This document shows positions 1 to 64,000 of a stretch of 64,000 bases of DNA, piece by piece. This DNA comes from Pirellulaceae bacterium (GTDB lineage: Bacteria > Planctomycetota > Planctomycetia > Pirellulales > Pirellulaceae), in contig JAQWSU010000060.1 in the NCBI GenBank assembly GCA_029243025.1, positions 1 to 64,000 of the forward strand, given 5' to 3'. How positions within the stretch are numbered: position 1 is the first letter of the stretch; the number at the start of each line of letters is the position of its first letter. The translations under genes and the position numbers were made by a program. The notes beneath the pieces are model-generated. The model was not told the origin of the DNA. It ran no database searches and was given only the letters and a program-made list of their open reading frames with translations.

Positions 1-118
1 TCCAGCCACCCGGATCAAGCACTGGCGCTTCAAAGCTGGCGTTGTTGATGTTAATCGTCTCGGCCGACGCGTATCCCGTACACGCAAGAACCGCGACAAG
101 GGCGATAAGTTTCTTCAT
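1..118 (-). CDS. Secreted protein, N-terminal fragment (runs off window start)
   Basis: The frame starts at ATG 118 with a GAGGTG ribosome binding site just upstream and leaves the window at base 1, so only 39 residues are visible. They begin MKKLIALVAVLACTGYASA, a clear Sec signal peptide with a basic start, hydrophobic core and ASA-type cleavage site. The mature part begins ETININNASFEAPVLDPGG. An early 'N-x-SFE-P' motif is common at the start of planctomycete PEP-CTERM exported proteins, so that class is likely, but the C-terminus that would prove it lies outside the window. Confidence 0.75.
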   Translation of the reverse strand, partial: MKKLIALVAVLACTGYASAETININNASFEAPVLDPGGW

Positions 119-609
119 TGTTTCACCTCGGTGCATGCTCAATAAGCAAAAAAAAAAGGCACCCAATCTCACATTGAGCCAGAACCCTCGTCTTGGGGTT
201 TAAGCACAACGTCGAGACCAGATGCCTTCGTTAGCGTTCTCCAAAAAATTGGTCAAAAGGTTGCCTGCCGATTAGTCGGAAAGCAGCCCATAGCTCCGCA
301 TTGTAAAGCTAACTTCTAAGCAATCAAGTAATTTCTGTGAGAAAGGCAGGTGGAGTGGGGTGAATAGGGGTGTTTCGAGGTCGAAGCATCCATTGGTTTT
401 TGTTCGCAAAAGCGTTTTTTTCAGCGAAAAATTGGCTCCGATCGGATGCCTGGATCGGCCAGCTTGCTTGGATTTGTCCGTTTCAACCGCGGAAATTGTC
501 TTTCCCTTGGCGCTAACTTTCGCTATCGTTCCTCGCAATTCACACATTCACTTTTTGCACTTGTCTGTCTTGTTGAAAACTTAACTGCTCGTTTTCAAGG
601 AAGAATGCG
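119..609. other. Intergenic region, no gene seen
   Basis: About 490 bases between a leftward and a rightward gene. It holds the upstream signals of both, including a run of A at about 150-159. Open frames of 70-90 codons on both strands have low-complexity, unrecognisable translations and no good ribosome binding site. No RNA gene or strong hairpin was recognised. Confidence 0.5.
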
Positions 610-750
610 ATGTCCCAAGAACTATCGAACGGTCGCAAGGATTCTCAAAAGCTCACACCCGAAGAAGCTCGGCTGGTCATGAAAGCGATTGAAGAGGTCG
701 AACGCGAAGAAGCAGCTGATCAGGAAAGTCAACACGACGGCCCATCTTAA
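610..750 (+). CDS. Small charged protein, 46 aa, unknown function
   Basis: ATG 610 follows AAGGAAG at 598-604 at good spacing and the frame ends with TAA at 748-750. The product starts MSQELSNGRKDSQKL and has a central predicted helix rich in Glu, Ala and Arg (residues 16-38, containing LTPEEARLVMKAIEEVE). There is no signal peptide or membrane segment, so it is probably cytosolic. It faces the MATE gene tail to tail with a 15-base gap. No function can be assigned. The ribosome binding site and amphipathic helix make it more credible than a random short frame. Confidence 0.55.
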   Translation: MSQELSNGRKDSQKLTPEEARLVMKAIEEVEREEAADQESQHDGPS

Positions 751-765
751 GCAGGTTTGGCCTTT

Positions 766-2205
766 TCAAACTTGCACTCGTGTCCATCGTCCACTTTTAT
801 AATAGGCTGTGGACACGATTGCGCGAAACGTGATCTCGCTACAGATAGCGACCCAAATGCCGGCCACCCCTTGGTCATATACGACACCGACGATGTAGGC
901 AGCGGGTAGGCGGATGAAGATGGTTGAACCGGCGACAATCAGCGTTGCCATTCTCGTATCTCCAGCTCCTCGCAACGATTGATCGAAGACCATTGCCGTT
1001 CCCAGGAATACCTGTGCAGGCCCGCAAATGCGCAAAAGTTGGGGAGCCATCTTAAGTAATTCTGGTTCGCTAGTGATCAAACGCACTAACTGATAGGGGA
1101 CCAGCATAAAAATCAGTCCCATACTACCCATCGTGATGGCCGCGATCAGCAGGCAGTAAGAGGTTGCTTGTTTGGCTCGCTGCACGTCTCCCAGTCCCAG
1201 GTACTGGCCGGTGAGTGTTGCGGCTGCAACTGCCAGCGCCCAACCGGGTAAATAGCTGATCGCTTCGATGCGAATCACGATCACGTGAGCACCTAGAGCT
1301 CCTGGTTCACTCGTTCTTCCGATGTAACCCACGATCGACGCGATCAAGAAATTACCGGTCCACATCGTCAAAGAGTCGAGGAATTGTGGAGTGCTAATGC
1401 GTAAAATCCGCCGCATGGTTTTCGGCTCTGGCCGCAATCGGCCCCAACCAAGTCGAAGCGGGGAGTTGCCACTGCGAAGTGCACGTACAGCCAGAATCGA
1501 ACCCACACACCAGGCAATTACCGTCCCGGCGGCAATACCGTGCACCCCGTATCCACCCAGGGGTGCGGAAGCGAATACAAACAGCAAGCTACAAGCGACA
1601 TTGATCAGGTTGACAACGGCAAGGATTCGGAACGGAGTTTTGGTATCGCCGGAGGCGCGGAGACAAGCATTCGAAACGAACAGAACGCCGCTGGCTGGGG
1701 CTGCGATCGCTAGGACTCGTAAGTAGGTGGCTGCCATCTGAATACTGTCATCGGACAGGTTCATGGAGGCCGAGATTAAATCGGCAGTCAGTAGTAGAAA
1801 TGCGGTCAGGAAAAGACCGACTACCAAACCGAATACGATCGCTTGTCCCAACGCTTTGTTTGCCAAACGCCGCTGGCGTGCGCCAATCGCACGCGAGACC
1901 AATGCGGCCGCACCGATACCGACCGCTCCATACATGAGCACCATCAGCCAGCCGATATAGGCCGCAACCGCAATTGATTCAGTGGCCTGGACGCTTAGCC
2001 GTCCAGCAATCGCGGTATCAACGAAGCCAACCAGAAATCCGAGTAACTGTTCCATGAGCGGCCAAATGGCCAGGACCAAGACCTGGCGCCAGACAGACAG
2101 CCCCGCAAGTCGTCCTGGTAGTTCAGGCGTCTTGGAGCTGGAAGAATTTTTCGGTTCGCTGGTATCTGGTTCGCTGGTATCTGATTCGCTGGTATCTGGT
2201 GCCAT
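766..2205 (-). CDS. MATE family efflux transporter
   Basis: A 479-residue polytopic membrane protein of the multidrug and toxic-compound extrusion family, which exports cationic drugs or metabolites against an Na+ or H+ gradient. The first half has the family pattern of inward segments (LLGFLVGFVDTAIAGRLS, then the AAALVSRAIGARQ stretch), repeated pseudo-symmetrically in the second half (SLTMWTGNFLIASIVGYIGR, then TLTGQYLGLGD). About 12 membrane segments are visible, as usual for the family. I chose ATG 2205; a GTG at 2247 would add 14 residues but has no visible ribosome binding site. The N-terminus carries a 15-base tandem repeat giving repeated Thr-Ser-Glu/Asp. The substrate is unknown. 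Confidence 0.88.
   Translation of the reverse strand: MAPDTSESDTSEPDTSEPKNSSSSKTPELPGRLAGLSVWRQVLVLAIWPLMEQLLGFLVGFVDTAIAGRLSVQATESIAVAAYIGWLMVLMYGAVGIGAAALVSRAIGARQRRLANKALGQAIVFGLVVGLFLTAFLLLTADLISASMNLSDDSIQMAATYLRVLAIAAPASGVLFVSNACLRASGDTKTPFRILAVVNLINVACSLLFVFASAPLGGYGVHGIAAGTVIAWCVGSILAVRALRSGNSPLRLGWGRLRPEPKTMRRILRISTPQFLDSLTMWTGNFLIASIVGYIGRTSEPGALGAHVIVIRIEAISYLPGWALAVAAATLTGQYLGLGDVQRAKQATSYCLLIAAITMGSMGLIFMLVPYQLVRLITSEPELLKMAPQLLRICGPAQVFLGTAMVFDQSLRGAGDTRMATLIVAGSTIFIRLPAAYIVGVVYDQGVAGIWVAICSEITFRAIVSTAYYKSGRWTRVQV
2155..2199. repeat. Three 15-base tandem repeats in the MATE N-terminus
   Basis: Unit TTCGCTGGTATCTGG on the plus strand, three copies, the second with one change. 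In the minus-strand MATE frame it encodes a short acidic and hydroxylated tail (DTSES, DTSEP) before the membrane domain. It is in frame, so copy-number changes would only lengthen the tail. Confidence 0.8.
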
Positions 2206-2682
2206 CTCGTTAATTTTCTTGGTCGAACACGTGGGCAGGGGGCTCACTATAGCGTAGCAGTTACCAATCGACGAATCCTCTGACGGCGAGATTCGAGATC
2301 GATGATGCCCACGGTTGATGCCCGCGGTTGATGCCCGCGGTTCGTTCGATTGATTGGTCGATACCTATCAGATACCGCGGAAGGCACGCCCGCTGCATTG
2401 TCGTGGGGTAAGCGGAGCTTGACAATTGTGAGTCACCGAGGTGATCGACGCTCGCAGTCATTCCGTTTCCACCCGGTCAGTTGTCCAAACGACCTGCGTT
2501 GCGAATCGTGACTAGAAAGCCCGCATCGCGTGGTGATCGGGCGCGGAGCGTGCGAAAGGGGAGGCTGCAATACGGGTTGCTGACTGATGCCGTTTGACCT
2601 GGTAGAACGTTTTGGAATCGGAAGTTTTCGTCTCACGCATCGACTGTTTGATCGAAATAGAAGAGCCGTAAAGGATCATTGT
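2206..2682. other. Intergenic region with a short imperfect repeat
   Basis: About 480 bases between two leftward genes. At about 2305-2343 a 13-base unit close to GCCCGCGGTTGAT occurs about three times. Minus-strand frames of 66-67 codons here have no recognisable product. No terminator or RNA gene was seen. Confidence 0.4.
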
Positions 2683-3402
2683 TTAGGCTGCCTTTGATCG
2701 GCGACCTCCTGAGGTAAAGCGGAGCTTTCGTTGGATATAACTTCGAAAGCGAAAGGCTCGGTTGCTAATCGCTTGGCAGCCAATGAAAGCTTCGTGCCCG
2801 CTTCGATGTGGGTCACGATAATCGAACTTCCAGTCGGCGAAGGTGCCTTCCCATTTCTCAGGTTTACAGCTGGCGACAGATAATGTGTAGACGGAGGAGG
2901 CTCGATGGCGATTGAAGTCTTGATAAATCAGCTCGAATCCCTGACGTTCAAAGAGTTTCTGGATGGCAAGTGGCGTTAATCGCCAATAATCACCGTAATT
3001 CGAGTGATACTGTTGCAGGAATGGCAGGATGATCACAACTGTATCCCGCGACATGCTGCACAGATTACTAAACGCTTGCTGAATATTGAATACATGTTCG
3101 AGTGTCGTGTGATTGAACACGGTGTCAAAGCGGCTTTCCAATTCCTCGGGGAGAGTGGCTTCTAGATCGAGATAGATCTCACCCTCTTGGCCTTGGAAAC
3201 CGCGTTTGTCAGCGTCGAAATTTGTGATGGTATAGCTGGATGCATTTTCGAAGTAGTCACGGTATTCGCGACCTTGTTTGTCCTTGTCTTTCCACGCGCT
3301 TACGTTCACGATGTCTCCCTCGAAAAGGTGTGCGATTTGATCGAGGGTCTGATTGGACCAAATGCGTGGAATTCGATGGATACGGTCAGTGAATGGATTC
3401 AT
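2683..3402 (-). CDS. SAM-dependent methyltransferase-like protein (class I)
   Basis: A 239-residue soluble protein. Its middle part (SRFDTVFNHTTLEHVFN, about residues 89-105) is the post-motif II segment of class I methyltransferases of the Methyltransf_11 type, where an acidic/Asn-His stretch precedes the LEHV helix. A later strand (TVVIILPFLQQYH) and 'YWRLTPLAIQKLFERQGFE' match the C-terminal half of the fold. The glycine-rich SAM loop is degenerate: the N-terminal part reads FEGDIVNVSAWKDKDKQGRE. Neighbouring glycosyltransferases suggest modification of a cell-surface glycan or its precursor. The substrate is unknown. GGAAAG lies before the ATG. Confidence 0.7.
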   Translation of the reverse strand: MNPFTDRIHRIPRIWSNQTLDQIAHLFEGDIVNVSAWKDKDKQGREYRDYFENASSYTITNFDADKRGFQGQEGEIYLDLEATLPEELESRFDTVFNHTTLEHVFNIQQAFSNLCSMSRDTVVIILPFLQQYHSNYGDYWRLTPLAIQKLFERQGFELIYQDFNRHRASSVYTLSVASCKPEKWEGTFADWKFDYRDPHRSGHEAFIGCQAISNRAFRFRSYIQRKLRFTSGGRRSKAA

Positions 3403-3661
3403 GACTTTCCAGTAAGAAAAGGAAGGGGACAGTGTCAGCTAGCACTTTGGGTGCCATGCTAATTCATATTGTTGCCCCATGTCCTATTGATTAGCTTTTG
3501 CGAAGTTCGAATATCTGCGAAGGCATCGAGCCTGTCTTCAAACAGAATTTAAATTGATAAGTCAAACGCTAAGCTAGGTCAACGTCAGTCGCTCTGCCTG
3601 CCATCAGGATGCTTGTTGACTCTGACACAATAAACTCGGATCGACTCAAAGGAATTGTGGT

Positions 3662-4720
3662 ATGTCATTCAGCTTGCGGAAGGAAGTCGTAAGGGCCTAT
3701 ACACGATACATTCGCCCGTCTGTGCAGAAAATTAAGATTTCTTGCGACGTTGAAGTCGTGCGATTGTGTTCCAACTGTCGCTTGAACGAAACCGATCTGG
3801 TGGTTTGTTGTTTGGTGCGCGATGCGGCCTATCAAGTTGATTCCTTCATCGATTATTATCAGCGGCTTGGAGCCCGCCATATCGTCATTATGGACAACGG
3901 TTCCGTTGATGACACGATGGAGCGGGCTCTGAGTTGGGATGGCGTGACAGTCTTGCGGACAGGACTGCCCTATCCGGTGTACAAGTACGGATTCAAGCAG
4001 TATTTCTTGGATCGATTCGGACTGCAATGTTGGTGTTTGATTGCAGATGTTGACGAGCGATTTGATTATCCCGCGTCATCACGGATTTTGATGTCGCAGT
4101 TTCTTGCTTATCTCAACCTGCACGGCTACACCGCTGTGATGAGCCAGATGCTAGATTTGTTTCCTGCGGGGCCTATTGCTTCTTGGTCCGAGAATGGGCA
4201 CCTGCTGGAACAAGAAAGTCGCTTTTACGATTTGTCGAGGTTGCGATTGCACTCGCCGATCCGCGGCGCCGGTAATCGATTTGCGAATTCGGGAATTCTG
4301 CGATTCTCTGGCGGGGTCCGTGAGGATAAGTTTCAAATGGCGACAGCTCCGGCGTTGACAAAGATGCCACTCTTATTTCGTTCGAAAGGGGCGATCCAGT
4401 CGCCCCTCTCCGCTCATGAATGTCGATTTGCTCGCGTTGCCGACATCAGTTGCGTCTTGCGTCACTACAAATTCCATCGTGATTTTGTCGAGCAATGTAA
4501 AATGGCTGTCGAAAGACAGAACTATCACAACGGCTCCAAAGAATATGCGTGTTATCTCAAAGCGATGCGGAAAAATTCTCTGCTGACCTTAAAGGGTGAA
4601 ACTTCTCGCGAATTCCAAGGGGTTGACGCTCTGGTTGATGAGGGGTTTCTTGTGGTATCGGCTGAATATGAAGCGTTTGTGGAATCGCACTGCGGGCGTT
4701 GGCGCCAAGCCGCGGCTTAG
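3662..4720 (+). CDS. Glycosyltransferase family 2-like protein (Glyco_tranf_2_4 type)
   Basis: A 352-residue protein starting at ATG 3662 after AAAGGA. The pattern LVVCCLVRDAAYQVDSFIDY, then LGARHIVIMDNGSVDDTM, is the nucleotide-sugar binding half of a GT-A fold. It is followed by WCLIADVDERFDY, where DVDE is the metal-binding DxD-type motif (about residues 123-126). This subgroup (PF13704-like) is found in polysaccharide and sulfated-glycan clusters. No membrane helix is evident. It is transcribed away from the methyltransferase and converges on the next glycosyltransferase. Sugar donor and acceptor cannot be told from sequence. Confidence 0.85.
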   Translation: MSFSLRKEVVRAYTRYIRPSVQKIKISCDVEVVRLCSNCRLNETDLVVCCLVRDAAYQVDSFIDYYQRLGARHIVIMDNGSVDDTMERALSWDGVTVLRTGLPYPVYKYGFKQYFLDRFGLQCWCLIADVDERFDYPASSRILMSQFLAYLNLHGYTAVMSQMLDLFPAGPIASWSENGHLLEQESRFYDLSRLRLHSPIRGAGNRFANSGILRFSGGVREDKFQMATAPALTKMPLLFRSKGAIQSPLSAHECRFARVADISCVLRHYKFHRDFVEQCKMAVERQNYHNGSKEYACYLKAMRKNSLLTLKGETSREFQGVDALVDEGFLVVSAEYEAFVESHCGRWRQAAA

Positions 4721-4749
4721 TCGAACCGTGTCGCCATCTTATGGGGAGG

Positions 4750-5883
4750 TTAGGCGCTTTGGCGGGACGATTCACTCGTCAGCGATCGAACCCATGCGAC
4801 AAAGTCAATTGCCCAGCTCTCTTCGCAGAATGGTCGAATGGCTTCTTGTCCTTGCTGGACCATTCTGTATTTTTCTTCGGAGGACAAATTGCATCCGATC
4901 CGGATCTGTTCTGCGAGTGAATTCGGTGAATCCGCCTGATAAAGCAGGCCGTTGCAACCGTGAGTCAAGAGTTCTGAGACGCAAGGCAGATCGGGGGCGA
5001 TGACCGGTCGTTGCCATGACAGATAGTCGAGCAACTTGAACGGCATTCGCAGCTGTTCTTTTGCAGCAAGTGTTGCCACCAGCACGTGGCTCTGATTGGC
5101 CAGCTGGGGTAGCCGCCCCATGGGAACAAATGGTGTGAATGTCGTGCGATCTGCTATACCCAATTTAATCGCGTCCTGGATGAGTTGTTGGCGGTATTCG
5201 TCTTCTGGTGCGCCGCCTATGATTTCCAGGTGGAAGTTGGTGGGAAGGAGCGTGTGTGCTTTCAGTAATAATTCCAGGTTTTTCCACGGCAAGATGCTGC
5301 CGGCGTACATCGCGCGTTGGATGTTGTTCGAGCCAACTGGGGGGATTGTGGCTGCGTTGATCTTTGTATTGATCTTGTGGTGGGAGACTCGCTGGGCCTT
5401 TGACTTGATGAAGGGATAGCGATGAACCATTTCCTTCTGAAGTGACTCGGAAGTGAAGATCAAAGCGTCCGCAGCCAGCAATTCGGAGCCGTCGTCAAAA
5501 TCTGCATCGTGGCATTCCAGCAGCAAGAAAAAGGAGGTTGGCTTGCTACGTCGTAGTTGCTGAAAGAAGCGAGCGCACTTGCGCTGTGAGACGTAAACCA
5601 CGCGGGTGCGAGATTTGCCCTGATTTAACCATCTCTTGGCAAGCTGTTTTCGCCATATGCTGGAAAGTCCCTTGTGGTGAATGGGAGGCGCATGAAGCTG
5701 AAATTTGGGGAAATTCTTTAAATTGATCCCGTACAGCTCCTGCAGGGAAAATGCAGAGTGACCATTGGCGGCGATCATTTGCACGGGCACATGATGGCTG
5801 AGTAGGGCACAAGAGCGAACGCCGTAAAGCGAGTGGGCTGTTGTGCTGGGAACTCGCACGTTGCGATAGCAAAGGATCTCCAT
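4750..5883 (-). CDS. Glycosyltransferase family 4-like protein
   Basis: A 377-residue GT-B fold protein. The C-terminal donor-binding half shows RAMYAGSILPWKNLELLLKA, HLEIIGGAPEDEYR and the late 'MPFKLLDYLSWQRPVIAPDL' region, where family 4 enzymes carry the E/x7/E-like sugar-nucleotide site. Here the first Glu of a strict EX7E motif is not obvious. The N-terminal acceptor half is more divergent. There is no signal peptide. It overlaps nothing and sits tail to tail with the family 2 enzyme (29-base gap), inside a small glycan-assembly block. Retaining transfer onto a surface or extracellular polysaccharide is an inference from the family. Confidence 0.83.
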   Translation of the reverse strand: MEILCYRNVRVPSTTAHSLYGVRSCALLSHHVPVQMIAANGHSAFSLQELYGINLKNFPKFQLHAPPIHHKGLSSIWRKQLAKRWLNQGKSRTRVVYVSQRKCARFFQQLRRSKPTSFFLLLECHDADFDDGSELLAADALIFTSESLQKEMVHRYPFIKSKAQRVSHHKINTKINAATIPPVGSNNIQRAMYAGSILPWKNLELLLKAHTLLPTNFHLEIIGGAPEDEYRQQLIQDAIKLGIADRTTFTPFVPMGRLPQLANQSHVLVATLAAKEQLRMPFKLLDYLSWQRPVIAPDLPCVSELLTHGCNGLLYQADSPNSLAEQIRIGCNLSSEEKYRMVQQGQEAIRPFCEESWAIDFVAWVRSLTSESSRQSA

Positions 5884-6127
5884 CAGCTGACTACCAATCG
5901 ATGCAGAGTTTAAGCGCCGTTTTGCTCAGAATGAGCGAGAATCTTATCAGTTGTCTGAAGGAACTGTAACGCCAGAATATCCATGTTGAAGCAAAAGTCG
6001 GCGAGCGATAAGATCAGTGCAAAGAGGGCGCAGTCCAAGTTCTTTGCTAGCGTCTTCTGAGGCTCCGAATCTTCCTGTTGACCGCATTTTCCAAGAGGGG
6101 CCCCGGTCCATCTGTGTCTGGTGAACT

Positions 6128-7318
6128 TTGCGTATTGCATTTGCTATCGAGCGTCTTGATCCATCACGAGGTGGTCGTGAGCGGTCGACGCTGGAAATCG
6201 CGCGGACGCTTCAACGCCAAGGCAATGAGATCACCATTCTTTGTCAGGATAATGCGGTAAAAGACTCCTCGATGAAAGTCGAGCGTTTGGGCCCGGTCTC
6301 TGGTTCGCGGGTACAACGGCTGCGAGGCTTCATTGTGGATGTGCAAAAGTTGATTCGAGCGAAGAAGTTCGAAATTGTGCATGCGATGTTACCTGTTCCG
6401 CAGGCAGACGTCTATCAGATCCGTAGCGGGACGCTTCCAGAATTACGCGCTGCGGCACTGCGGCGTCGCGGTTTATTGAGTCGCGGAGGAGCCTTGCTCG
6501 CTTGGCACCTTAATTCATACCGTAACTACTTGATGGGGCTAGAGCAGCAGGTGATGCGAGATCGATCAGTCTTGTGCTTGCCCGTGAGTCAAGCGGTTGC
6601 CGTCGAGGTGGCTCGTTACTATGACCGGATCAAAGGTGTCAATGTCGTCTACAATGGCGTGGCTTGCGTCCGCCCCTCGGATTGGCAGGCAACTCGACAA
6701 AATCGCCGTCGTCGGCTTGGGTTAAACGATGACGATTTGATGATGTTATTGCCGGCCAATGATTTTCGTCGCAAGGGAGTGCGGGAAACGTTAGTGGCTT
6801 TCGCGAGGTGGCTGAAAGTCCAGCGGGGGCGATCGTCCGCGAAACTGGTTGTGATTGGACGAGAATCGACGTCTGAATATCAGCGATTGGCTACCAGGCT
6901 GGGATGTGCCGACGCAACGGTTTTCGCTGAGTTCGACGAAGATATTGCCGGCTGGTTTTGCGCTGCGGATGCCTGTTTGTTGTTGTCCTGGTATGACCCG
7001 TGTAGTCGAGTGATTCTCGAATCTATTCGCTTCGGGGTTCCGTCGGTTACCACCTTGATGAATGGCGCCAGTGAAATTCTGCGGGACGGGGCCGGAATTG
7101 TCGTCTCATCGCCCGACAGTTCAGCTGAGGTTCTGTCTGCTTTTAATCACCTGTCGGACACAAAAACGAGAGCCGAAATGAGCGAGTCCTGTTTGAGGAT
7201 TCAAGGGCGATTGAGTATTGAGTCTCACGTTGCGCAGCTGCGAAGGATCTACGATCGGATCGTTCGAGATCGAGAGTCGTCAGGCAAGGGGCTCGGAGGC
7301 ACGCGGCACGCGGCCTAG
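6128..7318 (+). CDS. Glycosyltransferase family 4 protein
   Basis: A 396-residue GT-B enzyme. The N-terminus MRIAFAIERLDPSRGGRER has the Gly-Gly loop typical of family 4 acceptor domains. The second half contains VVYNGV, LLPANDFRRKGVRETLVAF, KLVVIGRES and ADACLLLSWYDPCSRVILES. The last fits the EX7E donor-site region, and YDPCSRVILES is close to the WaaG/RfaG form of lipopolysaccharide glucosyltransferases. The start is TTG at 6128, chosen because the conserved first strand begins there. It lies downstream of two other glycosyltransferases on a mixed-strand block. Substrate is unknown; a lipopolysaccharide core-like role is a guess from the WaaG resemblance. Confidence 0.86.
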   Translation: MRIAFAIERLDPSRGGRERSTLEIARTLQRQGNEITILCQDNAVKDSSMKVERLGPVSGSRVQRLRGFIVDVQKLIRAKKFEIVHAMLPVPQADVYQIRSGTLPELRAAALRRRGLLSRGGALLAWHLNSYRNYLMGLEQQVMRDRSVLCLPVSQAVAVEVARYYDRIKGVNVVYNGVACVRPSDWQATRQNRRRRLGLNDDDLMMLLPANDFRRKGVRETLVAFARWLKVQRGRSSAKLVVIGRESTSEYQRLATRLGCADATVFAEFDEDIAGWFCAADACLLLSWYDPCSRVILESIRFGVPSVTTLMNGASEILRDGAGIVVSSPDSSAEVLSAFNHLSDTKTRAEMSESCLRIQGRLSIESHVAQLRRIYDRIVRDRESSGKGLGGTRHAA

Positions 7319-7573
7319 TTTCGATGGGGCGGACCCGTCTAGACTTTTGGGTGAGACTTTTTAAGGCGGATAGACGCGAGCTGTTTTTTGCCCAATGACA
7401 GACGAGACGTCAGCCTGTTTGAAGTCATTGGCGTTGGCGACCATCCGGCGGGCTCTGTTCGTTCGTGGACCGAAGACCGCCATTTTGCGTCGAGGTTGCT
7501 GCCTTCCTGCAGTGAGTGCAGCAACCTGAGGCTCGTGGGCTGACGTGAAATCAATGCTTCCGGACACGAACGG

Positions 7574-7906
7574 CTAGTTGGAATGGCTATCGAGCACGTT
7601 GCGAATGCGATTCCACGGTTCATGCTCACGGGCCCAAGCTAAAGCCCAGGCGTCCGGCGACGCGAGTTCTCGAAGCATGTTCTCGAGCTCGTCGATTCTG
7701 CGCTGCAGCCGATCGACAACATCATCGTCGGAAGGGCCTTTGCAATCCGCCTCAGATAACTCCGAAAGAAGCGATTCGAGCTGGGAAATCCGTTCGATCT
7801 GCTTTTCCAGTGCGTCGTTATCGGTTCTCGTGGTATCCCTCGCGACAGGTACCGCTGTTTTATTTTGCGAGGAAATCATCCCAGCTTGGGTGTCGGATAT
7901 CGGCAT
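7574..7906 (-). CDS. Coiled-coil protein, 110 aa, unknown function
   Basis: The start ATG at 7906 has a strong ribosome binding site (AAGGGAGG) six bases upstream. The product is hydrophilic with no signal peptide. Residues 30-55 (EKQIERISQLESLLSELSE) and 65-82 (DRLQRRIDELENMLRELA) show heptad leucines and look like two short coiled-coil helices, with a Trp-containing tail (WALAWAREHEPWNRIRN). It is convergent with the family 4 glycosyltransferase. No family is recognised. The ribosome binding site and heptad pattern support a real gene. Confidence 0.65.
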   Translation of the reverse strand: MPISDTQAGMISSQNKTAVPVARDTTRTDNDALEKQIERISQLESLLSELSEADCKGPSDDDVVDRLQRRIDELENMLRELASPDAWALAWAREHEPWNRIRNVLDSHSN

Positions 7907-8138
7907 TGGTATGCCTCCCTTCTCAAAGACGAGATATTCTGAATCACGACTACCTTGTCGTTTTCACAGACCGGCTCTGATAATCAGAAACCGGCGAAAC
8001 CACCACCTGATGGGGGGAACGCCTCATGCGTCTATCAAACAACGCGTCAAATGAGTGAGTGCCCCGCCAAATATAGCTTGCTACTCTGGAGAAGGCCTAT
8101 TCACGATTCCTGATTCTCGCAATTCTTCCGAAGGCTCG

Positions 8139-8522
8139 TCAATAGAGATTTGGCGGTGGTGCGGGTTGGTTCAATTGTAATAAGTCGGGCTTTTGGGCCA
8201 CGTCAAAACCATGTCGAGGAGCGGTACTTGGGTCGGCGGGAGTGGGTTCGTTCCGTTTGCGATTCGGAGTCACCAGTGGCGGGGGCATCGGTGCTGCCTT
8301 CGGCGCGGTGACTTCTGAGGGCGGCGTAGGGAGGGCGATAGGGATTCTTGCGGACTTTGGGGGAGTTCGTTCGGTATTGACCTTGCAGAAAGATAGCTGG
8401 CCATGAGAGATACTCTCGCAGCAGGTTGGACGACACGCCCGGTAGCAACCTAGGCGATATCCGCATCCGTATTGCCCCACTAGCAAGATGCCGAAAATCA
8501 GCAGGAGATTGAAACGTTGCAT
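8139..8522 (-). CDS. Small exported Cys- and Pro-rich protein
   Basis: 127 residues starting at ATG 8522 after AAAGGGCG. The N-terminus MQRFNLLLIFGILLVGQYGC is a hydrophobic export signal. Whether Cys-20 is a lipobox cysteine is doubtful because the preceding residues (QYG) do not fit the usual L-A/S-G pattern well. A cysteine-rich segment follows (GCYRACRPTCCES), then a long Pro/Thr-rich low-complexity tail ending in PAPPPNLY. Similar small secreted proteins with early Cys clusters and Pro-rich tails are common in planctomycetes. The function is unknown. Confidence 0.6.
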   Translation of the reverse strand: MQRFNLLLIFGILLVGQYGCGYRLGCYRACRPTCCESISHGQLSFCKVNTERTPPKSARIPIALPTPPSEVTAPKAAPMPPPLVTPNRKRNEPTPADPSTAPRHGFDVAQKPDLLQLNQPAPPPNLY

Positions 8523-9175
8523 GAGTTCGCCCTTTCGTACTCGGAAACTCAGGGAGGTGCGATCTGTGTGTTGACTACAACCGATCTGTTTCGTGAGATG
8601 GTGTTGAATGTTTCGATTGGCAGTTTGAGTTTCATTGATGCATCACATGGGAGACTATCGACAGTGACAAAAAGGTTCATCGGCGCAACTGTTGCGAGCT
8701 TGTCAACAAAATCATCTGAACATGCATAACCAGACACGCTCGCGCCGGTAGAATAAAAACGAATCGGACGAGTGTCGATTGTGCTAAAACCGATTTGAGT
8801 CGTTCATTAGGGAGGATCAAACTCTTCGATATTCGTGGGGAAAAACGAATGACTGTCTTTAGCTCCAAAATCCTTTCGATCCTTATAATCGGATCCTCTC
8901 CGAGGCTGCCGAATTCGCGGTCTCCTGATAGAACCTGATTTGCGCTGGATTTCAGCTTTGCGTGGGAATTCTATTGGAGCCGACCGAATCCAATAAATGA
9001 GAGTGGCGCGCAACGATTGGCTTGAGGATTAGGTGAAAGAATAGCCCGCAGGGCATCGGCCAGAAACTTTTCATTTGGGTTGGAAGGTGACGTTTTCGAC
9101 TGCTCGGTGTTGTACAGGATGCCAGTCGGCCCCGATTCCTTCCGGTCGATCGCTTTATCTAAAACCACATCGCTG
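8523..9175. other. Intergenic region, no gene seen
   Basis: About 650 bases between two leftward genes. Frames of 60-70 codons on both strands have no recognisable product. A 151-codon minus frame (8971-9426) overlaps the 3' end of the TPR gene and is treated as a shadow. Confidence 0.4.
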
Positions 9176-10897
9176 TTAGAGGCTGCGATAGGGTTCTCCG
9201 CGACCATAGAGAGTGAGACGACTTCGTAGTCGTCCTGATAACGGAAGATTGCCCGACCGTTCTGCGATCTCGATTGCTCGCTTGCTGACTCCGATGGCTT
9301 GAGAAAAGTCACCCGCTTCGGCCAGGCTGGCTGCGAGGGTATCGAGTAAACCCGGGTTGTTGTTTTGCGTGAGTTTGGCAGCATGAGTTGCCATTTTGAC
9401 TGCCATTTGACCGTTGCGAATATCATCGCGGGGATTTGTTGCCAGCTGCCATGCGAAATTATTTAACGCAATAAGATCGTTGGGGTTTACTTGTAAGGCT
9501 TGCCGATACTGATCGAGACCATCCTTGAGCTTACCGTCTTCAATTAATTGATCGCCTAGCCAGACGAGTATTTTTGAAAAATCACTATGCGTCTTGAGTG
9601 TTTCAAGGTGAGTTTGCGTAAAGGCCAAGACGTCCTCGGTAAACCCTCGCGTCAGAAGGTCTCGCGGTAAATCGAGCGAGGCTCGATTTGATGGGGAGCG
9701 GTTCCATTTGCCTGTGAATCTTGCCGCATAGGCTTTCCAATCGCTGGGGGAATCAGCGAGGTGTTGGACATCAGCGAGTATCTGCTGACTGTCAACCGGG
9801 CCGTGGTAAATCGCAGCCAGTTGGCCAGCTTGGTTGAAAAGGAGGCTGGTCGGTACGGGAATGTCGGCCTTTACGTTGAAATTGAGGTCGCGTATCAATC
9901 CGACACGGGTAAATAGTTCATCGGTGGCCAGCCCGGCGTCGAAGGGGAATTTAAGTTCCTGCAGGATTTTTTGGCTTGCAGGCCGCTTACCTGAGCGCGG
10001 CGCGGCGCCGTCCGTTGCCAGGACAAGAATATTGATTTTGGCCGCCCGGATTGCTTCAGCGTTTTGTGTCAACTCTTCCAGTTCAGCGAGGCAGGGGAGG
10101 CAGGTGGTTGACCAGAGGTTCACCAGCAACGGGCCCTGTACGGCGGGATCAATGATGCGTGTCTTTCCGTCGAACTGTCGGTAGGGTAGCCGAGTTGCTG
10201 GAATGGGATTGGAAAGTAAGATTCTGGCGCGGGGAGTCTCACTCGGGACGGGTTGATCTGTGGCTTGAATCTTCAGCTGTCGCTCTTGGCGGTGATCGGC
10301 GATCGCGGATGACTCTCCTTGTATCAGATGGTATCGCTGATCAGGCTGGAGTTTCGTAAACATCTGCGTTTCACCGCCGGGCCATCGTACTTCGACGTCA
10401 ATTGGCGTCTCGTTGTCGCCAAGGCCAAAATGAAGCCACTTGCTTGACTGCGAGAGGAAGCCTTCACCTGCTCGCAAAGTTTTGAGGAGCGGTTTTTCGC
10501 CGAGTTGTATCCGAACGGTCGCACCGATGGCGTCGCGGTTGCATTTCACCCCTTTGAGCCGGAGGCTGATAAAATGATGTTGCGTGGGGGTTTGGTTGCT
10601 GAGGAACCGAACTCGAGGAGCCGTCCGATTGCTGGTCCAAATATCAAGATCCCCATCGCCGTCCCAATCGCACACCGCCATACCTCGTGCGTCATCGGTG
10701 AAATCAAAACCGATGATCGATGCGATATTGGCGAAACGCTTGCCTTGGGTGTTCAGGAATGCGCAGTTGGCTTCTCGACCGCTCAGACTTCCACCTTGGC
10801 TCATCAGCTCATTTAGGCTTTTGAGGTTGCGACGATAGACTGATTCCGGATTGATTGCTGCTGAGAATTGTTCCTCGGAAACGGGCGAACGCGACAC
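9176..10897 (-). CDS. CRTAC1-type protein, C-terminal part: UnbV + TlpA-like redoxin + TPR
   Basis: The conventional start is GTG 10897 (573 aa), but the frame is open without interruption from base 10918, directly after the TGA ending the upstream frame. The bridging residues are SLLWRQV, then VSRSPV. Domains in order are: one more VCBS-like unit (CDWDGDGDLDIWTSNR); ASPIC/UnbV (HHFISLRLKG, CNRDAIGATVRIQ, AGEGFLSQSSKWLHFGLG, VEVRWPGG); a TlpA/thioredoxin-like domain with active site CLPC (LVNLWSTTCLPCLAELEEL); and TPR repeats (GLDQYRQALQVNPNDLIALN). There is no ribosome binding site for the GTG, which lies inside the hairpin at 10891-10907. I therefore think this is the second half of one protein with 10919-12760, made by TGA read-through, rather than a separate gene. 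Confidence 0.85.
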   Translation of the reverse strand: MSRSPVSEEQFSAAINPESVYRRNLKSLNELMSQGGSLSGREANCAFLNTQGKRFANIASIIGFDFTDDARGMAVCDWDGDGDLDIWTSNRTAPRVRFLSNQTPTQHHFISLRLKGVKCNRDAIGATVRIQLGEKPLLKTLRAGEGFLSQSSKWLHFGLGDNETPIDVEVRWPGGETQMFTKLQPDQRYHLIQGESSAIADHRQERQLKIQATDQPVPSETPRARILLSNPIPATRLPYRQFDGKTRIIDPAVQGPLLVNLWSTTCLPCLAELEELTQNAEAIRAAKINILVLATDGAAPRSGKRPASQKILQELKFPFDAGLATDELFTRVGLIRDLNFNVKADIPVPTSLLFNQAGQLAAIYHGPVDSQQILADVQHLADSPSDWKAYAARFTGKWNRSPSNRASLDLPRDLLTRGFTEDVLAFTQTHLETLKTHSDFSKILVWLGDQLIEDGKLKDGLDQYRQALQVNPNDLIALNNFAWQLATNPRDDIRNGQMAVKMATHAAKLTQNNNPGLLDTLAASLAEAGDFSQAIGVSKRAIEIAERSGNLPLSGRLRSRLTLYGRGEPYRSL

Positions 10898-10907
10898 GAC
10901 CTGTCGC
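10891..10907 (-). promoter_or_regulatory. SECIS-like hairpin 17 bases after the in-frame TGA
   Basis: On the minus strand the sequence GCGACAGGTCGTGTCGC folds into a perfect 6-bp stem (GCGACA with TGTCGC) and a 5-base loop GGTCG. The TGA is at 10921-10919 and the loop starts after 17 intervening bases. Bacterial SECIS elements lie in the coding region just after UGA, have a G in the first two loop positions and about 16-37 bases between UGA and loop; E. coli fdhF has the loop core AGGTCT. All these features are met here. The match is read by eye, not scored. Confidence 0.6.
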
Positions 10908-10918
10908 CACAGCAGGCT

Positions 10919-12760
10919 TCACATGTCGTCGGTCGACTCGCCGGTAATAAAGCCGTTGGTGACTAATAGGTCTTCCCAGCTGTCGTTGTTGATATCCACA
11001 AATTGAGACGCCCAGCTCCATCGTCCCATGGTGACGCCCGCTTCGACGCTCACATCTTCAAAGCGGTTGTTACCGAGGTTTCGGAATAGCGAATTCCCTC
11101 GGGCCAAATGTTGGAATTTGGCCCGAGTTTCTTCGTCGTATTGTGACTTGAAACGGGGCTGGAAGGTGACTCGATTACCAGCTGCTGAAAACATGTTGGA
11201 TACGTAGAGGTCGGCTTGGCCATCATGATCATAGTCGCCAAAACTAGCTGACATTCCGAAGGCACCATCGAGGAGCCCGACCTGCTTGGCAATCTCTTTG
11301 AATTGGCCCTCATCGTTCCGGTAAAGGTGATTTGGGCCAAAGTCGTTGACGACCAATAAATCGGAATCGCCGTCATTGTCGATGTCTTCCCAAGCAGATG
11401 CGAAGCTGAATCGGCGATTGTCCTGGTCGAGTCCGGTCGCTTCAGTGACGTCGGAGAATCGCCAGTTACCATCATTGCGAATCAAATGGTTGCTGCCGCC
11501 GTTTGTCGCGTCGAAGTAAGGGAGGGGGAGAGGTAAATTCGAGATCGATTCCTTCGGTCCGTAATAAACGCAAACGTACAAGTCGGTCAAACCGTCCAGA
11601 TCGTAGTCCGCAGCTGCCATCGAGAAACCCTGGGTGACGCTCGAAATCTTTGCTCGCTCCTGAAATCGACCCTTTCCGTCATTTTCCAAGAAAATAATTC
11701 CGCTTGCCAAGGCAACGACAAGGTCTTGGTCGGAGTCGTTGTCGAGGTCAATGAACAAAGCACTCCGAGTGTTGTCGAGATAGTCGAGAGATGCCGCCTG
11801 AGCCTCGTCACGGACGGTACCGTCTTCCTGCTGGACGAGCAGGTGGTTGGGGATCGCGCCTGTCTGACAAATGTAAATGTCGTCGAGTCCGTCACCGTTA
11901 ATATCACCAATTGCAAGGCCGTGATGGCCGAAATTGTAGACGCCGTGATTGTCTTCAATACGTGGGTGCCAATGAGCGATGTTGCGGAGTAAGGCTTCTT
12001 GGTAGATCGGCCAGTCCTGCACTAATGATGAGGTGCAGTCGACAAGCATCGGTTGGCCGATCGACGAGTTCGCCGAAACATGTTCGACATCAATCAGCCG
12101 TATCGATTCGATTTTCAGCTTCTTGCCTTTTTCTGTGGCCGTCCAATCAATCTCCCAAGTTGCGTTGTATTCGTGACGCCCTTCGGAGTTCTGACCACTC
12201 AAATGGAAATACTGTTGCGTCGATGGCGCGGCAGCTTGAAGATCCACTCGGAACAGTTTGAATTTGAAATGGACGTTGTCCAATTTCGCGGCCAAATTAC
12301 GTAAGTTACTGATGCCTGTCGGAAGGGATTGACTGTTGGGTAATGCTTCTGATGTTTGACCACGCCTTACTTCAAATACATCATCGCGAAATACGACGGG
12401 TAAATCGGTGGGTAACAGAGAAGAACAACGTGCCTCAGAGGTCGCGATTGATTCTAAATCCTGCTCAGTGGACTTGCCGAGGATTATCTCCCCAAGTTCG
12501 TTTAACTGTTGCATGCCCCGTCGACTGATGTCCTCAGAGTCCCAGCCATCCAAGGATGGATCATCAGCGGTCAGTCGAAACGAACGAAGCATGGGGAGCG
12601 GCATGTTCGCCAAGAGGTCGTCTGTTTGTCTCCGCGTCTGAGAGCGATCGACCATGGCACCATTCGGTGACTGCTGGGAATTGCAGCCGATTCCGATTGC
12701 TGCGAATAACAGCACGAATTCGGCCAGTGCCAGGCGAACTGAATCCAAGCGGAGTATCAT
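10919..12760 (-). CDS. CRTAC1-type VCBS/FG-GAP repeat lipoprotein, N-terminal part; ends at TGA possibly read as selenocysteine
   Basis: 613 codons from ATG 12760 to TGA 10919. The N-terminus ends its hydrophobic core with AAIGIGC, a probable lipobox, so the product is likely exported and lipid-anchored. Residues from about 270 onward carry calcium-binding VCBS/FG-GAP repeats (GDINGDGLDDIYI, DLDNDSDQDLVVALA, DYDLDGLTDLYVC, DIDNDGDSDLLVVND, DYDHDGQADLYVSNM), forming a beta-propeller. The frame stops at VTNGFITGESTDDM-TGA. Family members normally continue here with a segment ending WRQVV...SP and then the UnbV domain, and exactly that follows in the same frame. Full read-through would give 1194 residues with position 614 as the TGA codon. 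Possible calcium-dependent extracellular role; function unproven. Confidence 0.88.
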   Translation of the reverse strand: MILRLDSVRLALAEFVLLFAAIGIGCNSQQSPNGAMVDRSQTRRQTDDLLANMPLPMLRSFRLTADDPSLDGWDSEDISRRGMQQLNELGEIILGKSTEQDLESIATSEARCSSLLPTDLPVVFRDDVFEVRRGQTSEALPNSQSLPTGISNLRNLAAKLDNVHFKFKLFRVDLQAAAPSTQQYFHLSGQNSEGRHEYNATWEIDWTATEKGKKLKIESIRLIDVEHVSANSSIGQPMLVDCTSSLVQDWPIYQEALLRNIAHWHPRIEDNHGVYNFGHHGLAIGDINGDGLDDIYICQTGAIPNHLLVQQEDGTVRDEAQAASLDYLDNTRSALFIDLDNDSDQDLVVALASGIIFLENDGKGRFQERAKISSVTQGFSMAAADYDLDGLTDLYVCVYYGPKESISNLPLPLPYFDATNGGSNHLIRNDGNWRFSDVTEATGLDQDNRRFSFASAWEDIDNDGDSDLLVVNDFGPNHLYRNDEGQFKEIAKQVGLLDGAFGMSASFGDYDHDGQADLYVSNMFSAAGNRVTFQPRFKSQYDEETRAKFQHLARGNSLFRNLGNNRFEDVSVEAGVTMGRWSWASQFVDINNDSWEDLLVTNGFITGESTDDM

Positions 12761-13868
12761 TTTATTCTTGTTGTTTTTTTCGTCTGATATTTCGAGGTGA
12801 TTTGTGAGCCGGTGAGTCGTTTGTGACCGTCTGGCTCGGCTGTTCGCATTGTAGTGGAATACGTTCGGAGTCCGTCCGGGTTCATTTTGGCTCCATGGTT
12901 CCTCAAATCGACTTAAAAGTGGGCAGTTTTAGAGATTCTCATCGCTCGACGTCGACCTTCTTGAATTATTTTAACCCGTAAATAGGCTTTGAGTTCGAGG
13001 GTCGCGGACTTGTATTCCACCTGCTGCTACACGTCGATCGACCGTTTTAATGGAATTGTTTCTCGTAAACTGTCTTGTCGACGAGAAATTCGTGCAAATT
13101 GTATTGCCTTGTACCGTTCTGAGGAAAACGGACATTCTTGGAGGCCCAGCTTGGAAAAGGATCGTTGGAAATAAAAGGCTGCTGCGGTTGATTCGAGGTG
13201 AGTTCTGTTGTTCGTTTGGTCCCATGCTTGGCATGCTTTGGGAGGAATCCACACGCTTTGTTTCCGCAATCGTATCTCGCTGGCCTTGGGCCGAGGCCGC
13301 ATGGAACGTCTGAGTCCACAGGGTTCTCTGTCCGGAATCGCAGACGATTCGAAATGCGTTCATTTCGATGGCTGGGCATCGCATTCCGGTGCTGGTTTTT
13401 AGTCTCTGTGGTGGAGTGGGTGACGACAGAGTGACCGGATCTGCAGTTGTGGGGTGGGCTGGTTTGGGGAGTTGGCGTTGCCTCACTCTCTCCGTCCCAA
13501 CAAGTCAATGCTGCGAATTGATCCAAATCATGTTCGCCGTATGGTTGAGGCGATTCACGGCCTTTATTTTTGCCTCGCTGACGAAACCGATGCGGATTGG
13601 AGAATGACGTGCCCAGAGATTCATTAAGATCGCTGGCCATCGTTAATTTTCATCCGCTTCCATCAAGCTGTCATCTTCCGTGTTTCTTGTCGGAATGGAG
13701 GGGCGTTTCACGTTTCGTTTGGCGATAGGGTTGCCGACTGCTCAATCAGGACTCGTGGTGTTGCACTGAGAGATGCGTTATGATCCACGCCCGCAGGTCT
13801 CAACGGCTTTTGTTGAGGCGGGAGTTTGGATTTCCCCCTCCTTGTTTCAATGAAGATATCAGGCTTTT
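12761..13868. other. Intergenic region of 1.1 kb, no supported gene
   Basis: Lies between the leftward CRTAC1 gene and the rightward FadN-like gene, so it should hold both promoters. A 197-codon minus frame (13047-13640) and shorter plus frames are open, but their translations are low-complexity, rich in Ser, Arg, Thr and Pro, and match nothing I know. No tRNA or other RNA gene was recognised. Confidence 0.4.
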
Positions 13869-16178
13869 ATGAAACCGATTCAACGCGTGGCGGTGATTGG
13901 TGCTGGGACGATGGGGTCTGGCATTGCTAGTCACCTGGCCAACGCCGGAATTTCCGTTCTCTTGTTGGATGTTGTTCCGTCGGGTTCGACTGATCGTAAT
14001 CAGATTACCGAGCAATCACTGGAACGCATTCGCAAGTCGCGACCTCCTGCCTTGATGACGCCCGAAGTAATCGAGCAAATCGAAATTGGAAATTTGGAAG
14101 ACGATTTGCATCGCATCTCTGAAGTGGACTGGATTGCAGAGGCGATTGTCGAACGGCTTGATGCCAAGCATCAGTTATACGTTGAGATTGAGGAGCATCG
14201 GCGTCCGGGCACGATCGTTTCCTCGAATACGTCAACCATTCCGCTGCGTGACTTGACGCAGGAAATGCCACCTGAATTGCAGCGGGACTTCTGTATTACG
14301 CATTTTTTCAATCCCGTTCGTTACATGCGGTTGCTGGAAATTGTCGCTGGACCAGCGACGGATCCTGAGGTGATAAAACGACTGACTGCTTGTTGTGATT
14401 TGCAGTTAGGCAAGGGGGTCGTGCACTGCAAGGATACGCCCGGATTCCTTGGCAATCGTGTGGGTTTGTTTGCGATTCAATGTGCGATCGCCACCGCAGT
14501 TCGGATGGAGCTGGCTCCGGAAGTCGCCGATGCCGTGATGGGGCGCCCGATGGGCATGCCAAAAACGGGTGTCTTTCGACTTTATGATTTGATCGGACTT
14601 GATTTGATGCTCGACGTGTTGGAAAGCTTGCGGAACACGCTTGCGGCTGATGACGCGTTTCATCCATGGATCGACTGCCCGGCGGTTGAATCTTTGGTTG
14701 AGCAGGGGCACACGGGCGATAAACGGGGAGCCGGTTTTTATCGAACGCGACAGACGACCGATGGTCGAAAAGCGGAAGTATTTGACCTGCAGCGGCAGGA
14801 ATATCGTCCGCTCATCCGACCCCAACTGCCAGCCATGGCAGCTGGGGGAGCAGGCGGCCTGCGAGCGTTGGTCGAGCGCGACGATCCTGCCGGTCAATTC
14901 GCTTGGGAAGTTCTGTCGCGGACCTTGGTCTATGCCGCATCGTTGGTACCGGATGTGGCTGACGAGTTGGTTTCGATTGATGAAGCGATGAAGCTGGGCT
15001 TCAGTTGGACTCACGGACCGTTTGGGATGATTGATTTGCTCGGGACCCAATGGTTTTGCGAACGAATCGAGCAGGATGGTCTCGTCGTGCCGCCATTGCT
15101 ACAAGTGGCTGCCGGTCAACCGATGTATCGCGCCAATCGTGGTCGACTGCAACAAATGACGATCGATGGTAGTTACCGAGACGTGGAGCGACCTGCTGGT
15201 GTAATAAGACTGGGCGATGTGGCCAAGACGACCGAGGCGATTATTACAAATGATGCGGCGACACTTTGGGATCTCGGTGATGGCGTTGCTTGCTTCGAAT
15301 TTCACACGAAAGCAAACTCGCTTGATTCCCGTACGATGTCGTTGCTGGACCAGGCTTTGTCGATTGTCGAAACTCGTTTTCGTGGATTGGTGGTTTACAA
15401 CGAAGGCCCTCATTTTTCTGTCGGGGTAAATCTGCAGTGCGTGCTGGATTGGGCTGAGCAACGAGCATGGTCAGAAATCGAAGCGATGCTCAGCGATTTT
15501 CAGCAGACTTGCAAACGAATGAAATATTCATCCTTTCCCGTCGTTGGAGCGCCCGCGGGAATGTCGATCGGCGGCGGTTTTGAAGTGTTGCTGCACTGCG
15601 ACGTTTTGCAGGCCCATGCCAATACAGTCGTTGGCTTGGTGGAAACAAAAGTGGGTTTGATTCCGGCTGGAGGAGGATGCAAGGAGCTGCTGCTCCGTTG
15701 GTCGGAGGTTGAGGGCGATGAAGGGATTCCGCCTCAGCAGAGAGTATTTGACTTAATTGCTGCCGGGGTGACAGCTTCTTCGCCTCTCGAAGCGATGCCT
15801 CTGAAAATGTTTCGTGCTCTTGATCAGTTCACTATGAATCGAGATCGTGTTTTGGCGGCTGCGAAGACCCGTGTGATTTCAATGATTGACGGTTATCAAC
15901 CACCGGTCCAAAAGCGGCTTGTGCCCACCCACATCGGCCCGCTGATCCAGCGGTGTGAGGAATTGCGCGATGCAAAACAGATTAGCCCGCACGATTTGAC
16001 TGTTGGACACGCCCTCGCCAAGATACTCTGCGATTCAGCAGTAGACAAAGAATCGTATTTAACTGAGGACGAACTATTTGAACGCGAACGGGAGGCTTTT
16101 TTGGGACTTGTGCAAACGCCTCAGACGATCGCGAGAATTCGACACATGTTAGCGACCGGACGTCCGCTCAAGAATTGA
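13869..16178 (+). CDS. 3-hydroxyacyl-CoA dehydrogenase / enoyl-CoA hydratase (FadN-like)
   Basis: A 769-residue bifunctional beta-oxidation enzyme that hydrates enoyl-CoA and oxidises 3-hydroxyacyl-CoA with NAD+. The N-terminus VAVIGAGTMGSGIASHLANA is the dinucleotide-binding GxGxxG of the dehydrogenase, followed by VSSNTSTIPL and the ITHFFNPVRYM catalytic-His region, then KDTPGFLGNR. The C-terminal half (about residues 460-700) is a crotonase domain: GLVVYNEGPHFSVGVNL and GMSIGGGFEVLLHCD, then GLIPAGGG. This dehydrogenase-first order is that of Bacillus FadN (about 789 aa), not of E. coli FadB. No thiolase gene is in the window. An acyl-CoA ligase lies 4.8 kb downstream. Confidence 0.92.
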   Translation: MKPIQRVAVIGAGTMGSGIASHLANAGISVLLLDVVPSGSTDRNQITEQSLERIRKSRPPALMTPEVIEQIEIGNLEDDLHRISEVDWIAEAIVERLDAKHQLYVEIEEHRRPGTIVSSNTSTIPLRDLTQEMPPELQRDFCITHFFNPVRYMRLLEIVAGPATDPEVIKRLTACCDLQLGKGVVHCKDTPGFLGNRVGLFAIQCAIATAVRMELAPEVADAVMGRPMGMPKTGVFRLYDLIGLDLMLDVLESLRNTLAADDAFHPWIDCPAVESLVEQGHTGDKRGAGFYRTRQTTDGRKAEVFDLQRQEYRPLIRPQLPAMAAGGAGGLRALVERDDPAGQFAWEVLSRTLVYAASLVPDVADELVSIDEAMKLGFSWTHGPFGMIDLLGTQWFCERIEQDGLVVPPLLQVAAGQPMYRANRGRLQQMTIDGSYRDVERPAGVIRLGDVAKTTEAIITNDAATLWDLGDGVACFEFHTKANSLDSRTMSLLDQALSIVETRFRGLVVYNEGPHFSVGVNLQCVLDWAEQRAWSEIEAMLSDFQQTCKRMKYSSFPVVGAPAGMSIGGGFEVLLHCDVLQAHANTVVGLVETKVGLIPAGGGCKELLLRWSEVEGDEGIPPQQRVFDLIAAGVTASSPLEAMPLKMFRALDQFTMNRDRVLAAAKTRVISMIDGYQPPVQKRLVPTHIGPLIQRCEELRDAKQISPHDLTVGHALAKILCDSAVDKESYLTEDELFEREREAFLGLVQTPQTIARIRHMLATGRPLKN

Positions 16179-16220
16179 GGCCCAAATTGTTGTTACGTTT
16201 ACGTTGATAGGGAGCCACAG

Positions 16221-17516
16221 ATGTCGAAGTCAAAGACGTATCAATTTGATACGCTCACCTTGCATGCCGGGCAGCAGCCAGATCCCACGACCGGAGCACG
16301 CGCGACACCGATTTATCAGACATCCTCTTACGTCTTTCGGGATACAGATCATGCGGCTTCCATCTTCAACATTGAACGTACCGGACACGTTTATTCTCGA
16401 ATTACGAATCCAACGAATGCCGTCTTAGAAGAACGTATTTCTGCTCTGGATGGAGGCGTGGGAGCGGTCGCCACCGCCAGTGGGCAAGCCGCGCTGCACT
16501 TGGCCCTGGTTACCCTGATGGGAATGGGTTCGCATATCGTATCTTCACGATCGATTTACGGCGGCACTCACAATTTGTTGTCCCATACGTTGCCTCGTTT
16601 CGGGATTGAAACAACGTTCGTGGACCCGCGCGATCTTGATGCAATTCGAGCTGCGATTCGGCCGGAAACCCGGCTCGTGTTCGGTGAAACGTTAGGTAAC
16701 CCGGGCTTGGAGGTACTCGATATTCCTCGAGTTTCCGAGCTGGCGCACGAAGCGGGCGTGCCGTTGTTAGTGGATTCCACGTTTACCACACCCTATCTGT
16801 CTCGGCCTTTGGAGCTGGGAGCTGATATTGTCGTTCACTCGGCGACGAAATTTCTGAGTGGGCACGGTGTTGTGATAGGGGGGTTGTTAGTGGATGGTGG
16901 TAAATTTGATTGGGAGCAATCAGGAAAGTTTCCCGCGATGACAGAGCCATATTCGGGGTTCCATGACTTGGTATTCACCGAAGAGTTTGGCCCGGCTGCC
17001 TACATTACGCGGGCTCGCAATGAAGGTGGGCGAGATTTTGGGGCTTGTATGAGTGCCCATACGGCTTTCTTGGTGTTGCAAGGGCTGGAAACGCTTCCAT
17101 TGCGAATGCAGCGGCATGTGAGTAACGCTCGCAAAGTTGTCGAGTTTCTCGGGCAACAGGATGTGGTTGAATGGGTCAATTACCCGGAGTTACCCTCGCA
17201 CCCGGACTATGATCTGGCGAAACAGCTGCTGCCGAAGGGGGCAGGGGCGGTCTTTAGCTTTGGAGTCAAAGGAGGAAGGGCGGCCGGGCAACGCTTCATT
17301 GAAAGACTCGAACTCGTTTCGCATCTGGCAAATATCGGTGATGCAAAGTCTCTGGTGATTCATCCCGCCAGCACGACGCACCATCGAATGGATGCCGAAG
17401 CTCTCAAGGCTGCGGGAATTACGGAAGGACTCATCCGAATTTCCATCGGATTGGAAGATCCAAATGACTTGCTCGTTGATCTCGAACGCGGGCTACGTGC
17501 CTCGCAACGGACGTAA
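16221..17516 (+). CDS. metY: O-acetylhomoserine aminocarboxypropyltransferase (MetY-like)
   Basis: A 431-residue PLP enzyme of the Cys/Met metabolism family that makes homocysteine from O-acetylhomoserine and sulfide. The start ATG 16221 follows AGGGAG. Seen: FDTLTLHAGQQPDPTTGARA at the N-terminus, typical of MetY rather than MetB; HVYSRITNPT; and DIVVHSATKFLSGHG with the PLP Lys at residue 210. The length fits MetY (about 425-435 aa). It precedes an alpha/beta hydrolase, a BCCT transporter and homocysteine S-methyltransferase, so the block plausibly serves methionine supply. No S-box or other riboswitch was recognised in the 42-base gap upstream. Confidence 0.93.
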   Translation: MSKSKTYQFDTLTLHAGQQPDPTTGARATPIYQTSSYVFRDTDHAASIFNIERTGHVYSRITNPTNAVLEERISALDGGVGAVATASGQAALHLALVTLMGMGSHIVSSRSIYGGTHNLLSHTLPRFGIETTFVDPRDLDAIRAAIRPETRLVFGETLGNPGLEVLDIPRVSELAHEAGVPLLVDSTFTTPYLSRPLELGADIVVHSATKFLSGHGVVIGGLLVDGGKFDWEQSGKFPAMTEPYSGFHDLVFTEEFGPAAYITRARNEGGRDFGACMSAHTAFLVLQGLETLPLRMQRHVSNARKVVEFLGQQDVVEWVNYPELPSHPDYDLAKQLLPKGAGAVFSFGVKGGRAAGQRFIERLELVSHLANIGDAKSLVIHPASTTHHRMDAEALKAAGITEGLIRISIGLEDPNDLLVDLERGLRASQRT

Positions 17517-17559
17517 CGATTCGGGTTGAGGTTGAGGCAGACTGTTTAAGGGGATTCGC

Positions 17560-18357
17560 TTGAAACTAATCATTGATGAACAGCAGGTGTTTTGTTCCAC
17601 GGCCGGGCAAAAAATTGATCCCCGTCGTGAATCGGTTGTGTTCGTGCATGGTGCGGGGCAAGATCATTCCATTTGGGTGTTGGCAGGTCGTTATTTTGCG
17701 CGCCACAATCGTAATGTGTTATCAGTCGATCTGCCTGGTCACGGTCGTTCCCAAGGCGATCCACTCCCGTCAATTTCAGAAATGGTCGATTGGCTGCGGT
17801 CAGTGATGAAGGCAGCAGGGATTTCACAGGCTTCGATTGTAGGGCACAGCATGGGATCGCTGGTTGCTTTGGCGATGGCGTCACAGTTTCCGAATGAAGT
17901 CAAGTCTGTCGCCATGGTGGCCACGGCAGTGCCGATGCGGGTCAGCGATTCTTTACTCGCGATGGCGGAGGCAAATGACGATGAGGCAGTCCAGCTGTTG
18001 ACCCTTTGGGGGCATAGCGCCAGAGCGCATTTGGGTGGATCGCCAACGCCCGGATTGTGGATGTTGAATTCCAGTACAGAGCTGATGAGGCGGTCCAATC
18101 CAGATGTGCTTTTTACTGATCTTTCAGCTTGTCAAAACTATTCGACGGGACTTTCGGATGCTGGCAAGGTTGACTGCCCTGTACTCCTGGTTCTGGGGGA
18201 GCGAGATGCGATGACGCCGGTGCGTGCCACCAAGGAATTGTGCGACGCGCTCCGTCGACCTTTCAAAACCGTGATTCCCGCTGCTGGTCATTCGCTCCTG
18301 AACGAATGTCCGGATCAAGTTCTTGATGCTTTGATTCCGATCGTGGAAGGGGGTTGA
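17560..18357 (+). CDS. Alpha/beta hydrolase
   Basis: 265 residues starting at TTG 17560 after AAGGGGA. The alpha/beta hydrolase fold is clear: oxyanion region VFVHGAGQDHSIW, strand VLSVDLPGHGRS, nucleophile elbow GHSMGS with Ser-97, acid in VLGERDAMTP (Asp-216), and the catalytic His-244 in PAAGHSLLNE. It is soluble with no signal peptide. The 3' end overlaps the BCCT gene start by four bases, so the two are likely translationally coupled. With MetY upstream, the substrate may be an ester or thioester related to sulfur-amino-acid or osmolyte metabolism, but MetX-like acyltransferase activity cannot be claimed because homoserine-binding features are not evident. Confidence 0.85.
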   Translation: MKLIIDEQQVFCSTAGQKIDPRRESVVFVHGAGQDHSIWVLAGRYFARHNRNVLSVDLPGHGRSQGDPLPSISEMVDWLRSVMKAAGISQASIVGHSMGSLVALAMASQFPNEVKSVAMVATAVPMRVSDSLLAMAEANDDEAVQLLTLWGHSARAHLGGSPTPGLWMLNSSTELMRRSNPDVLFTDLSACQNYSTGLSDAGKVDCPVLLVLGERDAMTPVRATKELCDALRRPFKTVIPAAGHSLLNECPDQVLDALIPIVEGG

Positions 18358-19883
18358 ATTTGCAAAATTCGCCTAAAGTCGAATGGACCGTATTTACCGC
18401 GGCGCTCGGCATCTTAATCCTTGTCTGTGCGCCATTGTTTGCCTTTCCTACTGAGAGCGAACAGATGATTACCCAAATCTACAAAGGTATTACGAATAGC
18501 TTTGGCGTGGTCTATCTGTGGGGAGGGGCGGCGGTGCTGATTTTCTGCCTCTGGCTCGCCTTCAGCCGCTTCGGAAATGTGACTCTTGGGGATCCTCAAG
18601 AGCCGCCTCAATTCTCAAACTATAGCTGGATTTCGATGCTGTTTTGTGCTGGTGTGGCGACCGGTATTTTGTATTGGGGTTCGATTGAATGGACCTTTTA
18701 CTATCTTGCGCCGCCATTTGGGATTGAGCCGAAGTCGGTCGAGGCGATCGAATGGGCTGCGACCTACGGTATCTTTCACTGGGGGCCGACCGGTTGGGCC
18801 TTCTATTGTTTGCCTGCGCTGGCGATCGGGCACGCGTACTACTGTCGGAAAATTCCCCGCATACGTGTCAGTTCGGCGTGTCATGCAGTCTTGGGACGGC
18901 AAACCGACGGGGCGTTGGGAAAGCTGTTTGATCTTTGTTTCATGATCGGCCTGCTAGGGGCTGCTGGCACCTCGCTTGGTTTTGGTACGCCGATGATTGC
19001 CGCGGGGGTCAGCCATATCTTTGGAATCGAACAATCTCGTACTCTGATTATCCTTATTTCCGCCCTTTGCGCACTGATTTTTGCGACCAGTGTTTATCTG
19101 GGACTTGAGAAAGGAATCCGTCGGCTCAGCAATATCAACATGGGGATGACGTTAGTCCTGCTGGCGTTCATCGGGATAGTTGGTCCAACAGCTTTTATTC
19201 TCAAGATGGGGACCAATAGTCTTGGTCTCCTCTTGCAGAATTTTATTCGCATGCACAGTTGGACCGATCCCTTGACGGATTCAATGTTCGTTGAACAGTG
19301 GACGGTGTTTTACTGGGCTTGGTGGATTGCGGTGGGGCCGTTCATGGGCATCTTTATTGCCCAGATCTCCCGTGGGCGCACATTTCGTCAAGTTGTACTC
19401 GGAACGTTGACGTGCGGTAGCTTGGGTTGTGCGATTTACTACATCGTGCTGGGAAATTATGCGCTTTACTTGGAAACAAAAACTGATTTGTCGATCGTGG
19501 CAGTTCAAGCCAGCCAGGGAACCGAAGCCGCGATTATTGCCGTTATTGCCAGCTTACCGGTTTCCCAAGTGATCGTGCCTTTTTTCTGTCTAATCAGTCT
19601 GGTATTTCTGGCGACGACCTACGATTCGGCGTCGTACGCGTTGGCTGCCAGCGCATCCCGCTCCTTGGTCGGAGATCTCGCTCCCGCTCGTTGGCATCGC
19701 TTGTTCTGGGCGCTCACGTTGGCGATTTTGCCGACCGCATTGTTGGTGGGAGAGCCCGGCCGGGGGAGTTTGCGGGCCTTGCAGTTTGCGTCGTTAATTG
19801 TGTCTGTGCCGCTGTTCGCGATCTTTATCGTGATGGGAGTTTCATTAGTTCGCGCGTTGCGACAAGATGAAGAACGCAATTAG
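18354..19883 (+). CDS. BCCT family betaine/carnitine/choline-type transporter
   Basis: A 509-residue inner-membrane protein with about 12 membrane helices, starting at TTG 18354, overlapping the hydrolase stop. The BCCT signature is present: GVATGILYWGSIEWTFYY in helix 3-4, and the Trp-rich TVFYWAWWIAVGPFMGIFIA with adjacent RGRTFRQ, which forms the quaternary-amine aromatic box region. These carriers import glycine betaine, carnitine, choline or DMSP. The neighbouring homocysteine S-methyltransferase suggests that the imported methylated compound could feed methyl groups into methionine synthesis. The long regulatory N- and C-terminal tails of osmosensing BetP are absent. Confidence 0.92.
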   Translation: MNLQNSPKVEWTVFTAALGILILVCAPLFAFPTESEQMITQIYKGITNSFGVVYLWGGAAVLIFCLWLAFSRFGNVTLGDPQEPPQFSNYSWISMLFCAGVATGILYWGSIEWTFYYLAPPFGIEPKSVEAIEWAATYGIFHWGPTGWAFYCLPALAIGHAYYCRKIPRIRVSSACHAVLGRQTDGALGKLFDLCFMIGLLGAAGTSLGFGTPMIAAGVSHIFGIEQSRTLIILISALCALIFATSVYLGLEKGIRRLSNINMGMTLVLLAFIGIVGPTAFILKMGTNSLGLLLQNFIRMHSWTDPLTDSMFVEQWTVFYWAWWIAVGPFMGIFIAQISRGRTFRQVVLGTLTCGSLGCAIYYIVLGNYALYLETKTDLSIVAVQASQGTEAAIIAVIASLPVSQVIVPFFCLISLVFLATTYDSASYALAASASRSLVGDLAPARWHRLFWALTLAILPTALLVGEPGRGSLRALQFASLIVSVPLFAIFIVMGVSLVRALRQDEERN

Positions 19884-19898
19884 CACGTTTCGTTACGC

Positions 19899-20843
19899 TC
19901 ACCGAGCTGCGTTCAATTCTGGCATGGCCTGCCGCAAAGCTTGAATGTGGTCCGGTCCCGTGCCACAGCATCCGCCCAATAAGCGAACACCGTCAGCGAC
20001 CCAGGCGTTGGCACGGCCTGCCAGTTCAGCAGGTGGAATGATGTCAACAAAGTTCCAGTCTGGTCGCGTGAAATAGCCCGATTCCGGATAGACGCCGATC
20101 GGTCCCTCCCATCGCTCTCGCACCATCTTTATCGCGGGGGTGATGGTATCAACATCACTGTGCATGATATTCACGACATCAGGGCCCAAGGGGATCAGAC
20201 AATCGAGCACCTCGTCTAAAGGCAAATTGGTGTCTCCGAAGCTGACCAGTCGTCCATCGTTTAATTTGCAACTGATACCCAGCCAGATCGGTAAATCTGA
20301 TTTCAATGCTGCCTGCATCGCCAGTTTTGCGTGATGGGTGTCATCCATCATTTCCAGAGCGATCAAGTCGGCGCCTGCTTCGGTTTGTGCGTGAATGGCT
20401 TCTTCGTAACAGGCAAGTTCTTCTGCCGGGGAGAGATATTGATCCCGTTTAAAACTGGGAGGCATCGCGGAAAGGGAACCCGCTACGGCAATCGGACGAT
20501 CAGCGGCCTGTCTGGCAGCAATTGCCAGCTTGATGGCCTTTTGATTGACCTCTTGTACCCGCTCTCCATACCCAGCCGGCTCAAGCATTTGGCGGGTGGA
20601 ACCGAACGTGTTGGCGATGACTACTTCTGCGCCTGCTGCGATATACGCCAGGTGGGTGTCGCGAACCGCCTCTGGGTGGCTGAGCACTGCTGCGCCGCTC
20701 CAGGCGATCTCGTTCATGGGGACCCCGCGACGCTGAAGTTCGGTTCCCGTACCGCCATCGATCAGAATGATCTCATTCGTTGCTAATTGTCGTTGCCAAT
20801 GCACTGGCAGACTTCCAGTTATGGGGTGATTGGATTCAGCCAC
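19899..20843 (-). CDS. Homocysteine S-methyltransferase family protein
   Basis: 314 residues of the S-methylmethionine/betaine type homocysteine methyltransferase family, which transfers a methyl group to homocysteine to give methionine. Seen: IILIDGGTGTELQRRGVP at the N-terminus, the ANTFGSTRQMLEPAGYG zinc-ligand region, and LLGGCCGTGPDHIQAL near the end with the two zinc-binding cysteines. The length matches MmuM-like enzymes (about 310 aa) rather than the long cobalamin-dependent MetH. It is convergent with the BCCT transporter 15 bases away and divergent from an acyl-CoA ligase. The methyl donor is not decided by sequence; betaine, S-methylmethionine and DMSP are candidates. Confidence 0.9.
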   Translation of the reverse strand: MAESNHPITGSLPVHWQRQLATNEIILIDGGTGTELQRRGVPMNEIAWSGAAVLSHPEAVRDTHLAYIAAGAEVVIANTFGSTRQMLEPAGYGERVQEVNQKAIKLAIAARQAADRPIAVAGSLSAMPPSFKRDQYLSPAEELACYEEAIHAQTEAGADLIALEMMDDTHHAKLAMQAALKSDLPIWLGISCKLNDGRLVSFGDTNLPLDEVLDCLIPLGPDVVNIMHSDVDTITPAIKMVRERWEGPIGVYPESGYFTRPDWNFVDIIPPAELAGRANAWVADGVRLLGGCCGTGPDHIQALRQAMPELNAAR

Positions 20844-20984
20844 GCTGCGTCGAATGTTCCGCTTGTGAACTTAGGGTGGTTTTTTATTCTGCCCCGAGTT
20901 CGACGTTTTTGCTTGGAGGCGCAACGGATTATCAAATATGATAACACGTTTTCACGAACGTGTCTTTTGCGGTCGAGGCCTACG

Positions 20985-22589
20985 ATGGATGGTTTAATGA
21001 TGGAGGTTCCGCTCACGCTCGATATGATTTTACGTCGCGCGGAAACAATTCACGCGGACCGCCAAGTGGTTACTCGTTTGGCCGACAAATCATGGCATCG
21101 GTATACCTATGGCGAGATGGCCGAGCGCGCCAAGCGATTGTCGCTGGCATTGAACGCTTTAGGGATCAAGTCGGGCGATCGAGTGGCGACTTTGTGTTGG
21201 AACCACTATCGACATCTGGAGGCTTATTTTGGTGTCCCGATTGGCGGTGCTGTTCTGCACACTCTGAACTTGCGATTGCATCCTGATGAGCTGGCCTACA
21301 TCGTCAATCAAGCTCAAGATAAGGTTTTGATTGTGGATGAATCCCTGTTGGGAACTCTGGCCAGATTTCGCGAGCAAATCCAACCCGAACAAATCATTGT
21401 GATTCGGGAGTCGGATGGCGACTTGCCAAGTGAACTGTTTGATTATGAGTTGCTGTTAGCCGATGTCGATCCGGCTGCTTACCAGCAAGTCGCGTTGGAC
21501 GAAAGCTCCGCTGCAGCCATGTGTTACACGTCAGGAACGGTCGGTCAACCGAAGGGCGTTGTCTATTCGCACCGAGCTGTCACGTTGCACACGCTGGGTG
21601 CAGCGTTAACGAGCGGCTTGGAGGTATGGGAACAGGATTGTATTTTGCCGGTGGTGCCCATGTTTCATGTGAATGCATGGGGCTTGCCTTATGTTGCCGC
21701 GATGATGGGGGCGAAGCTGGTGCTTGTTGGTCAGCATGTTGACGCGCCTTGTCTGCTGGAGGCATTTGAGCAAGAACAGGTAACGATTACCGCGGGCGTA
21801 CCAACGATTTGGATCGGCTTGCTGCAAGAACTTGATGCAAACCCGCAGAAGTATAATTTAAGTGCTTTACGGAAATTGGTGGTGGGCGGAGCGTCTCTGG
21901 CGAAAAGCCTGATTCAGGCTTTTGAAGAGAGGCATCAACTGCGGCTCGTACAAGCTTGGGGAATGACCGAAACAACACCGATTGGAACGGTTTCGCTGTT
22001 GCGAGAGGGACAAGATCAAGCCGGGCAAGATCAGCAGTACGAATGGCGTGCTCGACAAGGTACACCGGTAGCCTTTGTTGAAGTGCGTGCGCGAGGTGAT
22101 GCTGGTTTGGTCCCTTGGGACGGAAGCACGATGGGGGAACTTGAGGTCCGTGGCCCCTGGATCGCACGAGCTTATTATCAACGTGCGGATACGGCAGATC
22201 GATTTACCGATGACGGATGGTTTCGTACCGGAGATATTGTCTCGATCGATACCAACGGTTGCGTCAAAATTGAAGATCGACTCAAGGACCTGATCAAATC
22301 AGGTGGGGAATGGATTAGTTCGCAAGATCTCGAAAATACCTTACTTGCACATCCGAGTGTTCTGGAGGCAGCAGTCGTCGCGATTCCGGACGAGAAATGG
22401 AGTGAACGGCCGTTGGCCGTTGTCGTGCTCCATGCAGATCAGCAGGTGACTGCTGATCAACTTCGTGATCACCTGCGCGATAAGGTCGCCAAATGGTGGT
22501 TGCCGGAAAGATTTGAATTTGTCGAGTCACTTCCCAAAACATCCGTTGGGAAAATCAAGAAATCTGTTTTGCGAGAAATCTACAGCTGA
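20985..22589 (+). CDS. AMP-dependent acyl-CoA synthetase/ligase
   Basis: A 534-residue adenylate-forming enzyme that activates a carboxylic acid, probably a medium/long fatty acid, to acyl-CoA. Seen: AAMCYTSGTVGQPKGVVYSH (P-loop), VQAWGMTETTPIG, GWFRTGDIVSID, and KTSVGKIKKSVLRE with the C-terminal catalytic Lys. It resembles FadD/LcfB-type enzymes for medium to long chains. ATG 20985 (MDGLMMEVPLTLDM) was chosen because the longer open frame back to 20787 overlaps the divergent methyltransferase and has unrelated residues. It lies 4.8 kb after the FadN-like enzyme, consistent with fatty-acid degradation. Confidence 0.9.
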   Translation: MDGLMMEVPLTLDMILRRAETIHADRQVVTRLADKSWHRYTYGEMAERAKRLSLALNALGIKSGDRVATLCWNHYRHLEAYFGVPIGGAVLHTLNLRLHPDELAYIVNQAQDKVLIVDESLLGTLARFREQIQPEQIIVIRESDGDLPSELFDYELLLADVDPAAYQQVALDESSAAAMCYTSGTVGQPKGVVYSHRAVTLHTLGAALTSGLEVWEQDCILPVVPMFHVNAWGLPYVAAMMGAKLVLVGQHVDAPCLLEAFEQEQVTITAGVPTIWIGLLQELDANPQKYNLSALRKLVVGGASLAKSLIQAFEERHQLRLVQAWGMTETTPIGTVSLLREGQDQAGQDQQYEWRARQGTPVAFVEVRARGDAGLVPWDGSTMGELEVRGPWIARAYYQRADTADRFTDDGWFRTGDIVSIDTNGCVKIEDRLKDLIKSGGEWISSQDLENTLLAHPSVLEAAVVAIPDEKWSERPLAVVVLHADQQVTADQLRDHLRDKVAKWWLPERFEFVESLPKTSVGKIKKSVLREIYS

Positions 22590-22644
22590 CTGGATTGATG
22601 AAATTAACTTCACCCACTTGGCTGCTGGTATGCATCCCCAACAC

Positions 22645-23535
22645 TTAGTAACTCAAGGCGGCTTCATTAACGAGGCCAAAATCGTTCTTCCATAACTCGA
22701 TCAGGCTATTCTCAAGCTGTGGATTGAGTGGAGGTGCTTCCTTCAGCCGGGCCAGTTGCCTGACATGATCCGGCTTGCGTACGCCCGCGATGACTTGGTC
22801 AATTTGCTGATGCGACAAGAGAAATCGATAAGCGAGTTCCGGTAGTGGTAGATCGGATAGCTGGCGAATTTGATCGACTCGCTTGATGATCGATTTGAGT
22901 CGATCACCCTTCAGCCAACCTGACCGGTGATCGTCTGGGGCGAATTGTGTTGCTGCATTGACATGGCCGCCCAGAATGCCGGATGCAAGTGGCGAGCGAG
23001 CCATGAATTTTGGGCGAGATCCCGCGTTCATGCCCTTGATGGCCGATAAGTCTAGCAGATTGGTATCGTCTTGGATGGCATCGAACTGCGTCAGCAATTC
23101 CTGAGGGTATGGATGGTGTTTTGCCAGGCTAATTCCTGATTGTTGGATTTTTCCTGCCTGTTTCAGACTCGTGAACATTTCCAAAATCGGTTCATAATCG
23201 TGGATCTCATTCCGAGGATTGTGCAAAAACAAGATGTGGACTCGGTCGATTGCAAGACGTCTCAAACTTTCGTCCAGGGAGGCGATGAGATCGGCCGTTG
23301 CGAAACTTTTACCCCGATAAGGACGATTGCCCACTTTTGTGTTGATTTTGATTTGCGGGTTTTTCGAGAGCTCTTTTCCCAGGCATGATTCGATAAACCC
23401 GTTGCCATAGTTGGGGGCCGTATCGAATTCCAGCAAGTTGTTTTCCACGCAGGTACGTAGCGTTTCCGCGATCTGCTCGAGTTGGATCTGTCCGAAGTCG
23501 CCGCTCAAGGGCCAACTACCAATGACGAAAGACAC
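22645..23535 (-). CDS. Aldo/keto reductase
   Basis: A 296-residue NAD(P)H-dependent (beta/alpha)8 barrel reductase. Seen: LLEFDTAPNYGNGFIESCLG, with the catalytic Asp and Tyr; INTKVGN with the Lys; VHILFLHNPR with the His-containing strand; and QVIAGVRKPDHVRQL near the C-terminus for cofactor phosphate binding. It is 46 bases from the upstream radical SAM gene on the same strand, so co-transcription is likely. The carbonyl substrate is unknown; related enzymes act on sugars such as L-fucose or galactose. Confidence 0.87.
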   Translation of the reverse strand: MSFVIGSWPLSGDFGQIQLEQIAETLRTCVENNLLEFDTAPNYGNGFIESCLGKELSKNPQIKINTKVGNRPYRGKSFATADLIASLDESLRRLAIDRVHILFLHNPRNEIHDYEPILEMFTSLKQAGKIQQSGISLAKHHPYPQELLTQFDAIQDDTNLLDLSAIKGMNAGSRPKFMARSPLASGILGGHVNAATQFAPDDHRSGWLKGDRLKSIIKRVDQIRQLSDLPLPELAYRFLLSHQQIDQVIAGVRKPDHVRQLARLKEAPPLNPQLENSLIELWKNDFGLVNEAALSY

Positions 23536-23581
23536 GAAGGGCTTCCCTTTTACGAAAATGATGGGGCAGACACGGGTTCGA

Positions 23582-25075
23582 TTAGGAAATCGCGAAGTGA
23601 TTTTGTTTTAATTCGTCCAGGCGGTCCAAACCATCTCGCACGAGTGTTACGAAATTGGCTTTGTAGAACTCGAGCAATGGAGGGCTGATAACCGCCGATT
23701 TGCTGCAGGTTCGCAATTGCCCGTCGACATCGTATTCATAATCGTCAAAATAATTCTCCTGCTGGCCGCGGGCTGCTTCTGGGGTACCCAGGTAGGGGGA
23801 GTAAAAGGCTACCGTGATGTTGTCGGGGTCCAGCAGTTGATTGAAGCGAATCGTATCAAGAATCATCGATTCCGTTTCTTGAGGTAAACCGATGATGTTG
23901 TAGGTTGTGCGGCGAATTCCATGTTCTCGCAGCAAGGCGAAGTTCTCTACCAAGCGATCGGTGGCCGCGTGACGGTTGAGACGATCTTCACGAAACGTTT
24001 CGCTCGACAACTCAATGCCGGTTCCAATGCCATCCACCTTAAGTCGTTTCAGTAACAGAAAATCTTTGTCTCGCAAATGGTCTGCCCGTGTCTCAATGTA
24101 AAGTTTGATGTCCAGATCCGATTTCTCAAGTCGCGCGGCGAGTTCCTTGAGAAGCGAACGATTGATGGTCATGAAATTTGTGTCTTGGCAACGAATTAGC
24201 TCAACGCCCAGGCCCACATGCAAGAAGGTCAGTTCCTCCATGATTCGTGCTGCGCTTTTATTACGCAGATACTTTTTCGGTTGGAGTAACGCGCCGGAGG
24301 TGGGGCTGGACTGATTGGCGCCATAATATTTTTGAATGACTGTTTCGACGCAGTAGGAACAGGTGAAGATACAGCCTCTCGACAGTTCGTAATCCACGCC
24401 TTTTACAACTCGGCCGTTGTAGGGTCTTAGCAGAACCTGTGGATCAAACAGGGTGTAATCGTAGGTGCCGATCGCATCAAGATCCGAGATGATCGGCTGT
24501 CTCTTATTCGCCAACGCTTGCCCTTGTGGATCTCGCCAAATGACACCCGGGATTTGTTGGATTGCTGTCCGATTGGGGACGGCAGATGCGACTTGAGTGA
24601 GCGCGAGGTCGGACTCTCCAGCAATCAGGAAATCGACGTGTGGGAATCGATCGAGAATCAATTGGGGCGCTGCGGTGGCTTGTAACCCGGCGGCCACACG
24701 CAAGGCATTGGTTTCGAGTTCGCGGATCAGATCGTAACCATATTGCACGTTGACATATTCGCCTTCTCCGTGAATGTGAGATGAAATGGCTGACCAAAAT
24801 AATAGGTCGGGCTGAAAAAGTTCGACTTTTTCTTGCAGGGCTTTGTGGACGTCATCCTCACAGAATTCTACCTGAGCTTCGTAAGACGTTGGACGATACT
24901 GGAGATTGGCCGTGTTGAAGGCCAGTTCATTATTCGTCCAGTGCCGAAAGAACGTTGCATCGAACAAGTCGACCTCGTGCCCGGCCTCTTGGAGGGCTGC
25001 CGCGTGGGACGCGATCCAGATGGGGGTAATTCCTCGCCCCCATTTATTTGGATTTATCAAAAGAATTTTGGCCAC
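23582..25075 (-). CDS. B12-binding domain radical SAM protein
   Basis: 497 residues. The N-terminus MAKILLINPNKWGRGITP with a following HAAALQEAGHEVDLFDATFF looks like a cobalamin-binding Rossmann domain (the DxHxxG core motif is not visible, so cobalamin binding is uncertain). The radical SAM core has ELSRGCIFTCSYCVE, a CxxxCxxC iron-sulfur motif at about residues 236-243, followed by IELSSETFREDRLNRH and YNIIGLPQET strands typical of the Elp3/MiaB-like barrel. Such proteins do radical methylations or rearrangements in lipid, cofactor or natural-product pathways. The substrate is unknown. It precedes the aldo/keto reductase on the same strand. Confidence 0.88.
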   Translation of the reverse strand: MAKILLINPNKWGRGITPIWIASHAAALQEAGHEVDLFDATFFRHWTNNELAFNTANLQYRPTSYEAQVEFCEDDVHKALQEKVELFQPDLLFWSAISSHIHGEGEYVNVQYGYDLIRELETNALRVAAGLQATAAPQLILDRFPHVDFLIAGESDLALTQVASAVPNRTAIQQIPGVIWRDPQGQALANKRQPIISDLDAIGTYDYTLFDPQVLLRPYNGRVVKGVDYELSRGCIFTCSYCVETVIQKYYGANQSSPTSGALLQPKKYLRNKSAARIMEELTFLHVGLGVELIRCQDTNFMTINRSLLKELAARLEKSDLDIKLYIETRADHLRDKDFLLLKRLKVDGIGTGIELSSETFREDRLNRHAATDRLVENFALLREHGIRRTTYNIIGLPQETESMILDTIRFNQLLDPDNITVAFYSPYLGTPEAARGQQENYFDDYEYDVDGQLRTCSKSAVISPPLLEFYKANFVTLVRDGLDRLDELKQNHFAIS

Positions 25076-25610
25076 GTTTTCACTCCTTTGCCAAACCTAG
25101 CCAGCGATGCTGCTGTTTGATACGCAATCTGTGACAACGGGTCAATACAAACTCTTTCTGGAAGGGAGCTCAGACGGGATGATCGGGCCTCTTGCAGTGA
25201 TGAAACCCGAGGATGGAAAACGGTTGACTTGCGATGCGTCTGAGCGTGCAGGAAAGCTCTTCTTTCCCGAGCAGTTGCCGTCCATGATGGTCAGACCGAC
25301 AAGCGAGCAGCCTTTGTGGAATCGGTTGGTTGGTTGTTTCAGAATCCTTGTGAGGAATCGCGAAAAGTTTGGGCCGGATATCGGATTTCGATTGGGACGC
25401 TTGGGGTAAAGTCAGGTTGGCGGACGGGGGCAGTCTCGATTTTTAGCCTTCAAGGCCAGAGAAACGTTTCGTAACCGCAACCAAAGTTGCCATTTCGCCA
25501 AGCGGTGTTAACGCTTGGTTGAATAAGCAGAGTGCAATACGTGGCGTGAAATACGACCGTTAGCTAAAGTGAGGGTTGGTAAGTCCAGAAGGAAGAATCG
25601 AGGCGGAAAC
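25076..25610. other. Intergenic region before the giant CotH gene
   Basis: About 530 bases between divergent genes. It contains an inverted repeat CCAAGCG/CGCTTGG with a 7-base spacer at 25498-25518, about 110 bases before the giant gene, a possible operator. A 100-codon plus frame (25107-25409) has no recognisable product and is not called. Confidence 0.4.
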
Positions 25611-28600
25611 ATGAAAAGGCGTCAACGAAGACTGCGTAAGAGCTACCAGCCTAGGCTGATCGAGTCCTTGGAGAACCGAAATCTATTGACGGGTTTCACT
25701 GCGTTCAACGGTTTGTTTTCAAGTGGCGACACGAACGAAAACACCACCTTCTACTCGGACGTGGGTGGCCGAGATTCAGCCGGTCCATTGGTTGACGTTG
25801 AAACAGGAGAAGCGACTCAAGTTTTGCTAACGACCTCCCAGGTCGGAGTGCACTTTGGTGGTAATGGATCGCCACCCGCCTCGGGGACGGATGCCCATTC
25901 GATATTTGATGGCTTTGTTGATTTTTCTGCGGGGGGAGAACGAAGTATTGAGGTGTCTTCGGGCGACGCTTATCAATATTCGTTCGAGAATCTTGATGCG
26001 GGGGCGACTTACGAGTTTGCCGGAACTGCAATTCGCGGTAACAGTGGTTACACGGATCGTTGGACGTTGATTGAGTTGCAGGGGGCGGTGTCTGCTACGG
26101 CTGATCACAGTACGGGACCAGGCGTGGTACGAAGTGGCTTGCCCTCCAATCAAATAGCGATCTGGACGGGCAACAATGCATCTTCGGGCGAGGGCTATGT
26201 GGCTCAATGGCTGGATATCGATCCAGGAGCGGACGGTACCTTTCATGTGACCTCCACCCAGTACACTGGGCCCGTGCCGACACAAATTAATAGCAGTGGG
26301 GAGGCGGATGGCAGTAAAGGCTACGGTATTTCCGGAATCCGACTTGTCGAAAACGTTCCGGCCGGACCTCCAGCCGTCGAAAACTTGATCGCCTCGGAGG
26401 TGATGGCCTTTGAGGCCACGGTGGGCGGTCGAGTCACGACCACGGGTGGGCAAGTTCCTGAGATAACCGTTTATTATGGTGAGACGGACGGCGGGACTAA
26501 TTCGCAACAATGGCAGAATTCACTCGACTTGGGAAAAGCGAGTCGTGAGTTTTCTGCGATTCTGGATGGGTTAGATCAGGCCACGACGTATTACTATCGC
26601 AGCTTTGCTGAAAATAGTCTGGGAAATGACTGGGCGGATTCTTCCCCGTCATTCACGACCTTGAGCGCTAGCCCGCCAGAGTTGCAAATCTTACCCGCCG
26701 AAAATGTGGGGGCGTTTGCAGCTGAATTGACTGGGCGAATCACCAATACGGGTAACGATGCGCCGATTGTGACCGTCTATTACGGCGACAATGATGGCGG
26801 CACGAACAAGGGGAGCTGGGATGAATCGATCGAGCTTGGGGTCCAGAGTGGAACATTCACTGCGGCCGCGAGTGATCTAGATCCAACGAGTCAATATTTT
26901 TTCTCAGCCCGTGCGCAGAATTCATTAGGCAGCCAATGGACCGATTCGTTGTCGTTTACTACGACGGAAACTCCGCCTTTGCAGATCAGCGAGTTTGTTG
27001 CTGACAATGCGACGACGTTGACAACACGAGTACGAACCACGCCGACCGCTTCTTTCCGAGGCGACCGTCTGACTCCGGATTGGATCGAATTGCATAATCC
27101 AACCGCGACGGTGGCGGATGTTGGCGGTTTCCACATCACCGATGATTTGGGACAGCCACGGCAATGGAAAATTCCAGCAGGTACTCTGATTGCGGCTCGC
27201 GGTTATCTGGTGGTGTTTGCATCTGGTTTGGATATCCGCGATAGCCGATTAGATGAGCGAGGTAATTTGCATACCAACTTCCAGCTGGCCAGCAATTCTG
27301 GAGCTGAGCTTGCCTTGACCGACGCAGAGGGCGAAGTGGTATTTTCGCTCACCAATTTGCCCGTTCAGAGTGAAGATATTGCGTACGGAGTAGATCAGAT
27401 CGGTACGGAACGTTTCTATGCGTCACCTACTCCCGGCGAGAATAATGCGAATGACGTGCCTAAGGCACCTCAGATTAGCCATTCGAGTCAGACGTTTACC
27501 GGGTCGATCGTCGTCGAATTAAGCCCTGCACTTCCTACTCATTCGGTGCGTTACACGTTAAACGAACGATCACCAACAACGTCTTCAACGCTCTATTCGG
27601 GACCCATTACGATTGATTCGACCACACAATTGCGCGCAATTTCGGTGGCGCCCAATGGCAAGTCCAGCACTGTCGTTGGTGAGTCGTATATTGAACTGGC
27701 CAGAAGTGTGACTGACGATACGTCAAATCTACCCATCGTGATTGTTGACACGTTTGGTGATGGGGTGCCGGGAAGGGGCTCGAGTTTTGGTGACGCATTT
27801 GTCGGGATTATTGAGCCAGGTGAAAACGGTGAAGCATCCCTGACCAGTGAATTCGATGTCGAGACGCGGGCAGGAATACATGTGCGAGGTTCCAGTTCAG
27901 CTGGCTTTTCCAAGAAACAATACCGGGTGGAGCTTTGGGATCAGCGAGACGAGGATCAGAAGTACCAAGTGCTGGGAATGCCGAAAGAGGCCGACTGGAT
28001 TTTTTATGGCCCGGGGCAGTATGATCGCTCGCTGGTCGCCAACCCGTTGATGTATGACTTGAGTAATCAGATCGGGCAGTATGCTACTCGAACGCGTTGG
28101 GTCGAGATGTATCTGAATAGCAACGGCGGAACTGTTAGCTCGTCTGACTACGTTGGCTTGTATGCGATTATGGAAGTCATTGAGCAGGGGGATGATCGCG
28201 TCGACGTGGAACTGCTCTCAACAGGTGCTGGCGGGGTGCCCGTGAATGGTGGGTTTGTCTGGAAGAATGACCGAGGCAGCGCTTATGTCGATCCGGATGA
28301 TACAACTTCCGCCCAGCGGCGACACATTGATGGTTGGATCAACGATCTGAAACGAGCCGCGTCTGGAGCGAACGCAGGTGATCCGCTGCGTGGTTATGAA
28401 AAATACTCCGACGTTGGCAGCTTCATCGATCACAATATTCTGAATCTGTTTGCCATGAATGTCGATGCGATGCGGCTGAGTTCGTTTTATCACAAGACGG
28501 CGGAAGGTAAGCTGGTCGCTGGTCCGATCTGGGATTTTGATCGGTCGTTGGATTCGACCGATGGTCGTGACAACAATCCGCGAACCTGGTACGGATCCGG

Positions 28601-31385
28601 AGACTCGACGCGTTATTTTAATGACAGCGATCGCGTCATGTCTTGGTGGCCTGATATGTTCGACGACGCCGATTTTGTGCAGGGCTATATCGACCGTTGG
28701 ACAGAACTCCGTCAAAACGAGTTGAGTCTCGAGAATGTCTACGCCACGATCGATGCACATGCCGCAGAAATTTCAGATGCGGCTGCCCGCGATTATCGTC
28801 GTTGGTCTGGCTCCCGCTACAGCACCTTTGCGGGAGAAATTCGACATCTCAAAGACTGGATCGAAGATCGAGTCAATTGGATCGACTCCAAATGGATGGA
28901 CCCACCTAAATACAGTGAAGCCAATTCCCAGCTTTCGGTTGGCGCTAAAGTGTCGCTAAGTTCATCGCAGGGCACCGTCTACTACACGTTGGATGGAAGT
29001 GATCCACGCGGTGATAACGGTGCGATTCGGCCGGAAGCAATCAGAGCGACGGTACCCGTTTCAATCGACGGCTTTACCCGCATCACAGCACGCGTTTACA
29101 AATCCGGCCACGGATCATCACGGAATGGATATGAGGCGACGGGAGACGATTGGTCAGCACCGTCCACGGCCGTCTACTTTAATGACCCGCCGGCAGCTGC
29201 TGGAAACCTGGTGATTAGTGAAATTAACTACAATCCTTCTGACCCGACAGCGGCAGAAGAGTTGCTTGGTTTCGACAATAACGACGACTTTGAATTCATC
29301 GAATTGTTGAATGTGAGTGACCAGCCGCTGGTTTTAACAGGCTCCCGTTTGGCAGTGGCAGATTACGAAGGTGAGGAAGAAGGGGTTGCGTTTGATTTCT
29401 CCAAGGGTTCGATCAACACCCTCGCGCCGGGTGAACGATTGATTGTGGTAGAGGATGCAAACGCTTTTGCAGCTCGTTACGGCAAAGGAGCTCCAGTTGC
29501 AGGAGAGTGGAATGGTTCGTTGAGCAACAATCGAGAACAGCTCACCCTATTGGCTTATGATGGAGCGATCATTCAGCAATTCGCTTACAACGATAGTGGG
29601 CTTTGGCCTGGCCGCGCCGATGGGAATGGCAGTTCGCTTGAGATCGTGAATCGAGATGGCAATTTGGATGATCCTCGCAATTGGCGAGCAAGTGTGATGT
29701 TCAACGGATCTCCGGGGGGGACGGATGCAGCACCGCTGGGAGTTGTCGTCAACGAAATCTTGGCCCACACGGATCCGCCCGTAACACCGCCGGATTCAAT
29801 CGAACTTTTCAATCATACATCGACGGCGATTGATTTGGGGGGATGGTATCTCAGCGATTCCAGCGAGAATATGCTGAAGTACCGGATTGCGAACGGTACG
29901 GTGTTGGCAGCCGGTGAGTATTTGGTGTTTGACGAAAACGACTTTAATCCAACACCTCTCAATCCGGGCCCAAATGATTTTGCGCTGAGCAGTGCACGCG
30001 GTGATGATGTCTGGTTGGTTGTGGCGGAGGGTGGACAGCCCTCGGAATTTGCTGACGATGTGCACTTTGGGGCGACTCCCAATGGTGAATCGATTGGCCG
30101 TTTGCCAAATGGCAGTGGTGTGTTTGCTCCGATGTCGCAACGCACGTTGGGTGCCACGAATTCGGCTCCTCGTGTGGGGCCCGTTATTATCAGCGAGTTG
30201 AATTACAATCCGGGTTCTGTCTCCATTCAAGCACTCGTGCTCGATCGGTCGATGACAACCGATGACCTGGAATTTGTCGAAGTCTTCAATTCCACCGGCC
30301 TCCCGATCAATTTGACCGATTGGCGCATGCGAGGCGGTGTTGATTACGATTTCGATGCCGGTTTGCAATTAGCTGCAGGACAGGCTCTGCTGGTTATTCC
30401 TTTCGATCCTGACAAACCCGAAAATGTCAATCGTACCGCAGCCTTCCGGGCGCACTACCAACTGGATGCGTCAGTGAAACTGGTGGGTGGCTATGACGGC
30501 CAACTCAACGATCAAGGTGAATCTGTTCGCCTTGATCGACCGGATTCACCACCGGCCGAGGACCCCGATTACATACCGAACATGTTGGAGGATCAAGTCA
30601 CTTACGATGTGGTGGCCCCTTGGCCCAACGCCAACGGAACTCGCACCTCCTTGACACGTGTGACAACTACCAGTTTTGGGAGCTTCCCCAACAGCTGGGT
30701 GGCCGCAACGCCGAGTCCCGGGCAAACTGACTTTGATGTGGATCCAGTCTCGGGAGACGTGAATGGCGACGGCAATACGGATTCAGAGGACATCGATCTG
30801 GTTTGCGTCGGCGTTCGGACGGCCGATCTTGTTTACGATCTCAATCAAGACGGTAGCACCGATTTGGCGGATGTTCTCTTCCTGGTTGAATCGGTTTTGC
30901 AAACCACTGCCGGCGATGCCAACGCAGATGGAGTCTTCAATTCAAGCGATCTCGTGCAGATTTTTGCGAGGGGAGAGTATGAAGACGGAATCGCCGACAA
31001 TTCGGTTTGGTCGGAAGGTGATTGGAACTGCGATGGGGATTTTGATTCGAGTGATCTGATCGTTGCCTTCCAGGCCGGAAGTTACCAAGCCGGAGCGGTT
31101 CTCGCTGCGACCCGAGGTGTGGGGGATGTAAGATCTCAGCTCCCGGATCTGACCATTCAGGTAGGAAATGACAAGCGGGAGAATTCGACGGCGGACCCGT
31201 CCGCAGAAAACTCCGCCTGGCAGGATGCACGGGATTCCCGTCGTCCCTTGTTGCAGGCAGACCAGGTCGAGGCGCGCGATGCGGTGTTTGACTCGGACCA
31301 ATCATTCTTGAATTCGTCTTCGGATCAAGCGATGGAGGATCTTGATCTTGATCTGCTAATCGCCGAAGAAAATCGCTCGGTTTAG
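25611..31385 (+). CDS. Giant secreted protein: CotH + lamin-tail domains + dockerin repeats
   Basis: 1924 residues from ATG 25611 (GAGGCGG upstream; a GTG at 25569 is the longest alternative). The N-terminus RRQRRLRKSYQPRLIESLEN followed by RNLLTG is LEPR-XLL-like, an export-associated signal of planctomycete surface proteins. Approximate domains: two fibronectin III-like units (257-447), a lamin-tail domain (456-610), a chitobiase-like Ig unit (620-694), a CotH kinase-like domain (703-1080, containing KKQYRVELWDQRDEDQKYQV and IWDFDRSLDSTDGRD), another chitobiase-like unit (1100-1193), and three further lamin-tail domains (1200-1697). Dockerin-like calcium repeats follow (GDVNGDGNTDSEDIDLVC, GDANADGVFNSSDLVQIF, GDWNCDGDFDSSDLIVAF; 1717-1830). 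CotH of spore formers is a protein kinase; activity here is untested. Likely a cell-surface adhesion or assembly protein. Confidence 0.88.
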   Translation: MKRRQRRLRKSYQPRLIESLENRNLLTGFTAFNGLFSSGDTNENTTFYSDVGGRDSAGPLVDVETGEATQVLLTTSQVGVHFGGNGSPPASGTDAHSIFDGFVDFSAGGERSIEVSSGDAYQYSFENLDAGATYEFAGTAIRGNSGYTDRWTLIELQGAVSATADHSTGPGVVRSGLPSNQIAIWTGNNASSGEGYVAQWLDIDPGADGTFHVTSTQYTGPVPTQINSSGEADGSKGYGISGIRLVENVPAGPPAVENLIASEVMAFEATVGGRVTTTGGQVPEITVYYGETDGGTNSQQWQNSLDLGKASREFSAILDGLDQATTYYYRSFAENSLGNDWADSSPSFTTLSASPPELQILPAENVGAFAAELTGRITNTGNDAPIVTVYYGDNDGGTNKGSWDESIELGVQSGTFTAAASDLDPTSQYFFSARAQNSLGSQWTDSLSFTTTETPPLQISEFVADNATTLTTRVRTTPTASFRGDRLTPDWIELHNPTATVADVGGFHITDDLGQPRQWKIPAGTLIAARGYLVVFASGLDIRDSRLDERGNLHTNFQLASNSGAELALTDAEGEVVFSLTNLPVQSEDIAYGVDQIGTERFYASPTPGENNANDVPKAPQISHSSQTFTGSIVVELSPALPTHSVRYTLNERSPTTSSTLYSGPITIDSTTQLRAISVAPNGKSSTVVGESYIELARSVTDDTSNLPIVIVDTFGDGVPGRGSSFGDAFVGIIEPGENGEASLTSEFDVETRAGIHVRGSSSAGFSKKQYRVELWDQRDEDQKYQVLGMPKEADWIFYGPGQYDRSLVANPLMYDLSNQIGQYATRTRWVEMYLNSNGGTVSSSDYVGLYAIMEVIEQGDDRVDVELLSTGAGGVPVNGGFVWKNDRGSAYVDPDDTTSAQRRHIDGWINDLKRAASGANAGDPLRGYEKYSDVGSFIDHNILNLFAMNVDAMRLSSFYHKTAEGKLVAGPIWDFDRSLDSTDGRDNNPRTWYGSGDSTRYFNDSDRVMSWWPDMFDDADFVQGYIDRWTELRQNELSLENVYATIDAHAAEISDAAARDYRRWSGSRYSTFAGEIRHLKDWIEDRVNWIDSKWMDPPKYSEANSQLSVGAKVSLSSSQGTVYYTLDGSDPRGDNGAIRPEAIRATVPVSIDGFTRITARVYKSGHGSSRNGYEATGDDWSAPSTAVYFNDPPAAAGNLVISEINYNPSDPTAAEELLGFDNNDDFEFIELLNVSDQPLVLTGSRLAVADYEGEEEGVAFDFSKGSINTLAPGERLIVVEDANAFAARYGKGAPVAGEWNGSLSNNREQLTLLAYDGAIIQQFAYNDSGLWPGRADGNGSSLEIVNRDGNLDDPRNWRASVMFNGSPGGTDAAPLGVVVNEILAHTDPPVTPPDSIELFNHTSTAIDLGGWYLSDSSENMLKYRIANGTVLAAGEYLVFDENDFNPTPLNPGPNDFALSSARGDDVWLVVAEGGQPSEFADDVHFGATPNGESIGRLPNGSGVFAPMSQRTLGATNSAPRVGPVIISELNYNPGSVSIQALVLDRSMTTDDLEFVEVFNSTGLPINLTDWRMRGGVDYDFDAGLQLAAGQALLVIPFDPDKPENVNRTAAFRAHYQLDASVKLVGGYDGQLNDQGESVRLDRPDSPPAEDPDYIPNMLEDQVTYDVVAPWPNANGTRTSLTRVTTTSFGSFPNSWVAATPSPGQTDFDVDPVSGDVNGDGNTDSEDIDLVCVGVRTADLVYDLNQDGSTDLADVLFLVESVLQTTAGDANADGVFNSSDLVQIFARGEYEDGIADNSVWSEGDWNCDGDFDSSDLIVAFQAGSYQAGAVLAATRGVGDVRSQLPDLTIQVGNDKRENSTADPSAENSAWQDARDSRRPLLQADQVEARDAVFDSDQSFLNSSSDQAMEDLDLDLLIAEENRSV

Positions 31386-31474
31386 ACCGAGCCAGCAACT
31401 CGACTCGCGTAGACTCGACTCGCGCATGTGGTACACTCCACTCCGGTTTGATTTCCCTTGCGCTGAGGTTCGGT

Positions 31475-32164
31475 ATGTCGAATTTTATCCATCTTTTTCC
31501 ACTCTCCGTTTATCACGCTTCGGTGGAGCTATCCCCCGAGTACAAAAGTCAACTGGTTCAGCTGATTTTGGAGATGGAAACGGCTGCGAGCAAGGAACAA
31601 TCGCACAGTGCTTGGCTCGGGGATACCTCCGGTTTTGAGTTCTTATTTCAAAGGGACGAATTTCGCGAATTCTATCGACGGATTGCGGAGGCCGTGAAGG
31701 ATTACACGACCAAGTTGGGTATGAATAACGATTTGATCGACTTTTATTTTCAACGTTCGTGGGCGACGGTGACGCGCCGTGGCGAAAAAATTAATGAGCA
31801 TTCGCACGATCAGTCAAACATTAGCTTCGCCTACTATTTGCAGAAACCACCAGGATCAGGCGGCATCAATTTCATTACCTACAATCACCCCAATGAACTA
31901 TCTCGCGGCATCTTTACTCCCGCCAAGGCGGAAATAGGCTTTATCGATCGCCCCAGTATGCTCACCTGGAACAACGTTTCGATTGAACCTAAGGAAGACG
32001 AAATCTACATCTTTCCTTCGAAGACGTTGCACTCCACAACCGCGAGTGAGTCGGACCAGCCGAGAATCTCGATCTCAGCTGACATCACACTGATGTTACG
32101 TGACAGCCAAGGGCATGAAACGATGATGCCCCACTATCGGAATTGGCGATCGTTTGATGAATAG
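31475..32164 (+). CDS. 2OG-Fe(II) oxygenase-like protein (TIGR02466 type)
   Basis: 229 residues from ATG 31475, preceded by GAGGT; an earlier start at 31448 would add nine residues. The protein begins MSNFIHLFPLSVYHASVE and has the double-stranded beta-helix pattern of the putative 2OG-Fe(II) oxygenase family: an HxD-like iron ligand region in NEHSHDQSNISFAYYLQKP and a distal His and Arg in IFPSKTLHSTTASESD and QPRISISADI. It probably hydroxylates a protein or small molecule using 2-oxoglutarate and O2. Members of this family are of unknown substrate. It stands alone before tRNA-Ala. Confidence 0.8.
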   Translation: MSNFIHLFPLSVYHASVELSPEYKSQLVQLILEMETAASKEQSHSAWLGDTSGFEFLFQRDEFREFYRRIAEAVKDYTTKLGMNNDLIDFYFQRSWATVTRRGEKINEHSHDQSNISFAYYLQKPPGSGGINFITYNHPNELSRGIFTPAKAEIGFIDRPSMLTWNNVSIEPKEDEIYIFPSKTLHSTTASESDQPRISISADITLMLRDSQGHETMMPHYRNWRSFDE

Positions 32165-32487
32165 CCGACTGTCGCCGCTTCTTTTTGCCTGTGCACTTTC
32201 CGAGAGATGAGCCTGAGTCGGTAAAGTCTGATTCTGCGATGATGGCTTGGCAACGGAGTCGCTTGCCGACACTGTCGGATTCATCCTCGTCGCTCTCAAG
32301 CTTATCGTCTTCCTGGCTTGATCGGGTTGTCTAATCGGATTCTTCGGGAAGATCGGAAGCGTTTCGAGCAAAGATTACAGAAGTCGACCGTGCTTTGCTG
32401 GCGACCGCTTGCTAAGAAATGCTATGATCTGTAAACTTTGGAGTGCAGATTCGCAAGTCGCCGCATGTCGATGACGGGCGAATACTC
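32165..32487. other. Intergenic region before tRNA-Ala
   Basis: About 320 bases with no open frame of interest. It should hold the tRNA promoter; a TATGAT-like hexamer at 32423-32428 is a possible -10, without a good -35 at standard spacing. Confidence 0.35.
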
Positions 32488-32560
32488 GGGGACGTAGCTC
32501 AATTGGGAGAGCACCGGCTTTGCAAGCCGGGGGTTAGGGGTTCAAGCCCCCTCGTCTCCA
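32488..32560 (+). tRNA. tRNA-Ala (anticodon TGC)
   Basis: 73 bases with a complete cloverleaf: acceptor GGGGACG pairs with CGTCTCC; D-arm GCTC...GAGC; anticodon stem CCGGC/GCCGG with loop TTTGCAA, giving anticodon TGC at positions 34-36; and TPsiC arm GGGGG/CCCCC with TTCAAGC. Discriminator base is A. CCA is not encoded. A T-rich stretch follows the gene and may end transcription. Confidence 0.95.
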
Positions 32561-32662
32561 CTTTCTTTTTTCTTTCTTTAAATCGTGATTGTCGCCATCG
32601 TTGCGCTGTCTGAGCGATTTCGGACCCGGGCAAAAAAAACAAGGCGCCGGATCCAGGCCCGG

Positions 32663-33769
32663 TTAGGCCGCTGATCTCGCTTGGTGTGTCCGAGCTTCCA
32701 CCTTGGATTTTGCTAACTGGTAGAGTTGGGAATCGATGGGATTCAGCGCTCGTAGGTACGCCTCGTCCTTGGGCGATACGGTGACCGAATTCAATGATTT
32801 GTTCCGATAAGCACGGTTGATTAGCTCTTCCGTGGGTGGGGCAATGGAAACTCGCAGCAAAACGAGTAGGGCGTCGAAAAAATCTGTCAATTGATCGGTG
32901 ACGCCAACCAGATCGTACGCAGCCAGTGTTGCCCTCGCCGACTCTGCTGCAGAACAGTTGTCAGCCATCTTCAGGTTTCCCGAAAGAACCTCAAATTGCT
33001 TATCGCGGAACCGATATTGAACTTGCTTGCAGCGGATGAATTCGGAAAAACCCAACTCTCGAGCCGCTTTTATGGTCGGCTCATGATAGGCGGGATTAGC
33101 GGGTTTGATATTGAATCGTAACCAAGTGTAGACCGAGCGGGTGCGGCTGACTGGATCCCGAATAAGCGTGCAGATCTGACGTTGTTCGATGTCAGGGATG
33201 AAATGGTGATGAATTTGCCCAACGTGGCCGGATAGGATCGGCCAGCGAGCCCATTCGGCCCATTCTTGTCGACTCGGATCAACTGTGGTTAATAAGTCCA
33301 GACGGTTTGAGACACAGTGAAATGGAAAGAGGTAGTTCAAGGCGACGGTAATCGTCGAGCCCCCCGTTTTCGATACATGATCAAATAACAGACGTTGCCC
33401 TGGCGGGAAATCAGCTGTCATCGATTCCAGCATTTGGCGTAATCGGCTGCGAATTGTTGGATCTTGGGCCAAGATCGGCGTTGGTAATTCTTCCGAACTG
33501 GAGAGGATAAGTGGCAAAAGACTTTTTGTGCCTCTTGCGTCCCTTCCTGTCAGGCAGCCATAGAGCGCCTTCGTCAGTTGGGTCCGTTCTCGAACGAGTC
33601 GTAAGGGTGCCGTTCGGCCAACGTCTGAGGCAAGAAATCGACTAATCACCGATGGGGGAATGTGGTCGATCTGTAATTCTTGCTTCAGATAGGCGGCGAT
33701 TCGCCCTACTTCGCGTTTAGTCGCTTGTCGACTAAGAGTGTCGAGGAACCTCTGAAGCAGCTGCTGCAT
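32663..33769 (-). CDS. Sulfotransferase family protein (PAPS-dependent, putative)
   Basis: A 368-residue soluble protein. Residues about 130-145 (LLFDHVSKTGGSTITVAL) match the 5'-phosphosulfate binding loop of carbohydrate sulfotransferases, with Lys-Thr-Gly-Gly, and CTLIRDPVSRTRSVYTWLRF matches the 3'-phosphate binding site with the Arg-Asp-Pro...Ser core. This fits the heparan-type sulfotransferase fold using PAPS. The N-terminal 120 residues (MQQLLQRFLDTLSRQATKRE) are helical and not recognised. Sulfotransferases and sulfatases are abundant in marine planctomycetes, where they act on sulfated glycans. The acceptor is unknown. AGGGATCGG precedes the ATG. Confidence 0.8.
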   Translation of the reverse strand: MQQLLQRFLDTLSRQATKREVGRIAAYLKQELQIDHIPPSVISRFLASDVGRTAPLRLVRERTQLTKALYGCLTGRDARGTKSLLPLILSSSEELPTPILAQDPTIRSRLRQMLESMTADFPPGQRLLFDHVSKTGGSTITVALNYLFPFHCVSNRLDLLTTVDPSRQEWAEWARWPILSGHVGQIHHHFIPDIEQRQICTLIRDPVSRTRSVYTWLRFNIKPANPAYHEPTIKAARELGFSEFIRCKQVQYRFRDKQFEVLSGNLKMADNCSAAESARATLAAYDLVGVTDQLTDFFDALLVLLRVSIAPPTEELINRAYRNKSLNSVTVSPKDEAYLRALNPIDSQLYQLAKSKVEARTHQARSAA

Positions 33770-34184
33770 ACGTCCGATCCCTGTCTGTTATCAGCCAGCG
33801 TTTTTCCCGCTCTCCGGTGCGGTGAGCGTAACCTATTTTAAACACGTTTCCAACGGCAGTTGTTTGCGGTCAGCTGGGCCCGAATTGCGTGCGGACCAAC
33901 GCTTGTCAACGCTGCCGGCAGCGTTGACAAGCGTTGGGATCTCTTGACTTTTTCCTTATATTGGTCTGTCCATGAACATTGGCATCGCGATGAAACGAAC
34001 GGATTTGTCCTGGCTCTAGGGCGTCCAAAAACAGTCTGCCAGACGAATTGTCGATTAGTGCTTTGTTTGTGCACCTTATTCGTTGATTTCATGGATTTTA
34101 CGAGTAGATTGTGTCCTGAAGCACCGTATCAATACTGACGATTTGGCGCACAGGCGAAACATGGGATTCTCAGGAGGAAGCGTG
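33770..34184. other. Divergent intergenic region holding a perfect palindrome
   Basis: About 415 bases between the leftward sulfotransferase and the rightward PEP-CTERM gene. It contains the 42-base palindrome described separately. Short frames on both strands have no recognisable product. Confidence 0.5.
33896..33937. repeat. Perfect 42-base palindrome
   Basis: Two 21-base arms with no spacer: CCAACGCTTGTCAACGCTGC plus C, and its exact reverse complement. Read as RNA it would form a long hairpin with essentially only the central bases unpaired. It is at least 120 bases from the start of either flanking gene and is not followed by a T-run in either direction, so it is not a typical terminator. 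It could be an operator for a dimeric regulator, a replication or repair-prone site, or a relic of a mobile element. Confidence 0.85.
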
Positions 34185-36380
34185 ATGAAGAAATGTTGGG
34201 TATTCATGATTGGGGTCATCTGGGCGGCCTCCGTCCATGCTTCGCCGACAGGCATAAGTATTGGCCTCAATTTTGGCGCCGATGAGCCCAACGGCGGTCT
34301 CGAGGGTGTCATTGAGGGGCCAGCTGGTGTGGTCGGAACTGCGAATTGGAATAATCTGGAACTGGCGGGTGATATTTACGAAGACGTTTTCATAGACGCG
34401 AATGGAACTGAGGTAGGAACTGGTGTCGAAGTCGAATGGGCTTCCAACAACACTTGGTCGAGTGACGGACGTGGGGAAGCGAACAACAGTGCGCCCGCTG
34501 GGAACGATCGGGCGTTGATGCTGGGCTATCTGGATACGTCGGATACGTCAATCACCGAAGTAAGTATTAGTAATTTGCCATCCGAGCTTTCCAGCGGGTT
34601 TGATGTTTTTGTCTATGTCCAGGGAGGTGTGAACGGCCGAGGCGGAACTTACACATTGTCTGCTGGGGGCGTCACCGTCGCTCAGGACAATCTTCAGACC
34701 GGGCCGTTTGACGGAACGTACATCGAAGGCGAGGAAGGAAATTATCTCGTCTTTCCAGGATTGAGCGGTGATAGTCTCACTGTTGAGGCTCAGGCCACCA
34801 CGCCCGATCTTTTCCGCGCAGCCTTGAATGGTATCGAAATCTGTGCTCCGGGTGCTTGCTTGGCTTTGCCGACGCCGGTTGCCGGCCGCGGAACCATTGG
34901 AGATCAAGTCGTTTCGACTCGGCTCGAAAACCCGGTCTACGGTCCCGGTGATGCCAACCAGGCTGGTTTGGCTCAAGCTTGGTATGCTCAAGGAAACCCA
35001 GGTAGCAAAGCAGGCGTCGATTCGGTGGCCCTGGAATCGGATCCCGCCGTACCCGTTTTTCGAGCGGGACATGGTGCGACTTGGTGGACAGGAAGCGTGG
35101 AGAGTTTTGGTGATCTGGTCAAGTATCCGGAGGAAATTGCTCCGGCCTGGGATCCTGAAGCGGACAATAACGATACTTACACGGTAAAGGCACAGGGTGA
35201 ACTCCTGGTACCCGAATCGGGCTCTTATCGTTTCACTGATGGCGTCGATGACTTCACTTACTTAGCGATTGACATCGATAAAAGTGGTGTTGCGGGCGAC
35301 AATCCCGATGAGATTTTAATTGACGACAACAATTGGACGACACCGCTCCGTGATGGCAACAACGGAGGCGGTGGGTACGGTGAGGCTGATTTCGACATCG
35401 CCGATGGTGGTGAGTGGTTGGCCATTGAAGTCAACATTGCGGAAGGCGGCGGCGGCGACAGCGGAGTCATCTATTGGGATTACGATGCCAACGCTCCTGC
35501 GGGGCAGCGACTGGGTGGCGCCGAAGGGTTCCCTGAGTTTGTTGAAGATCCGTTGTTTGAAGAAGACGCTGAGAACATGTTTATCCCCGACAGCCACTTG
35601 CGATCCTCGATCAAACCACTGTTGAGCGGTGATTTGGTGGGTGAACTCACCGAGGTTTCGCTTGGTTGGGAATTCGAAATTGATGGGGATACGGATAAGG
35701 CAGATCGTTTTGTATTAGAAAATAAGGACGAGAACGTCTACACCACGATGCTCGACGTCGATGGCGTCAACGTGATTGTGAACGCTACCGGTGATTTGCA
35801 GGCGGGAGATGCATTCCAAATTATCGATGCGGATCAGATTACGGGGACTCCCGTGATCTCCTCAAGCGATCCCTCTCAAGAATGGTCATTCAATGCTGCG
35901 ACGGGGCAGTTGATCTTCGGTGCTGCCTTGACAGGTGATTACAACGGCAATGGTCTTTTGGATGCCGATGACTTGGATTTGCAGGCCTCTGTAGGTATTG
36001 CTAATAACGATCTTTCGTACGACCTTAACGATGACGGAGTTGTCAATTCGACTGACCGACGGGTTTGGGTCAACGATTTGAAGAACACCTGGATGGGGGA
36101 TGCAAATCTCAACGGTGCGTTTGACAGTTCCGACTTGGTGGCGGTTTTTGCTACTGCGAAGTATGAAACCACCCAGGCCGCCACATGGGGGCAGGGTGAC
36201 TGGGATGGAAACGGCGTTTTTGATTCGGGTGACCTTGTCGAAGCGTTCAGTAACGCAGGTTACAACGTCGGTGAAAAACCCGGTGGTCCAAATCCGGCAA
36301 CGGCAGCCGTTCCTGAACCGTCTAGCATCCTGTTATTGCTGATTGGTTCGCTCATGATGCTTCGGCTTCGTAAGTCGTAG
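34185..36380 (+). CDS. Secreted PA14-like / dockerin / PEP-CTERM protein
   Basis: 731 residues from ATG 34185, preceded by AGGAGG; the longer open frame back to 34083 lacks a signal and is not used. The signal peptide is MKKCWVFMIGVIWAASVHAS. A beta-rich region follows, with a PA14-like stretch at about residues 260-430 (WYAQGNPGS, WTGSVESFGD, SGSYRFTDGVDDFTYLAIDI). The C-terminus has dockerin-like calcium loops (GDYNGNGLLDADDLDLQ, DLNDDGVVNSTDRRVW, GDANLNGAFDSSDLVAVF, GDWDGNGVFDSGDLVEAF) and then AVPEPSSILLLLIGSLMM plus LRLRKS, a PEP-CTERM sorting tag. Such tags are cut by exosortase during surface delivery. Likely an extracellular glycan- or matrix-associated protein. Confidence 0.9.
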   Translation: MKKCWVFMIGVIWAASVHASPTGISIGLNFGADEPNGGLEGVIEGPAGVVGTANWNNLELAGDIYEDVFIDANGTEVGTGVEVEWASNNTWSSDGRGEANNSAPAGNDRALMLGYLDTSDTSITEVSISNLPSELSSGFDVFVYVQGGVNGRGGTYTLSAGGVTVAQDNLQTGPFDGTYIEGEEGNYLVFPGLSGDSLTVEAQATTPDLFRAALNGIEICAPGACLALPTPVAGRGTIGDQVVSTRLENPVYGPGDANQAGLAQAWYAQGNPGSKAGVDSVALESDPAVPVFRAGHGATWWTGSVESFGDLVKYPEEIAPAWDPEADNNDTYTVKAQGELLVPESGSYRFTDGVDDFTYLAIDIDKSGVAGDNPDEILIDDNNWTTPLRDGNNGGGGYGEADFDIADGGEWLAIEVNIAEGGGGDSGVIYWDYDANAPAGQRLGGAEGFPEFVEDPLFEEDAENMFIPDSHLRSSIKPLLSGDLVGELTEVSLGWEFEIDGDTDKADRFVLENKDENVYTTMLDVDGVNVIVNATGDLQAGDAFQIIDADQITGTPVISSSDPSQEWSFNAATGQLIFGAALTGDYNGNGLLDADDLDLQASVGIANNDLSYDLNDDGVVNSTDRRVWVNDLKNTWMGDANLNGAFDSSDLVAVFATAKYETTQAATWGQGDWDGNGVFDSGDLVEAFSNAGYNVGEKPGGPNPATAAVPEPSSILLLLIGSLMMLRLRKS

Positions 36381-36404
36381 TCGCGGCGCTGATACTTAAT
36401 GTTG

Positions 36405-36442
36405 AAACGGGAGACCTCGTCTTGAGGCCTCCCGTTTTTTTT
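36405..36442 (+). terminator. Rho-independent terminator of the PEP-CTERM gene
   Basis: Stem ACGGGAG.CCTC pairs with GAGG.CTCCCGT around a GTCTT loop and is followed by eight T, 25 bases after the stop codon at 36380. The A residues before the stem add some pairing with the T-run. Confidence 0.9.
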
Positions 36443-36453
36443 CGGGGGGCTTG

Positions 36454-36551
36454 GGCGATTGAGTGCAGGCGATTGAGTGCAGGCGATTGAGTGCAGGCGA
36501 TTGAGTGCAGGCGATTGAGTGCGGGCGATTGAGTGCGGGCGATTGAGTGCA
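36454..36551. repeat. Seven tandem copies of a 14-base unit
   Basis: Unit GGCGATTGAGTGCA, starting at 36454, 36468, 36482, 36496, 36510, 36524 and 36538; copies five and six end in G instead of A. The array is intergenic, just after the terminator. The unit is not a multiple of three and the frames crossing it are not credible genes. Likely a slippage-prone minisatellite. Confidence 0.9.
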
Positions 36552-36691
36552 GGCGGAACGCGTTAAGGTGCGGGGGTCGTGTAAGCTGTTCCTTTGAGCT
36601 GGGCATTGTTGCGGCCTCGTTAGGACTTGAACCGATGTTGGATCAGGCGGTTCCACTGAAAAGCTGTGACCATGGCGAAGGGTTTTTTTGC

Positions 36692-36952
36692 GTGCCGGAA
36701 GTTGAAAAAACGACTGAATCATCATTGCGTGACCGTCTTGCCTTGGATCGGACGGTACTAGCCAACGAACGCACCTTGTTGGCTTATGTTAGAACGGCCA
36801 TGATGCTTGCCGCCACGGGGGCAACGGCGATTAGTTTCTACAGCGATCGATGGTTTCCACTTGTGAGTGGCTGGTTTTTGATCGCCTTAGGATTGGTGAT
36901 TGCGACCGTTGGTGCAATTCGCTTTCGAAATCTGGCAAGATCACTGAAATGA
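36692..36952 (+). CDS. DUF202 family small membrane protein (YidH-like)
   Basis: 86 residues from GTG 36692, preceded by GAAGGG nine bases upstream; ATG 36635 is an alternative without a good site. The family hallmark DRTVLANERTLLAYVRTAMM is present, followed by two hydrophobic segments (LAATGATAISFYSDRW and LVSGWFLIALGLVIATVGAI) and a basic C-terminus RFRNLARSLK. DUF202 proteins are small inner-membrane proteins of unknown function. It stands alone between the repeat array and a secreted oxidoreductase. Confidence 0.8.
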   Translation: MPEVEKTTESSLRDRLALDRTVLANERTLLAYVRTAMMLAATGATAISFYSDRWFPLVSGWFLIALGLVIATVGAIRFRNLARSLK

Positions 36953-37083
36953 TTCTGAGACGAGCCTCGCGTCCGCAACGCTGGCCAATTCTGAACTCTT
37001 TTTCACGATGCATTCGGACATTCGTTGTGGTTTAATGCTGGCTGGACGGTGTGGGTGTATTTTCCATGGCAGCAGGTGTTCGG

Positions 37084-38202
37084 ATGCAAAACTTTTTGTT
37101 CGCGATTTCGTGCTTTGTTTGCTTGGCTTGCACCGTGTGTGGCCAGACGGTTGAGAAACCGCCGTTGCGAGTGGTGGTGGCGGGGCTTTCGCATGATCAC
37201 GTTCATGCCGTTCTGCGACGTCATCTCCGGGGGGATCTCCAAATTGTCGGAATTGCAGAGTCAAACCGTGAGTTAGCGAAGCGGCATGCCGATCGGTACG
37301 GCTTTAAGATCGATCTGGTTTCGAATTCGCTTGCTGATCTGCTTGAGAAGACAGAACCTGAAGTGGTTTGCGACTATGGTTCGATTTACGGTCACCTGAA
37401 CACGGTTCAGATTTGCGCACCGCGAGGCGTTGACGTGATGGTTGAGAAACCTCTGGCGGTTAGTTTAGAGCACGTGCGTGTGATGGAACGCTTGGCGGCA
37501 AAGCATGGAATCAACCTAATTACCAATTATGAAACGACTTGGTATGCCAGTCATCTAGCGGCTAAACGCTTGTTAACCGAAGCAGCGACTTTGGGTGAAA
37601 TTAGAAAAATCGTTGTGCATGATGGGCATCCTGGTCCTGCAGAAATTGGTTGCAGTCAGGAATTTCTCGCTTGGCTAACTGATCCTCGCTTGAATGGTGG
37701 CGGTGCATTGACTGATTTTGGTTGTTATGGCGCCAATCTGTCCACTTGGTTCATGAACGGGCAGAGGCCAACCAGTGTGACTGCGGTGACTCAACAGATA
37801 AAACCTGATCGGTATCCTCAGGTTGATGATGAAGCTACCCTGGTGCTGACCTATCCGAAGGCTCAAGCAATTGTGCAGGCGAGTTGGAATTGGAATTACA
37901 ACAGAAAAGATATTGAAATCTATTGCCAGCATGGCTTCGTTCACTGTCTCAATTCGAAGCAGATGCGGACAATGCGTCCCCCATCGAATGAGGTAATGGG
38001 GCAGGTCGCTCCACCGATTTCTGCACCGCACGGTGATCCGTTTGAATATCTAGCTGAGGTGGTGAGGGGAACGATCCAAGTCAAGCCGACCGATCTATCG
38101 TCATTGCAGAATAACGTAACGGTCGTTGAGATCCTGGAGGCAGCGAAGATTTCTGCTGACACATCAAGAACGGTTCGGATGGACGAATTGAAAGCCGACT
38201 GA
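37084..38202 (+). CDS. Exported Gfo/Idh/MocA family oxidoreductase
   Basis: 372 residues from ATG 37084 with AGGTG upstream (37051 and 37066 are other starts). An N-terminal signal peptide, MQNFLFAISCFVCLACTVCG, precedes the Rossmann domain LRVVVAGLSHDHVHAVLRRH, in which the usual GxGxxG is changed to GLSHDH. VMVEKPLAVSLEHVRVMERL carries the conserved EKP. GGGALTDFGCYGANLSTWFM is the substrate-binding/C-terminal domain signature. Planctomycetes have large secreted expansions of this family, mostly linked to sugar or polyol metabolism. The altered nucleotide loop means redox activity is uncertain. Confidence 0.85.
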   Translation: MQNFLFAISCFVCLACTVCGQTVEKPPLRVVVAGLSHDHVHAVLRRHLRGDLQIVGIAESNRELAKRHADRYGFKIDLVSNSLADLLEKTEPEVVCDYGSIYGHLNTVQICAPRGVDVMVEKPLAVSLEHVRVMERLAAKHGINLITNYETTWYASHLAAKRLLTEAATLGEIRKIVVHDGHPGPAEIGCSQEFLAWLTDPRLNGGGALTDFGCYGANLSTWFMNGQRPTSVTAVTQQIKPDRYPQVDDEATLVLTYPKAQAIVQASWNWNYNRKDIEIYCQHGFVHCLNSKQMRTMRPPSNEVMGQVAPPISAPHGDPFEYLAEVVRGTIQVKPTDLSSLQNNVTVVEILEAAKISADTSRTVRMDELKAD

Positions 38203-38218
38203 TTTGAGGCCTCTTCGG

Positions 38219-38590
38219 CTATCTCGGATCGTGAAAACGATATCCCACGCCACGAATCGTTTCGATCAACTTGGCCTAACTGCTGAGCTTTTTGCGAAGG
38301 GCTCGAATGTGCACATCGATCGTTCGTTCCAGAACGATCGCATCGTCACCGAGTGCTGCGTCGATTAGCTCTGGACGACGAAAACCCCTTCCCATGTGTC
38401 TCATCAGCGCTTTCAGCAGAAGAAAGTCACTCTTGGTGAGCTGCGAATTTCTCCGCCGGGTTGGTTGACCGTAATCAGCCAGCCGTTTTCAACGGAGTGC
38501 GCGCATTGCTGACCAAATCGTCGACTTGATGCACTTTCGCCAGCACACGGACGCTGAGCCTGAACAACTCCATGGCCATGGTTTAAGTTC
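38219..38590 (-). pseudogene. Degenerate OmpR-family response regulator (C-terminal DNA-binding part)
   Basis: On the minus strand the winged-helix domain is readable: [20 protein letters not shown], then [17 protein letters not shown], a TAG at 38276-38278, then AKLIETIRGVGYRFHDPR and a final TAG at 38219-38221. The in-frame TAG falls between the recognition-helix region and the last hairpin, where intact family members read on. Further upstream (to about 38590), fragments like AMELFRLSVRVLAKV and [12 protein letters not shown] look like the linker in shifted frames. The receiver domain is absent. This is a decayed two-component regulator. Boundaries upstream are approximate. Confidence 0.7.
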
Positions 38591-38623
38591 GGTTCGAGCC
38601 CGACACGGTGGGTCGGTGGGTCG

Positions 38624-38884
38624 GTGGGTGGCAATGTGCTGCGCTTGACTCCGACCGAATTTAAATTGCTCTGGAAATTGGCTAGCCGTCCTGGATACGT
38701 GTTGTCTCGCAACGAATTAACCAAGCTTTGTAAAGGAGCCGATGGGGCAACGGCCGTTCAGTCGCGGACCATCGATGCTCATATTAAATCGATTCTTCGT
38801 AAATTGTCAGAACGATCGAGGCTCATCGAAACGGTGCACGGTGTTGGCTATCGGTTTCAAGAGCCCTCCGCCGTTGTCGGCTGA
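38624..38884 (+). pseudogene. Response-regulator winged-helix domain without a receiver
   Basis: An intact 86-residue OmpR/PhoB-type DNA-binding domain: NVLRLTPTEFKLLWKLASRP, RNELTKLCKGADGATAV, QSRTIDAHIKSILRKLSE and LIETVHGVGYRFQEP. The usual 120-residue receiver with the phosphorylated Asp is missing: the upstream sequence is a GGTCGGTGG-type repeat and the opposite-strand remnant. GTG 38624 has no ribosome binding site. Either a fragment of a broken gene or a stand-alone DNA-binding protein; a fragment is more likely. It points away from the remnant on the other strand and is a different paralogue. Confidence 0.65.
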
Positions 38885-39733
38885 ACCTGGGCGATGCCCA
38901 GGTATTGTTCTTCCTCATTAAGTCAATTCAAAAATAAAATCTCCACTGCTAACCAGTGAGGCCGGCCCGTAGCGGAAGCCGGCTCAATCGAAATCGATGA
39001 CCAGAATTGGGAAGGATTAGCATCGGTTTTTCACTTGAATGCTACCGCATTGAGGGCCGCGAAGGTGAGAGCGAGGCCTGTCAGCCGCCGCCGCAGAAAA
39101 TGGAAATGATCGGGTTTGGCAGCGTTTACAGTCGATTCGCCCTCAGGATGTGAATGGAAAGAAACATGCGCGGACGCAGTCGGTCGATTGAATCAACGGT
39201 TGCACGTTTTACACCGCGGCGATTTCTCGATATACTGAAGCGGATAATACGAGCGATTGCGCTCAAGCCTTCGGTAATCACGAACTGGTGGTTGAAAGCT
39301 CTTTCTTTCGCGGTTTGCAGCTCTGCGCGGAGTGCTGGCGGTAGTTCTGTTCACGTCGGTTTGAAGGGAAGGAGCGTCGTGGTTAGCAGGCTGCTTTTGG
39401 GCGGTTTTCGCGTTCGTGTTTCTAACGTCGGCTCCGCACGACTCGCTTGGCGTTGGTGATACTGCATTCGACTTCATTATTGCAACGCCATCGTCGAAAG
39501 ATGTTCAAGTATTTGAGCTTTGTGCCGCACTAAAAGCGATACTTTTGTTGCGTTGCCTTCCAGGATGGGTGGAAGCGTTGATCAGGACGATCATGCACGG
39601 TTTAAAGGAACAGTTAGAAAGAAAAGATGACTTGAAGCGAAGCTGGTTTGTTTTCGTCGCCAGATCACGATAACGAACATTCACAGCGGGCATCGAAACG
39701 CTTTGGGCGGGTCCATCCAATCGGGAGAACAAC
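38885..39733. other. Intergenic region, no supported gene
   Basis: About 850 bases. Plus and minus frames of 79-101 codons have basic, low-complexity translations with no recognisable domain and no convincing ribosome binding site. With the neighbouring remnants, this stretch may be decayed sequence. Confidence 0.4.
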
Positions 39734-39946
39734 TTGTTAAGCAAATCCGAACAACGAGTGTTGCGAACCTTTCGTCGCTTTTTGATGACTCCAGGCGAAA
39801 TGCTGTGCTTTTATGGTCCCAATTTGAAGCAAGATAAAGCGACCCTTGAGTTACTGGCCGACAAAGAATTTCTGGTCAAAGAAAAATTCCAAGGCGGATA
39901 CTCTCTGACGAAAGCAGGCTTTGCCGCAATGAACTCCTGCGAGTGA
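39734..39946 (+). CDS. Small winged-helix-like protein, 70 aa
   Basis: Start TTG 39734 with GGGAG at 39721-39725. The product (LSKSEQRVLRTFRRFLMTPG, then EMLCFYGPNLKQDKATLELL, ADKEFLVKEKFQGGYSLTKA, GFAAMN) has the pattern of a compact winged-helix: two helices, a third helix DKATLELLADKEFL, and a beta-wing KFQGGYSLTKAG, as in PadR/MarR-type domains that are cut short. It has no effector domain. It is probably DNA-binding or a protein-interaction module; the regulated gene is unknown. Confidence 0.65.
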   Translation: MLSKSEQRVLRTFRRFLMTPGEMLCFYGPNLKQDKATLELLADKEFLVKEKFQGGYSLTKAGFAAMNSCE

Positions 39947-40372
39947 CTCATGAGTAAATTGTGGGCTGCTGTACAGGGCATTACCGGATCCGCCTCTTAA
40001 CTGGTAAGCGGTTACCTCAGACTAGATTTTCTGACGACGCGAAGAGATGAACGGATAACGTGCCTAGGCTTCTTTCAACGCTAGGCCCTTTGATCAACCG
40101 GTTTTTTGGGGACGTCCCGTGATAAGCCGGAGGCAGTTTGTCCTGCGACATGAGTTGGCACATCGTTTCATGCTGCCAAATTCCGGTGATTCTCACCGCT
40201 TGGCTACCTCTAGGTGCAACCGGGTTGAGTAAAAACTATGATAGGGGCTGAGGAGTCATTGGGAACCCTCGGGGCCGGTAATGGTTTTGATAGAAGCGAA
40301 GCATCTTCCGAGGACCGGCGGTATACTCCCGTGCGCTACAAGCGGGATTTCGTAGGATTGAAAGGATAAGCG
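39947..40372. other. Intergenic region before a Gfo/Idh/MocA gene
   Basis: About 425 bases. A weak hairpin GCCTAG/CTAGGC lies at about 40060-40090. No riboswitch or RNA gene was recognised. Confidence 0.4.
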
Positions 40373-41491
40373 ATGAGTAACAAGGCAAAGGTAGCCATGG
40401 TTGGATTGGGATTTGGAGCTGAGTTTATTCCGATCTATCAACAGCATCCGCAAGCCGAGGTTGTGGCCCTCTGTCGTCGGAACGAGTCTGAGTTAAACAA
40501 GGTCGGCGAACAATTTGGGATCTCGAAGCGATATACGAACTATGACGATGTGTTGAATGATGCGGACATCGATTATGTCCACATTAACAGTCCGATCCCG
40601 GACCATGCATGGATGTCTTTAAAAGCGCTCGATGCCGGAAAGCATGTGATGTGCACGGTTCCCATGGCGACGACCATCGATGAGTGTCGGCAGATCGTGG
40701 ATAAAGTCCAATCAACCGGACTGAAATACATGATGGCTGAGACTGTTGTCTACAGTCGGGAGTTCCTTTTCATCAAAGAACTCTATGACAAAGGTGAGCT
40801 AGGAAAGATTCAACATCTTGCCGCATCGCATCCCCAGGATATGGACGGTTGGCCGAGCTATTGGGAGGAAATGATCCCAATGCATTACGCGACTCACGTT
40901 GTTAGTCCCTGTTTAGGGCTTTTGGACGGTACCGCAGAATTTGTCAGCTGTTTTGGTAGTGGTACGGTAAGGGATGACATTGCGAAGAAATCTGGTAATC
41001 AATTTGCCGTTGAATCGTGCCACATCAAAGTCAAAGACAGCGATGTGACGGCGCACATTTGGAGATTTCTCTACGACGTGGCGCGTCAATATCGTGAGAG
41101 TTTTGATGTCTACGGAACAAACCGAAGCTTTGAATGGACTTTGATCGAAAACGAACCTCATGTAATCCACACGGCCAAGAAAACTGAGGCGGAGATTCCA
41201 GAAAAAATCGAAGTTCCGGATTTTGCTCATCGACTTCCGGAAGCGATCCGTCGCTTTACTCAACCGGCTGAGATTCATGATTCTGAGCATTTGTCGTTTG
41301 TGCAAGGTGGTGGCCACGGTGGATCTCATCCCCATTTGGTACACGAATTTGTAAGTGCACTGATGGAGGACCGAGATCCATGGCCAAACGCGGTGCAATC
41401 TGCGAATTGGACTTGTGTTGGGATTTGTGCTCACGAATCGGCCGTTAAGGGCGGTGAAATTGTTCGCTTACCTAAGTTCACGTTGGCGTAG
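40373..41491 (+). CDS. Gfo/Idh/MocA family oxidoreductase (cytosolic)
   Basis: 372 residues with no signal peptide, from ATG 40373 after AAAGGA. KVAMVGLGFGAEFIPIYQQH carries the GxGxxG Rossmann motif. YVHINSPIPDHAWMSLKALD matches the second half of the nucleotide site. GKHVMCTVPMATTIDECRQI replaces the usual EKP with TVP, so the Lys that supports catalysis appears to be missing. A histidine-rich GGGHGGSHPHLVHEFV segment near the C-terminus is characteristic of this subgroup. The next gene begins 41 bases downstream on the same strand, so an operon with the ThuA/cytochrome protein is likely, suggesting a role in sugar or glycan degradation. Confidence 0.88.
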   Translation: MSNKAKVAMVGLGFGAEFIPIYQQHPQAEVVALCRRNESELNKVGEQFGISKRYTNYDDVLNDADIDYVHINSPIPDHAWMSLKALDAGKHVMCTVPMATTIDECRQIVDKVQSTGLKYMMAETVVYSREFLFIKELYDKGELGKIQHLAASHPQDMDGWPSYWEEMIPMHYATHVVSPCLGLLDGTAEFVSCFGSGTVRDDIAKKSGNQFAVESCHIKVKDSDVTAHIWRFLYDVARQYRESFDVYGTNRSFEWTLIENEPHVIHTAKKTEAEIPEKIEVPDFAHRLPEAIRRFTQPAEIHDSEHLSFVQGGGHGGSHPHLVHEFVSALMEDRDPWPNAVQSANWTCVGICAHESAVKGGEIVRLPKFTLA

Positions 41492-41532
41492 ACTGTCACT
41501 AGCAAGATCGTTTTCATGGATCGAGAGATAAA

Positions 41533-44500
41533 TTGAGAATCGAGCGGAGAATCCTTCCAATGGTGCGTTCAGCTTTATGGCTTCCGTTGTTACTCGTGAG
41601 TTTGTTATCCGGTGCCGCCGAGGCAAAGGATAAGACTCTCAGACTGCTTTTTTTGGGTGATCAAGGCCATCATCAACCTGCGTTACGAGCGCGACAACTG
41701 ATTCCAGTGCTGGCCGATCGGGGCATCCAGGTCGACTATACGGAAGATCTGGGGAAGACATTGTCAGCCGAGAGATTGGCTCAGGTTGATGGTTTGATGC
41801 TTTATGCAAACATCGATCGCATTGAACCGGACCAAGCGGAGGCGTTGTTGAAATTTGTGGCGGATGGCAAGGGATTTATTCCCTTGCATTGTGCCTCCTA
41901 TTGTTTTCGCAACAACGATGACATCGTTGCTCTGATGGGAGCTCAATTTCAACGACATGGAACGGGGATCTTTCGCGTCAAGCCCCATGCGCCTGCTGAT
42001 GCCCATCCAATCATGGATGGTTATGGAGGGTTTGAGAGTTGGGATGAAACTTATGTGCACACCAAGCACAACGAACGAAACCGGACGGTATTGGAATTTC
42101 GTCAGGAAGGTGGCGAACGCGAGCCGTGGACCTGGGTGAGACGGCATGGCAAGGGGCGTGTTTTTTATACGGCCTGGGGCCATGATCATCGGACCTGGAG
42201 CAATCCGGGCTTCCAAAACCTGGTGGAGCGAGGCATTCGTTGGGCTTGCGGTGATGATCCCAAAAAAGCAGGCCCTTTTACTGATCGGGGAGCTTTTGTC
42301 GTCCCACCGATGACGAAACCGCGAACTGACGTGGCTGCTTTTGAATACGAAGACGTGGGTCCCGAGATCCCCAACTACACTCGCAGTAATCGTTGGGGAG
42401 TCCAAGGGGATCCCATGACTCGAATGCAAAAACCGGTTTCGTCGAGCGAGTCAATTAAGCACTTCGTGACGCCGACCGATTTTGAAATGGAATTATTTGT
42501 TGATGAGACCCAACTGGCTTCCAAGCCGATCGCGATGAATTGGGATGAGCGTGGGCGGCTTTGGGTCTGTGAAACAGTTGATTATCCGAATGAGTTACAG
42601 AACGAGAATCGTGGCAATGACTTGATTGAGATCGCTGAGGATACGAACGGGGATGGACGGGCCGATCGTATTACTTGCTTTGCTGACGGCTTGAGCATTC
42701 CGACTGCCATGCTGCCATTTCAGAATGCTTGCATCGTTCAGAACGGGACTGAAACGCTTTATCTTGCCGACACGGACGGTGACGGGGTGGCTGATTTACG
42801 GCACGATTTGATCCGGGGATGGACTCTGGGAGACACGCACGGCGGCGTCAGTAATTTCCGCTTGGGGCTGGACAATTGGATCTACGCCATGCAGGGCTAC
42901 AACAATTCTTCGCCGGAAATTGACGGCCAAGCTCGCCAATCATTTCGGATGGGGTTTTGGCGTTTTAAAATTGATGTTGGCGATCCGGCGAAGGGGACTC
43001 CGCCTCGCGTGACCGCGTTGGAGTTCCTGCGTTCCACCAATAACAACACTTGGGGGCTTGGTATTAGTGAAGAAGGATTAGTTTTTGGTTCGACTGCAAA
43101 TCGGAATCCAAGCTGTTTCATGCCGGTGGCGAATCGGTATTACGAACGGGTCCGAGGTTGGTCGCCTTCGGTGTTGGGATCGATTGCTGACAATCATTTG
43201 TTTGATCCGGTGACCGACAAAGTGCGACAAGTGGATCAGCATGGTGGTTACACGGCAGGCGCGGGGCACGCTTTGTATACGGCTCGAGCCTACCCCAAGA
43301 GCTGGTGGAACCGGACCGCGTTCGTTTGTGGTCCCACTGGAAAACTTGTGGGAGCCTTTGTGCTCACTCCAGATGGCGCCGGTTTTCGATCGACGAGCCC
43401 GACCAATCTGGTTGCCAGTGATGATGAATGGACGGCGCCAATCGTGGCTGATGTGGGGCCCGATGGGAATGTTTGGGTGCTGGATTGGTACAACTTTATT
43501 GTGCAGCACAATCCGACACCGCAAGGATTCGAGAATGGTCGCGGGAATGCTTATGAGACCAAGTTGCGCGACAAGACGCGTGGCAGAATTTATCGTGTGG
43601 TTTATCGAGGTTCGAGGGCGGAATCGAGCCACGCAGTCGATTTGGCAAAAGCCGATCCGTTGGCGCGGGTTGCGCAACTAAAGCATCCGTCGATGATTGT
43701 TCGCTTGAACGCGCAACGCTTGCTTGTTGAAAATGGCGACAGAGGGGTTGTGCCACAGCTGATTCAACTCCTGCGCGACCAGTCTCAGGATGAAGTCGGA
43801 CTCAACGTGGGAGCGATGCACGCGCTTTGGACATTGCAAGGTTTGGGAGCTTTCGAAGACTCTGATACTGCCGCAGTCGCCGTAGCGATTGAGGCACTGA
43901 GCCATCCTTCGGCAGGCGTGCGAAGAAACGCGTTATTGGCGCTGCCTCCGAATGATCTGAAGCTGGAGGCCGTGCTGGCCAATGAAAGCTACCGCGATGG
44001 ACATCCCCAGGTTCGTTTGGCGGCCATTCTCGCACTCGCGGACCAGTCACCCAACCCGGTTGTCGGTCAGATCCTCGCCGATTTGGCCAGCTCTTCACCA
44101 TTTACCAGCGATCGATGGATCAAGGATGCCTTGACCAGTGCCGCTGCGGTGCATGCGCTTCCGTTTTTGCAGGCCGCAGCAACCAAATCTCAGCCGACTG
44201 AATCACTGCAAACAATTGTTTCGATCGTATCCGAGCACGTGGCGCGGGGTCAGCCAAATGCCGAAACAACCCTGGCCATTGTCTCATCCCTTGACCAAAC
44301 TGATCCAAATCTCTGTCGTACTGTGCTGGCAGGACTCAAACGCGGTTGGTCCCCAACGCATCAGCTCAAACTGGATGCCAAGACCGACCAGGTGCTGCTA
44401 CGGTTACTGGGGAAACTTCCCTCTTCTTCTCGAGCTGATTTCATTTGGTTAGGTGATATTTGGGCGAGTGCGGCGTTGCGACAACACTTGCAAGAAATTG

Positions 44501-46035
44501 TCGATCAATTGACGCGTGAGATTGTCGACACCGACCTGGACGCGACCCCGCGCATCAAGGCGGCCAACCAACTTGTCAGCTTTCGTCCGGACGATGAACA
44601 GGTTGTGACCACTGTCCTTGATCAAGTTACCCCTCAATCGGCCCCCGAATTTTCGGTCGCCATGATCGATGTGTTAAGCATTTGCACTGCCTCCAACCTG
44701 GGGCCGGAAGTGGTTCGTCGGGCTCGCACGATGACGCCTTCGTTGCAAAAGGCCGCCTGGAAGATTTTGCTGGCGCGCCCCCAATCAACGAAAGCCTTAT
44801 TGGCTGCCGTTGCTGCTGGCGAAACGCGTTTATCGGGCTTGACTCTGGATCAAAAAACGGCCCTAAGAGAACATCCTGACCGTTCCTTACGCGATCAGGC
44901 ACGTCAAGTTCTTGCCCAAGATGGTGGCCTGCCTAATCCCGATCGACAAAAGGTGATTGAGCAACTGCTGCCGATTACCCATCGGTCAGGAAGCGTGGGA
45001 AATGGTGTCGCTGTTTTTAAGAAGCAATGCGCTAAATGTCATCAACATGGTGCAATGGGTGAAAATATCGGACCCAATCTGACGGGAATGGCCGTTCATC
45101 CCAAAGAAGAATTACTCGTGCACATTCTTGATCCGAGTCGTAGTGTGGAAGGCAATTACCGCCTCTACACGGTTGTCTTGTCGGATGGTCGAATCCTGAA
45201 CGGAACGCTTGCAAGTGAAACCAAGACCTCGATTGAAATGATTGATGCCGAGGCAAAACGACATCCGATTTCCCGCAATGATATCGACGAGTTGGTTGCC
45301 ACACCAAAATCGCTCATGCCGGAAGGTTTTGAAAAACAGGTGACCGAAAGCGAGTTGACCGATCTGCTCGAATTCTTGACGCACCGAGGCCGTTTTCTAC
45401 CGATTGACCTGCAGAAATATGCAACCATTGTCAGCACGAAAGGCATGTTCAACAGTGAACAGGCCGATGTCGAACGACTTATCTTTGCTGATTGGTCTCC
45501 GAAAAGTTTTCAAGGAATCCCTTTCCAATTGGTTGACCCACAGGGCGATCAGGTCGCAAACGTCATCATGTTGAAGGGGCGGAGTGGTCAAATCCCACCG
45601 AAGATGCCAAATGCCGTCAAGCTGCCCTGTAATTCGACAGCTAAGTCGATTCATCTGTTGAGCGGCATTAGTGGTTGGGGGGCCCAAGCTGCGAAGGAAG
45701 ATGGTGCGGTTTCGGTCGTTTTACGTTTGCATTATGCGGATGGAACGTCCGAGGACCATGGATTGCGGGACGGATATCATTTTGCTGACTACATCGGTCG
45801 TTTTGATGTGCCTGGCTCTGAATTTGCCTTTCCGTTACGTGGACAGCAAGTACGGTATTTGGCAGTCCATCCGCTACGTTCCGAACTCATCGAGTCGATC
45901 GAGTTGATCAAGGGGCCAGACGGCAGTGCACCCGTTGTGATGGCGATCACAGTCGAAGCGTCTACAGATGAAGCGTCTACAGATGAAGCGTCTACAGATG
46001 AAGCGTCTACAGGCAGCCTTGAGACGGGAAGTTGA
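41533..46035 (+). CDS. ThuA + PVC-type membrane dehydrogenase + HEAT + haem c protein
   Basis: 1500 residues from TTG 41533 (GAGAGA upstream; ATG 41560 is an alternative and gives the same signal peptide). The signal is LWLPLLLVSLLSGAAEA. Residues about 33-240 are ThuA-like (LRLLFLGDQGHHQPALRARQ, FIPLHCASYCF, GRVFYTAWGHDHR). Residues about 310-640 form the PVC-type membrane-bound dehydrogenase beta-propeller (AMNWDERGRLWVCETVDYPN, DTNGDGRADRIT). HEAT-like repeats follow (about 700-1120), then a c-type haem domain with CAKCH at residues 1166-1170 and the MPEGFEKQVTESELTDLLEF ending. A 200-residue C-terminal domain ends in a repeat. Such proteins are typical of planctomycetes and probably oxidise sugars outside the cytoplasm. 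Electron acceptor and substrate are unknown. Confidence 0.92.
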   Translation: MRIERRILPMVRSALWLPLLLVSLLSGAAEAKDKTLRLLFLGDQGHHQPALRARQLIPVLADRGIQVDYTEDLGKTLSAERLAQVDGLMLYANIDRIEPDQAEALLKFVADGKGFIPLHCASYCFRNNDDIVALMGAQFQRHGTGIFRVKPHAPADAHPIMDGYGGFESWDETYVHTKHNERNRTVLEFRQEGGEREPWTWVRRHGKGRVFYTAWGHDHRTWSNPGFQNLVERGIRWACGDDPKKAGPFTDRGAFVVPPMTKPRTDVAAFEYEDVGPEIPNYTRSNRWGVQGDPMTRMQKPVSSSESIKHFVTPTDFEMELFVDETQLASKPIAMNWDERGRLWVCETVDYPNELQNENRGNDLIEIAEDTNGDGRADRITCFADGLSIPTAMLPFQNACIVQNGTETLYLADTDGDGVADLRHDLIRGWTLGDTHGGVSNFRLGLDNWIYAMQGYNNSSPEIDGQARQSFRMGFWRFKIDVGDPAKGTPPRVTALEFLRSTNNNTWGLGISEEGLVFGSTANRNPSCFMPVANRYYERVRGWSPSVLGSIADNHLFDPVTDKVRQVDQHGGYTAGAGHALYTARAYPKSWWNRTAFVCGPTGKLVGAFVLTPDGAGFRSTSPTNLVASDDEWTAPIVADVGPDGNVWVLDWYNFIVQHNPTPQGFENGRGNAYETKLRDKTRGRIYRVVYRGSRAESSHAVDLAKADPLARVAQLKHPSMIVRLNAQRLLVENGDRGVVPQLIQLLRDQSQDEVGLNVGAMHALWTLQGLGAFEDSDTAAVAVAIEALSHPSAGVRRNALLALPPNDLKLEAVLANESYRDGHPQVRLAAILALADQSPNPVVGQILADLASSSPFTSDRWIKDALTSAAAVHALPFLQAAATKSQPTESLQTIVSIVSEHVARGQPNAETTLAIVSSLDQTDPNLCRTVLAGLKRGWSPTHQLKLDAKTDQVLLRLLGKLPSSSRADFIWLGDIWASAALRQHLQEIVDQLTREIVDTDLDATPRIKAANQLVSFRPDDEQVVTTVLDQVTPQSAPEFSVAMIDVLSICTASNLGPEVVRRARTMTPSLQKAAWKILLARPQSTKALLAAVAAGETRLSGLTLDQKTALREHPDRSLRDQARQVLAQDGGLPNPDRQKVIEQLLPITHRSGSVGNGVAVFKKQCAKCHQHGAMGENIGPNLTGMAVHPKEELLVHILDPSRSVEGNYRLYTVVLSDGRILNGTLASETKTSIEMIDAEAKRHPISRNDIDELVATPKSLMPEGFEKQVTESELTDLLEFLTHRGRFLPIDLQKYATIVSTKGMFNSEQADVERLIFADWSPKSFQGIPFQLVDPQGDQVANVIMLKGRSGQIPPKMPNAVKLPCNSTAKSIHLLSGISGWGAQAAKEDGAVSVVLRLHYADGTSEDHGLRDGYHFADYIGRFDVPGSEFAFPLRGQQVRYLAVHPLRSELIESIELIKGPDGSAPVVMAITVEASTDEASTDEASTDEASTGSLETGS
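45955..46012. repeat. 15-base tandem repeat at the 3' end of the ThuA/cytochrome gene
   Basis: Unit GAAGCGTCTACAGAT in three full copies plus 13 bases of a fourth. In frame it encodes repeated Glu-Ala-Ser-Thr-Asp, an acidic hydrophilic tail just before the C-terminus. Copy changes would only alter tail length. Confidence 0.9.
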
Positions 46036-46108
46036 CAAGGCTTTTCTGGTCGATTGCCAGTCGGGGCACCCATTGAGCAGGGGGGGATGAGGTGTTGGGC
46101 GTTTGAGC

Positions 46109-46141
46109 AAAAAAAAAGCCCGCAGACCGAAGCCTGCGGGC
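46109..46141 (-). terminator. Rho-independent terminator of the small lipoprotein gene
   Basis: On the minus strand, stem GCCCGCAG/CTGCGGGC with an 8-base loop is followed by nine T (read as A on the plus strand at 46109-46117). It lies about 32 bases after the stop of the minus-strand gene at 46174. Confidence 0.9.
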
Positions 46142-46173
46142 CAACCCCCCTGGTTGTTCTTTCCGTGCGTTGG

Positions 46174-46743
46174 CTAGAGCCCTGCTCCGCTTCCCGTATC
46201 GACGTTGCCAACCATGTGGAGATGGTTGTGATCGATGTAGAGCACTTCGCGAGAGTCCTCGTCGGTTAGTGTGTGCGGAACTGGCCAGCCGATACGTTTA
46301 ACTTCGGTGAAGTAAACGGTGCACTTGTAGTGAGCGTGATGCAGCTGTGCGGGGCCGATCATCGGGTAGAATCGAGGTGGATCGACGTAATCTGCGATTA
46401 GCTCTTTTCTAATCACAACGTTGTTTCGTTGGACTTCGTGGAGGAATGGAATTCCGCCTTCGACCGGATGACTTCGTTCTAACGCTCGAACGACTTCGTC
46501 ATCACTGGGCGGATCCAAAGCTTGTACCGGTCCTCCCGAGCTGAGGGGGCCGAGAATTGGAACACGGTCGTATCGTTCATGTTCCCAGAACTCGTCTTCT
46601 TTTTCATCTTGGAAATACGGGCTAACGGGAATCGGCACACCCAAAACACCAAACGTAGGACCGGTGTGCGTGCACCCACTGCTCGCCAGGGTTGCCAGTA
46701 GCAACGCACCGCAGGCAACGGATTTGAGTGATTTGGTCGACAT
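46174..46743 (-). CDS. Planctomycete-type lipoprotein, unknown function
   Basis: 189 residues from ATG 46743 with GAGG upstream. The signal MSTKSLKSVACGALLLATLA ends in SSGC, a lipobox, so the protein is probably lipid-anchored. The C-terminal third has RFYPMIGPAQLHHAHYKCTV, YFTEVKRIGW and EVLYIDHNHLHMV, a pattern I associate with a widespread planctomycete family of unknown function (aromatic- and His-rich, 'GPAQLHH.H.KCTVYF'). There are no catalytic motifs. It stands alone with its own terminator. Confidence 0.78.
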   Translation of the reverse strand: MSTKSLKSVACGALLLATLASSGCTHTGPTFGVLGVPIPVSPYFQDEKEDEFWEHERYDRVPILGPLSSGGPVQALDPPSDDEVVRALERSHPVEGGIPFLHEVQRNNVVIRKELIADYVDPPRFYPMIGPAQLHHAHYKCTVYFTEVKRIGWPVPHTLTDEDSREVLYIDHNHLHMVGNVDTGSGAGL

Positions 46744-46939
46744 GATCAATCCTCGAGTCTGGTTTTCATTGGCTTCCGTCTCTCGTCAACGATTGGGAAA
46801 CGTCGGGCCAATGATTCACTTCCCTGTGCTTGTCTGTGTAGATGTTATCGCGTTAATCTGGACGGGACTTGCGGGTTTTTTCGGTTGTGCGGGAATTTCC
46901 GCCGAATCCATCTCTCAAGTCTGCCGTCGATTACGTAAG

Positions 46940-46975
46940 AAAGGCCCTTGGAGAGATCTCTCTCCAAGGGCCTTT
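46940..46975. terminator. Strong hairpin, 16-bp stem with ATCT loop (possible terminator)
   Basis: AAAGGCCCTTGGAGAG pairs exactly with CTCTCCAAGGGCCTTT around ATCT. It lies 27 bases after the stop of the minus-strand BON gene. The T-runs next to the stem are only three bases plus CTT, so it may act as a weak or bidirectional terminator or RNA-stabilising stem. Confidence 0.7.
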
Positions 46976-47002
46976 GTCGATTTATTCGCTGCGAAGCGGT
47001 GG

Positions 47003-48121
47003 TTATTTCGACTTGAAGTCGAGGAACCACCAACCGTCATCCCATTCCAACATCACCTTTCGCCATCCGAGCGGTACTTGCGGATAGGGGTAGAACGGAC
47101 CGATGTAGGGCCAGGCAGTTGCCGAATACTGATGCGGATAGGTGACCGCAGCGTAGTTCGGGTAAGCTGCGTAGCTCGGCCAAGCGTATCCGGGCATTTG
47201 AGGATTGTCGTACGAGGCTGTGCCAACACTTCCCGGGGTGTTTCCCATTGGGACCGGCGCTGGGCCGCCCATCGAACTGTACTGAGCTTGTCGCGATTGG
47301 TTGTATTCGGGTGCGACATAGGACACAGGACGGGCATTGTTACCGTAGCTGCGGGCGAATGCCAGCGGAGCTTGCGACACATGTTGCGGCTGTGGGGCGG
47401 TGATGCCAGATCCGACCGGAGCGTATGCCGTTGGACGCTGCTGTGGAATAAAACCAGCTGCTGTGCCACTTTGCTGTGGTCGCGATGGTGCAATGACTAA
47501 CGGCTGTGCGACCGGCTGTCGGAACTGCTGCTGAGGTGGCTGAATGGCTGGAATGGCCGCCGTGTGTGGCGCTGGAATGGCCGCCGTGGCCGCCGTGGCC
47601 GCCGTGGGTGGTGCTGGAATGGCCGCCGTGGGTGGTGCTGGAATCTCGGCAGGTTGCTCCATGGCGGCCTGTTGAACCGCTGTAATTTCCACGTTGGCCG
47701 TCGGATCAAAATCCACGGTCGCCACTTCGTCTACCTGAGGCGTTTCCGTCACCTCAGAAGGCTCGGGAGCTTCCATGCGTTTGGCTGGTTCTGGAGCTGC
47801 CGAAACGTTGCTCGGATCAGCTGCATCTGCCGGTTGAGCCTGAACATAGAGGTCGTTGATGACCAATTTGACGCCCGGGATCCTCCGCGCGATGTCCAAG
47901 GCCAGAACTGCGTGGTCTGACGCGGCGACGTTGCCCATCATGGTCACGGTGCCTTTGTCGACTTGGACACCAATGTTAAAGTCCTGCAGCTGGGCCGACT
48001 GTTGGTGCTGCTGTAGGCGATCGACGATCTGTTTCGCGATCTGTTCGTCATCCGCTGTGGCGAAGGCGCCGGACAGCGTGGTCAGCGCTAGGGCTAAGAA
48101 TGCCACTAATGCTCTCTTCAT
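47003..48121 (-). CDS. BON domain protein with Pro/Ala-rich tail
   Basis: 372 residues from ATG 48121, with AGGAGGGG seven bases upstream; a longer frame back to 48367 has no signal peptide and is not used. The signal peptide is MKRALVAFLALALTTLSGAF. A BON domain follows (about residues 25-100: DEQIAKQIVDRLQQHQQ, FNIGVQVDKGTVTMMGNVA, LALDIARRIPGVKLVINDL). BON domains bind phospholipids or support outer-membrane stability. A low-complexity Pro/Ala/Gln region (about 110-290) with PAPPTAAIP-type repeats comes next, then a Tyr/Pro-rich C-terminus ending GWRKVMLEWDDGWWFLDFK. Periplasmic or envelope location is likely. Confidence 0.85.
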   Translation of the reverse strand: MKRALVAFLALALTTLSGAFATADDEQIAKQIVDRLQQHQQSAQLQDFNIGVQVDKGTVTMMGNVAASDHAVLALDIARRIPGVKLVINDLYVQAQPADAADPSNVSAAPEPAKRMEAPEPSEVTETPQVDEVATVDFDPTANVEITAVQQAAMEQPAEIPAPPTAAIPAPPTAATAATAAIPAPHTAAIPAIQPPQQQFRQPVAQPLVIAPSRPQQSGTAAGFIPQQRPTAYAPVGSGITAPQPQHVSQAPLAFARSYGNNARPVSYVAPEYNQSRQAQYSSMGGPAPVPMGNTPGSVGTASYDNPQMPGYAWPSYAAYPNYAAVTYPHQYSATAWPYIGPFYPYPQVPLGWRKVMLEWDDGWWFLDFKSK

Positions 48122-48421
48122 CGTGAAATCCCCTCCTGAGTTATTCGCCAAGTCGATGGCTCGCTGTTGGCTTGATTGCGAGTCTGGCCTGATTGCGAGT
48201 CCCGGGCGAACGGGGGGAGCAGAATGATCGATGTGACGAACCGACCGCGGCCCCCCCGACGCGCAGCCTCGTTCCATCCCAATTTCAACTGCTTTATCTT
48301 TCGGTTCGAAACGGCTCTGGAAAGAAACGAAATTGTCGGTTTTAAGGGGTTTACCGAAATTTCCCAATTGGAGGCGCGAACTTCGCTAGCGTTGCAAGAA
48401 GCTAGCGGCCCGCGGCAGTTG

Positions 48422-48703
48422 CTACTGGCAGGGCCTGACTTGGTGCCATCGACCGCAGTCCAAAGTCGCCCCCACGACCATTAATCCGAGCGTGGTCCCG
48501 GAAATCGCCCAAGCACCACTACCGACCAACAGTGCAACGATGATTGAAATGGCGACCACAATCATCGCCACAAAAAAAGTGCACTGACAGAGAGAATGGC
48601 GGCCACACTTCTCCCCCAAACGACTGGCGACCAGTCCGAAGAGACCGAAGATTTGAATTGAGGCCAAAAAGAGAAAGGCTGTCGTATCGATCGTCCAGAT
48701 CAT
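48422..48703 (-). CDS. Small membrane protein, 93 aa
   Basis: Start ATG 48703 with GGAGCGAGC upstream. Two or three hydrophobic segments are visible (TIDTTAFLFLASIQIFGLFG, CTFFVAMIVVAISIIVALLV and GAWAISGTTLGLMVVGATLD) with a Cys-containing loop between them (GEKCGRHSLCQC). It is a probable inner-membrane protein of unknown function. Confidence 0.65.
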   Translation of the reverse strand: MIWTIDTTAFLFLASIQIFGLFGLVASRLGEKCGRHSLCQCTFFVAMIVVAISIIVALLVGSGAWAISGTTLGLMVVGATLDCGRWHQVRPCQ

Positions 48704-49342
48704 GCTCGCTCCAGGATTCCATTCCAGGGAAGTAGATTGTGGAGGGAAGATATAGCGAGTGTTGTGCCATTAAATCAATGACAATCAAAAAAAAGATTAA
48801 AGAATCAGATTTCCCGCTGATTTTAGTTGTTTGTCGAACGATGCTTTTATCGGCACAATCCAAAAATCTTGTAATCCTTACAAAGCGTTTGCAAGGTTTG
48901 GATTTCACTATTTTGGTGAAGGTCGAATCAGTATGACTACGTATTACGTAAGTGTCTTATTAGTAATGGTTTGTGGTTTTTGAAGGCTTGTGGGTCATCT
49001 GTTCTCGACGGCCAAATCGTGCCCTTTTTCTCGATAAAGTGATGCTAGCAATGGACTTGTGCAGCTTGGTAGGGGCACTTCACAATATCTGTGAGAATAG
49101 GTGAGAAGCATCGGAAGATACTGATAGGAAAGGATGGGGTGTGTGAGGTGGATGGGGTGTGATAGTAAAGTCTTACGATATCGTAGGTTGCGCTTCGTTA
49201 TCCTTGGCGTGAACTACCTTGATTTCTGGAATTCTGGAGTCTGACAGGCATTGGCGCGCGGCTTGCCTTTTGTTGAGCCGTTCAGCGACTCGGCAGGAGT
49301 CGCAAACTCCTTTAAACATGAGAGATAGGAAGACAAAAGCCA
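48704..49342. other. AT-rich intergenic region, no gene seen
   Basis: About 640 bases, visibly richer in A+T than the neighbouring genes, between two divergently placed genes. Small open frames have no recognisable product. It presumably holds the promoters for both sides. Confidence 0.45.
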
Positions 49343-49510
49343 ATGTCTAGCAATTACGATCAAAACGACGAATTGGATCGAGAAGAGCGCCTCCGCAGAG
49401 ACACTTATCGAGTTCGTCGGCCCCACGCGTCCCGACGTCGTAGCCGCCAAACAACTGCTGGAAAGCCTGGTGGAATACGCCAACGCCGTAACAAGCATTG
49501 GAACTGGTAG
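49343..49510 (+). CDS. Small basic protein, 55 aa
   Basis: ATG 49343 to TAG 49510; AGGA lies upstream at about 49327, slightly far. The product starts MSSNYDQNDELDREERLRRD and continues TYRVRRPHASRRRSRQTTAG, KPGGIRQRRNKHWNW. It has an acidic start and a strongly basic end with a Trp-rich terminus. The GGxxQRRNKxWxW ending looks like a conserved planctomycete small-protein motif rather than noise. A hairpin follows. Basic tail suggests nucleic-acid or ribosome binding; this is an inference. Confidence 0.6.
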   Translation: MSSNYDQNDELDREERLRRDTYRVRRPHASRRRSRQTTAGKPGGIRQRRNKHWNW

Positions 49511-49538
49511 AGGCCCAAAAGAGTTGGGCACAGGGGAC

Positions 49539-49567
49539 GCGAGGTTGGTAAGGAGCTCCAACCTCGC
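49539..49567. terminator. Hairpin between convergent genes
   Basis: GCGAGGTTGG pairs with CCAACCTCGC around a 9-base loop (TAAGGAGCT), between the small basic gene and the convergent TlpA-like gene. There is no long T-run, so it is either a non-canonical terminator or a stabilising stem. Confidence 0.6.
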
Positions 49568-49592
49568 TTGAGACGAGACTTCTAATCCGCGT

Positions 49593-51485
49593 TTACTTTC
49601 TTGAACGTGTTGAAAGCCGCTTACTAACTTCGGCTTCGAGTTCTTCCACAGCAATCGATCGATTGACCACCGTACCGTCCTTATCGATGAGCATCATCAG
49701 CGGTAGTGTAAAGACACCCAGCTGTTTTGCCAGTGGACTTTCCAGTCCGCCTTGGGCATGCAATTGGGGCCACTTGATTCGTTCGGCCCGGACGTAGTCC
49801 ACGGCCGACTGAGCTTGGTCGTCGAGATTTACACCAACGATGGCGAATTTTCGTCGTGCGTTCTTTGCCAGCAGATTGCGGAGCTGTTTCATGTCTTCTT
49901 TGCAAGGCTCACACCAGGTGGCCCAGTAGTGGACGAGGACAACGCGTCCACGGAGGCTGGCCAAATCGATCGGGCGGCCATCGAGCCCTTTGCCGCTCAA
50001 TTCGAGAGGTTCGCCAATTGACTTCAGCCGTCGGATTGCACCTGCGGCTTTCTCTGACATTTCCGTGTTTGGGTAGTCGCTGACGATTTGGTCGTACCAT
50101 TTTGTCGCAGCCGTATCTTCTCCTGCGAACTCTTGAGAAACGGCAATTTGCAGCATTGCTTCGCCGGCAGGGCGAGTGCCAGCGTAGTTGGCGACGAATT
50201 CTTCCAGCGTTTCGATCCAGTCGGATTGAATTTTGCCGAAGTTCGCATTGGGTTTTTGAAGGCTTGCTGTGTACTCGGCCATCCGCAGGGCAAAGTTAGC
50301 TTGCGATAAGATTTCCTGATCCTCGGTGAGTGAGCTCACTTTTTTGCTAAGTGCCTTCAACGCTTGAATCCCACCATCGCCGGTTCCCGGTTCGGCTGTT
50401 GCCACCACACTGTCGACGAGCTGCAGCAGCCACATGTTTTTTTCTGTTTCTGAACTGGCGGAAATCAGTTTCTCAAGAACCGCAGAACGTCGCTGGTAGA
50501 TTTTGCGAATAGCTGGTGGCGAACTGGCTTTGGCCAAGCTTCGATCAAGATCCTCGAGTTGTTCCACCAGTAATTGTGTTTGAGGGCTGGCCGTTTCGGA
50601 ATCATTCGCCCCTGAGCTCGCCGAACGCTCGTTGACCGTAAAGAAAAAACCCGAATTGTCGGATGACGGTAAATCGATCAAACGCCACAGGTCTCCGACG
50701 CGAACCAGCGTGCCTACTTGGACTTCTTCATGTTTGCCGGCAGTGTCCGTGACGGCGATCACATTCTCATAAACGATCAGATCCTTCTTGGCTTGCTCTC
50801 CGCCGGCGGGAACCACACCCGGTCGAGGTGCACTAAAGTCGACCCAATTCGTCTGATCCGTAACCACTTTCTGGCCCTTTGCATAGGTCAGGAAGTTATC
50901 TTGCGCGTTTTTGGCACGTGTCGTGATTTGTTTACCAAATTCCGTCTTCAGGCCGAGTTGGGCGATTTCTTTTTTGGTAATCAGCAAGGTACTGAATCGG
51001 TTGGCGTCTTGATCTCGCATCGCCCGTACCAGTTCGGCAGAGACTTCTTCTGGCGAGATCCATTTCCAAGCATCAATTTGACCGTCTTCGTTTTTGTCCG
51101 TACCCCAACGCATGCCACCGGTTCCGAACCAGCGATACTGATCTGCTTTCTCGTTGAAATCGGCATCGATGTCTCGGTAAACCTCGATCCCACCTTGGTA
51201 ATAGCACCATTGATCAATCTTGTTATCGCCGTTGGTATCCACAAAGCGGCGTAACAGGTTGCCTTTAGAATCTTTGACAATCCAGGCACGATTTCCATCT
51301 GTTTGGGTTGCGCTGATCGTGCATTTTTTGATCTCAGATTCATTCGGGCGATCAAATTTTACCTGCTTCTGCATGGGAACCAGGCTTAATGCTTGCCGAG
51401 CGGTTGGCTGAGCGGCGAAGGTTTGCGTGACAATGGCTAGCGTGAGTACCAGGCCAAGCAGATGAGAAGAAGCGTGACGAAGCAT
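49593..51485 (-). CDS. Exported TlpA-like thioredoxin-domain protein
   Basis: 630 residues from ATG 51485 (GAAGGAA upstream); the longer frame to 51626 is not used. The signal is MLRHASSHLLGLVLTLAIV TQTFAA (split here for length). The middle part has EF-hand-like repeats (DTNGDNKIDQWCYYQGG, DIDADFNEKADQYRWFGTG, DKNEDGQIDAWKWIS). The C-terminal 140 residues are a TlpA/thioredoxin domain: LRGRVVLVHYWATWCEPCKE with active-site CEPC at about residue 523, then IVGVNLDDQAQ, and the cis-Pro in GVFTLPLMMLIDKDG. TlpA-like proteins reduce periplasmic disulfides, often of cytochromes. It probably acts outside the cytoplasm. Its partner is unknown. Confidence 0.85.
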   Translation of the reverse strand: MLRHASSHLLGLVLTLAIVTQTFAAQPTARQALSLVPMQKQVKFDRPNESEIKKCTISATQTDGNRAWIVKDSKGNLLRRFVDTNGDNKIDQWCYYQGGIEVYRDIDADFNEKADQYRWFGTGGMRWGTDKNEDGQIDAWKWISPEEVSAELVRAMRDQDANRFSTLLITKKEIAQLGLKTEFGKQITTRAKNAQDNFLTYAKGQKVVTDQTNWVDFSAPRPGVVPAGGEQAKKDLIVYENVIAVTDTAGKHEEVQVGTLVRVGDLWRLIDLPSSDNSGFFFTVNERSASSGANDSETASPQTQLLVEQLEDLDRSLAKASSPPAIRKIYQRRSAVLEKLISASSETEKNMWLLQLVDSVVATAEPGTGDGGIQALKALSKKVSSLTEDQEILSQANFALRMAEYTASLQKPNANFGKIQSDWIETLEEFVANYAGTRPAGEAMLQIAVSQEFAGEDTAATKWYDQIVSDYPNTEMSEKAAGAIRRLKSIGEPLELSGKGLDGRPIDLASLRGRVVLVHYWATWCEPCKEDMKQLRNLLAKNARRKFAIVGVNLDDQAQSAVDYVRAERIKWPQLHAQGGLESPLAKQLGVFTLPLMMLIDKDGTVVNRSIAVEELEAEVSKRLSTRSRK

Positions 51486-51897
51486 CGGTTCAGATTCCTT
51501 CGTTGGGGATCTTGGGCGACTGGACGACGCCTGCAAGCATGACGCGTCGAGCAGACGTAACAAATGGGTAGTGGTGAGTTCTCGGATCACACGTTTCGTC
51601 CGATTTAACTCAAGCGACGACTCCACTCAAGCGAATGGAGGTCTTGCACCTTCGGTATGTATGTCGGTTAATTTCGGTCGCAGGCGTTAGGCAAAATAGA
51701 GCGGAAATAACAATCGGGCAACGTCGATTACTTTTCGCGCTGCGGCTCTCGACGTCCCGAAGTTGGGATTTGCTCGTCCGACTCCCGAAAACCTGACAGC
51801 TTTGCTGGCGTAGGGCCGCAGCGATTGACGATGGAAAAGCATCGAGAGGGCCTTTGACAGCCGGCACACCAAGCCTAAAATGGGGGACTTCTTTGCC
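51486..51897. other. Intergenic region before tRNA-Ile
   Basis: About 410 bases holding the upstream region of the leftward TlpA-like gene and the promoter region of the rightward tRNA. Minus frames crossing it (for example 51610-52359) are shadows of acpS and the tRNA and are not called. Confidence 0.4.
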
Positions 51898-51971
51898 GGG
51901 CGCATAGCTCAGTTGGTTAGAGCGCGTCGCTGATAACGACGAGGTCCGAAGTTCGAATCTTCGTGCGCCCA
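51898..51971 (+). tRNA. tRNA-Ile (anticodon GAT)
   Basis: 74 bases with full cloverleaf: acceptor GGGCGCA pairs with TGCGCCC; D-arm GCTC...GAGC; anticodon stem CGTCG/CGACG with loop CTGATAA (anticodon GAT); and TPsiC arm CGAAG/CTTCG with TTCGAAT. Discriminator A. The gene is isolated, not in an rRNA operon. Confidence 0.96.
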
Positions 51972-52007
51972 CTCCCACCGGCTTGGCTTGAACCTGTATT
52001 TCAAGCG

Positions 52008-52394
52008 TCAATCTTCGCAGATCGCGATTGCGAAAGCGGTCGCGTGGCTGCGGCAATGGGAGATTGAGATTTGCATTTCTCCGATTCCCAGTTTCTCGCA
52101 GATCTCCCTCGCCCCCCCCGCTAGAGCGATGGTGGGCTTGCCCCCTTGTCGATTGCGTACCTCGACATCCCGCCAGGTGATGCCACGAATCCAACCGGTC
52201 CCCAAGGCTTTCAGGACAGCTTCCTTGGCGGCCCAGCGACCTGCATAATGCTGGGTCGCGGCTTTGCGTGTGCTGCAATACTCGATTTCGTGGGGCGTGT
52301 AGACTCGCGTGATGAACAATTCGCCGTGACGCTCGATCATTTGAGCGATTCTCAGACATTCTACGATGTCGGTTCCAATGCCGATCACATTCAT
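52008..52394 (-). CDS. acpS: Holo-[acyl-carrier-protein] synthase
   Basis: 128 residues. AcpS moves the 4'-phosphopantetheine arm of CoA to the Ser of acyl-carrier protein, switching on fatty-acid synthesis. The family motifs are plain: MNVIGIGTDIVECLRIAQMI with the Mg-binding Asp, and HYAGRWAAKEAVLKALGTGW with the metal-binding Glu and Lys-Glu-Ala. The C-terminal MQISISHCRSHATAFAIA is also typical. The length fits (about 125 aa). It lies 12 bases after trpS on the same strand. Confidence 0.97.
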   Translation of the reverse strand: MNVIGIGTDIVECLRIAQMIERHGELFITRVYTPHEIEYCSTRKAATQHYAGRWAAKEAVLKALGTGWIRGITWRDVEVRNRQGGKPTIALAGGAREICEKLGIGEMQISISHCRSHATAFAIAICED

Positions 52395-52406
52395 AGCTGT
52401 TTTGTG

Positions 52407-53375
52407 CTACCTATGTTTCAATCCACAGGCTTCTTGGGCCCGATGCAATACTGCACCCGCCTTTTGGCGAGCCCGACTCGCACCATCCTCCAGAATGTCG
52501 CGAACCTGCTTGGGATTGGCGACAAACTGCTCCCGCCGTTCCCGTGCTTCGGCAAAGAAGTTCTCCGCCACATCGGCCAGAGCTTTCTTGACATCTCCGT
52601 AGCCGAATCCACCGCGTCGATACATGGCCGCCATTTCCTCGCGTTCTGGCTCGTTGGCAAACAGTGAAAACAGCTGATATAGGTGATCGGTATCCGGATC
52701 CTTGGCCTCTTCCATAGGGCGCGAGTCGGTTGTGATTCGCATCAATTGCTTGCGCTGTTTTTTGGGGACCTCGAAGATTTCGATCGTGTTGTCGTAACTT
52801 TTTGACATCTTTTGACCATCGGTGCCCGGTACTTTGGCTGTCGCAGACAGCACTTTTGCCTTCGGCAACACAAACGTCTCACCAAATTGGTGGTTAAAGC
52901 TACCCGCTAAGTCGCGAGTGACCTCGATATGCTGTACTTGATCTTCTCCGACGGGGACCCAATCGGCGTCGTAGGCCAGAATGTCGGCCGCCATCAAGAC
53001 GGGGTAGGTAAACAGCCCAGCGTCAGCTTTGATCCCCTTTGCCTTCTTTTCCTTGTAGGCGTGACAACGCTCTAGCAACCCTAAAGGCGTTCCGGTCATC
53101 AGCAGCCAGCAAAGTTCGGAAACCTCGGGAACATCCGATTGCAAGAAAAGCGTGGCATGTTCGGGATTCAATCCCAGTGATAGCAAGTCAATGGCAGCGT
53201 CCAACGAATGTTGCCAAAGCACTTCCTTATCGCGGATCGTCGTCAACGCATGCAGGTTAGCGATGAAATAGTATGATTCATCCTCGTTTTGGAGCTCCAA
53301 ATATTGTTGGATCGCGCCAAAATAGTTGCCCCAATGGAACCGACCGGTTGGTTGAATTCCCGATAAAACTCTCAT
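52407..53375 (-). CDS. trpS: Tryptophan--tRNA ligase
   Basis: 322 residues, the usual bacterial TrpRS length. It charges tRNA-Trp in the cytosol. Class I signatures are visible: [20 protein letters not shown] with the HIGH-like HWGN, and [15 protein letters not shown] with KMSKS. The region [20 protein letters not shown] and '[20 protein letters not shown]' form the tryptophan-binding part. It precedes acpS by 12 bases and follows pyrD by 114. Confidence 0.97.
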
Positions 53376-53489
53376 AGTTGCAATCGCTGATCTGTGAACG
53401 GTGAAGAAGTGAGCCAGTATTGATATCGTACAACGGTCGTGAGTTTGACTGGCCGAGGGGCGGTCGGCAAACTTGCCGACTTTCCAAAG

Positions 53490-54494
53490 CTAGTTTCTGG
53501 TTTCCTCGAGGTCAGAACAAAGTGCGTTGGTTGACTTTTGCTGGGTTGCTTGAGTCTTCAGTGAACCGATGACTTGGCTCAGTTGGCTCGCCCCAAGTTG
53601 GGCAACTGCGGCCGGCATTTCATCCAGAATCCGCATTGAGATTGTAGGATCATAGAAGTTGACGGTACCCAGTTGAACGGCAGACGCACCGGCCACCAGG
53701 AATTCCATCACATCATCCAACGTTGCGATTCCGCCGACGCCGATGACCGGAATCGAAACCGCTTGGGAGACTTGGTAAACGCACCGTAAGGCAACCGGTT
53801 TGATGGCCGGCCCGCTGAGTCCTCCCATCACGTTTCCGAGCAGCGGCTTTTGGCGCCGCCAGTCAACTGCCATACCTAGCAGCGTGTTGATCACGGTGAG
53901 GCCGTCGGCACCCGCCTCTTCGGCAGCTTTCGCGACCGCTCCGATATTGGCTACATTCGGCGTTAGCTTGGCCAGAATGGGGGTTTCGGTTGACTTTCGC
54001 ACGCCGGAAACCACTTCGTGGCAAAGTTGCGGATTGCTGCCAAAATCGACTCCGCCCGAAACATTGGGGCAGGAGACATTCAGCTCGATTGCCGCAATAC
54101 CTTCGTAATCACTCAATTTGCGAGCCAGATACTGGAAGTCTTCGCAGCTGCTGCCAGCGACACTGACAATCACGGGACAACCCGTCTTTTGCAGGTACGG
54201 CCAATGATCTTCGACAAACGCATCAATGCCGTCATTATCCAATCCGATGGAATTGAGCAGTCCAGCCGCTGTCTCAACCGTTCTCCAGGGGGAATTTCCC
54301 GGCCGCGGTTGGCGAGTGATCGTTTTGGGAACCATGCCACCCAAACGCCCCAAATCGATCATGCCGGCCATTTCCCGGGCATAACCGAAGGTGCCAGAGG
54401 CCACTAAGATCGGATTAGGAAGCGTCAAACGGCCCATTCGAACCGAAAGATCGATCTCTGTTGCCGTCGTCGAGTGATCTGCTGTTGAGTTCAT
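53490..54494 (-). CDS. pyrD: Dihydroorotate dehydrogenase (class 1B-like)
   Basis: 334 residues. It oxidises dihydroorotate to orotate in pyrimidine synthesis. Seen: LPNPILVASGTFGYAREMA, FMN-barrel segment AIELNVSCPNVSGGVDFG with the Cys base of class 1 enzymes, NTLLGMAVDW, and IPVIGVGGIATLDDVMEF near the end. The class 1B pattern usually needs a PyrK electron-transfer partner; no pyrK is in the window. N-terminus begins MNSTADHSTTATEIDLSVRM with a short extension before the barrel. Confidence 0.94.
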   Translation of the reverse strand: MNSTADHSTTATEIDLSVRMGRLTLPNPILVASGTFGYAREMAGMIDLGRLGGMVPKTITRQPRPGNSPWRTVETAAGLLNSIGLDNDGIDAFVEDHWPYLQKTGCPVIVSVAGSSCEDFQYLARKLSDYEGIAAIELNVSCPNVSGGVDFGSNPQLCHEVVSGVRKSTETPILAKLTPNVANIGAVAKAAEEAGADGLTVINTLLGMAVDWRRQKPLLGNVMGGLSGPAIKPVALRCVYQVSQAVSIPVIGVGGIATLDDVMEFLVAGASAVQLGTVNFYDPTISMRILDEMPAAVAQLGASQLSQVIGSLKTQATQQKSTNALCSDLEETRN

Positions 54495-54630
54495 CGCTGC
54501 ATCGCCTCTGGATTCGTGAGCGAACGCAGCTAGCTCGGATTAGCATCCACGGTCGCCGAAACGAGAGGTCAATTTAGCTGTCCCTGCTGGAGCAGGCAAC
54601 GACCCCTGGTTGGCGGCGGTCCGAACCCGA

Positions 54631-54849
54631 TTACAGCAAACCACCGTGGGTTCGGTAGGGCTGCATGTGCGAGGGCTGATCGAGGAACCAGATCCGCTCC
54701 CACTCATCGAGCACTTGCCGCATATTTTCCGAGGTGAACAGCAACTGTCGAGCTCGTCGGACCGGGTCAGCCGAATAAATCGGTACAAAACAGCCGGTTG
54801 AAGAGGCCAAAGCCGCGGCAAGCAAGAGGCCACAAAGCAAGCGTCGCAT
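54631..54849 (-). CDS. Small lipoprotein, 72 aa
   Basis: ATG 54849 after GGAGGAG. The signal peptide MRRLLCGLLLAAALASSTGC is a lipobox ending in Cys-20. The mature part is a short amphipathic domain (SADPVRRARQLLFTSENMRQ, VLDEWERIWFLDQPSHMQPY, RTHGGLL). The ending DQPSHMxPYRTHGG is a pattern I associate with many planctomycete small lipoproteins of unknown function. It lies between pyrD and an HU-like gene on the same strand. Confidence 0.8.
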   Translation of the reverse strand: MRRLLCGLLLAAALASSTGCFVPIYSADPVRRARQLLFTSENMRQVLDEWERIWFLDQPSHMQPYRTHGGLL

Positions 54850-54888
54850 GATTACTCCTCCATGAGTATTTCAAAAGTAACTTCGGGC

Positions 54889-55311
54889 TCAGGAGCCTGG
54901 GTTACGTTCAAAACCGGTCGGCAGATCGGGGCGAGGCGGCGGAGCTCCAAGTCCGGGATTTTCATCCACGACGGGTGAAGTCGATGGCGGATTGCCTTCG
55001 GCTTGGGCCCGAGCTTCCTGATTCGCCTTCTCCTCTAACTGCCGAACTCTTTCTTCCATTTCCTTACCGGGCTTAAATGTGACCACGAACTTTTCGGGGA
55101 CGAAGACTTTATCCCCTGTCCGGGGGTTGCGAGCCTTTCTTGCGGCCCGCTTCTTGACCTCAAATACCCCGAAATTTCGTAGCTCGATCCTGCCTTCCTC
55201 CACCAGCGTTTCCACGATGGCGTCGAAGGTCTTCTGGACGATTTCCTTCGTCTTGAGTTGAGTCAGGCCAATTTCCTCGGAAATTGTTTTGACGATCTCT
55301 TTCTTGGTCAC
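54889..55311 (-). CDS. HU/IHF-family DNA-binding protein with C-terminal tail
   Basis: 140 residues from GTG 55311 (GGAG eight bases upstream). The first 90 residues are HU-like: [40 protein letters not shown], the DNA-binding arm [15 protein letters not shown], and [15 protein letters not shown]. The rest is an unusual tail: Glu/Ala-rich ([17 protein letters not shown]), then Pro-rich ([20 protein letters not shown]). HU normally ends at about 90-100 residues, so the tail is an added feature. It probably bends and compacts nucleoid DNA. A strong promoter lies upstream. Confidence 0.88.
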
Positions 55312-55802
55312 AACGATGCTCCAGTTCGGAACCCGGGAGGGGTTTGACGGACGCTTTGGAGTCTGTCGAAAAATGTCTCCGACTCGCTCCAAGTGTATAT
55401 AGCATAAGACTTAGTGTCAACCCAACCGGTTTCGTAGCGGCCTCCATTTGAGCTCATCTGCTTCGTTTTGAAAGCGACAGTCGTGTTTTGCCGAGGATGC
55501 TTCGATTCTCGTAACTCGTTTTTTTGTAACGGGTTAGACGACGCGGGCGTTGGTCGGGTGACATTCTTTTGCGTTAAATGCTTGTGAAACAACAACATGC
55601 GTCACTTTGACCGTCCCAAATACACACATCGACCGCGCTACCGAAGCAGTCGCTCCCAACCGCTTCATCGACAACCCAACCGTCAAACTTCAACCAATCG
55701 GAAAAATAATCAAAATCGCTGCGATACGTCCCTTGCTGAAGAGATCGGCAGGAACGGATTGGTGCGGGGCATTCACTCGACATGTGGTCGATTCGAAACA
55801 AC
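55312..55802. other. Intergenic region with HU promoter
   Basis: About 490 bases. It holds the promoter described separately. A 78-codon minus frame (55574-55810) next to ykgJ has no recognisable product. Confidence 0.4.
55394..55420 (-). promoter_or_regulatory. Sigma70-type promoter of the HU-like gene
   Basis: On the minus strand, -35 TTGACA at 55420-55415 and a -10 TATACA at 55399-55394 with 15-base spacing (TATATA just before gives an even shorter spacer). It is about 80 bases before the GTG start. Sequence-based and not tested. Confidence 0.6.
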
Positions 55803-56234
55803 TCAGACACGCATCACTTTTCGGCGGGTCTCGATCTCTTCGATCGAATAAACTTTGCCCTGGCCGCTGCCTGGACAGATCTCACAAGTCGACTGCCAAG
55901 TTTCTGCAGTCTTCAAATTGGAATCCCAGAATGGCCATGTGCGGCATTGGCGGGGCCGCGCTTCATAGACTTGGCATTTCCGACTTTTGCTGTCGAAGAA
56001 GACGCAATCGCCGTTGGGAAACTCTTTTAAGCTTTTGCGAATTCCAACCTTGCGAACATATTGGTCCTCAAATTCTTCGATGTCTTCGATACCCGCCACG
56101 CGGGCCAGTTCCGAGATTTCTTCTTTGTTGATCCAGACGTAGCCTGGGGCGCCAGTACAGCAATCACCGCATTGCGAGCAGTTGAATTTCAAGCCGCTTT
56201 CGGCATACCAGGGTTGTTCGGCCTTCTGAGTCAT
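55803..56234 (-). CDS. YkgJ family cysteine cluster protein
   Basis: 143 residues with a Cys pattern typical of the YkgJ/FliB-related zinc or iron-sulfur cluster family: FNCSQCGDCCTGAPGYVWIN, CVFFDSKSRKCQVYEARPRQC and CEICPGSGQGK. No membrane segment. The family is of unknown function and is thought to bind zinc or Fe-S. It ends the molybdopterin gene series 25 bases after the desulfurase-like gene, so a role near cofactor or cluster handling is inferred. Confidence 0.85.
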   Translation of the reverse strand: MTQKAEQPWYAESGLKFNCSQCGDCCTGAPGYVWINKEEISELARVAGIEDIEEFEDQYVRKVGIRKSLKEFPNGDCVFFDSKSRKCQVYEARPRQCRTWPFWDSNLKTAETWQSTCEICPGSGQGKVYSIEEIETRRKVMRV

Positions 56235-56259
56235 AGGATGGGTCTCTTTTCGTCCGTGT

Positions 56260-57414
56260 CTAACTGGAGATCAGTGCTTGAATCGTTTGTACGGTCATGT
56301 CGATCTCGGATTCTGTTGTGAAGGGACTACAACTGATCCGCAAGGTACCGCCCAGTTGGTCGGTTTTCAACGCGGTGTGCATCCGGGGAGCACAATGGAA
56401 ACCGGCCCGTGTTTGAATGGAGGCCATTGTGTCAAGCAGCGTCGCTAATTCCTGAGGATCGTGTCCATCGATGTTGAGGCTTGTGACTCCAACGGATCGG
56501 TCCACGTCGGCCCCGTAGAGATGAACGCCTGACAGATGTTGCAAACCGGTTCGCAAACGCTGCGTCAGCCGCTGTTCATGTTTTGAGATGCTAGCGAGTC
56601 CTCGTTGGCGAATGAATTCCAGACCTTGCTGCAATCCGACGATGCCGGGCACGTTCAGATTTCCAGATTCGAATTTGTCTGGCATGCGATCCGGTTGCTC
56701 GTCCAGTTCGCTTTGACTGCCCGTGCCTCCCATTCGAACGGGTGTGAGTCGTTCGCTCATGGTTTTGGACAGGTAGAGGAAGGCGGTGCCAAGTGGCCCC
56801 AGCATTCCCTTGTGACCCGGCGCGGCAAGCAGGTCGCAATGCAGTTCTTTGACACTCACCGCACAATGCCCGATGGTTTGTGCCGCATCGACTAGAAAGG
56901 GAATGCCGCGTTGGCGGCAGATTTGCCCCACAGCTTCCAGGGGTTGGATGGCTCCGGTCACGTTGGATGCATGGACCATGGCAACTAGGCGAGTGTCGTC
57001 TCGAATCGATGATGTGAAATCATCGATGGAGATGACGCCATCCGAATCGACACCCAGATGGGTTAAGTCGATACCTCGTGCTCGCTGCAGATGACTGAGG
57101 GGCCGAAGGGTGGAGTTGTGATCGCAAACGGTGGTAATCACATGGTCGCCTTTTTGTAGCCAGTCCCCAATGGCGAGGTGCAAAGCGTCGGTACCACTGT
57201 AAGCGAAGATGATCTGTTGTGCTTTCTCGACTGATATCAGTTGAGCGATTGCCAAGCGAGTCTGTTCGATCGTACGCTGCACATCGATTGCCTCTTGATA
57301 AGCGCCCCTTCCTGCGGGCGCTCCGGACCGACGCTGATAGGCATCGATGGCATGGAAGACGGTGTCTGGTTTGGGCCAGCTCGTGGCCGCATTATCCAGA
57401 TAAATTCGCTTCAT
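56260..57414 (-). CDS. Class V aminotransferase / cysteine desulfurase-like protein
   Basis: 384 residues of the PLP fold-type I class V group. It begins MKRIYLDNAATSWPKPDTVF, close to the TIGR01977-type 'cysteine desulfurase family' start. The PLP Lys is in LLAAPGHKGMLGPLGTAFLY, DAAQTIGH carries the cofactor Asp, and the C-terminal loop AGFHCAPRMHTAL contains a Cys that could serve as the persulfide-forming residue. It starts three bases after moaA, so it is almost certainly co-transcribed with molybdopterin genes. Sulfur supply for MoaD thiocarboxylate is a plausible role, but a general desulfurase or selenocysteine lyase role is not excluded. Confidence 0.85.
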   Translation of the reverse strand: MKRIYLDNAATSWPKPDTVFHAIDAYQRRSGAPAGRGAYQEAIDVQRTIEQTRLAIAQLISVEKAQQIIFAYSGTDALHLAIGDWLQKGDHVITTVCDHNSTLRPLSHLQRARGIDLTHLGVDSDGVISIDDFTSSIRDDTRLVAMVHASNVTGAIQPLEAVGQICRQRGIPFLVDAAQTIGHCAVSVKELHCDLLAAPGHKGMLGPLGTAFLYLSKTMSERLTPVRMGGTGSQSELDEQPDRMPDKFESGNLNVPGIVGLQQGLEFIRQRGLASISKHEQRLTQRLRTGLQHLSGVHLYGADVDRSVGVTSLNIDGHDPQELATLLDTMASIQTRAGFHCAPRMHTALKTDQLGGTLRISCSPFTTESEIDMTVQTIQALISS

Positions 57415-57417
57415 TCT

Positions 57418-58446
57418 TTACCCACCGATCTGATACATGGCACGTTTAGGCCGCAGAAAGTCATCCGAGTCGATGCCGTGTCCCGGTTTCTTGTTCGCCA
57501 CACATTCACGCACGAGACTCTGGATGTTCGCGGGATCTGCTTGGTTTCGCAGCAATTTTCGTACGTCCCATTCCTGATTCGAGAAGAGGCAGTTACGCAG
57601 TTGTCCTTCTGCGGTCACTCTCAATCGATTGCAATCCTGGCAGAAGGGTTGGGTGACGGGGTTAATGAAGCCGATGCGACCAATTCCATCGGAGAATGCG
57701 AAGTCGACTGCTGGTTGGCTCGGATCGGGGCGGGGTAAGGCTTGTAACGGTCCGTAAGCCGCTTCGAGCAATTCGCGAATCGTCTCTCCACTCAGCACTT
57801 GGTCGGTCTTCCAATTGCCTTCCGCGTCCAACGGCATGAATTCGATAAAACGCAGTTCGAGTCCCGATTCTCGTGCGAATTGGCCGAGTGGTACGATTTC
57901 CTGCTCGCTGATGCCGCGGATCGCCACGGCGTTTAGTCGGATGCGATCGAAGCCGATTTGCCGGGCCGATTCGATGCCTGACAGCACGCGATCGAGACCC
58001 TTCCGGCGGGTGATCTGCTGGAATGTTTCTTCGCTCAAGCCGTCGAGACTGACGTTGAGACGCTGCAACCCGGCTTGGGCCAACGCTTCCGCTTGTTCCG
58101 ACAGTAAAATTCCGTTGGTCGTCATCGCCAAGTCGCAAATGCCGGGAATCGCTGCTAAGCGGCCGATCAGTTCCGGCAAACTGGCCCTCACTAAAGGTTC
58201 GCCACCGGTGATCCGCAAACGGTTGATACCCATCGGAATTACCGCCCGGACGAGTGATTCGATCTCTTCAAAGGAAAGCAACTCTTCCCGAGGTTGAAAG
58301 CGGATCTGTTCATCGGGCATGCAATAAAAACAGCGAATGTTGCAACGATCGGTGACGCTGATCCGCAAATTGGTGTGAACACGACCAAGCGAATCGGCAA
58401 CTGGTTGGGCGTCCAAACTAGGGAGATTATCAGGATGAGTTGGCAT
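57418..58446 (-). CDS. moaA: GTP 3',8-cyclase MoaA
   Basis: 342 residues, close to the usual 330. MoaA is a radical SAM enzyme doing the first step of molybdopterin synthesis from GTP. The N-terminal SAM cluster site is SVTDRCNIRCFYCMPDEQ, the MoaA-specific second cluster is CQDCNRLRVTAEGQLRNC, and the C-terminus ends in MYQIGG with the double Gly required for GTP use. GGEPLVR is the SAM-binding motif. It is nine bases after moaE and three before the class V aminotransferase. Confidence 0.97.
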   Translation of the reverse strand: MPTHPDNLPSLDAQPVADSLGRVHTNLRISVTDRCNIRCFYCMPDEQIRFQPREELLSFEEIESLVRAVIPMGINRLRITGGEPLVRASLPELIGRLAAIPGICDLAMTTNGILLSEQAEALAQAGLQRLNVSLDGLSEETFQQITRRKGLDRVLSGIESARQIGFDRIRLNAVAIRGISEQEIVPLGQFARESGLELRFIEFMPLDAEGNWKTDQVLSGETIRELLEAAYGPLQALPRPDPSQPAVDFAFSDGIGRIGFINPVTQPFCQDCNRLRVTAEGQLRNCLFSNQEWDVRKLLRNQADPANIQSLVRECVANKKPGHGIDSDDFLRPKRAMYQIGG

Positions 58447-58455
58447 GTGTTCGAC

Positions 58456-58884
58456 TCAAGTAGAGGAAGGGGGGAGGCCAGGATGCACCCACTCGGTGGT
58501 GCCATCCGTCCAGTTTTCCTGCTTCCAAATGGGAACTTCTTCTTTAATACGATCCATCAACCATTGAGCGGCTTCAAATGCATCTCGTCGGTGCGGGGTG
58601 CTGACAGAAACCAGAATACTCGCTTCCCCCAACTCCAGATGTCCGAGTCGGTGGATGATGACACAGTGAATGATTGGCCAGCGATCACGGGCTTGGTGCT
58701 CGAGCTGTCCCAGTTTTCGCTCTGCCATCTCCGGGTAGCATTCGTATTTTAGCGCCTGAGTTTGACGCTCGCCGGTGAATTCTCGCGTCGTCCCCACAAA
58801 AACAACGACCGCACCAGCCTGAGTGGAATGTGTTTGCTGCAGGGCTGCCGCGGAGTCGATCGGTTTGTCAGTTAGCTCAACCAA
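58456..58884 (-). CDS. moaE: Molybdopterin synthase catalytic subunit MoaE
   Basis: 142 residues. MoaE with MoaD adds two sulfurs to cyclic pyranopterin to make molybdopterin. Seen: AVVVFVGTTREFTGERQTQA and LKYECYPEMAERKLGQLEHQ, the conserved Lys-containing active-site helix, followed by IHRLGHLELGEASILVSVST and CPHRRDAFEA-type segment (here TPHRRDAFEAAQWLMDRIKE), then EVPIWKQE. All the family blocks are present. It lies between moaD and moaA on the same strand. Confidence 0.96.
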   Translation of the reverse strand: MVELTDKPIDSAAALQQTHSTQAGAVVVFVGTTREFTGERQTQALKYECYPEMAERKLGQLEHQARDRWPIIHCVIIHRLGHLELGEASILVSVSTPHRRDAFEAAQWLMDRIKEEVPIWKQENWTDGTTEWVHPGLPPSST

Positions 58885-59019
58885 GGCACTTGCACGTTCG
58901 CGAAAAGGGAGATGGGTTCCGGTACTTTCCTCTCATTGTAAGTGCAGACCGACCAATTCGGAATCGGTTGCCAGCGGATGGAAAGCTGTTTTTAGAACGA
59001 ATTTTCGAGTCAAGAATGG

Positions 59020-59265
59020 TTAGCCACCACTCACCGGCGGAATGCAGGCTACCTCGTCGTCGGCGGAAAGTTTTGTTTGGTCGTCGACGTATTCGGCGTT
59101 CACGGCGAAGCGTACATGATTTAGAAGGGATTCGAGAGCCGGGGCAGTCGTTGCGAGAGCCGCTTTCAAATCGGCAACGGTGGCGCCATCCTGACACTCG
59201 ACAATGAGTGAGTCTTGTGCTGCAAGTTGTTGGGCAGCGGCGAAGAGACGAACGTGAATTTTCAC
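59020..59265 (-). CDS. moaD: Molybdopterin synthase sulfur carrier subunit MoaD
   Basis: 81 residues from GTG 59265, overlapping the upstream oxidase stop by four bases (GTGA). The beta-grasp ubiquitin-like fold begins VKIHVRLFAAAQQLAAQDSL, includes DGATVADLKAALA, and ends in DEVACIPPVSGG. The C-terminal Gly-Gly is adenylated and thiocarboxylated. A gap of 135 bases separates it from moaE. The longer frame to 59397 is overlapped by the oxidase and not used. Confidence 0.93.
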   Translation of the reverse strand: MKIHVRLFAAAQQLAAQDSLIVECQDGATVADLKAALATTAPALESLLNHVRFAVNAEYVDDQTKLSADDEVACIPPVSGG

Positions 59266-62252
59266 TTGGCAACTAACTCCTCGGTGGAAGGCGACAGTTC
59301 TTGACTGATTTCGGGCATCAAGCCATAGGCCAAGGCGAGTAATTTGAGCGGGTGCAGCGTGGTTTTTGTGGTGCCTTGTTGCATCTGCAGTTTGCAACTA
59401 CTGCATTCGCTGGCCCCAATTTGCAGCGACGGATTTCTCATGGCCGAAATCAGCCCCCAGCCGGCACGCAAGCTATTGCGGAAATTCTCGCGTTTCAAAC
59501 CGTAAGTGCCGGCCATTCCCGAACATCCATCTTCCATCGGTCGGACGGACATTCCCGGGATGAGTCGTAACAGGTTTTCGCCCGCATTCCCTTTGTCGAG
59601 GGCGCGGATGTGGCACGGTTGATGATAGCCCACTGACGCGTTGATCGGTTTTAAATCAAGTTCCAACTGGCCCAGTTGGTGCATTTTCCAGAGGTATCCG
59701 CAAGCTTCACTGGCATTTTCTGAGACAAGGCGAGCGTCCTCGTCGTCCAAGATATTCGTGTATTCTCGGGTGAGGCAAAGCGCTGCAGCCGGCTCGGTTG
59801 CCACAATGTGATAACCTTGTCGAACTGCATCGGCTAATAGAGCCACGTTCTTCTGAATGATTGGTGTTGCGCGTTCCACCGCACCGAGCGACAGCATCGA
59901 CATGCCTGATTGAAGCTGGTTCGGGGGAACGTAGATCGAGACGCCGTTGTGTTCCATTACGGACACAAAGGCTTCTGCGAGTTGTGGGTCGAACCAATTG
60001 GCGAAGATATCGACAAAGTACAAAACCTTACGCCCGCTTCGTCGGGTGGGTTTTGTCAGTCGTTTCTTGGCCGCTTGGCGGATGAAGCTGCGGGTAGCAA
60101 TTCGAGGTAATTTGCGATTTTGGGCGATCCCGAATGTTTTTTCCATGAGCCAGCGAAAGCTCGGATTGGCGATCGCCCAATTGGAAAAGGGACGCACCAG
60201 GTTGCCCCAGGAGGCTGCTGCATCGAGGTGAGTTAGGAACCAATCGGAAACCGTGAGGCCGTTGTTCGTTACGTAATGCGCCTTACACTCCATCATTAAC
60301 TTGGGAATGTCGACTTCCGCCGGACATTCCAGGCGGCATTGATGACAATTCACACAAAGATCGGCCACTTCTTTTAGTGTTTCGCCATGGAGTTCGGTTC
60401 GATCGAGCGCCCCAGTCACGATGGCTCGCATCAGATTTGCCTTCGCTCGCGGTGTGGCCTCTTCTGAGGGGGACAACCGATTGATGGGACACATGCGTTC
60501 GAAGCCTGATGTGGTGAGGCATCCACCGCATCCATTGCAGCTTCTGGCAGCCTGAACTATCGTTGTCTCGTCCCAATTCAGTTCGAGCGGAATCATTTCT
60601 GGTTGCGGTGTGTCATCGCCCGTTTGGCCGACGGCGTCCGGTTCACTGGAGTCTCCCAATTCGTCGCGGCGTTGCAGTTGAGGCGCGACGGGGCGCAGGT
60701 TTTGTGTGAGCACTTGTCCTGATTCATCGACAATCTTCCCCGGATTGAAGATGTTTTGGGGGTCAAAGATTTGTTTGAGCTCTTGAAAGACGTTGTAGAG
60801 CGGGCCGTATTGTTCCCGCAAAAACCAGGTGCGGCTGAGGCCGTCACCATGTTCCCCGCTAATCGTACCACCCACCTCCAGCACTTGCTCGTAAAGATCG
60901 CGAGCCAGGTGTTGCATACGGCGGACGTGGTCAGGGTCGGCCAGATCGAGAAACGGTCGAATGTGTAGCTGGCCGTGACCCACATGCCCGTACAGTGATG
61001 CGGTGACTTGATGTTTTTTTAAGACATTCTGAAGTTGAATGAAAAAACCAGGTAGTTCTGGTGGTGGCACGCAGATGTCTTCGACAAAGGGTAAAGGCCT
61101 TGTCGAGCCCTTGAGTCGATAGAGCGAGGGCACCACATGTTGGGGAAGTCGCCAATAGAGTTCAACGTCATCCGGTTCCAGGGCGATTTTCGCGTCGAAA
61201 GCCAGCCGTTTTCGTCGACAAATGTAGTGAACGGTCTGCTGGAGCTTGTCACGCACCTCTTTCGCGCTGTCTCCTTCCATTTCAACCAGCAGCAACGCTT
61301 CGGTCGACTCCGGTAACAGCAGGTCGTACCGGACGTCCGATTCGCAGGCGAGTCGTAGCAGGCGGCGATCCATCAAGTCGCACGCTGATGCGTTCATTCG
61401 AGGGATTTCAATTGCCGCGTGAGCTGCTTGTTCCAGACGTTCAAACAGTAGCAAAACGACGCCGCGATGTTTGGGGAGTTTCGAAACGCGAACTGTGGCT
61501 TCGGTGATCAAACCCAGCGTGCCTTCGGAGCCAATCATCAGCTTGGCAAGGTCCAACGAATCGTCTGACAGGATGTCATCCAAGCGATAGCCGCTGCGGT
61601 TGACGGGCGCTGCAGACCGATATTCGGCTACCAGCGACGAGTTGGCTGCGATCAGATCGCTGACTTGGCTGACCAGTCGCCTGACCGTGGCAGATGCAAG
61701 TCGATCTTGTAAGCGATGTCGCCCCAGTTGCACCAGCTCTCCGCTGGCCAGCACAACTTTCATGCTCTCGATATGTTGCCGCGTTGATCCGTATCGGAGC
61801 CAGTGGCTGCCGCTGCCGTCGATTGCCAACGCGCCACCGATCGTTGATACCGTACGATTCGCAGGGTCGGGGCCAAAGCCCTGGTGACGCGGTGCCAACA
61901 TCCGATTTAGATCACTCAACACAACGCCCGGCTGCACGGTGACCGTTTCGTCGGTCGTCTCAACCAACCGCCGCATCGCATGAGAGAAATCGATCACGAG
62001 ACCTGGACCGAGCGAATCACCGGCCAATCCCGTACCAGCTCCCCTGGCATGGATCGGCAGATTGTTTTCGCTTGCATATTCGACGCAGGCGACTACGTCT
62101 GCTGTATTTTGTGGGCGAATGACAGCGAGCGGCTTGATTTCATAGATGCTCGCGTCGCTCGAATAGACTTGCAGAAAAACGTCGTCACACCGGATTTCAC
62201 CTTCCAGCAAGCCTCGTAAATCCGCCTGAATTCTGTCCCGTTCTTGGTCCAT
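59262..62252 (-). CDS. FAD-linked oxidase fused to Fe-S CCG-domain protein (GlcD/GlpC-like)
   Basis: 996 residues combining a GlcD-type flavin domain and a GlpC/GlcF-type iron-sulfur domain in one chain. Flavin domain: RPQNTADVVACVEYASENNL, HARGAGTGLAGDSLGPGL, ANRTVSTIGGALAIDGSGSH, and the C-terminal HGDGLSRTWFLREQYGPLYN. Iron-sulfur part: SCNGCGGCLTTSGFERMCPI at about residue 570 and DLCVNCHQCRLECPAEVDIP at about 633. Two CCG-like motifs follow (VGYHQPCHIRALDKG and EDGCSGMAGTYGLKRENF). Such fusions oxidise 2-hydroxyacids such as glycolate or D-lactate and pass electrons to the quinone pool. Its overlap with moaD is notable. Confidence 0.9.
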   Translation of the reverse strand: MDQERDRIQADLRGLLEGEIRCDDVFLQVYSSDASIYEIKPLAVIRPQNTADVVACVEYASENNLPIHARGAGTGLAGDSLGPGLVIDFSHAMRRLVETTDETVTVQPGVVLSDLNRMLAPRHQGFGPDPANRTVSTIGGALAIDGSGSHWLRYGSTRQHIESMKVVLASGELVQLGRHRLQDRLASATVRRLVSQVSDLIAANSSLVAEYRSAAPVNRSGYRLDDILSDDSLDLAKLMIGSEGTLGLITEATVRVSKLPKHRGVVLLLFERLEQAAHAAIEIPRMNASACDLMDRRLLRLACESDVRYDLLLPESTEALLLVEMEGDSAKEVRDKLQQTVHYICRRKRLAFDAKIALEPDDVELYWRLPQHVVPSLYRLKGSTRPLPFVEDICVPPPELPGFFIQLQNVLKKHQVTASLYGHVGHGQLHIRPFLDLADPDHVRRMQHLARDLYEQVLEVGGTISGEHGDGLSRTWFLREQYGPLYNVFQELKQIFDPQNIFNPGKIVDESGQVLTQNLRPVAPQLQRRDELGDSSEPDAVGQTGDDTPQPEMIPLELNWDETTIVQAARSCNGCGGCLTTSGFERMCPINRLSPSEEATPRAKANLMRAIVTGALDRTELHGETLKEVADLCVNCHQCRLECPAEVDIPKLMMECKAHYVTNNGLTVSDWFLTHLDAAASWGNLVRPFSNWAIANPSFRWLMEKTFGIAQNRKLPRIATRSFIRQAAKKRLTKPTRRSGRKVLYFVDIFANWFDPQLAEAFVSVMEHNGVSIYVPPNQLQSGMSMLSLGAVERATPIIQKNVALLADAVRQGYHIVATEPAAALCLTREYTNILDDEDARLVSENASEACGYLWKMHQLGQLELDLKPINASVGYHQPCHIRALDKGNAGENLLRLIPGMSVRPMEDGCSGMAGTYGLKRENFRNSLRAGWGLISAMRNPSLQIGASECSSCKLQMQQGTTKTTLHPLKLLALAYGLMPEISQELSPSTEELVAK

Positions 62253-62322
62253 TCGTCAGTGGGCTTTGCAAATTCAGTGTCAAACCGAAAGGGGAAGGTA
62301 ATGTTGTTGGGGCCGTTTGGGA

Positions 62323-62802
62323 TCAGCCGGCTGGGTCCGTCTCACCAGCTTGTTTAAGTCGAGCCGTCTCTTGCCGATAACGCTCATGGACTTCCAAGTC
62401 AAAGTTGCGATGGGATTCCAAGTCGTCCAGGCCGCGATACTGTGCGTGGCACCGATAGCACTCGAGCAAGTCGCCCATCACAAGATAGAGAATGACGTCG
62501 ACCAGAGCAGTCGCAAACAGGATGGCAAAACTTAAAATGACTTGGTGGTAAAACCAGGCGACGGAGCTGAGAACGAAGCCGGTACAGACAATCGCCACCC
62601 CGAGTCGCTGCGGAAAGTCTTTGCGAATAAATAATTCATGACTGGGGCAAGCGAGGCAACGCGTCAGGCTCGCCGACTGCAAAATCGGCACCCGCTCAAA
62701 AAGCTGTCGCGAGCATTCCGAACAGTTCAAAGGCTGATCGGTTTCCAGTGTGGACCGGCAGGTTTGTTCGCAGTACGGACAGTGAAAGGTGATGGTAGCC
62801 AT
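62323..62802 (-). CDS. Zinc-ribbon membrane protein, 159 aa
   Basis: Seven bases after the upstream membrane gene on the same strand. It has Cys pairs of a zinc ribbon (FHCPYCEQTCRSTLET, LNCSECSRQLFE), a third pair (CLACPSHELF), two hydrophobic segments (LGVAIVCTGFVLSSVAWFYH and ILSFAILFATALVDVILYLV), then ECYRCHAQYRG and a charged tail. Metal binding plus membrane anchoring are visible. The function is unknown; probably paired with the upstream membrane protein. Confidence 0.75.
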   Translation of the reverse strand: MATITFHCPYCEQTCRSTLETDQPLNCSECSRQLFERVPILQSASLTRCLACPSHELFIRKDFPQRLGVAIVCTGFVLSSVAWFYHQVILSFAILFATALVDVILYLVMGDLLECYRCHAQYRGLDDLESHRNFDLEVHERYRQETARLKQAGETDPAG

Positions 62803-62809
62803 AGCTTTA

Positions 62810-63583
62810 TCATAACGGAAACGGGGTTTGCACTGACAGTAACTGAGACGTCAACTCACCCAGGAAAGCAAAAATGACAGCGACGTAAAGAATTCCAGTC
62901 GCACTTTGAGTGTTGGGAATCTTTAGCGTTTGCCAGGACATCCACGCGAGCGCCACCAATCCTAACAAGCCGGCGAGCCAACGGAGCCCAACAAAGGCCA
63001 AAAAGGCTTGGGACTGAAAACGATCCGGCGACCAACTGCCGACGAGGCCTCCGAGACCGACAACCGCACGAAACAAGACCGCAACGACCATCAACATGAT
63101 CAGACGCCGCAGGGGACCCATCTTCATGCTGGGTGTGTTTAAGTACCAATGCCCCAGCAACATAGCCGAGAATGTAAAGCCGAGCACGAGGCCGGAACTC
63201 AGTGTGTTGATCAGATTAGTCCAGAGCGGTACTTCGTTTTCTGCTCCCAAGCTTGCCACAAGACAGCCACCGGAAAAGTCGAGGAGGGTGACGACCAACA
63301 AGACGATCCAACCGAGCTGTTTCATTTCGTAGAGCCAGAAAATGGAGCCGGCATAGGAGGCGATGGCTGCTGCGATGCTGATCCCCAAGATCCAGTTCGC
63401 GTTTGGAGTTGGAGAGGGCAGCATCGCCACGATAGCGGCCACAAACGTGTTTAATCCCAACGCGACCCATAGATGGACACGGAAAAATCCGCTCGTTACC
63501 GCCTTTGCGGAGGTAAACGTCATGGCGGCAGCGAGGCCGAATGCCAGACGAAAGACAAATTCAATGAGCACGAGCCACAACAT
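62810..63583 (-). CDS. Polytopic membrane protein, 257 aa
   Basis: About eight membrane segments (for example LVLIEFVFRLAFGLAAAMTF, VALGLNTFVAAIVAMLP, ILGISIAAAIASYAGSIF, WIVLLVVTLLDFSGGCLVAS, LVLGFTFSAMLLGHWYLN, LLGLVALAWMSWQTLKIP). A conserved-looking LGHWYLNTPSMKMGPLRRLI segment sits between helices. It lies 12 bases after folE and seven before the zinc-ribbon gene, so one operon is likely. No family can be named. Confidence 0.75.
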   Translation of the reverse strand: MLWLVLIEFVFRLAFGLAAAMTFTSAKAVTSGFFRVHLWVALGLNTFVAAIVAMLPSPTPNANWILGISIAAAIASYAGSIFWLYEMKQLGWIVLLVVTLLDFSGGCLVASLGAENEVPLWTNLINTLSSGLVLGFTFSAMLLGHWYLNTPSMKMGPLRRLIMLMVVAVLFRAVVGLGGLVGSWSPDRFQSQAFLAFVGLRWLAGLLGLVALAWMSWQTLKIPNTQSATGILYVAVIFAFLGELTSQLLSVQTPFPL

Positions 63584-63595
63584 GATCGACTTCCA

Positions 63596-64000
63596 CTATG
63601 AGTGTCGATTGCCGTAAATCAATTGCATGATCTCGCTCCGTGACGATAGGTGGGAGCGAAACAGACCCTTCATCGAACTTGTGACGCACATGCTGCCCGG
63701 TTTACGGACTCCACGAATCGTCATACAGGAATGGGTCGCTTCAACGATCACCGCCACACCTTTTACATTCAGTTCGTCAATGAGCAGATTGGCAATTGTT
63801 TCGGTCATTCGCTCTTGCACTTGGGGACGTCTTGAGATGACTTCCACGACACGTGCCAACTTGCTCAAACCGAGTACTTTTCCATTCGGGATGTAACCGA
63901 TGTGCGTCTGTCCAGTGAAGGGTAGGAGATGATGCTCGCACATGCTGCAGAAGCTGATGTCGCGTACCAAAACAACTTCGTCATACTTTTCGGTGAAAAA
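63596..64000 (-). CDS. folE: GTP cyclohydrolase I, C-terminal part (runs off window end)
   Basis: The frame continues past base 64000; the visible 134 residues begin [20 protein letters not shown]. It converts GTP to dihydroneopterin triphosphate, first step of folate/pterin synthesis. Seen: [20 protein letters not shown] with the zinc ligands Cys and His, [31 protein letters not shown], and [20 protein letters not shown] with the last zinc Cys. The two membrane-protein genes follow directly. Both GTP-using pterin routes (folate and molybdopterin) occur within 6 kb. Confidence 0.96.

Follow-up and report, generated by a model that had tools for sequence, protein, structure and literature searches.

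Selenoproteins of the E. coli FdhF type depend on SelB and on a bSECIS, a small hairpin behind the UGA codon for which the available text of PMC13188914 gives four rules: a loop of 3-9 nt with G in its first two positions, a stem of 4-16 bp, a spacing of 16-37 nt and an energy of -7.5 or lower. CRTAC1/ASPIC-UnbV FG-GAP proteins carry FG-GAP repeats, a UnbV_ASPIC domain and the fold of murine CRTAC1, and TlpA/ResA thiol-disulfide oxidoreductases have a thioredoxin-like fold with a CxxC motif. The gene analysed here lies in a 64,000-nucleotide stretch of a Pirellulaceae genome (the window). Like FdhF-type systems it has a UGA followed by a small hairpin with G at the start of the loop and a spacing of 17 nt, in a genome encoding SelA, SelB, SelD and tRNA-Sec; unlike the catalogued SelB/bSECIS-dependent selenoproteins, it would carry its Sec in a helical insertion of a beta-propeller. 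It shares FG-GAP repeats, UnbV_ASPIC and the CRTAC1 fold with the second group, but adds the Sec-bearing insertion, a lipoprotein-like N-terminus, a C-terminal TlpA-like domain and TPRs. Selenium and a TlpA-like domain also meet in a single protein in the catalogued UGC-containing TlpA selenoproteins; here, in contrast, the CxxC has no Sec, and the Sec would lie in a different domain, some 270 residues upstream.

The earlier note on this DNA knew of no CRTAC1-type selenoprotein family, and none turned up in NCBIfam or, as FG-GAP, UnbV or CRTAC1, as a row of the 119-family 2026 catalogue in the available text of PMC13188914. Nor was an earlier report of such a protein found among the literature matches listed, which covered selenoprotein papers including PMC12013277, PMC5029168, PMC9312934, PMC2398784 and PMC4807772 in their available text; preprints and most subscription papers lay outside that scope. 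The gene very probably encodes one selenocysteine surface protein, of a propeller family for which we found no earlier report. Its features are as follows.

9176-12760, minus strand: whole gene, 1194 codons in one frame that closes with the stop codon at 9176-9178 and has a single in-frame TGA as codon 614; it covers an FG-GAP propeller, UnbV/ASPIC and TlpA-like thioredoxin regions, and TPRs (domain search and fold model)
12683-12760, minus strand: probable N-terminal signal peptide, read by eye from the sequence
10313-12076, minus strand: CRTAC1-like beta-propeller and UnbV region, residues 229-816 (domain search, fold model, structure comparison)
10919-10921, minus strand: in-frame TGA, probable selenocysteine codon 614, context TDDM-U-SLLWRQVV, with homologous TGA at 140 distinct sites
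10891-10907, minus strand: bSECIS-type hairpin, 6-bp stem GCGACA/TGTCGC, loop GGTCG, -7.9 kcal/mol, 17 nt from TGA to loop
10763-10765, minus strand: codon of Cys666, candidate partner of Sec (co-occurrence with Sec)
10331-10531, minus strand: UnbV_ASPIC domain, residues 744-810 (E 1.6e-18)
10091-10102, minus strand: CxxC (C887, C890) of the TlpA-like domain (alignments)
9815-10171, minus strand: TlpA/AhpC-TSA-like thioredoxin domain, residues 864-982 (profiles and fold matches)
9203-9580, minus strand: C-terminal TPR helices, residues 1061-1186 (domain search and fold model)

Re-reading of the open reading frames confirmed a minus-strand frame of 613 codons that ends in TGA at 10921-10919 and runs on for 580 codons, as had been described. 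UnbV, TlpA-like and TPR regions past the TGA were borne out by domain searches and by a predicted fold of the whole product (mean pLDDT 86.6). Residues 23-26 read GIGC, a lipobox-like motif that we take to mark a probable lipoprotein. FG-GAP_3 matched at E 2.8e-40, and the propeller model superposed on murine CRTAC1 (9etn) with Z 39.8 and rmsd 2.3 A over 454 residues, a likeness also detected by Foldseek (E 9.6e-23) and phmmer (E 2.3e-12); by its repeats, UnbV_ASPIC domain and fold the product belongs to the CRTAC1/ASPIC-UnbV FG-GAP proteins. In the model, Sec614 falls in helix 613-624, within a helical insertion between propeller strands. The AhpC-TSA-like Pfam match (E 1.4e-4) was under Pfam's cut-off and the NCBIfam TlpA model likewise under its own; residues 864-982 matched the TlpA 1jfu profile at E 7.1e-17, the structural matches of the modelled domain were ResA/TlpA folds, and C887 and C890 were invariant across 25 aligned proteins. 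The domain therefore has both the thioredoxin-like fold and the CxxC of the TlpA group. We consider it very likely that the whole gene specifies one exported lipoprotein of 1194 residues, with UGA 614 read as Sec and a proposed redox role; the read-through product put forward in the earlier note is supported by the continuous conserved frame, the Sec machinery and the hairpin.

The hairpin consists of GCGACA (10907-10902), the GGTCG loop (10901-10897) and TGTCGC (10896-10891), all on the minus strand. It had been placed 17 bases after the TGA. Its stem and loop stand as described, and the spacing is corrected to 11 bases to the stem and 17 to the loop, the latter being the quantity used by the SECIS rule. 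Stem length (6), loop (GGTCG), spacing (17) and energy (-7.9) all fall within the bacterial rules, as claimed, when scored with our own coding of the PMC13188914 criteria rather than with bSECISearch itself. Coordinates also confirm that GTG 10897 lies inside the hairpin.

The exact motif TGA-N9-TGGCGNCRNGTNNYGNCGC had 21 occurrences here and 13 in a genus-mate, with a backwards control giving 0 in both genomes; across all 60 relatives there were 69 matches versus 3 for the control. This recurrence exceeds chance by far. All 21 motifs of this genome lay inside long open frames and were translated as U-S-x-x-W-R-[QR]-V-[VL]-[SA]. The same in-frame TGA was present in dozens of long homologues, and 140 distinct homologous sites were collected, some of them in Planctomycetota, Verrucomicrobiales or Acidobacteria records; sites with N close to the codon were excluded from this set, and two TGA matches (L068, on the plus strand, and a G014 pattern match) were left out as chance. 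The candidate is upheld on a larger scale than first described, as a multi-copy family with records in at least three phyla, and none of the refuting observations listed in the earlier note was borne out. Profile-search matches across genomes are known among the matches listed, and since at most 11 candidates per genome were scored, copy numbers from that search are lower bounds. Five spurious profile matches were removed before the tree was built, 20 of the 22 listed matches labelled "none" were fetched, and the non-TGA codons of L064 and L065 were off-register in the alignment. The G002:C121 match is an exception to the single TGA, having two TGA and one TAG.

Conservation of the hairpin went beyond what protein coding requires. 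All four rules were obeyed at 102 of the 140 TGA sites, versus 9.9 expected from synonymous codon shuffles; the corresponding figures for non-TGA homologues were 7 of 35 and 4.2. The remaining 38 TGA sites broke a rule, many by energy alone (-7.3 vs -7.5), and four (L161, L175, L155, L182) had a weak hairpin or none under the strict test. Among 53 sequences the stem was 98.7% paired, with A-U/G-C/C-G exchanges. Double-sided changes were seen in just two of the six pairs, a count within that of the shuffles (73/500), and were absent from the hairpin of the ~820-aa type in 8 sequences. Minimum free energy over 39 nt downstream did not separate TGA copies from non-TGA copies (-11.1 vs -11.5, p 0.39). 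Trp stood four residues past the TGA in 34 of 34 sites of the one set unfiltered for Trp; because the other sets were selected by a Trp filter, its conservation is claimed from this set alone.

Alignment of homologues, a check the earlier note had proposed, found the TGA shared at this site and Cys in distant relatives (five of the six fetched: L240-L243 and L245). The closer non-TGA homologues (n = 24) had Glu, Gln, Ala, Asp, Ser, Asn or Arg and never Cys, unlike the closer non-Sec homologues of most selenoproteins, so the Sec/Cys exchange expected of a bacterial selenoprotein is found here through distant paralogues. A degenerate pattern for a Cys version (GAY-YTN-TGY-WSN-N6-TGG-MGN-N3-GTN) gave 16 matches in 392 genomes of the phylum; of the 8 fetched, none matched the family profiles.

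The genome search, likewise proposed earlier, found selA, selB, selD and tRNA-Sec. SelA matched at E 5.6e-143 with selB adjoining selA, the tRNA-SeC has anticodon tca, and SelD (E 6.1e-105) has an in-frame TGA in SCAG-U-AGK, so that UGA also stands at the Sec site of a gene from a known selenoprotein family in this genome. The site profile matched in 84 of the 392 phylum genomes, all 84 with SelA or SelB. SelA was present in 79 of these versus 163 of the 308 others (Fisher p 7e-14, shared ancestry ignored); the five without SelA all had SelB, which was looked for in 15 genomes. Among the 60 relatives, SelA was found in 12/12 motif carriers vs 29/48 others. In G003 (99% complete), which has a shorter-type TGA (L033), SelA at E 1e-40 and the SelB C-terminal domain were not found, despite the presence of tRNA-SeC. 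For this gene, the in-frame UGA, the bSECIS-type hairpin and the Sec machinery of a bacterial selenoprotein occur together, and UGA 614 is, judging from sequence, very probably decoded as selenocysteine.

Other readings of the TGA fare poorly. If it were a true stop, the locus would be a two-protein operon with its second start in or after the hairpin (GTG 10897), which would serve translational coupling. Plain ORF listing does cut the copies in two, and the codon is GTG at 45 of 53 long-type sites. At the other eight it is CTG (5), GCG (2) or TTG (1), so the start codon is not strictly conserved; moreover, the Trp past the TGA is coding conservation ahead of any possible start, non-TGA homologues have a single uninterrupted open frame through the site, and a coupling hairpin explains neither the link with SelA/SelB nor the co-loss with CxxC described below. 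We regard the operon as highly improbable, and re-initiation at GTG 10897 was rejected on the inconstant codon and the coding conservation directly after the TGA. Slightly less probable still is that a changed code or a suppressor tRNA inserts an ordinary amino acid (Trp, Gly or Cys). The frame is indeed open when TGA is read as sense, but nearly all long homologues among the matches listed have one TGA, at the equivalent of codon 614, the genome encodes tRNA-SeC, SelA and SelB as well as a SelD whose own Sec site is UGA, and a hairpin would be needless; general UGA recoding was rejected. A frame split by one isolated TGA could also reflect a sequencing error or a pseudogene. Since 140 distinct homologous sites from many assemblies share this TGA, sequencing error is very unlikely, and the chance of either is negligible.

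With UGA 614 read as Sec, its role can be considered. Sec614, at the start of the inserted helix, would form a thiol/selenol redox centre outside the cytoplasm, with Cys666 as its pair, and the CxxC of the TlpA-like domain of the same chain would re-reduce it or receive electrons from it; the C-terminal TPRs may bind a partner. We consider this role somewhat favoured. The CxxC was present in 115 of the 119 Sec proteins that have the TlpA-like domain versus 0 of 17 non-Sec homologues that retain the domain (columns gapped in 4, one Cys left in two, and in L265 a CLLC elsewhere in the domain). These losses fall in about four places of the tree (most of L110-L125; L114/L257; L170 and L184; L023), two of them weakly supported (0.57, 0.65). 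Five Sec rows (L091, L055, L053, L096, L181) were scored without TlpA; N bases read as stops would seem to be the cause. Cys666 accompanied Sec at 100 of 140 sites; among 25 homologues lacking both Sec and Cys at the Sec position, 1 had it. Some Sec proteins, namely the ~820-aa type and a few short ones, have no TlpA domain, so this partner is not universal. Alternatively, Sec might be inserted and yet be structural or vestigial, the propeller merely binding partners and the TlpA link being a coincidence of ancestry. Several lineages have kept the protein with Glu, Gln, Ala, Asp, Asn, Arg or Ser in place of Sec, and the propeller matches CRTAC1 and no known redox enzyme; against this stand the repeated co-loss of the CxxC and the retention of 21 Sec copies in one genome. 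A vestigial Sec is on balance unlikely.

A redox role for Sec614 would fit a wider picture to which we give modest preference: a multi-phylum superfamily of exported selenoproteins, expanded by duplication in this genome, where 21 Sec copies of this type were detected, with a two-centre relay between propeller Sec and same-chain TlpA domain. If true, a single family would account for 21 Sec genes in one genome, as against at least 46 genes in all in the largest bacterial selenogenome (PMC12013277, available text), and Planctomycetota, Verrucomicrobiota and some Acidobacteriota would contain a large hidden selenoproteome and a selenium-based extracytoplasmic redox system, with Sec in a beta-propeller, a setting remote from its usual thioredoxin fold. 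Co-loss of Sec and the distant CxxC makes the two-centre mechanism directly testable. Such a family would stay hidden because plain ORF calling splits its genes in two and because its closer homologues have no Cys, which may explain why it was overlooked; filters that require close Cys homologues would miss others like it.

At the same site, 14 remoter FG-GAP proteins, several in Bacteroidota records, had Ile (5), Leu (4) or one each of Gln, Thr, Met, Val and Cys, without the Trp; they were kept out of the counts, and the lone Cys (L224) stood in an unrelated context.

The minus-strand frame that begins at 12760 runs, as the earlier note had described, for 613 codons to a TGA at 10921-10919 and then stays open for another 580 codons, with the stop at 9176. 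The gene has the genetics of a selenocysteine (Sec) codon. The VCBS, UnbV, redoxin and TPR content ascribed to the read-through protein was recovered as FG-GAP repeats, UnbV_ASPIC, a weak AhpC-TSA match and TPRs. The hairpin had been placed 17 bases after the TGA, which is correct for the loop; the stem starts 11 bases after the TGA:

10907-10891, minus strand: hairpin, stem GCGACA, loop GGTCG, TGTCGC

When the read-through protein was used as the query in 60 related genomes, dozens of long homologues were recovered, nearly all with one TGA, and at least 11 distinct homologous genes were found in the window's own genome. An exact motif was defined as TGA, nine bases and the hairpin, with the same motif backwards as the control. 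There were 21 matches in the window's genome and 13 in a genus-mate (control, 0 in both), and 69 matches in 13 of the 60 genomes versus 3 for the control; the match in G014 looks like chance. Each of the 21 copies in the window's genome encodes USxxWR(Q/R)V inside an open frame, with at least 529 codons 5′ of the TGA and, in all but one (188), at least 480 codons 3′. The site sample examined consisted of 53 long-type sites and 8 of a shorter type, and the residues after the TGA are S-x-x-W-R-x-V or x-C-x-W. The shorter type is as follows:

L024-L030 and L033: second Sec type, ∼820 aa, DG-U-x-C-x-W-x-AVV, shifted hairpin GGCUGU/ACAGCC, no TlpA domain

A site profile (E 1e-15) matched 84 of 392 phylum genomes; among the matches listed, 22 lack a stop and the rest have one TGA. 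Of the 80 loci kept from a named species collection, 33 hold a total of 34 TGA sites, and the record names for TGA sites include Planctomycetota, Verrucomicrobiales, Roseibacillus, Akkermansiaceae, Holophagales and Acidobacteria. An identical site sequence is common to a named Pirellulaceae record (L165) and a genome from the window's own family (G002, L019), which probably places the window in Pirellulaceae. Divergent Sec types with different stems, EDL-U-PPFWKSVV (L130, L131, L135) and PDY-U-T-x-x-WRQVVAD (L134, L139), were also seen.

The 6-bp stem keeps its pairing in 98.7% of cells over the 53 long-type sites; for slid versions the figure is 7-70%. Double-sided exchanges (A-U to G-C or C-G) occur in two stem pairs, amounting to 6 cells versus 1.1 in shuffles, and the count of pairs with such an exchange is within the shuffles. 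In 139 of 140 distinct sites the best loop starts at a distance of 16-21 nt from the TGA, and in 83 it reads GGUCG; its GGUC resembles the E. coli fdhF loop. Sites were scored with our own coding of the four bSECIS rules that PMC13188914 gives, and expected values were obtained by swapping the 15 codons 3′ of the site for synonymous codons drawn from local usage. The rules were passed by 102 of the 140 TGA sites versus 9.9 expected, and by 7 of 35 non-TGA homologues (5 of which are spurious profile matches) versus 4.2 expected. Plain folding energy of the 39 nt downstream did not separate the TGA and non-TGA groups.

The genome (8.35 Mb, with the window covering the initial 64 kb of contig C60) was checked for selA, selB, selC and selD, as the earlier note had proposed, and all four components were detected. 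There is a single SelA (E 5.6e-143), with the SelB gene directly upstream on the same strand and tRNA-SeC (anticodon tca) on the same contig. The SelD match (E 6.1e-105) itself has one in-frame TGA, reads through as VDYASCAG-U-AGKLP, and lies outside the window:

L252, G000:C60:108592-109518: selD, in-frame UGA at the Sec site (SCAG-U-AGKLP)

Its U-AGK fits the UxxK motif listed for Sec-type SelD in PMC13188914.

SelA was found in 79 of the 84 phylum genomes that the site profile matched versus 163 of the 308 others (Fisher p 7e-14, a value that ignores shared ancestry). The five site-profile genomes without SelA (G208, G230, G271, G321 and G337; 67-91% complete) all have a SelB C-terminal domain. 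Among 60 close relatives, SelA is present in 12/12 genomes with the long-type motif and in 29/48 motif-free genomes. G003, which has a short-type TGA copy (L033), yielded neither SelA nor SelB when searched, and may represent either an assembly gap or a Sec-losing lineage. This exception is offset because G003 has tRNA-SeC (L302) and because all 21 copies in the window's genome are in open frames. For G017 (Ala at the site) and G028, two genomes in which the best-placed homologues are without TGA, a search for the SelB domain found none, and the best match in a tRNA-Sec search was tRNA-Ser.

Whether homologues have Cys or TGA at this codon had been posed as a check: TGA stands in dozens, and Cys in 5 of 6 distant paralogues fetched (G034, G039, G044; open frames of 579-893 aa), with Gly in the other and the next Trp retained. 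Cys is absent from all 24 closer non-TGA homologues: the 22 from the phylum have Glu 6, Ala 5, Gln 3, Asn 3, Arg 3, Asp 1, Ser 1, and the pair from acidobacterial records has Ser and Gln. A tree of 170 sites has Sec at the midpoint root and 7 parsimony changes.

The statement that no CRTAC1-type selenoprotein family is known was borne out in the sources covered. No FG-GAP, UnbV or CRTAC1 family is named among the 119 prokaryotic families in Table 1 of the 2026 catalogue (PMC13188914), none of three NCBIfam release 20 matches to the protein is a selenoprotein model, and no such report appears among the results listed from full-text literature searches, a coverage that excludes preprints and most subscription papers. 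That the family was overlooked fits a limit of deep-Sep, which may miss selenoproteins without Cys homologues according to its authors' remarks in PMC12013277.

Among proteins whose TlpA-like domain is in reach, its CxxC (C887/C890 in the window protein) is present in 115 of 119 with Sec versus 0 of 17 non-Sec homologues, in which the domain is retained. Before 20 loci were added the counts were 118/123 and 0/17, one of the five exceptions tracing to a codon that contains N. Complete ORFs of 8 other homologues with neither Sec nor Cys, and of the 5 Cys homologues, gave no TlpA match. Cys666 occurs at 100 of 140 Sec sites versus 1 of 25 sites with neither Sec nor Cys. The CxxC losses map to some four positions in the tree, of which two have weak support. 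In the ∼820-aa type, which is without the TlpA domain, a Cys two residues after Sec is invariant (8/8).

The fold model (mean pLDDT 86.6) best matches murine CRTAC1 (Z 39.8, 2.3 Å, 454 residues), and its later domain matches ResA and TlpA. Residue 614 is at the start of helix 613-624, within a helical stretch (613-654) between a strand ending at 602 and one starting at 666. Sec is very probably incorporated at UGA 614, and the protein, judging from a lipobox-like GIGC, is probably exported as a lipoprotein. We propose that Sec614 pairs with Cys666 and exchanges electrons with the TlpA domain of the same chain.

Two related genes adjoin Sec copies elsewhere:

L248:1994-4339, minus strand: 781-aa FG-GAP/UnbV protein, adjoining two tandem Sec copies
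L249:9003-11992, minus strand: ordinary CRTAC1-like FG-GAP/UnbV gene, adjoining a Sec copy and with a TPR protein gene alongside

Several PEP-CTERM protein genes, some with dockerin or laminin-G, are close to Sec copies in L248, L250 and L251.
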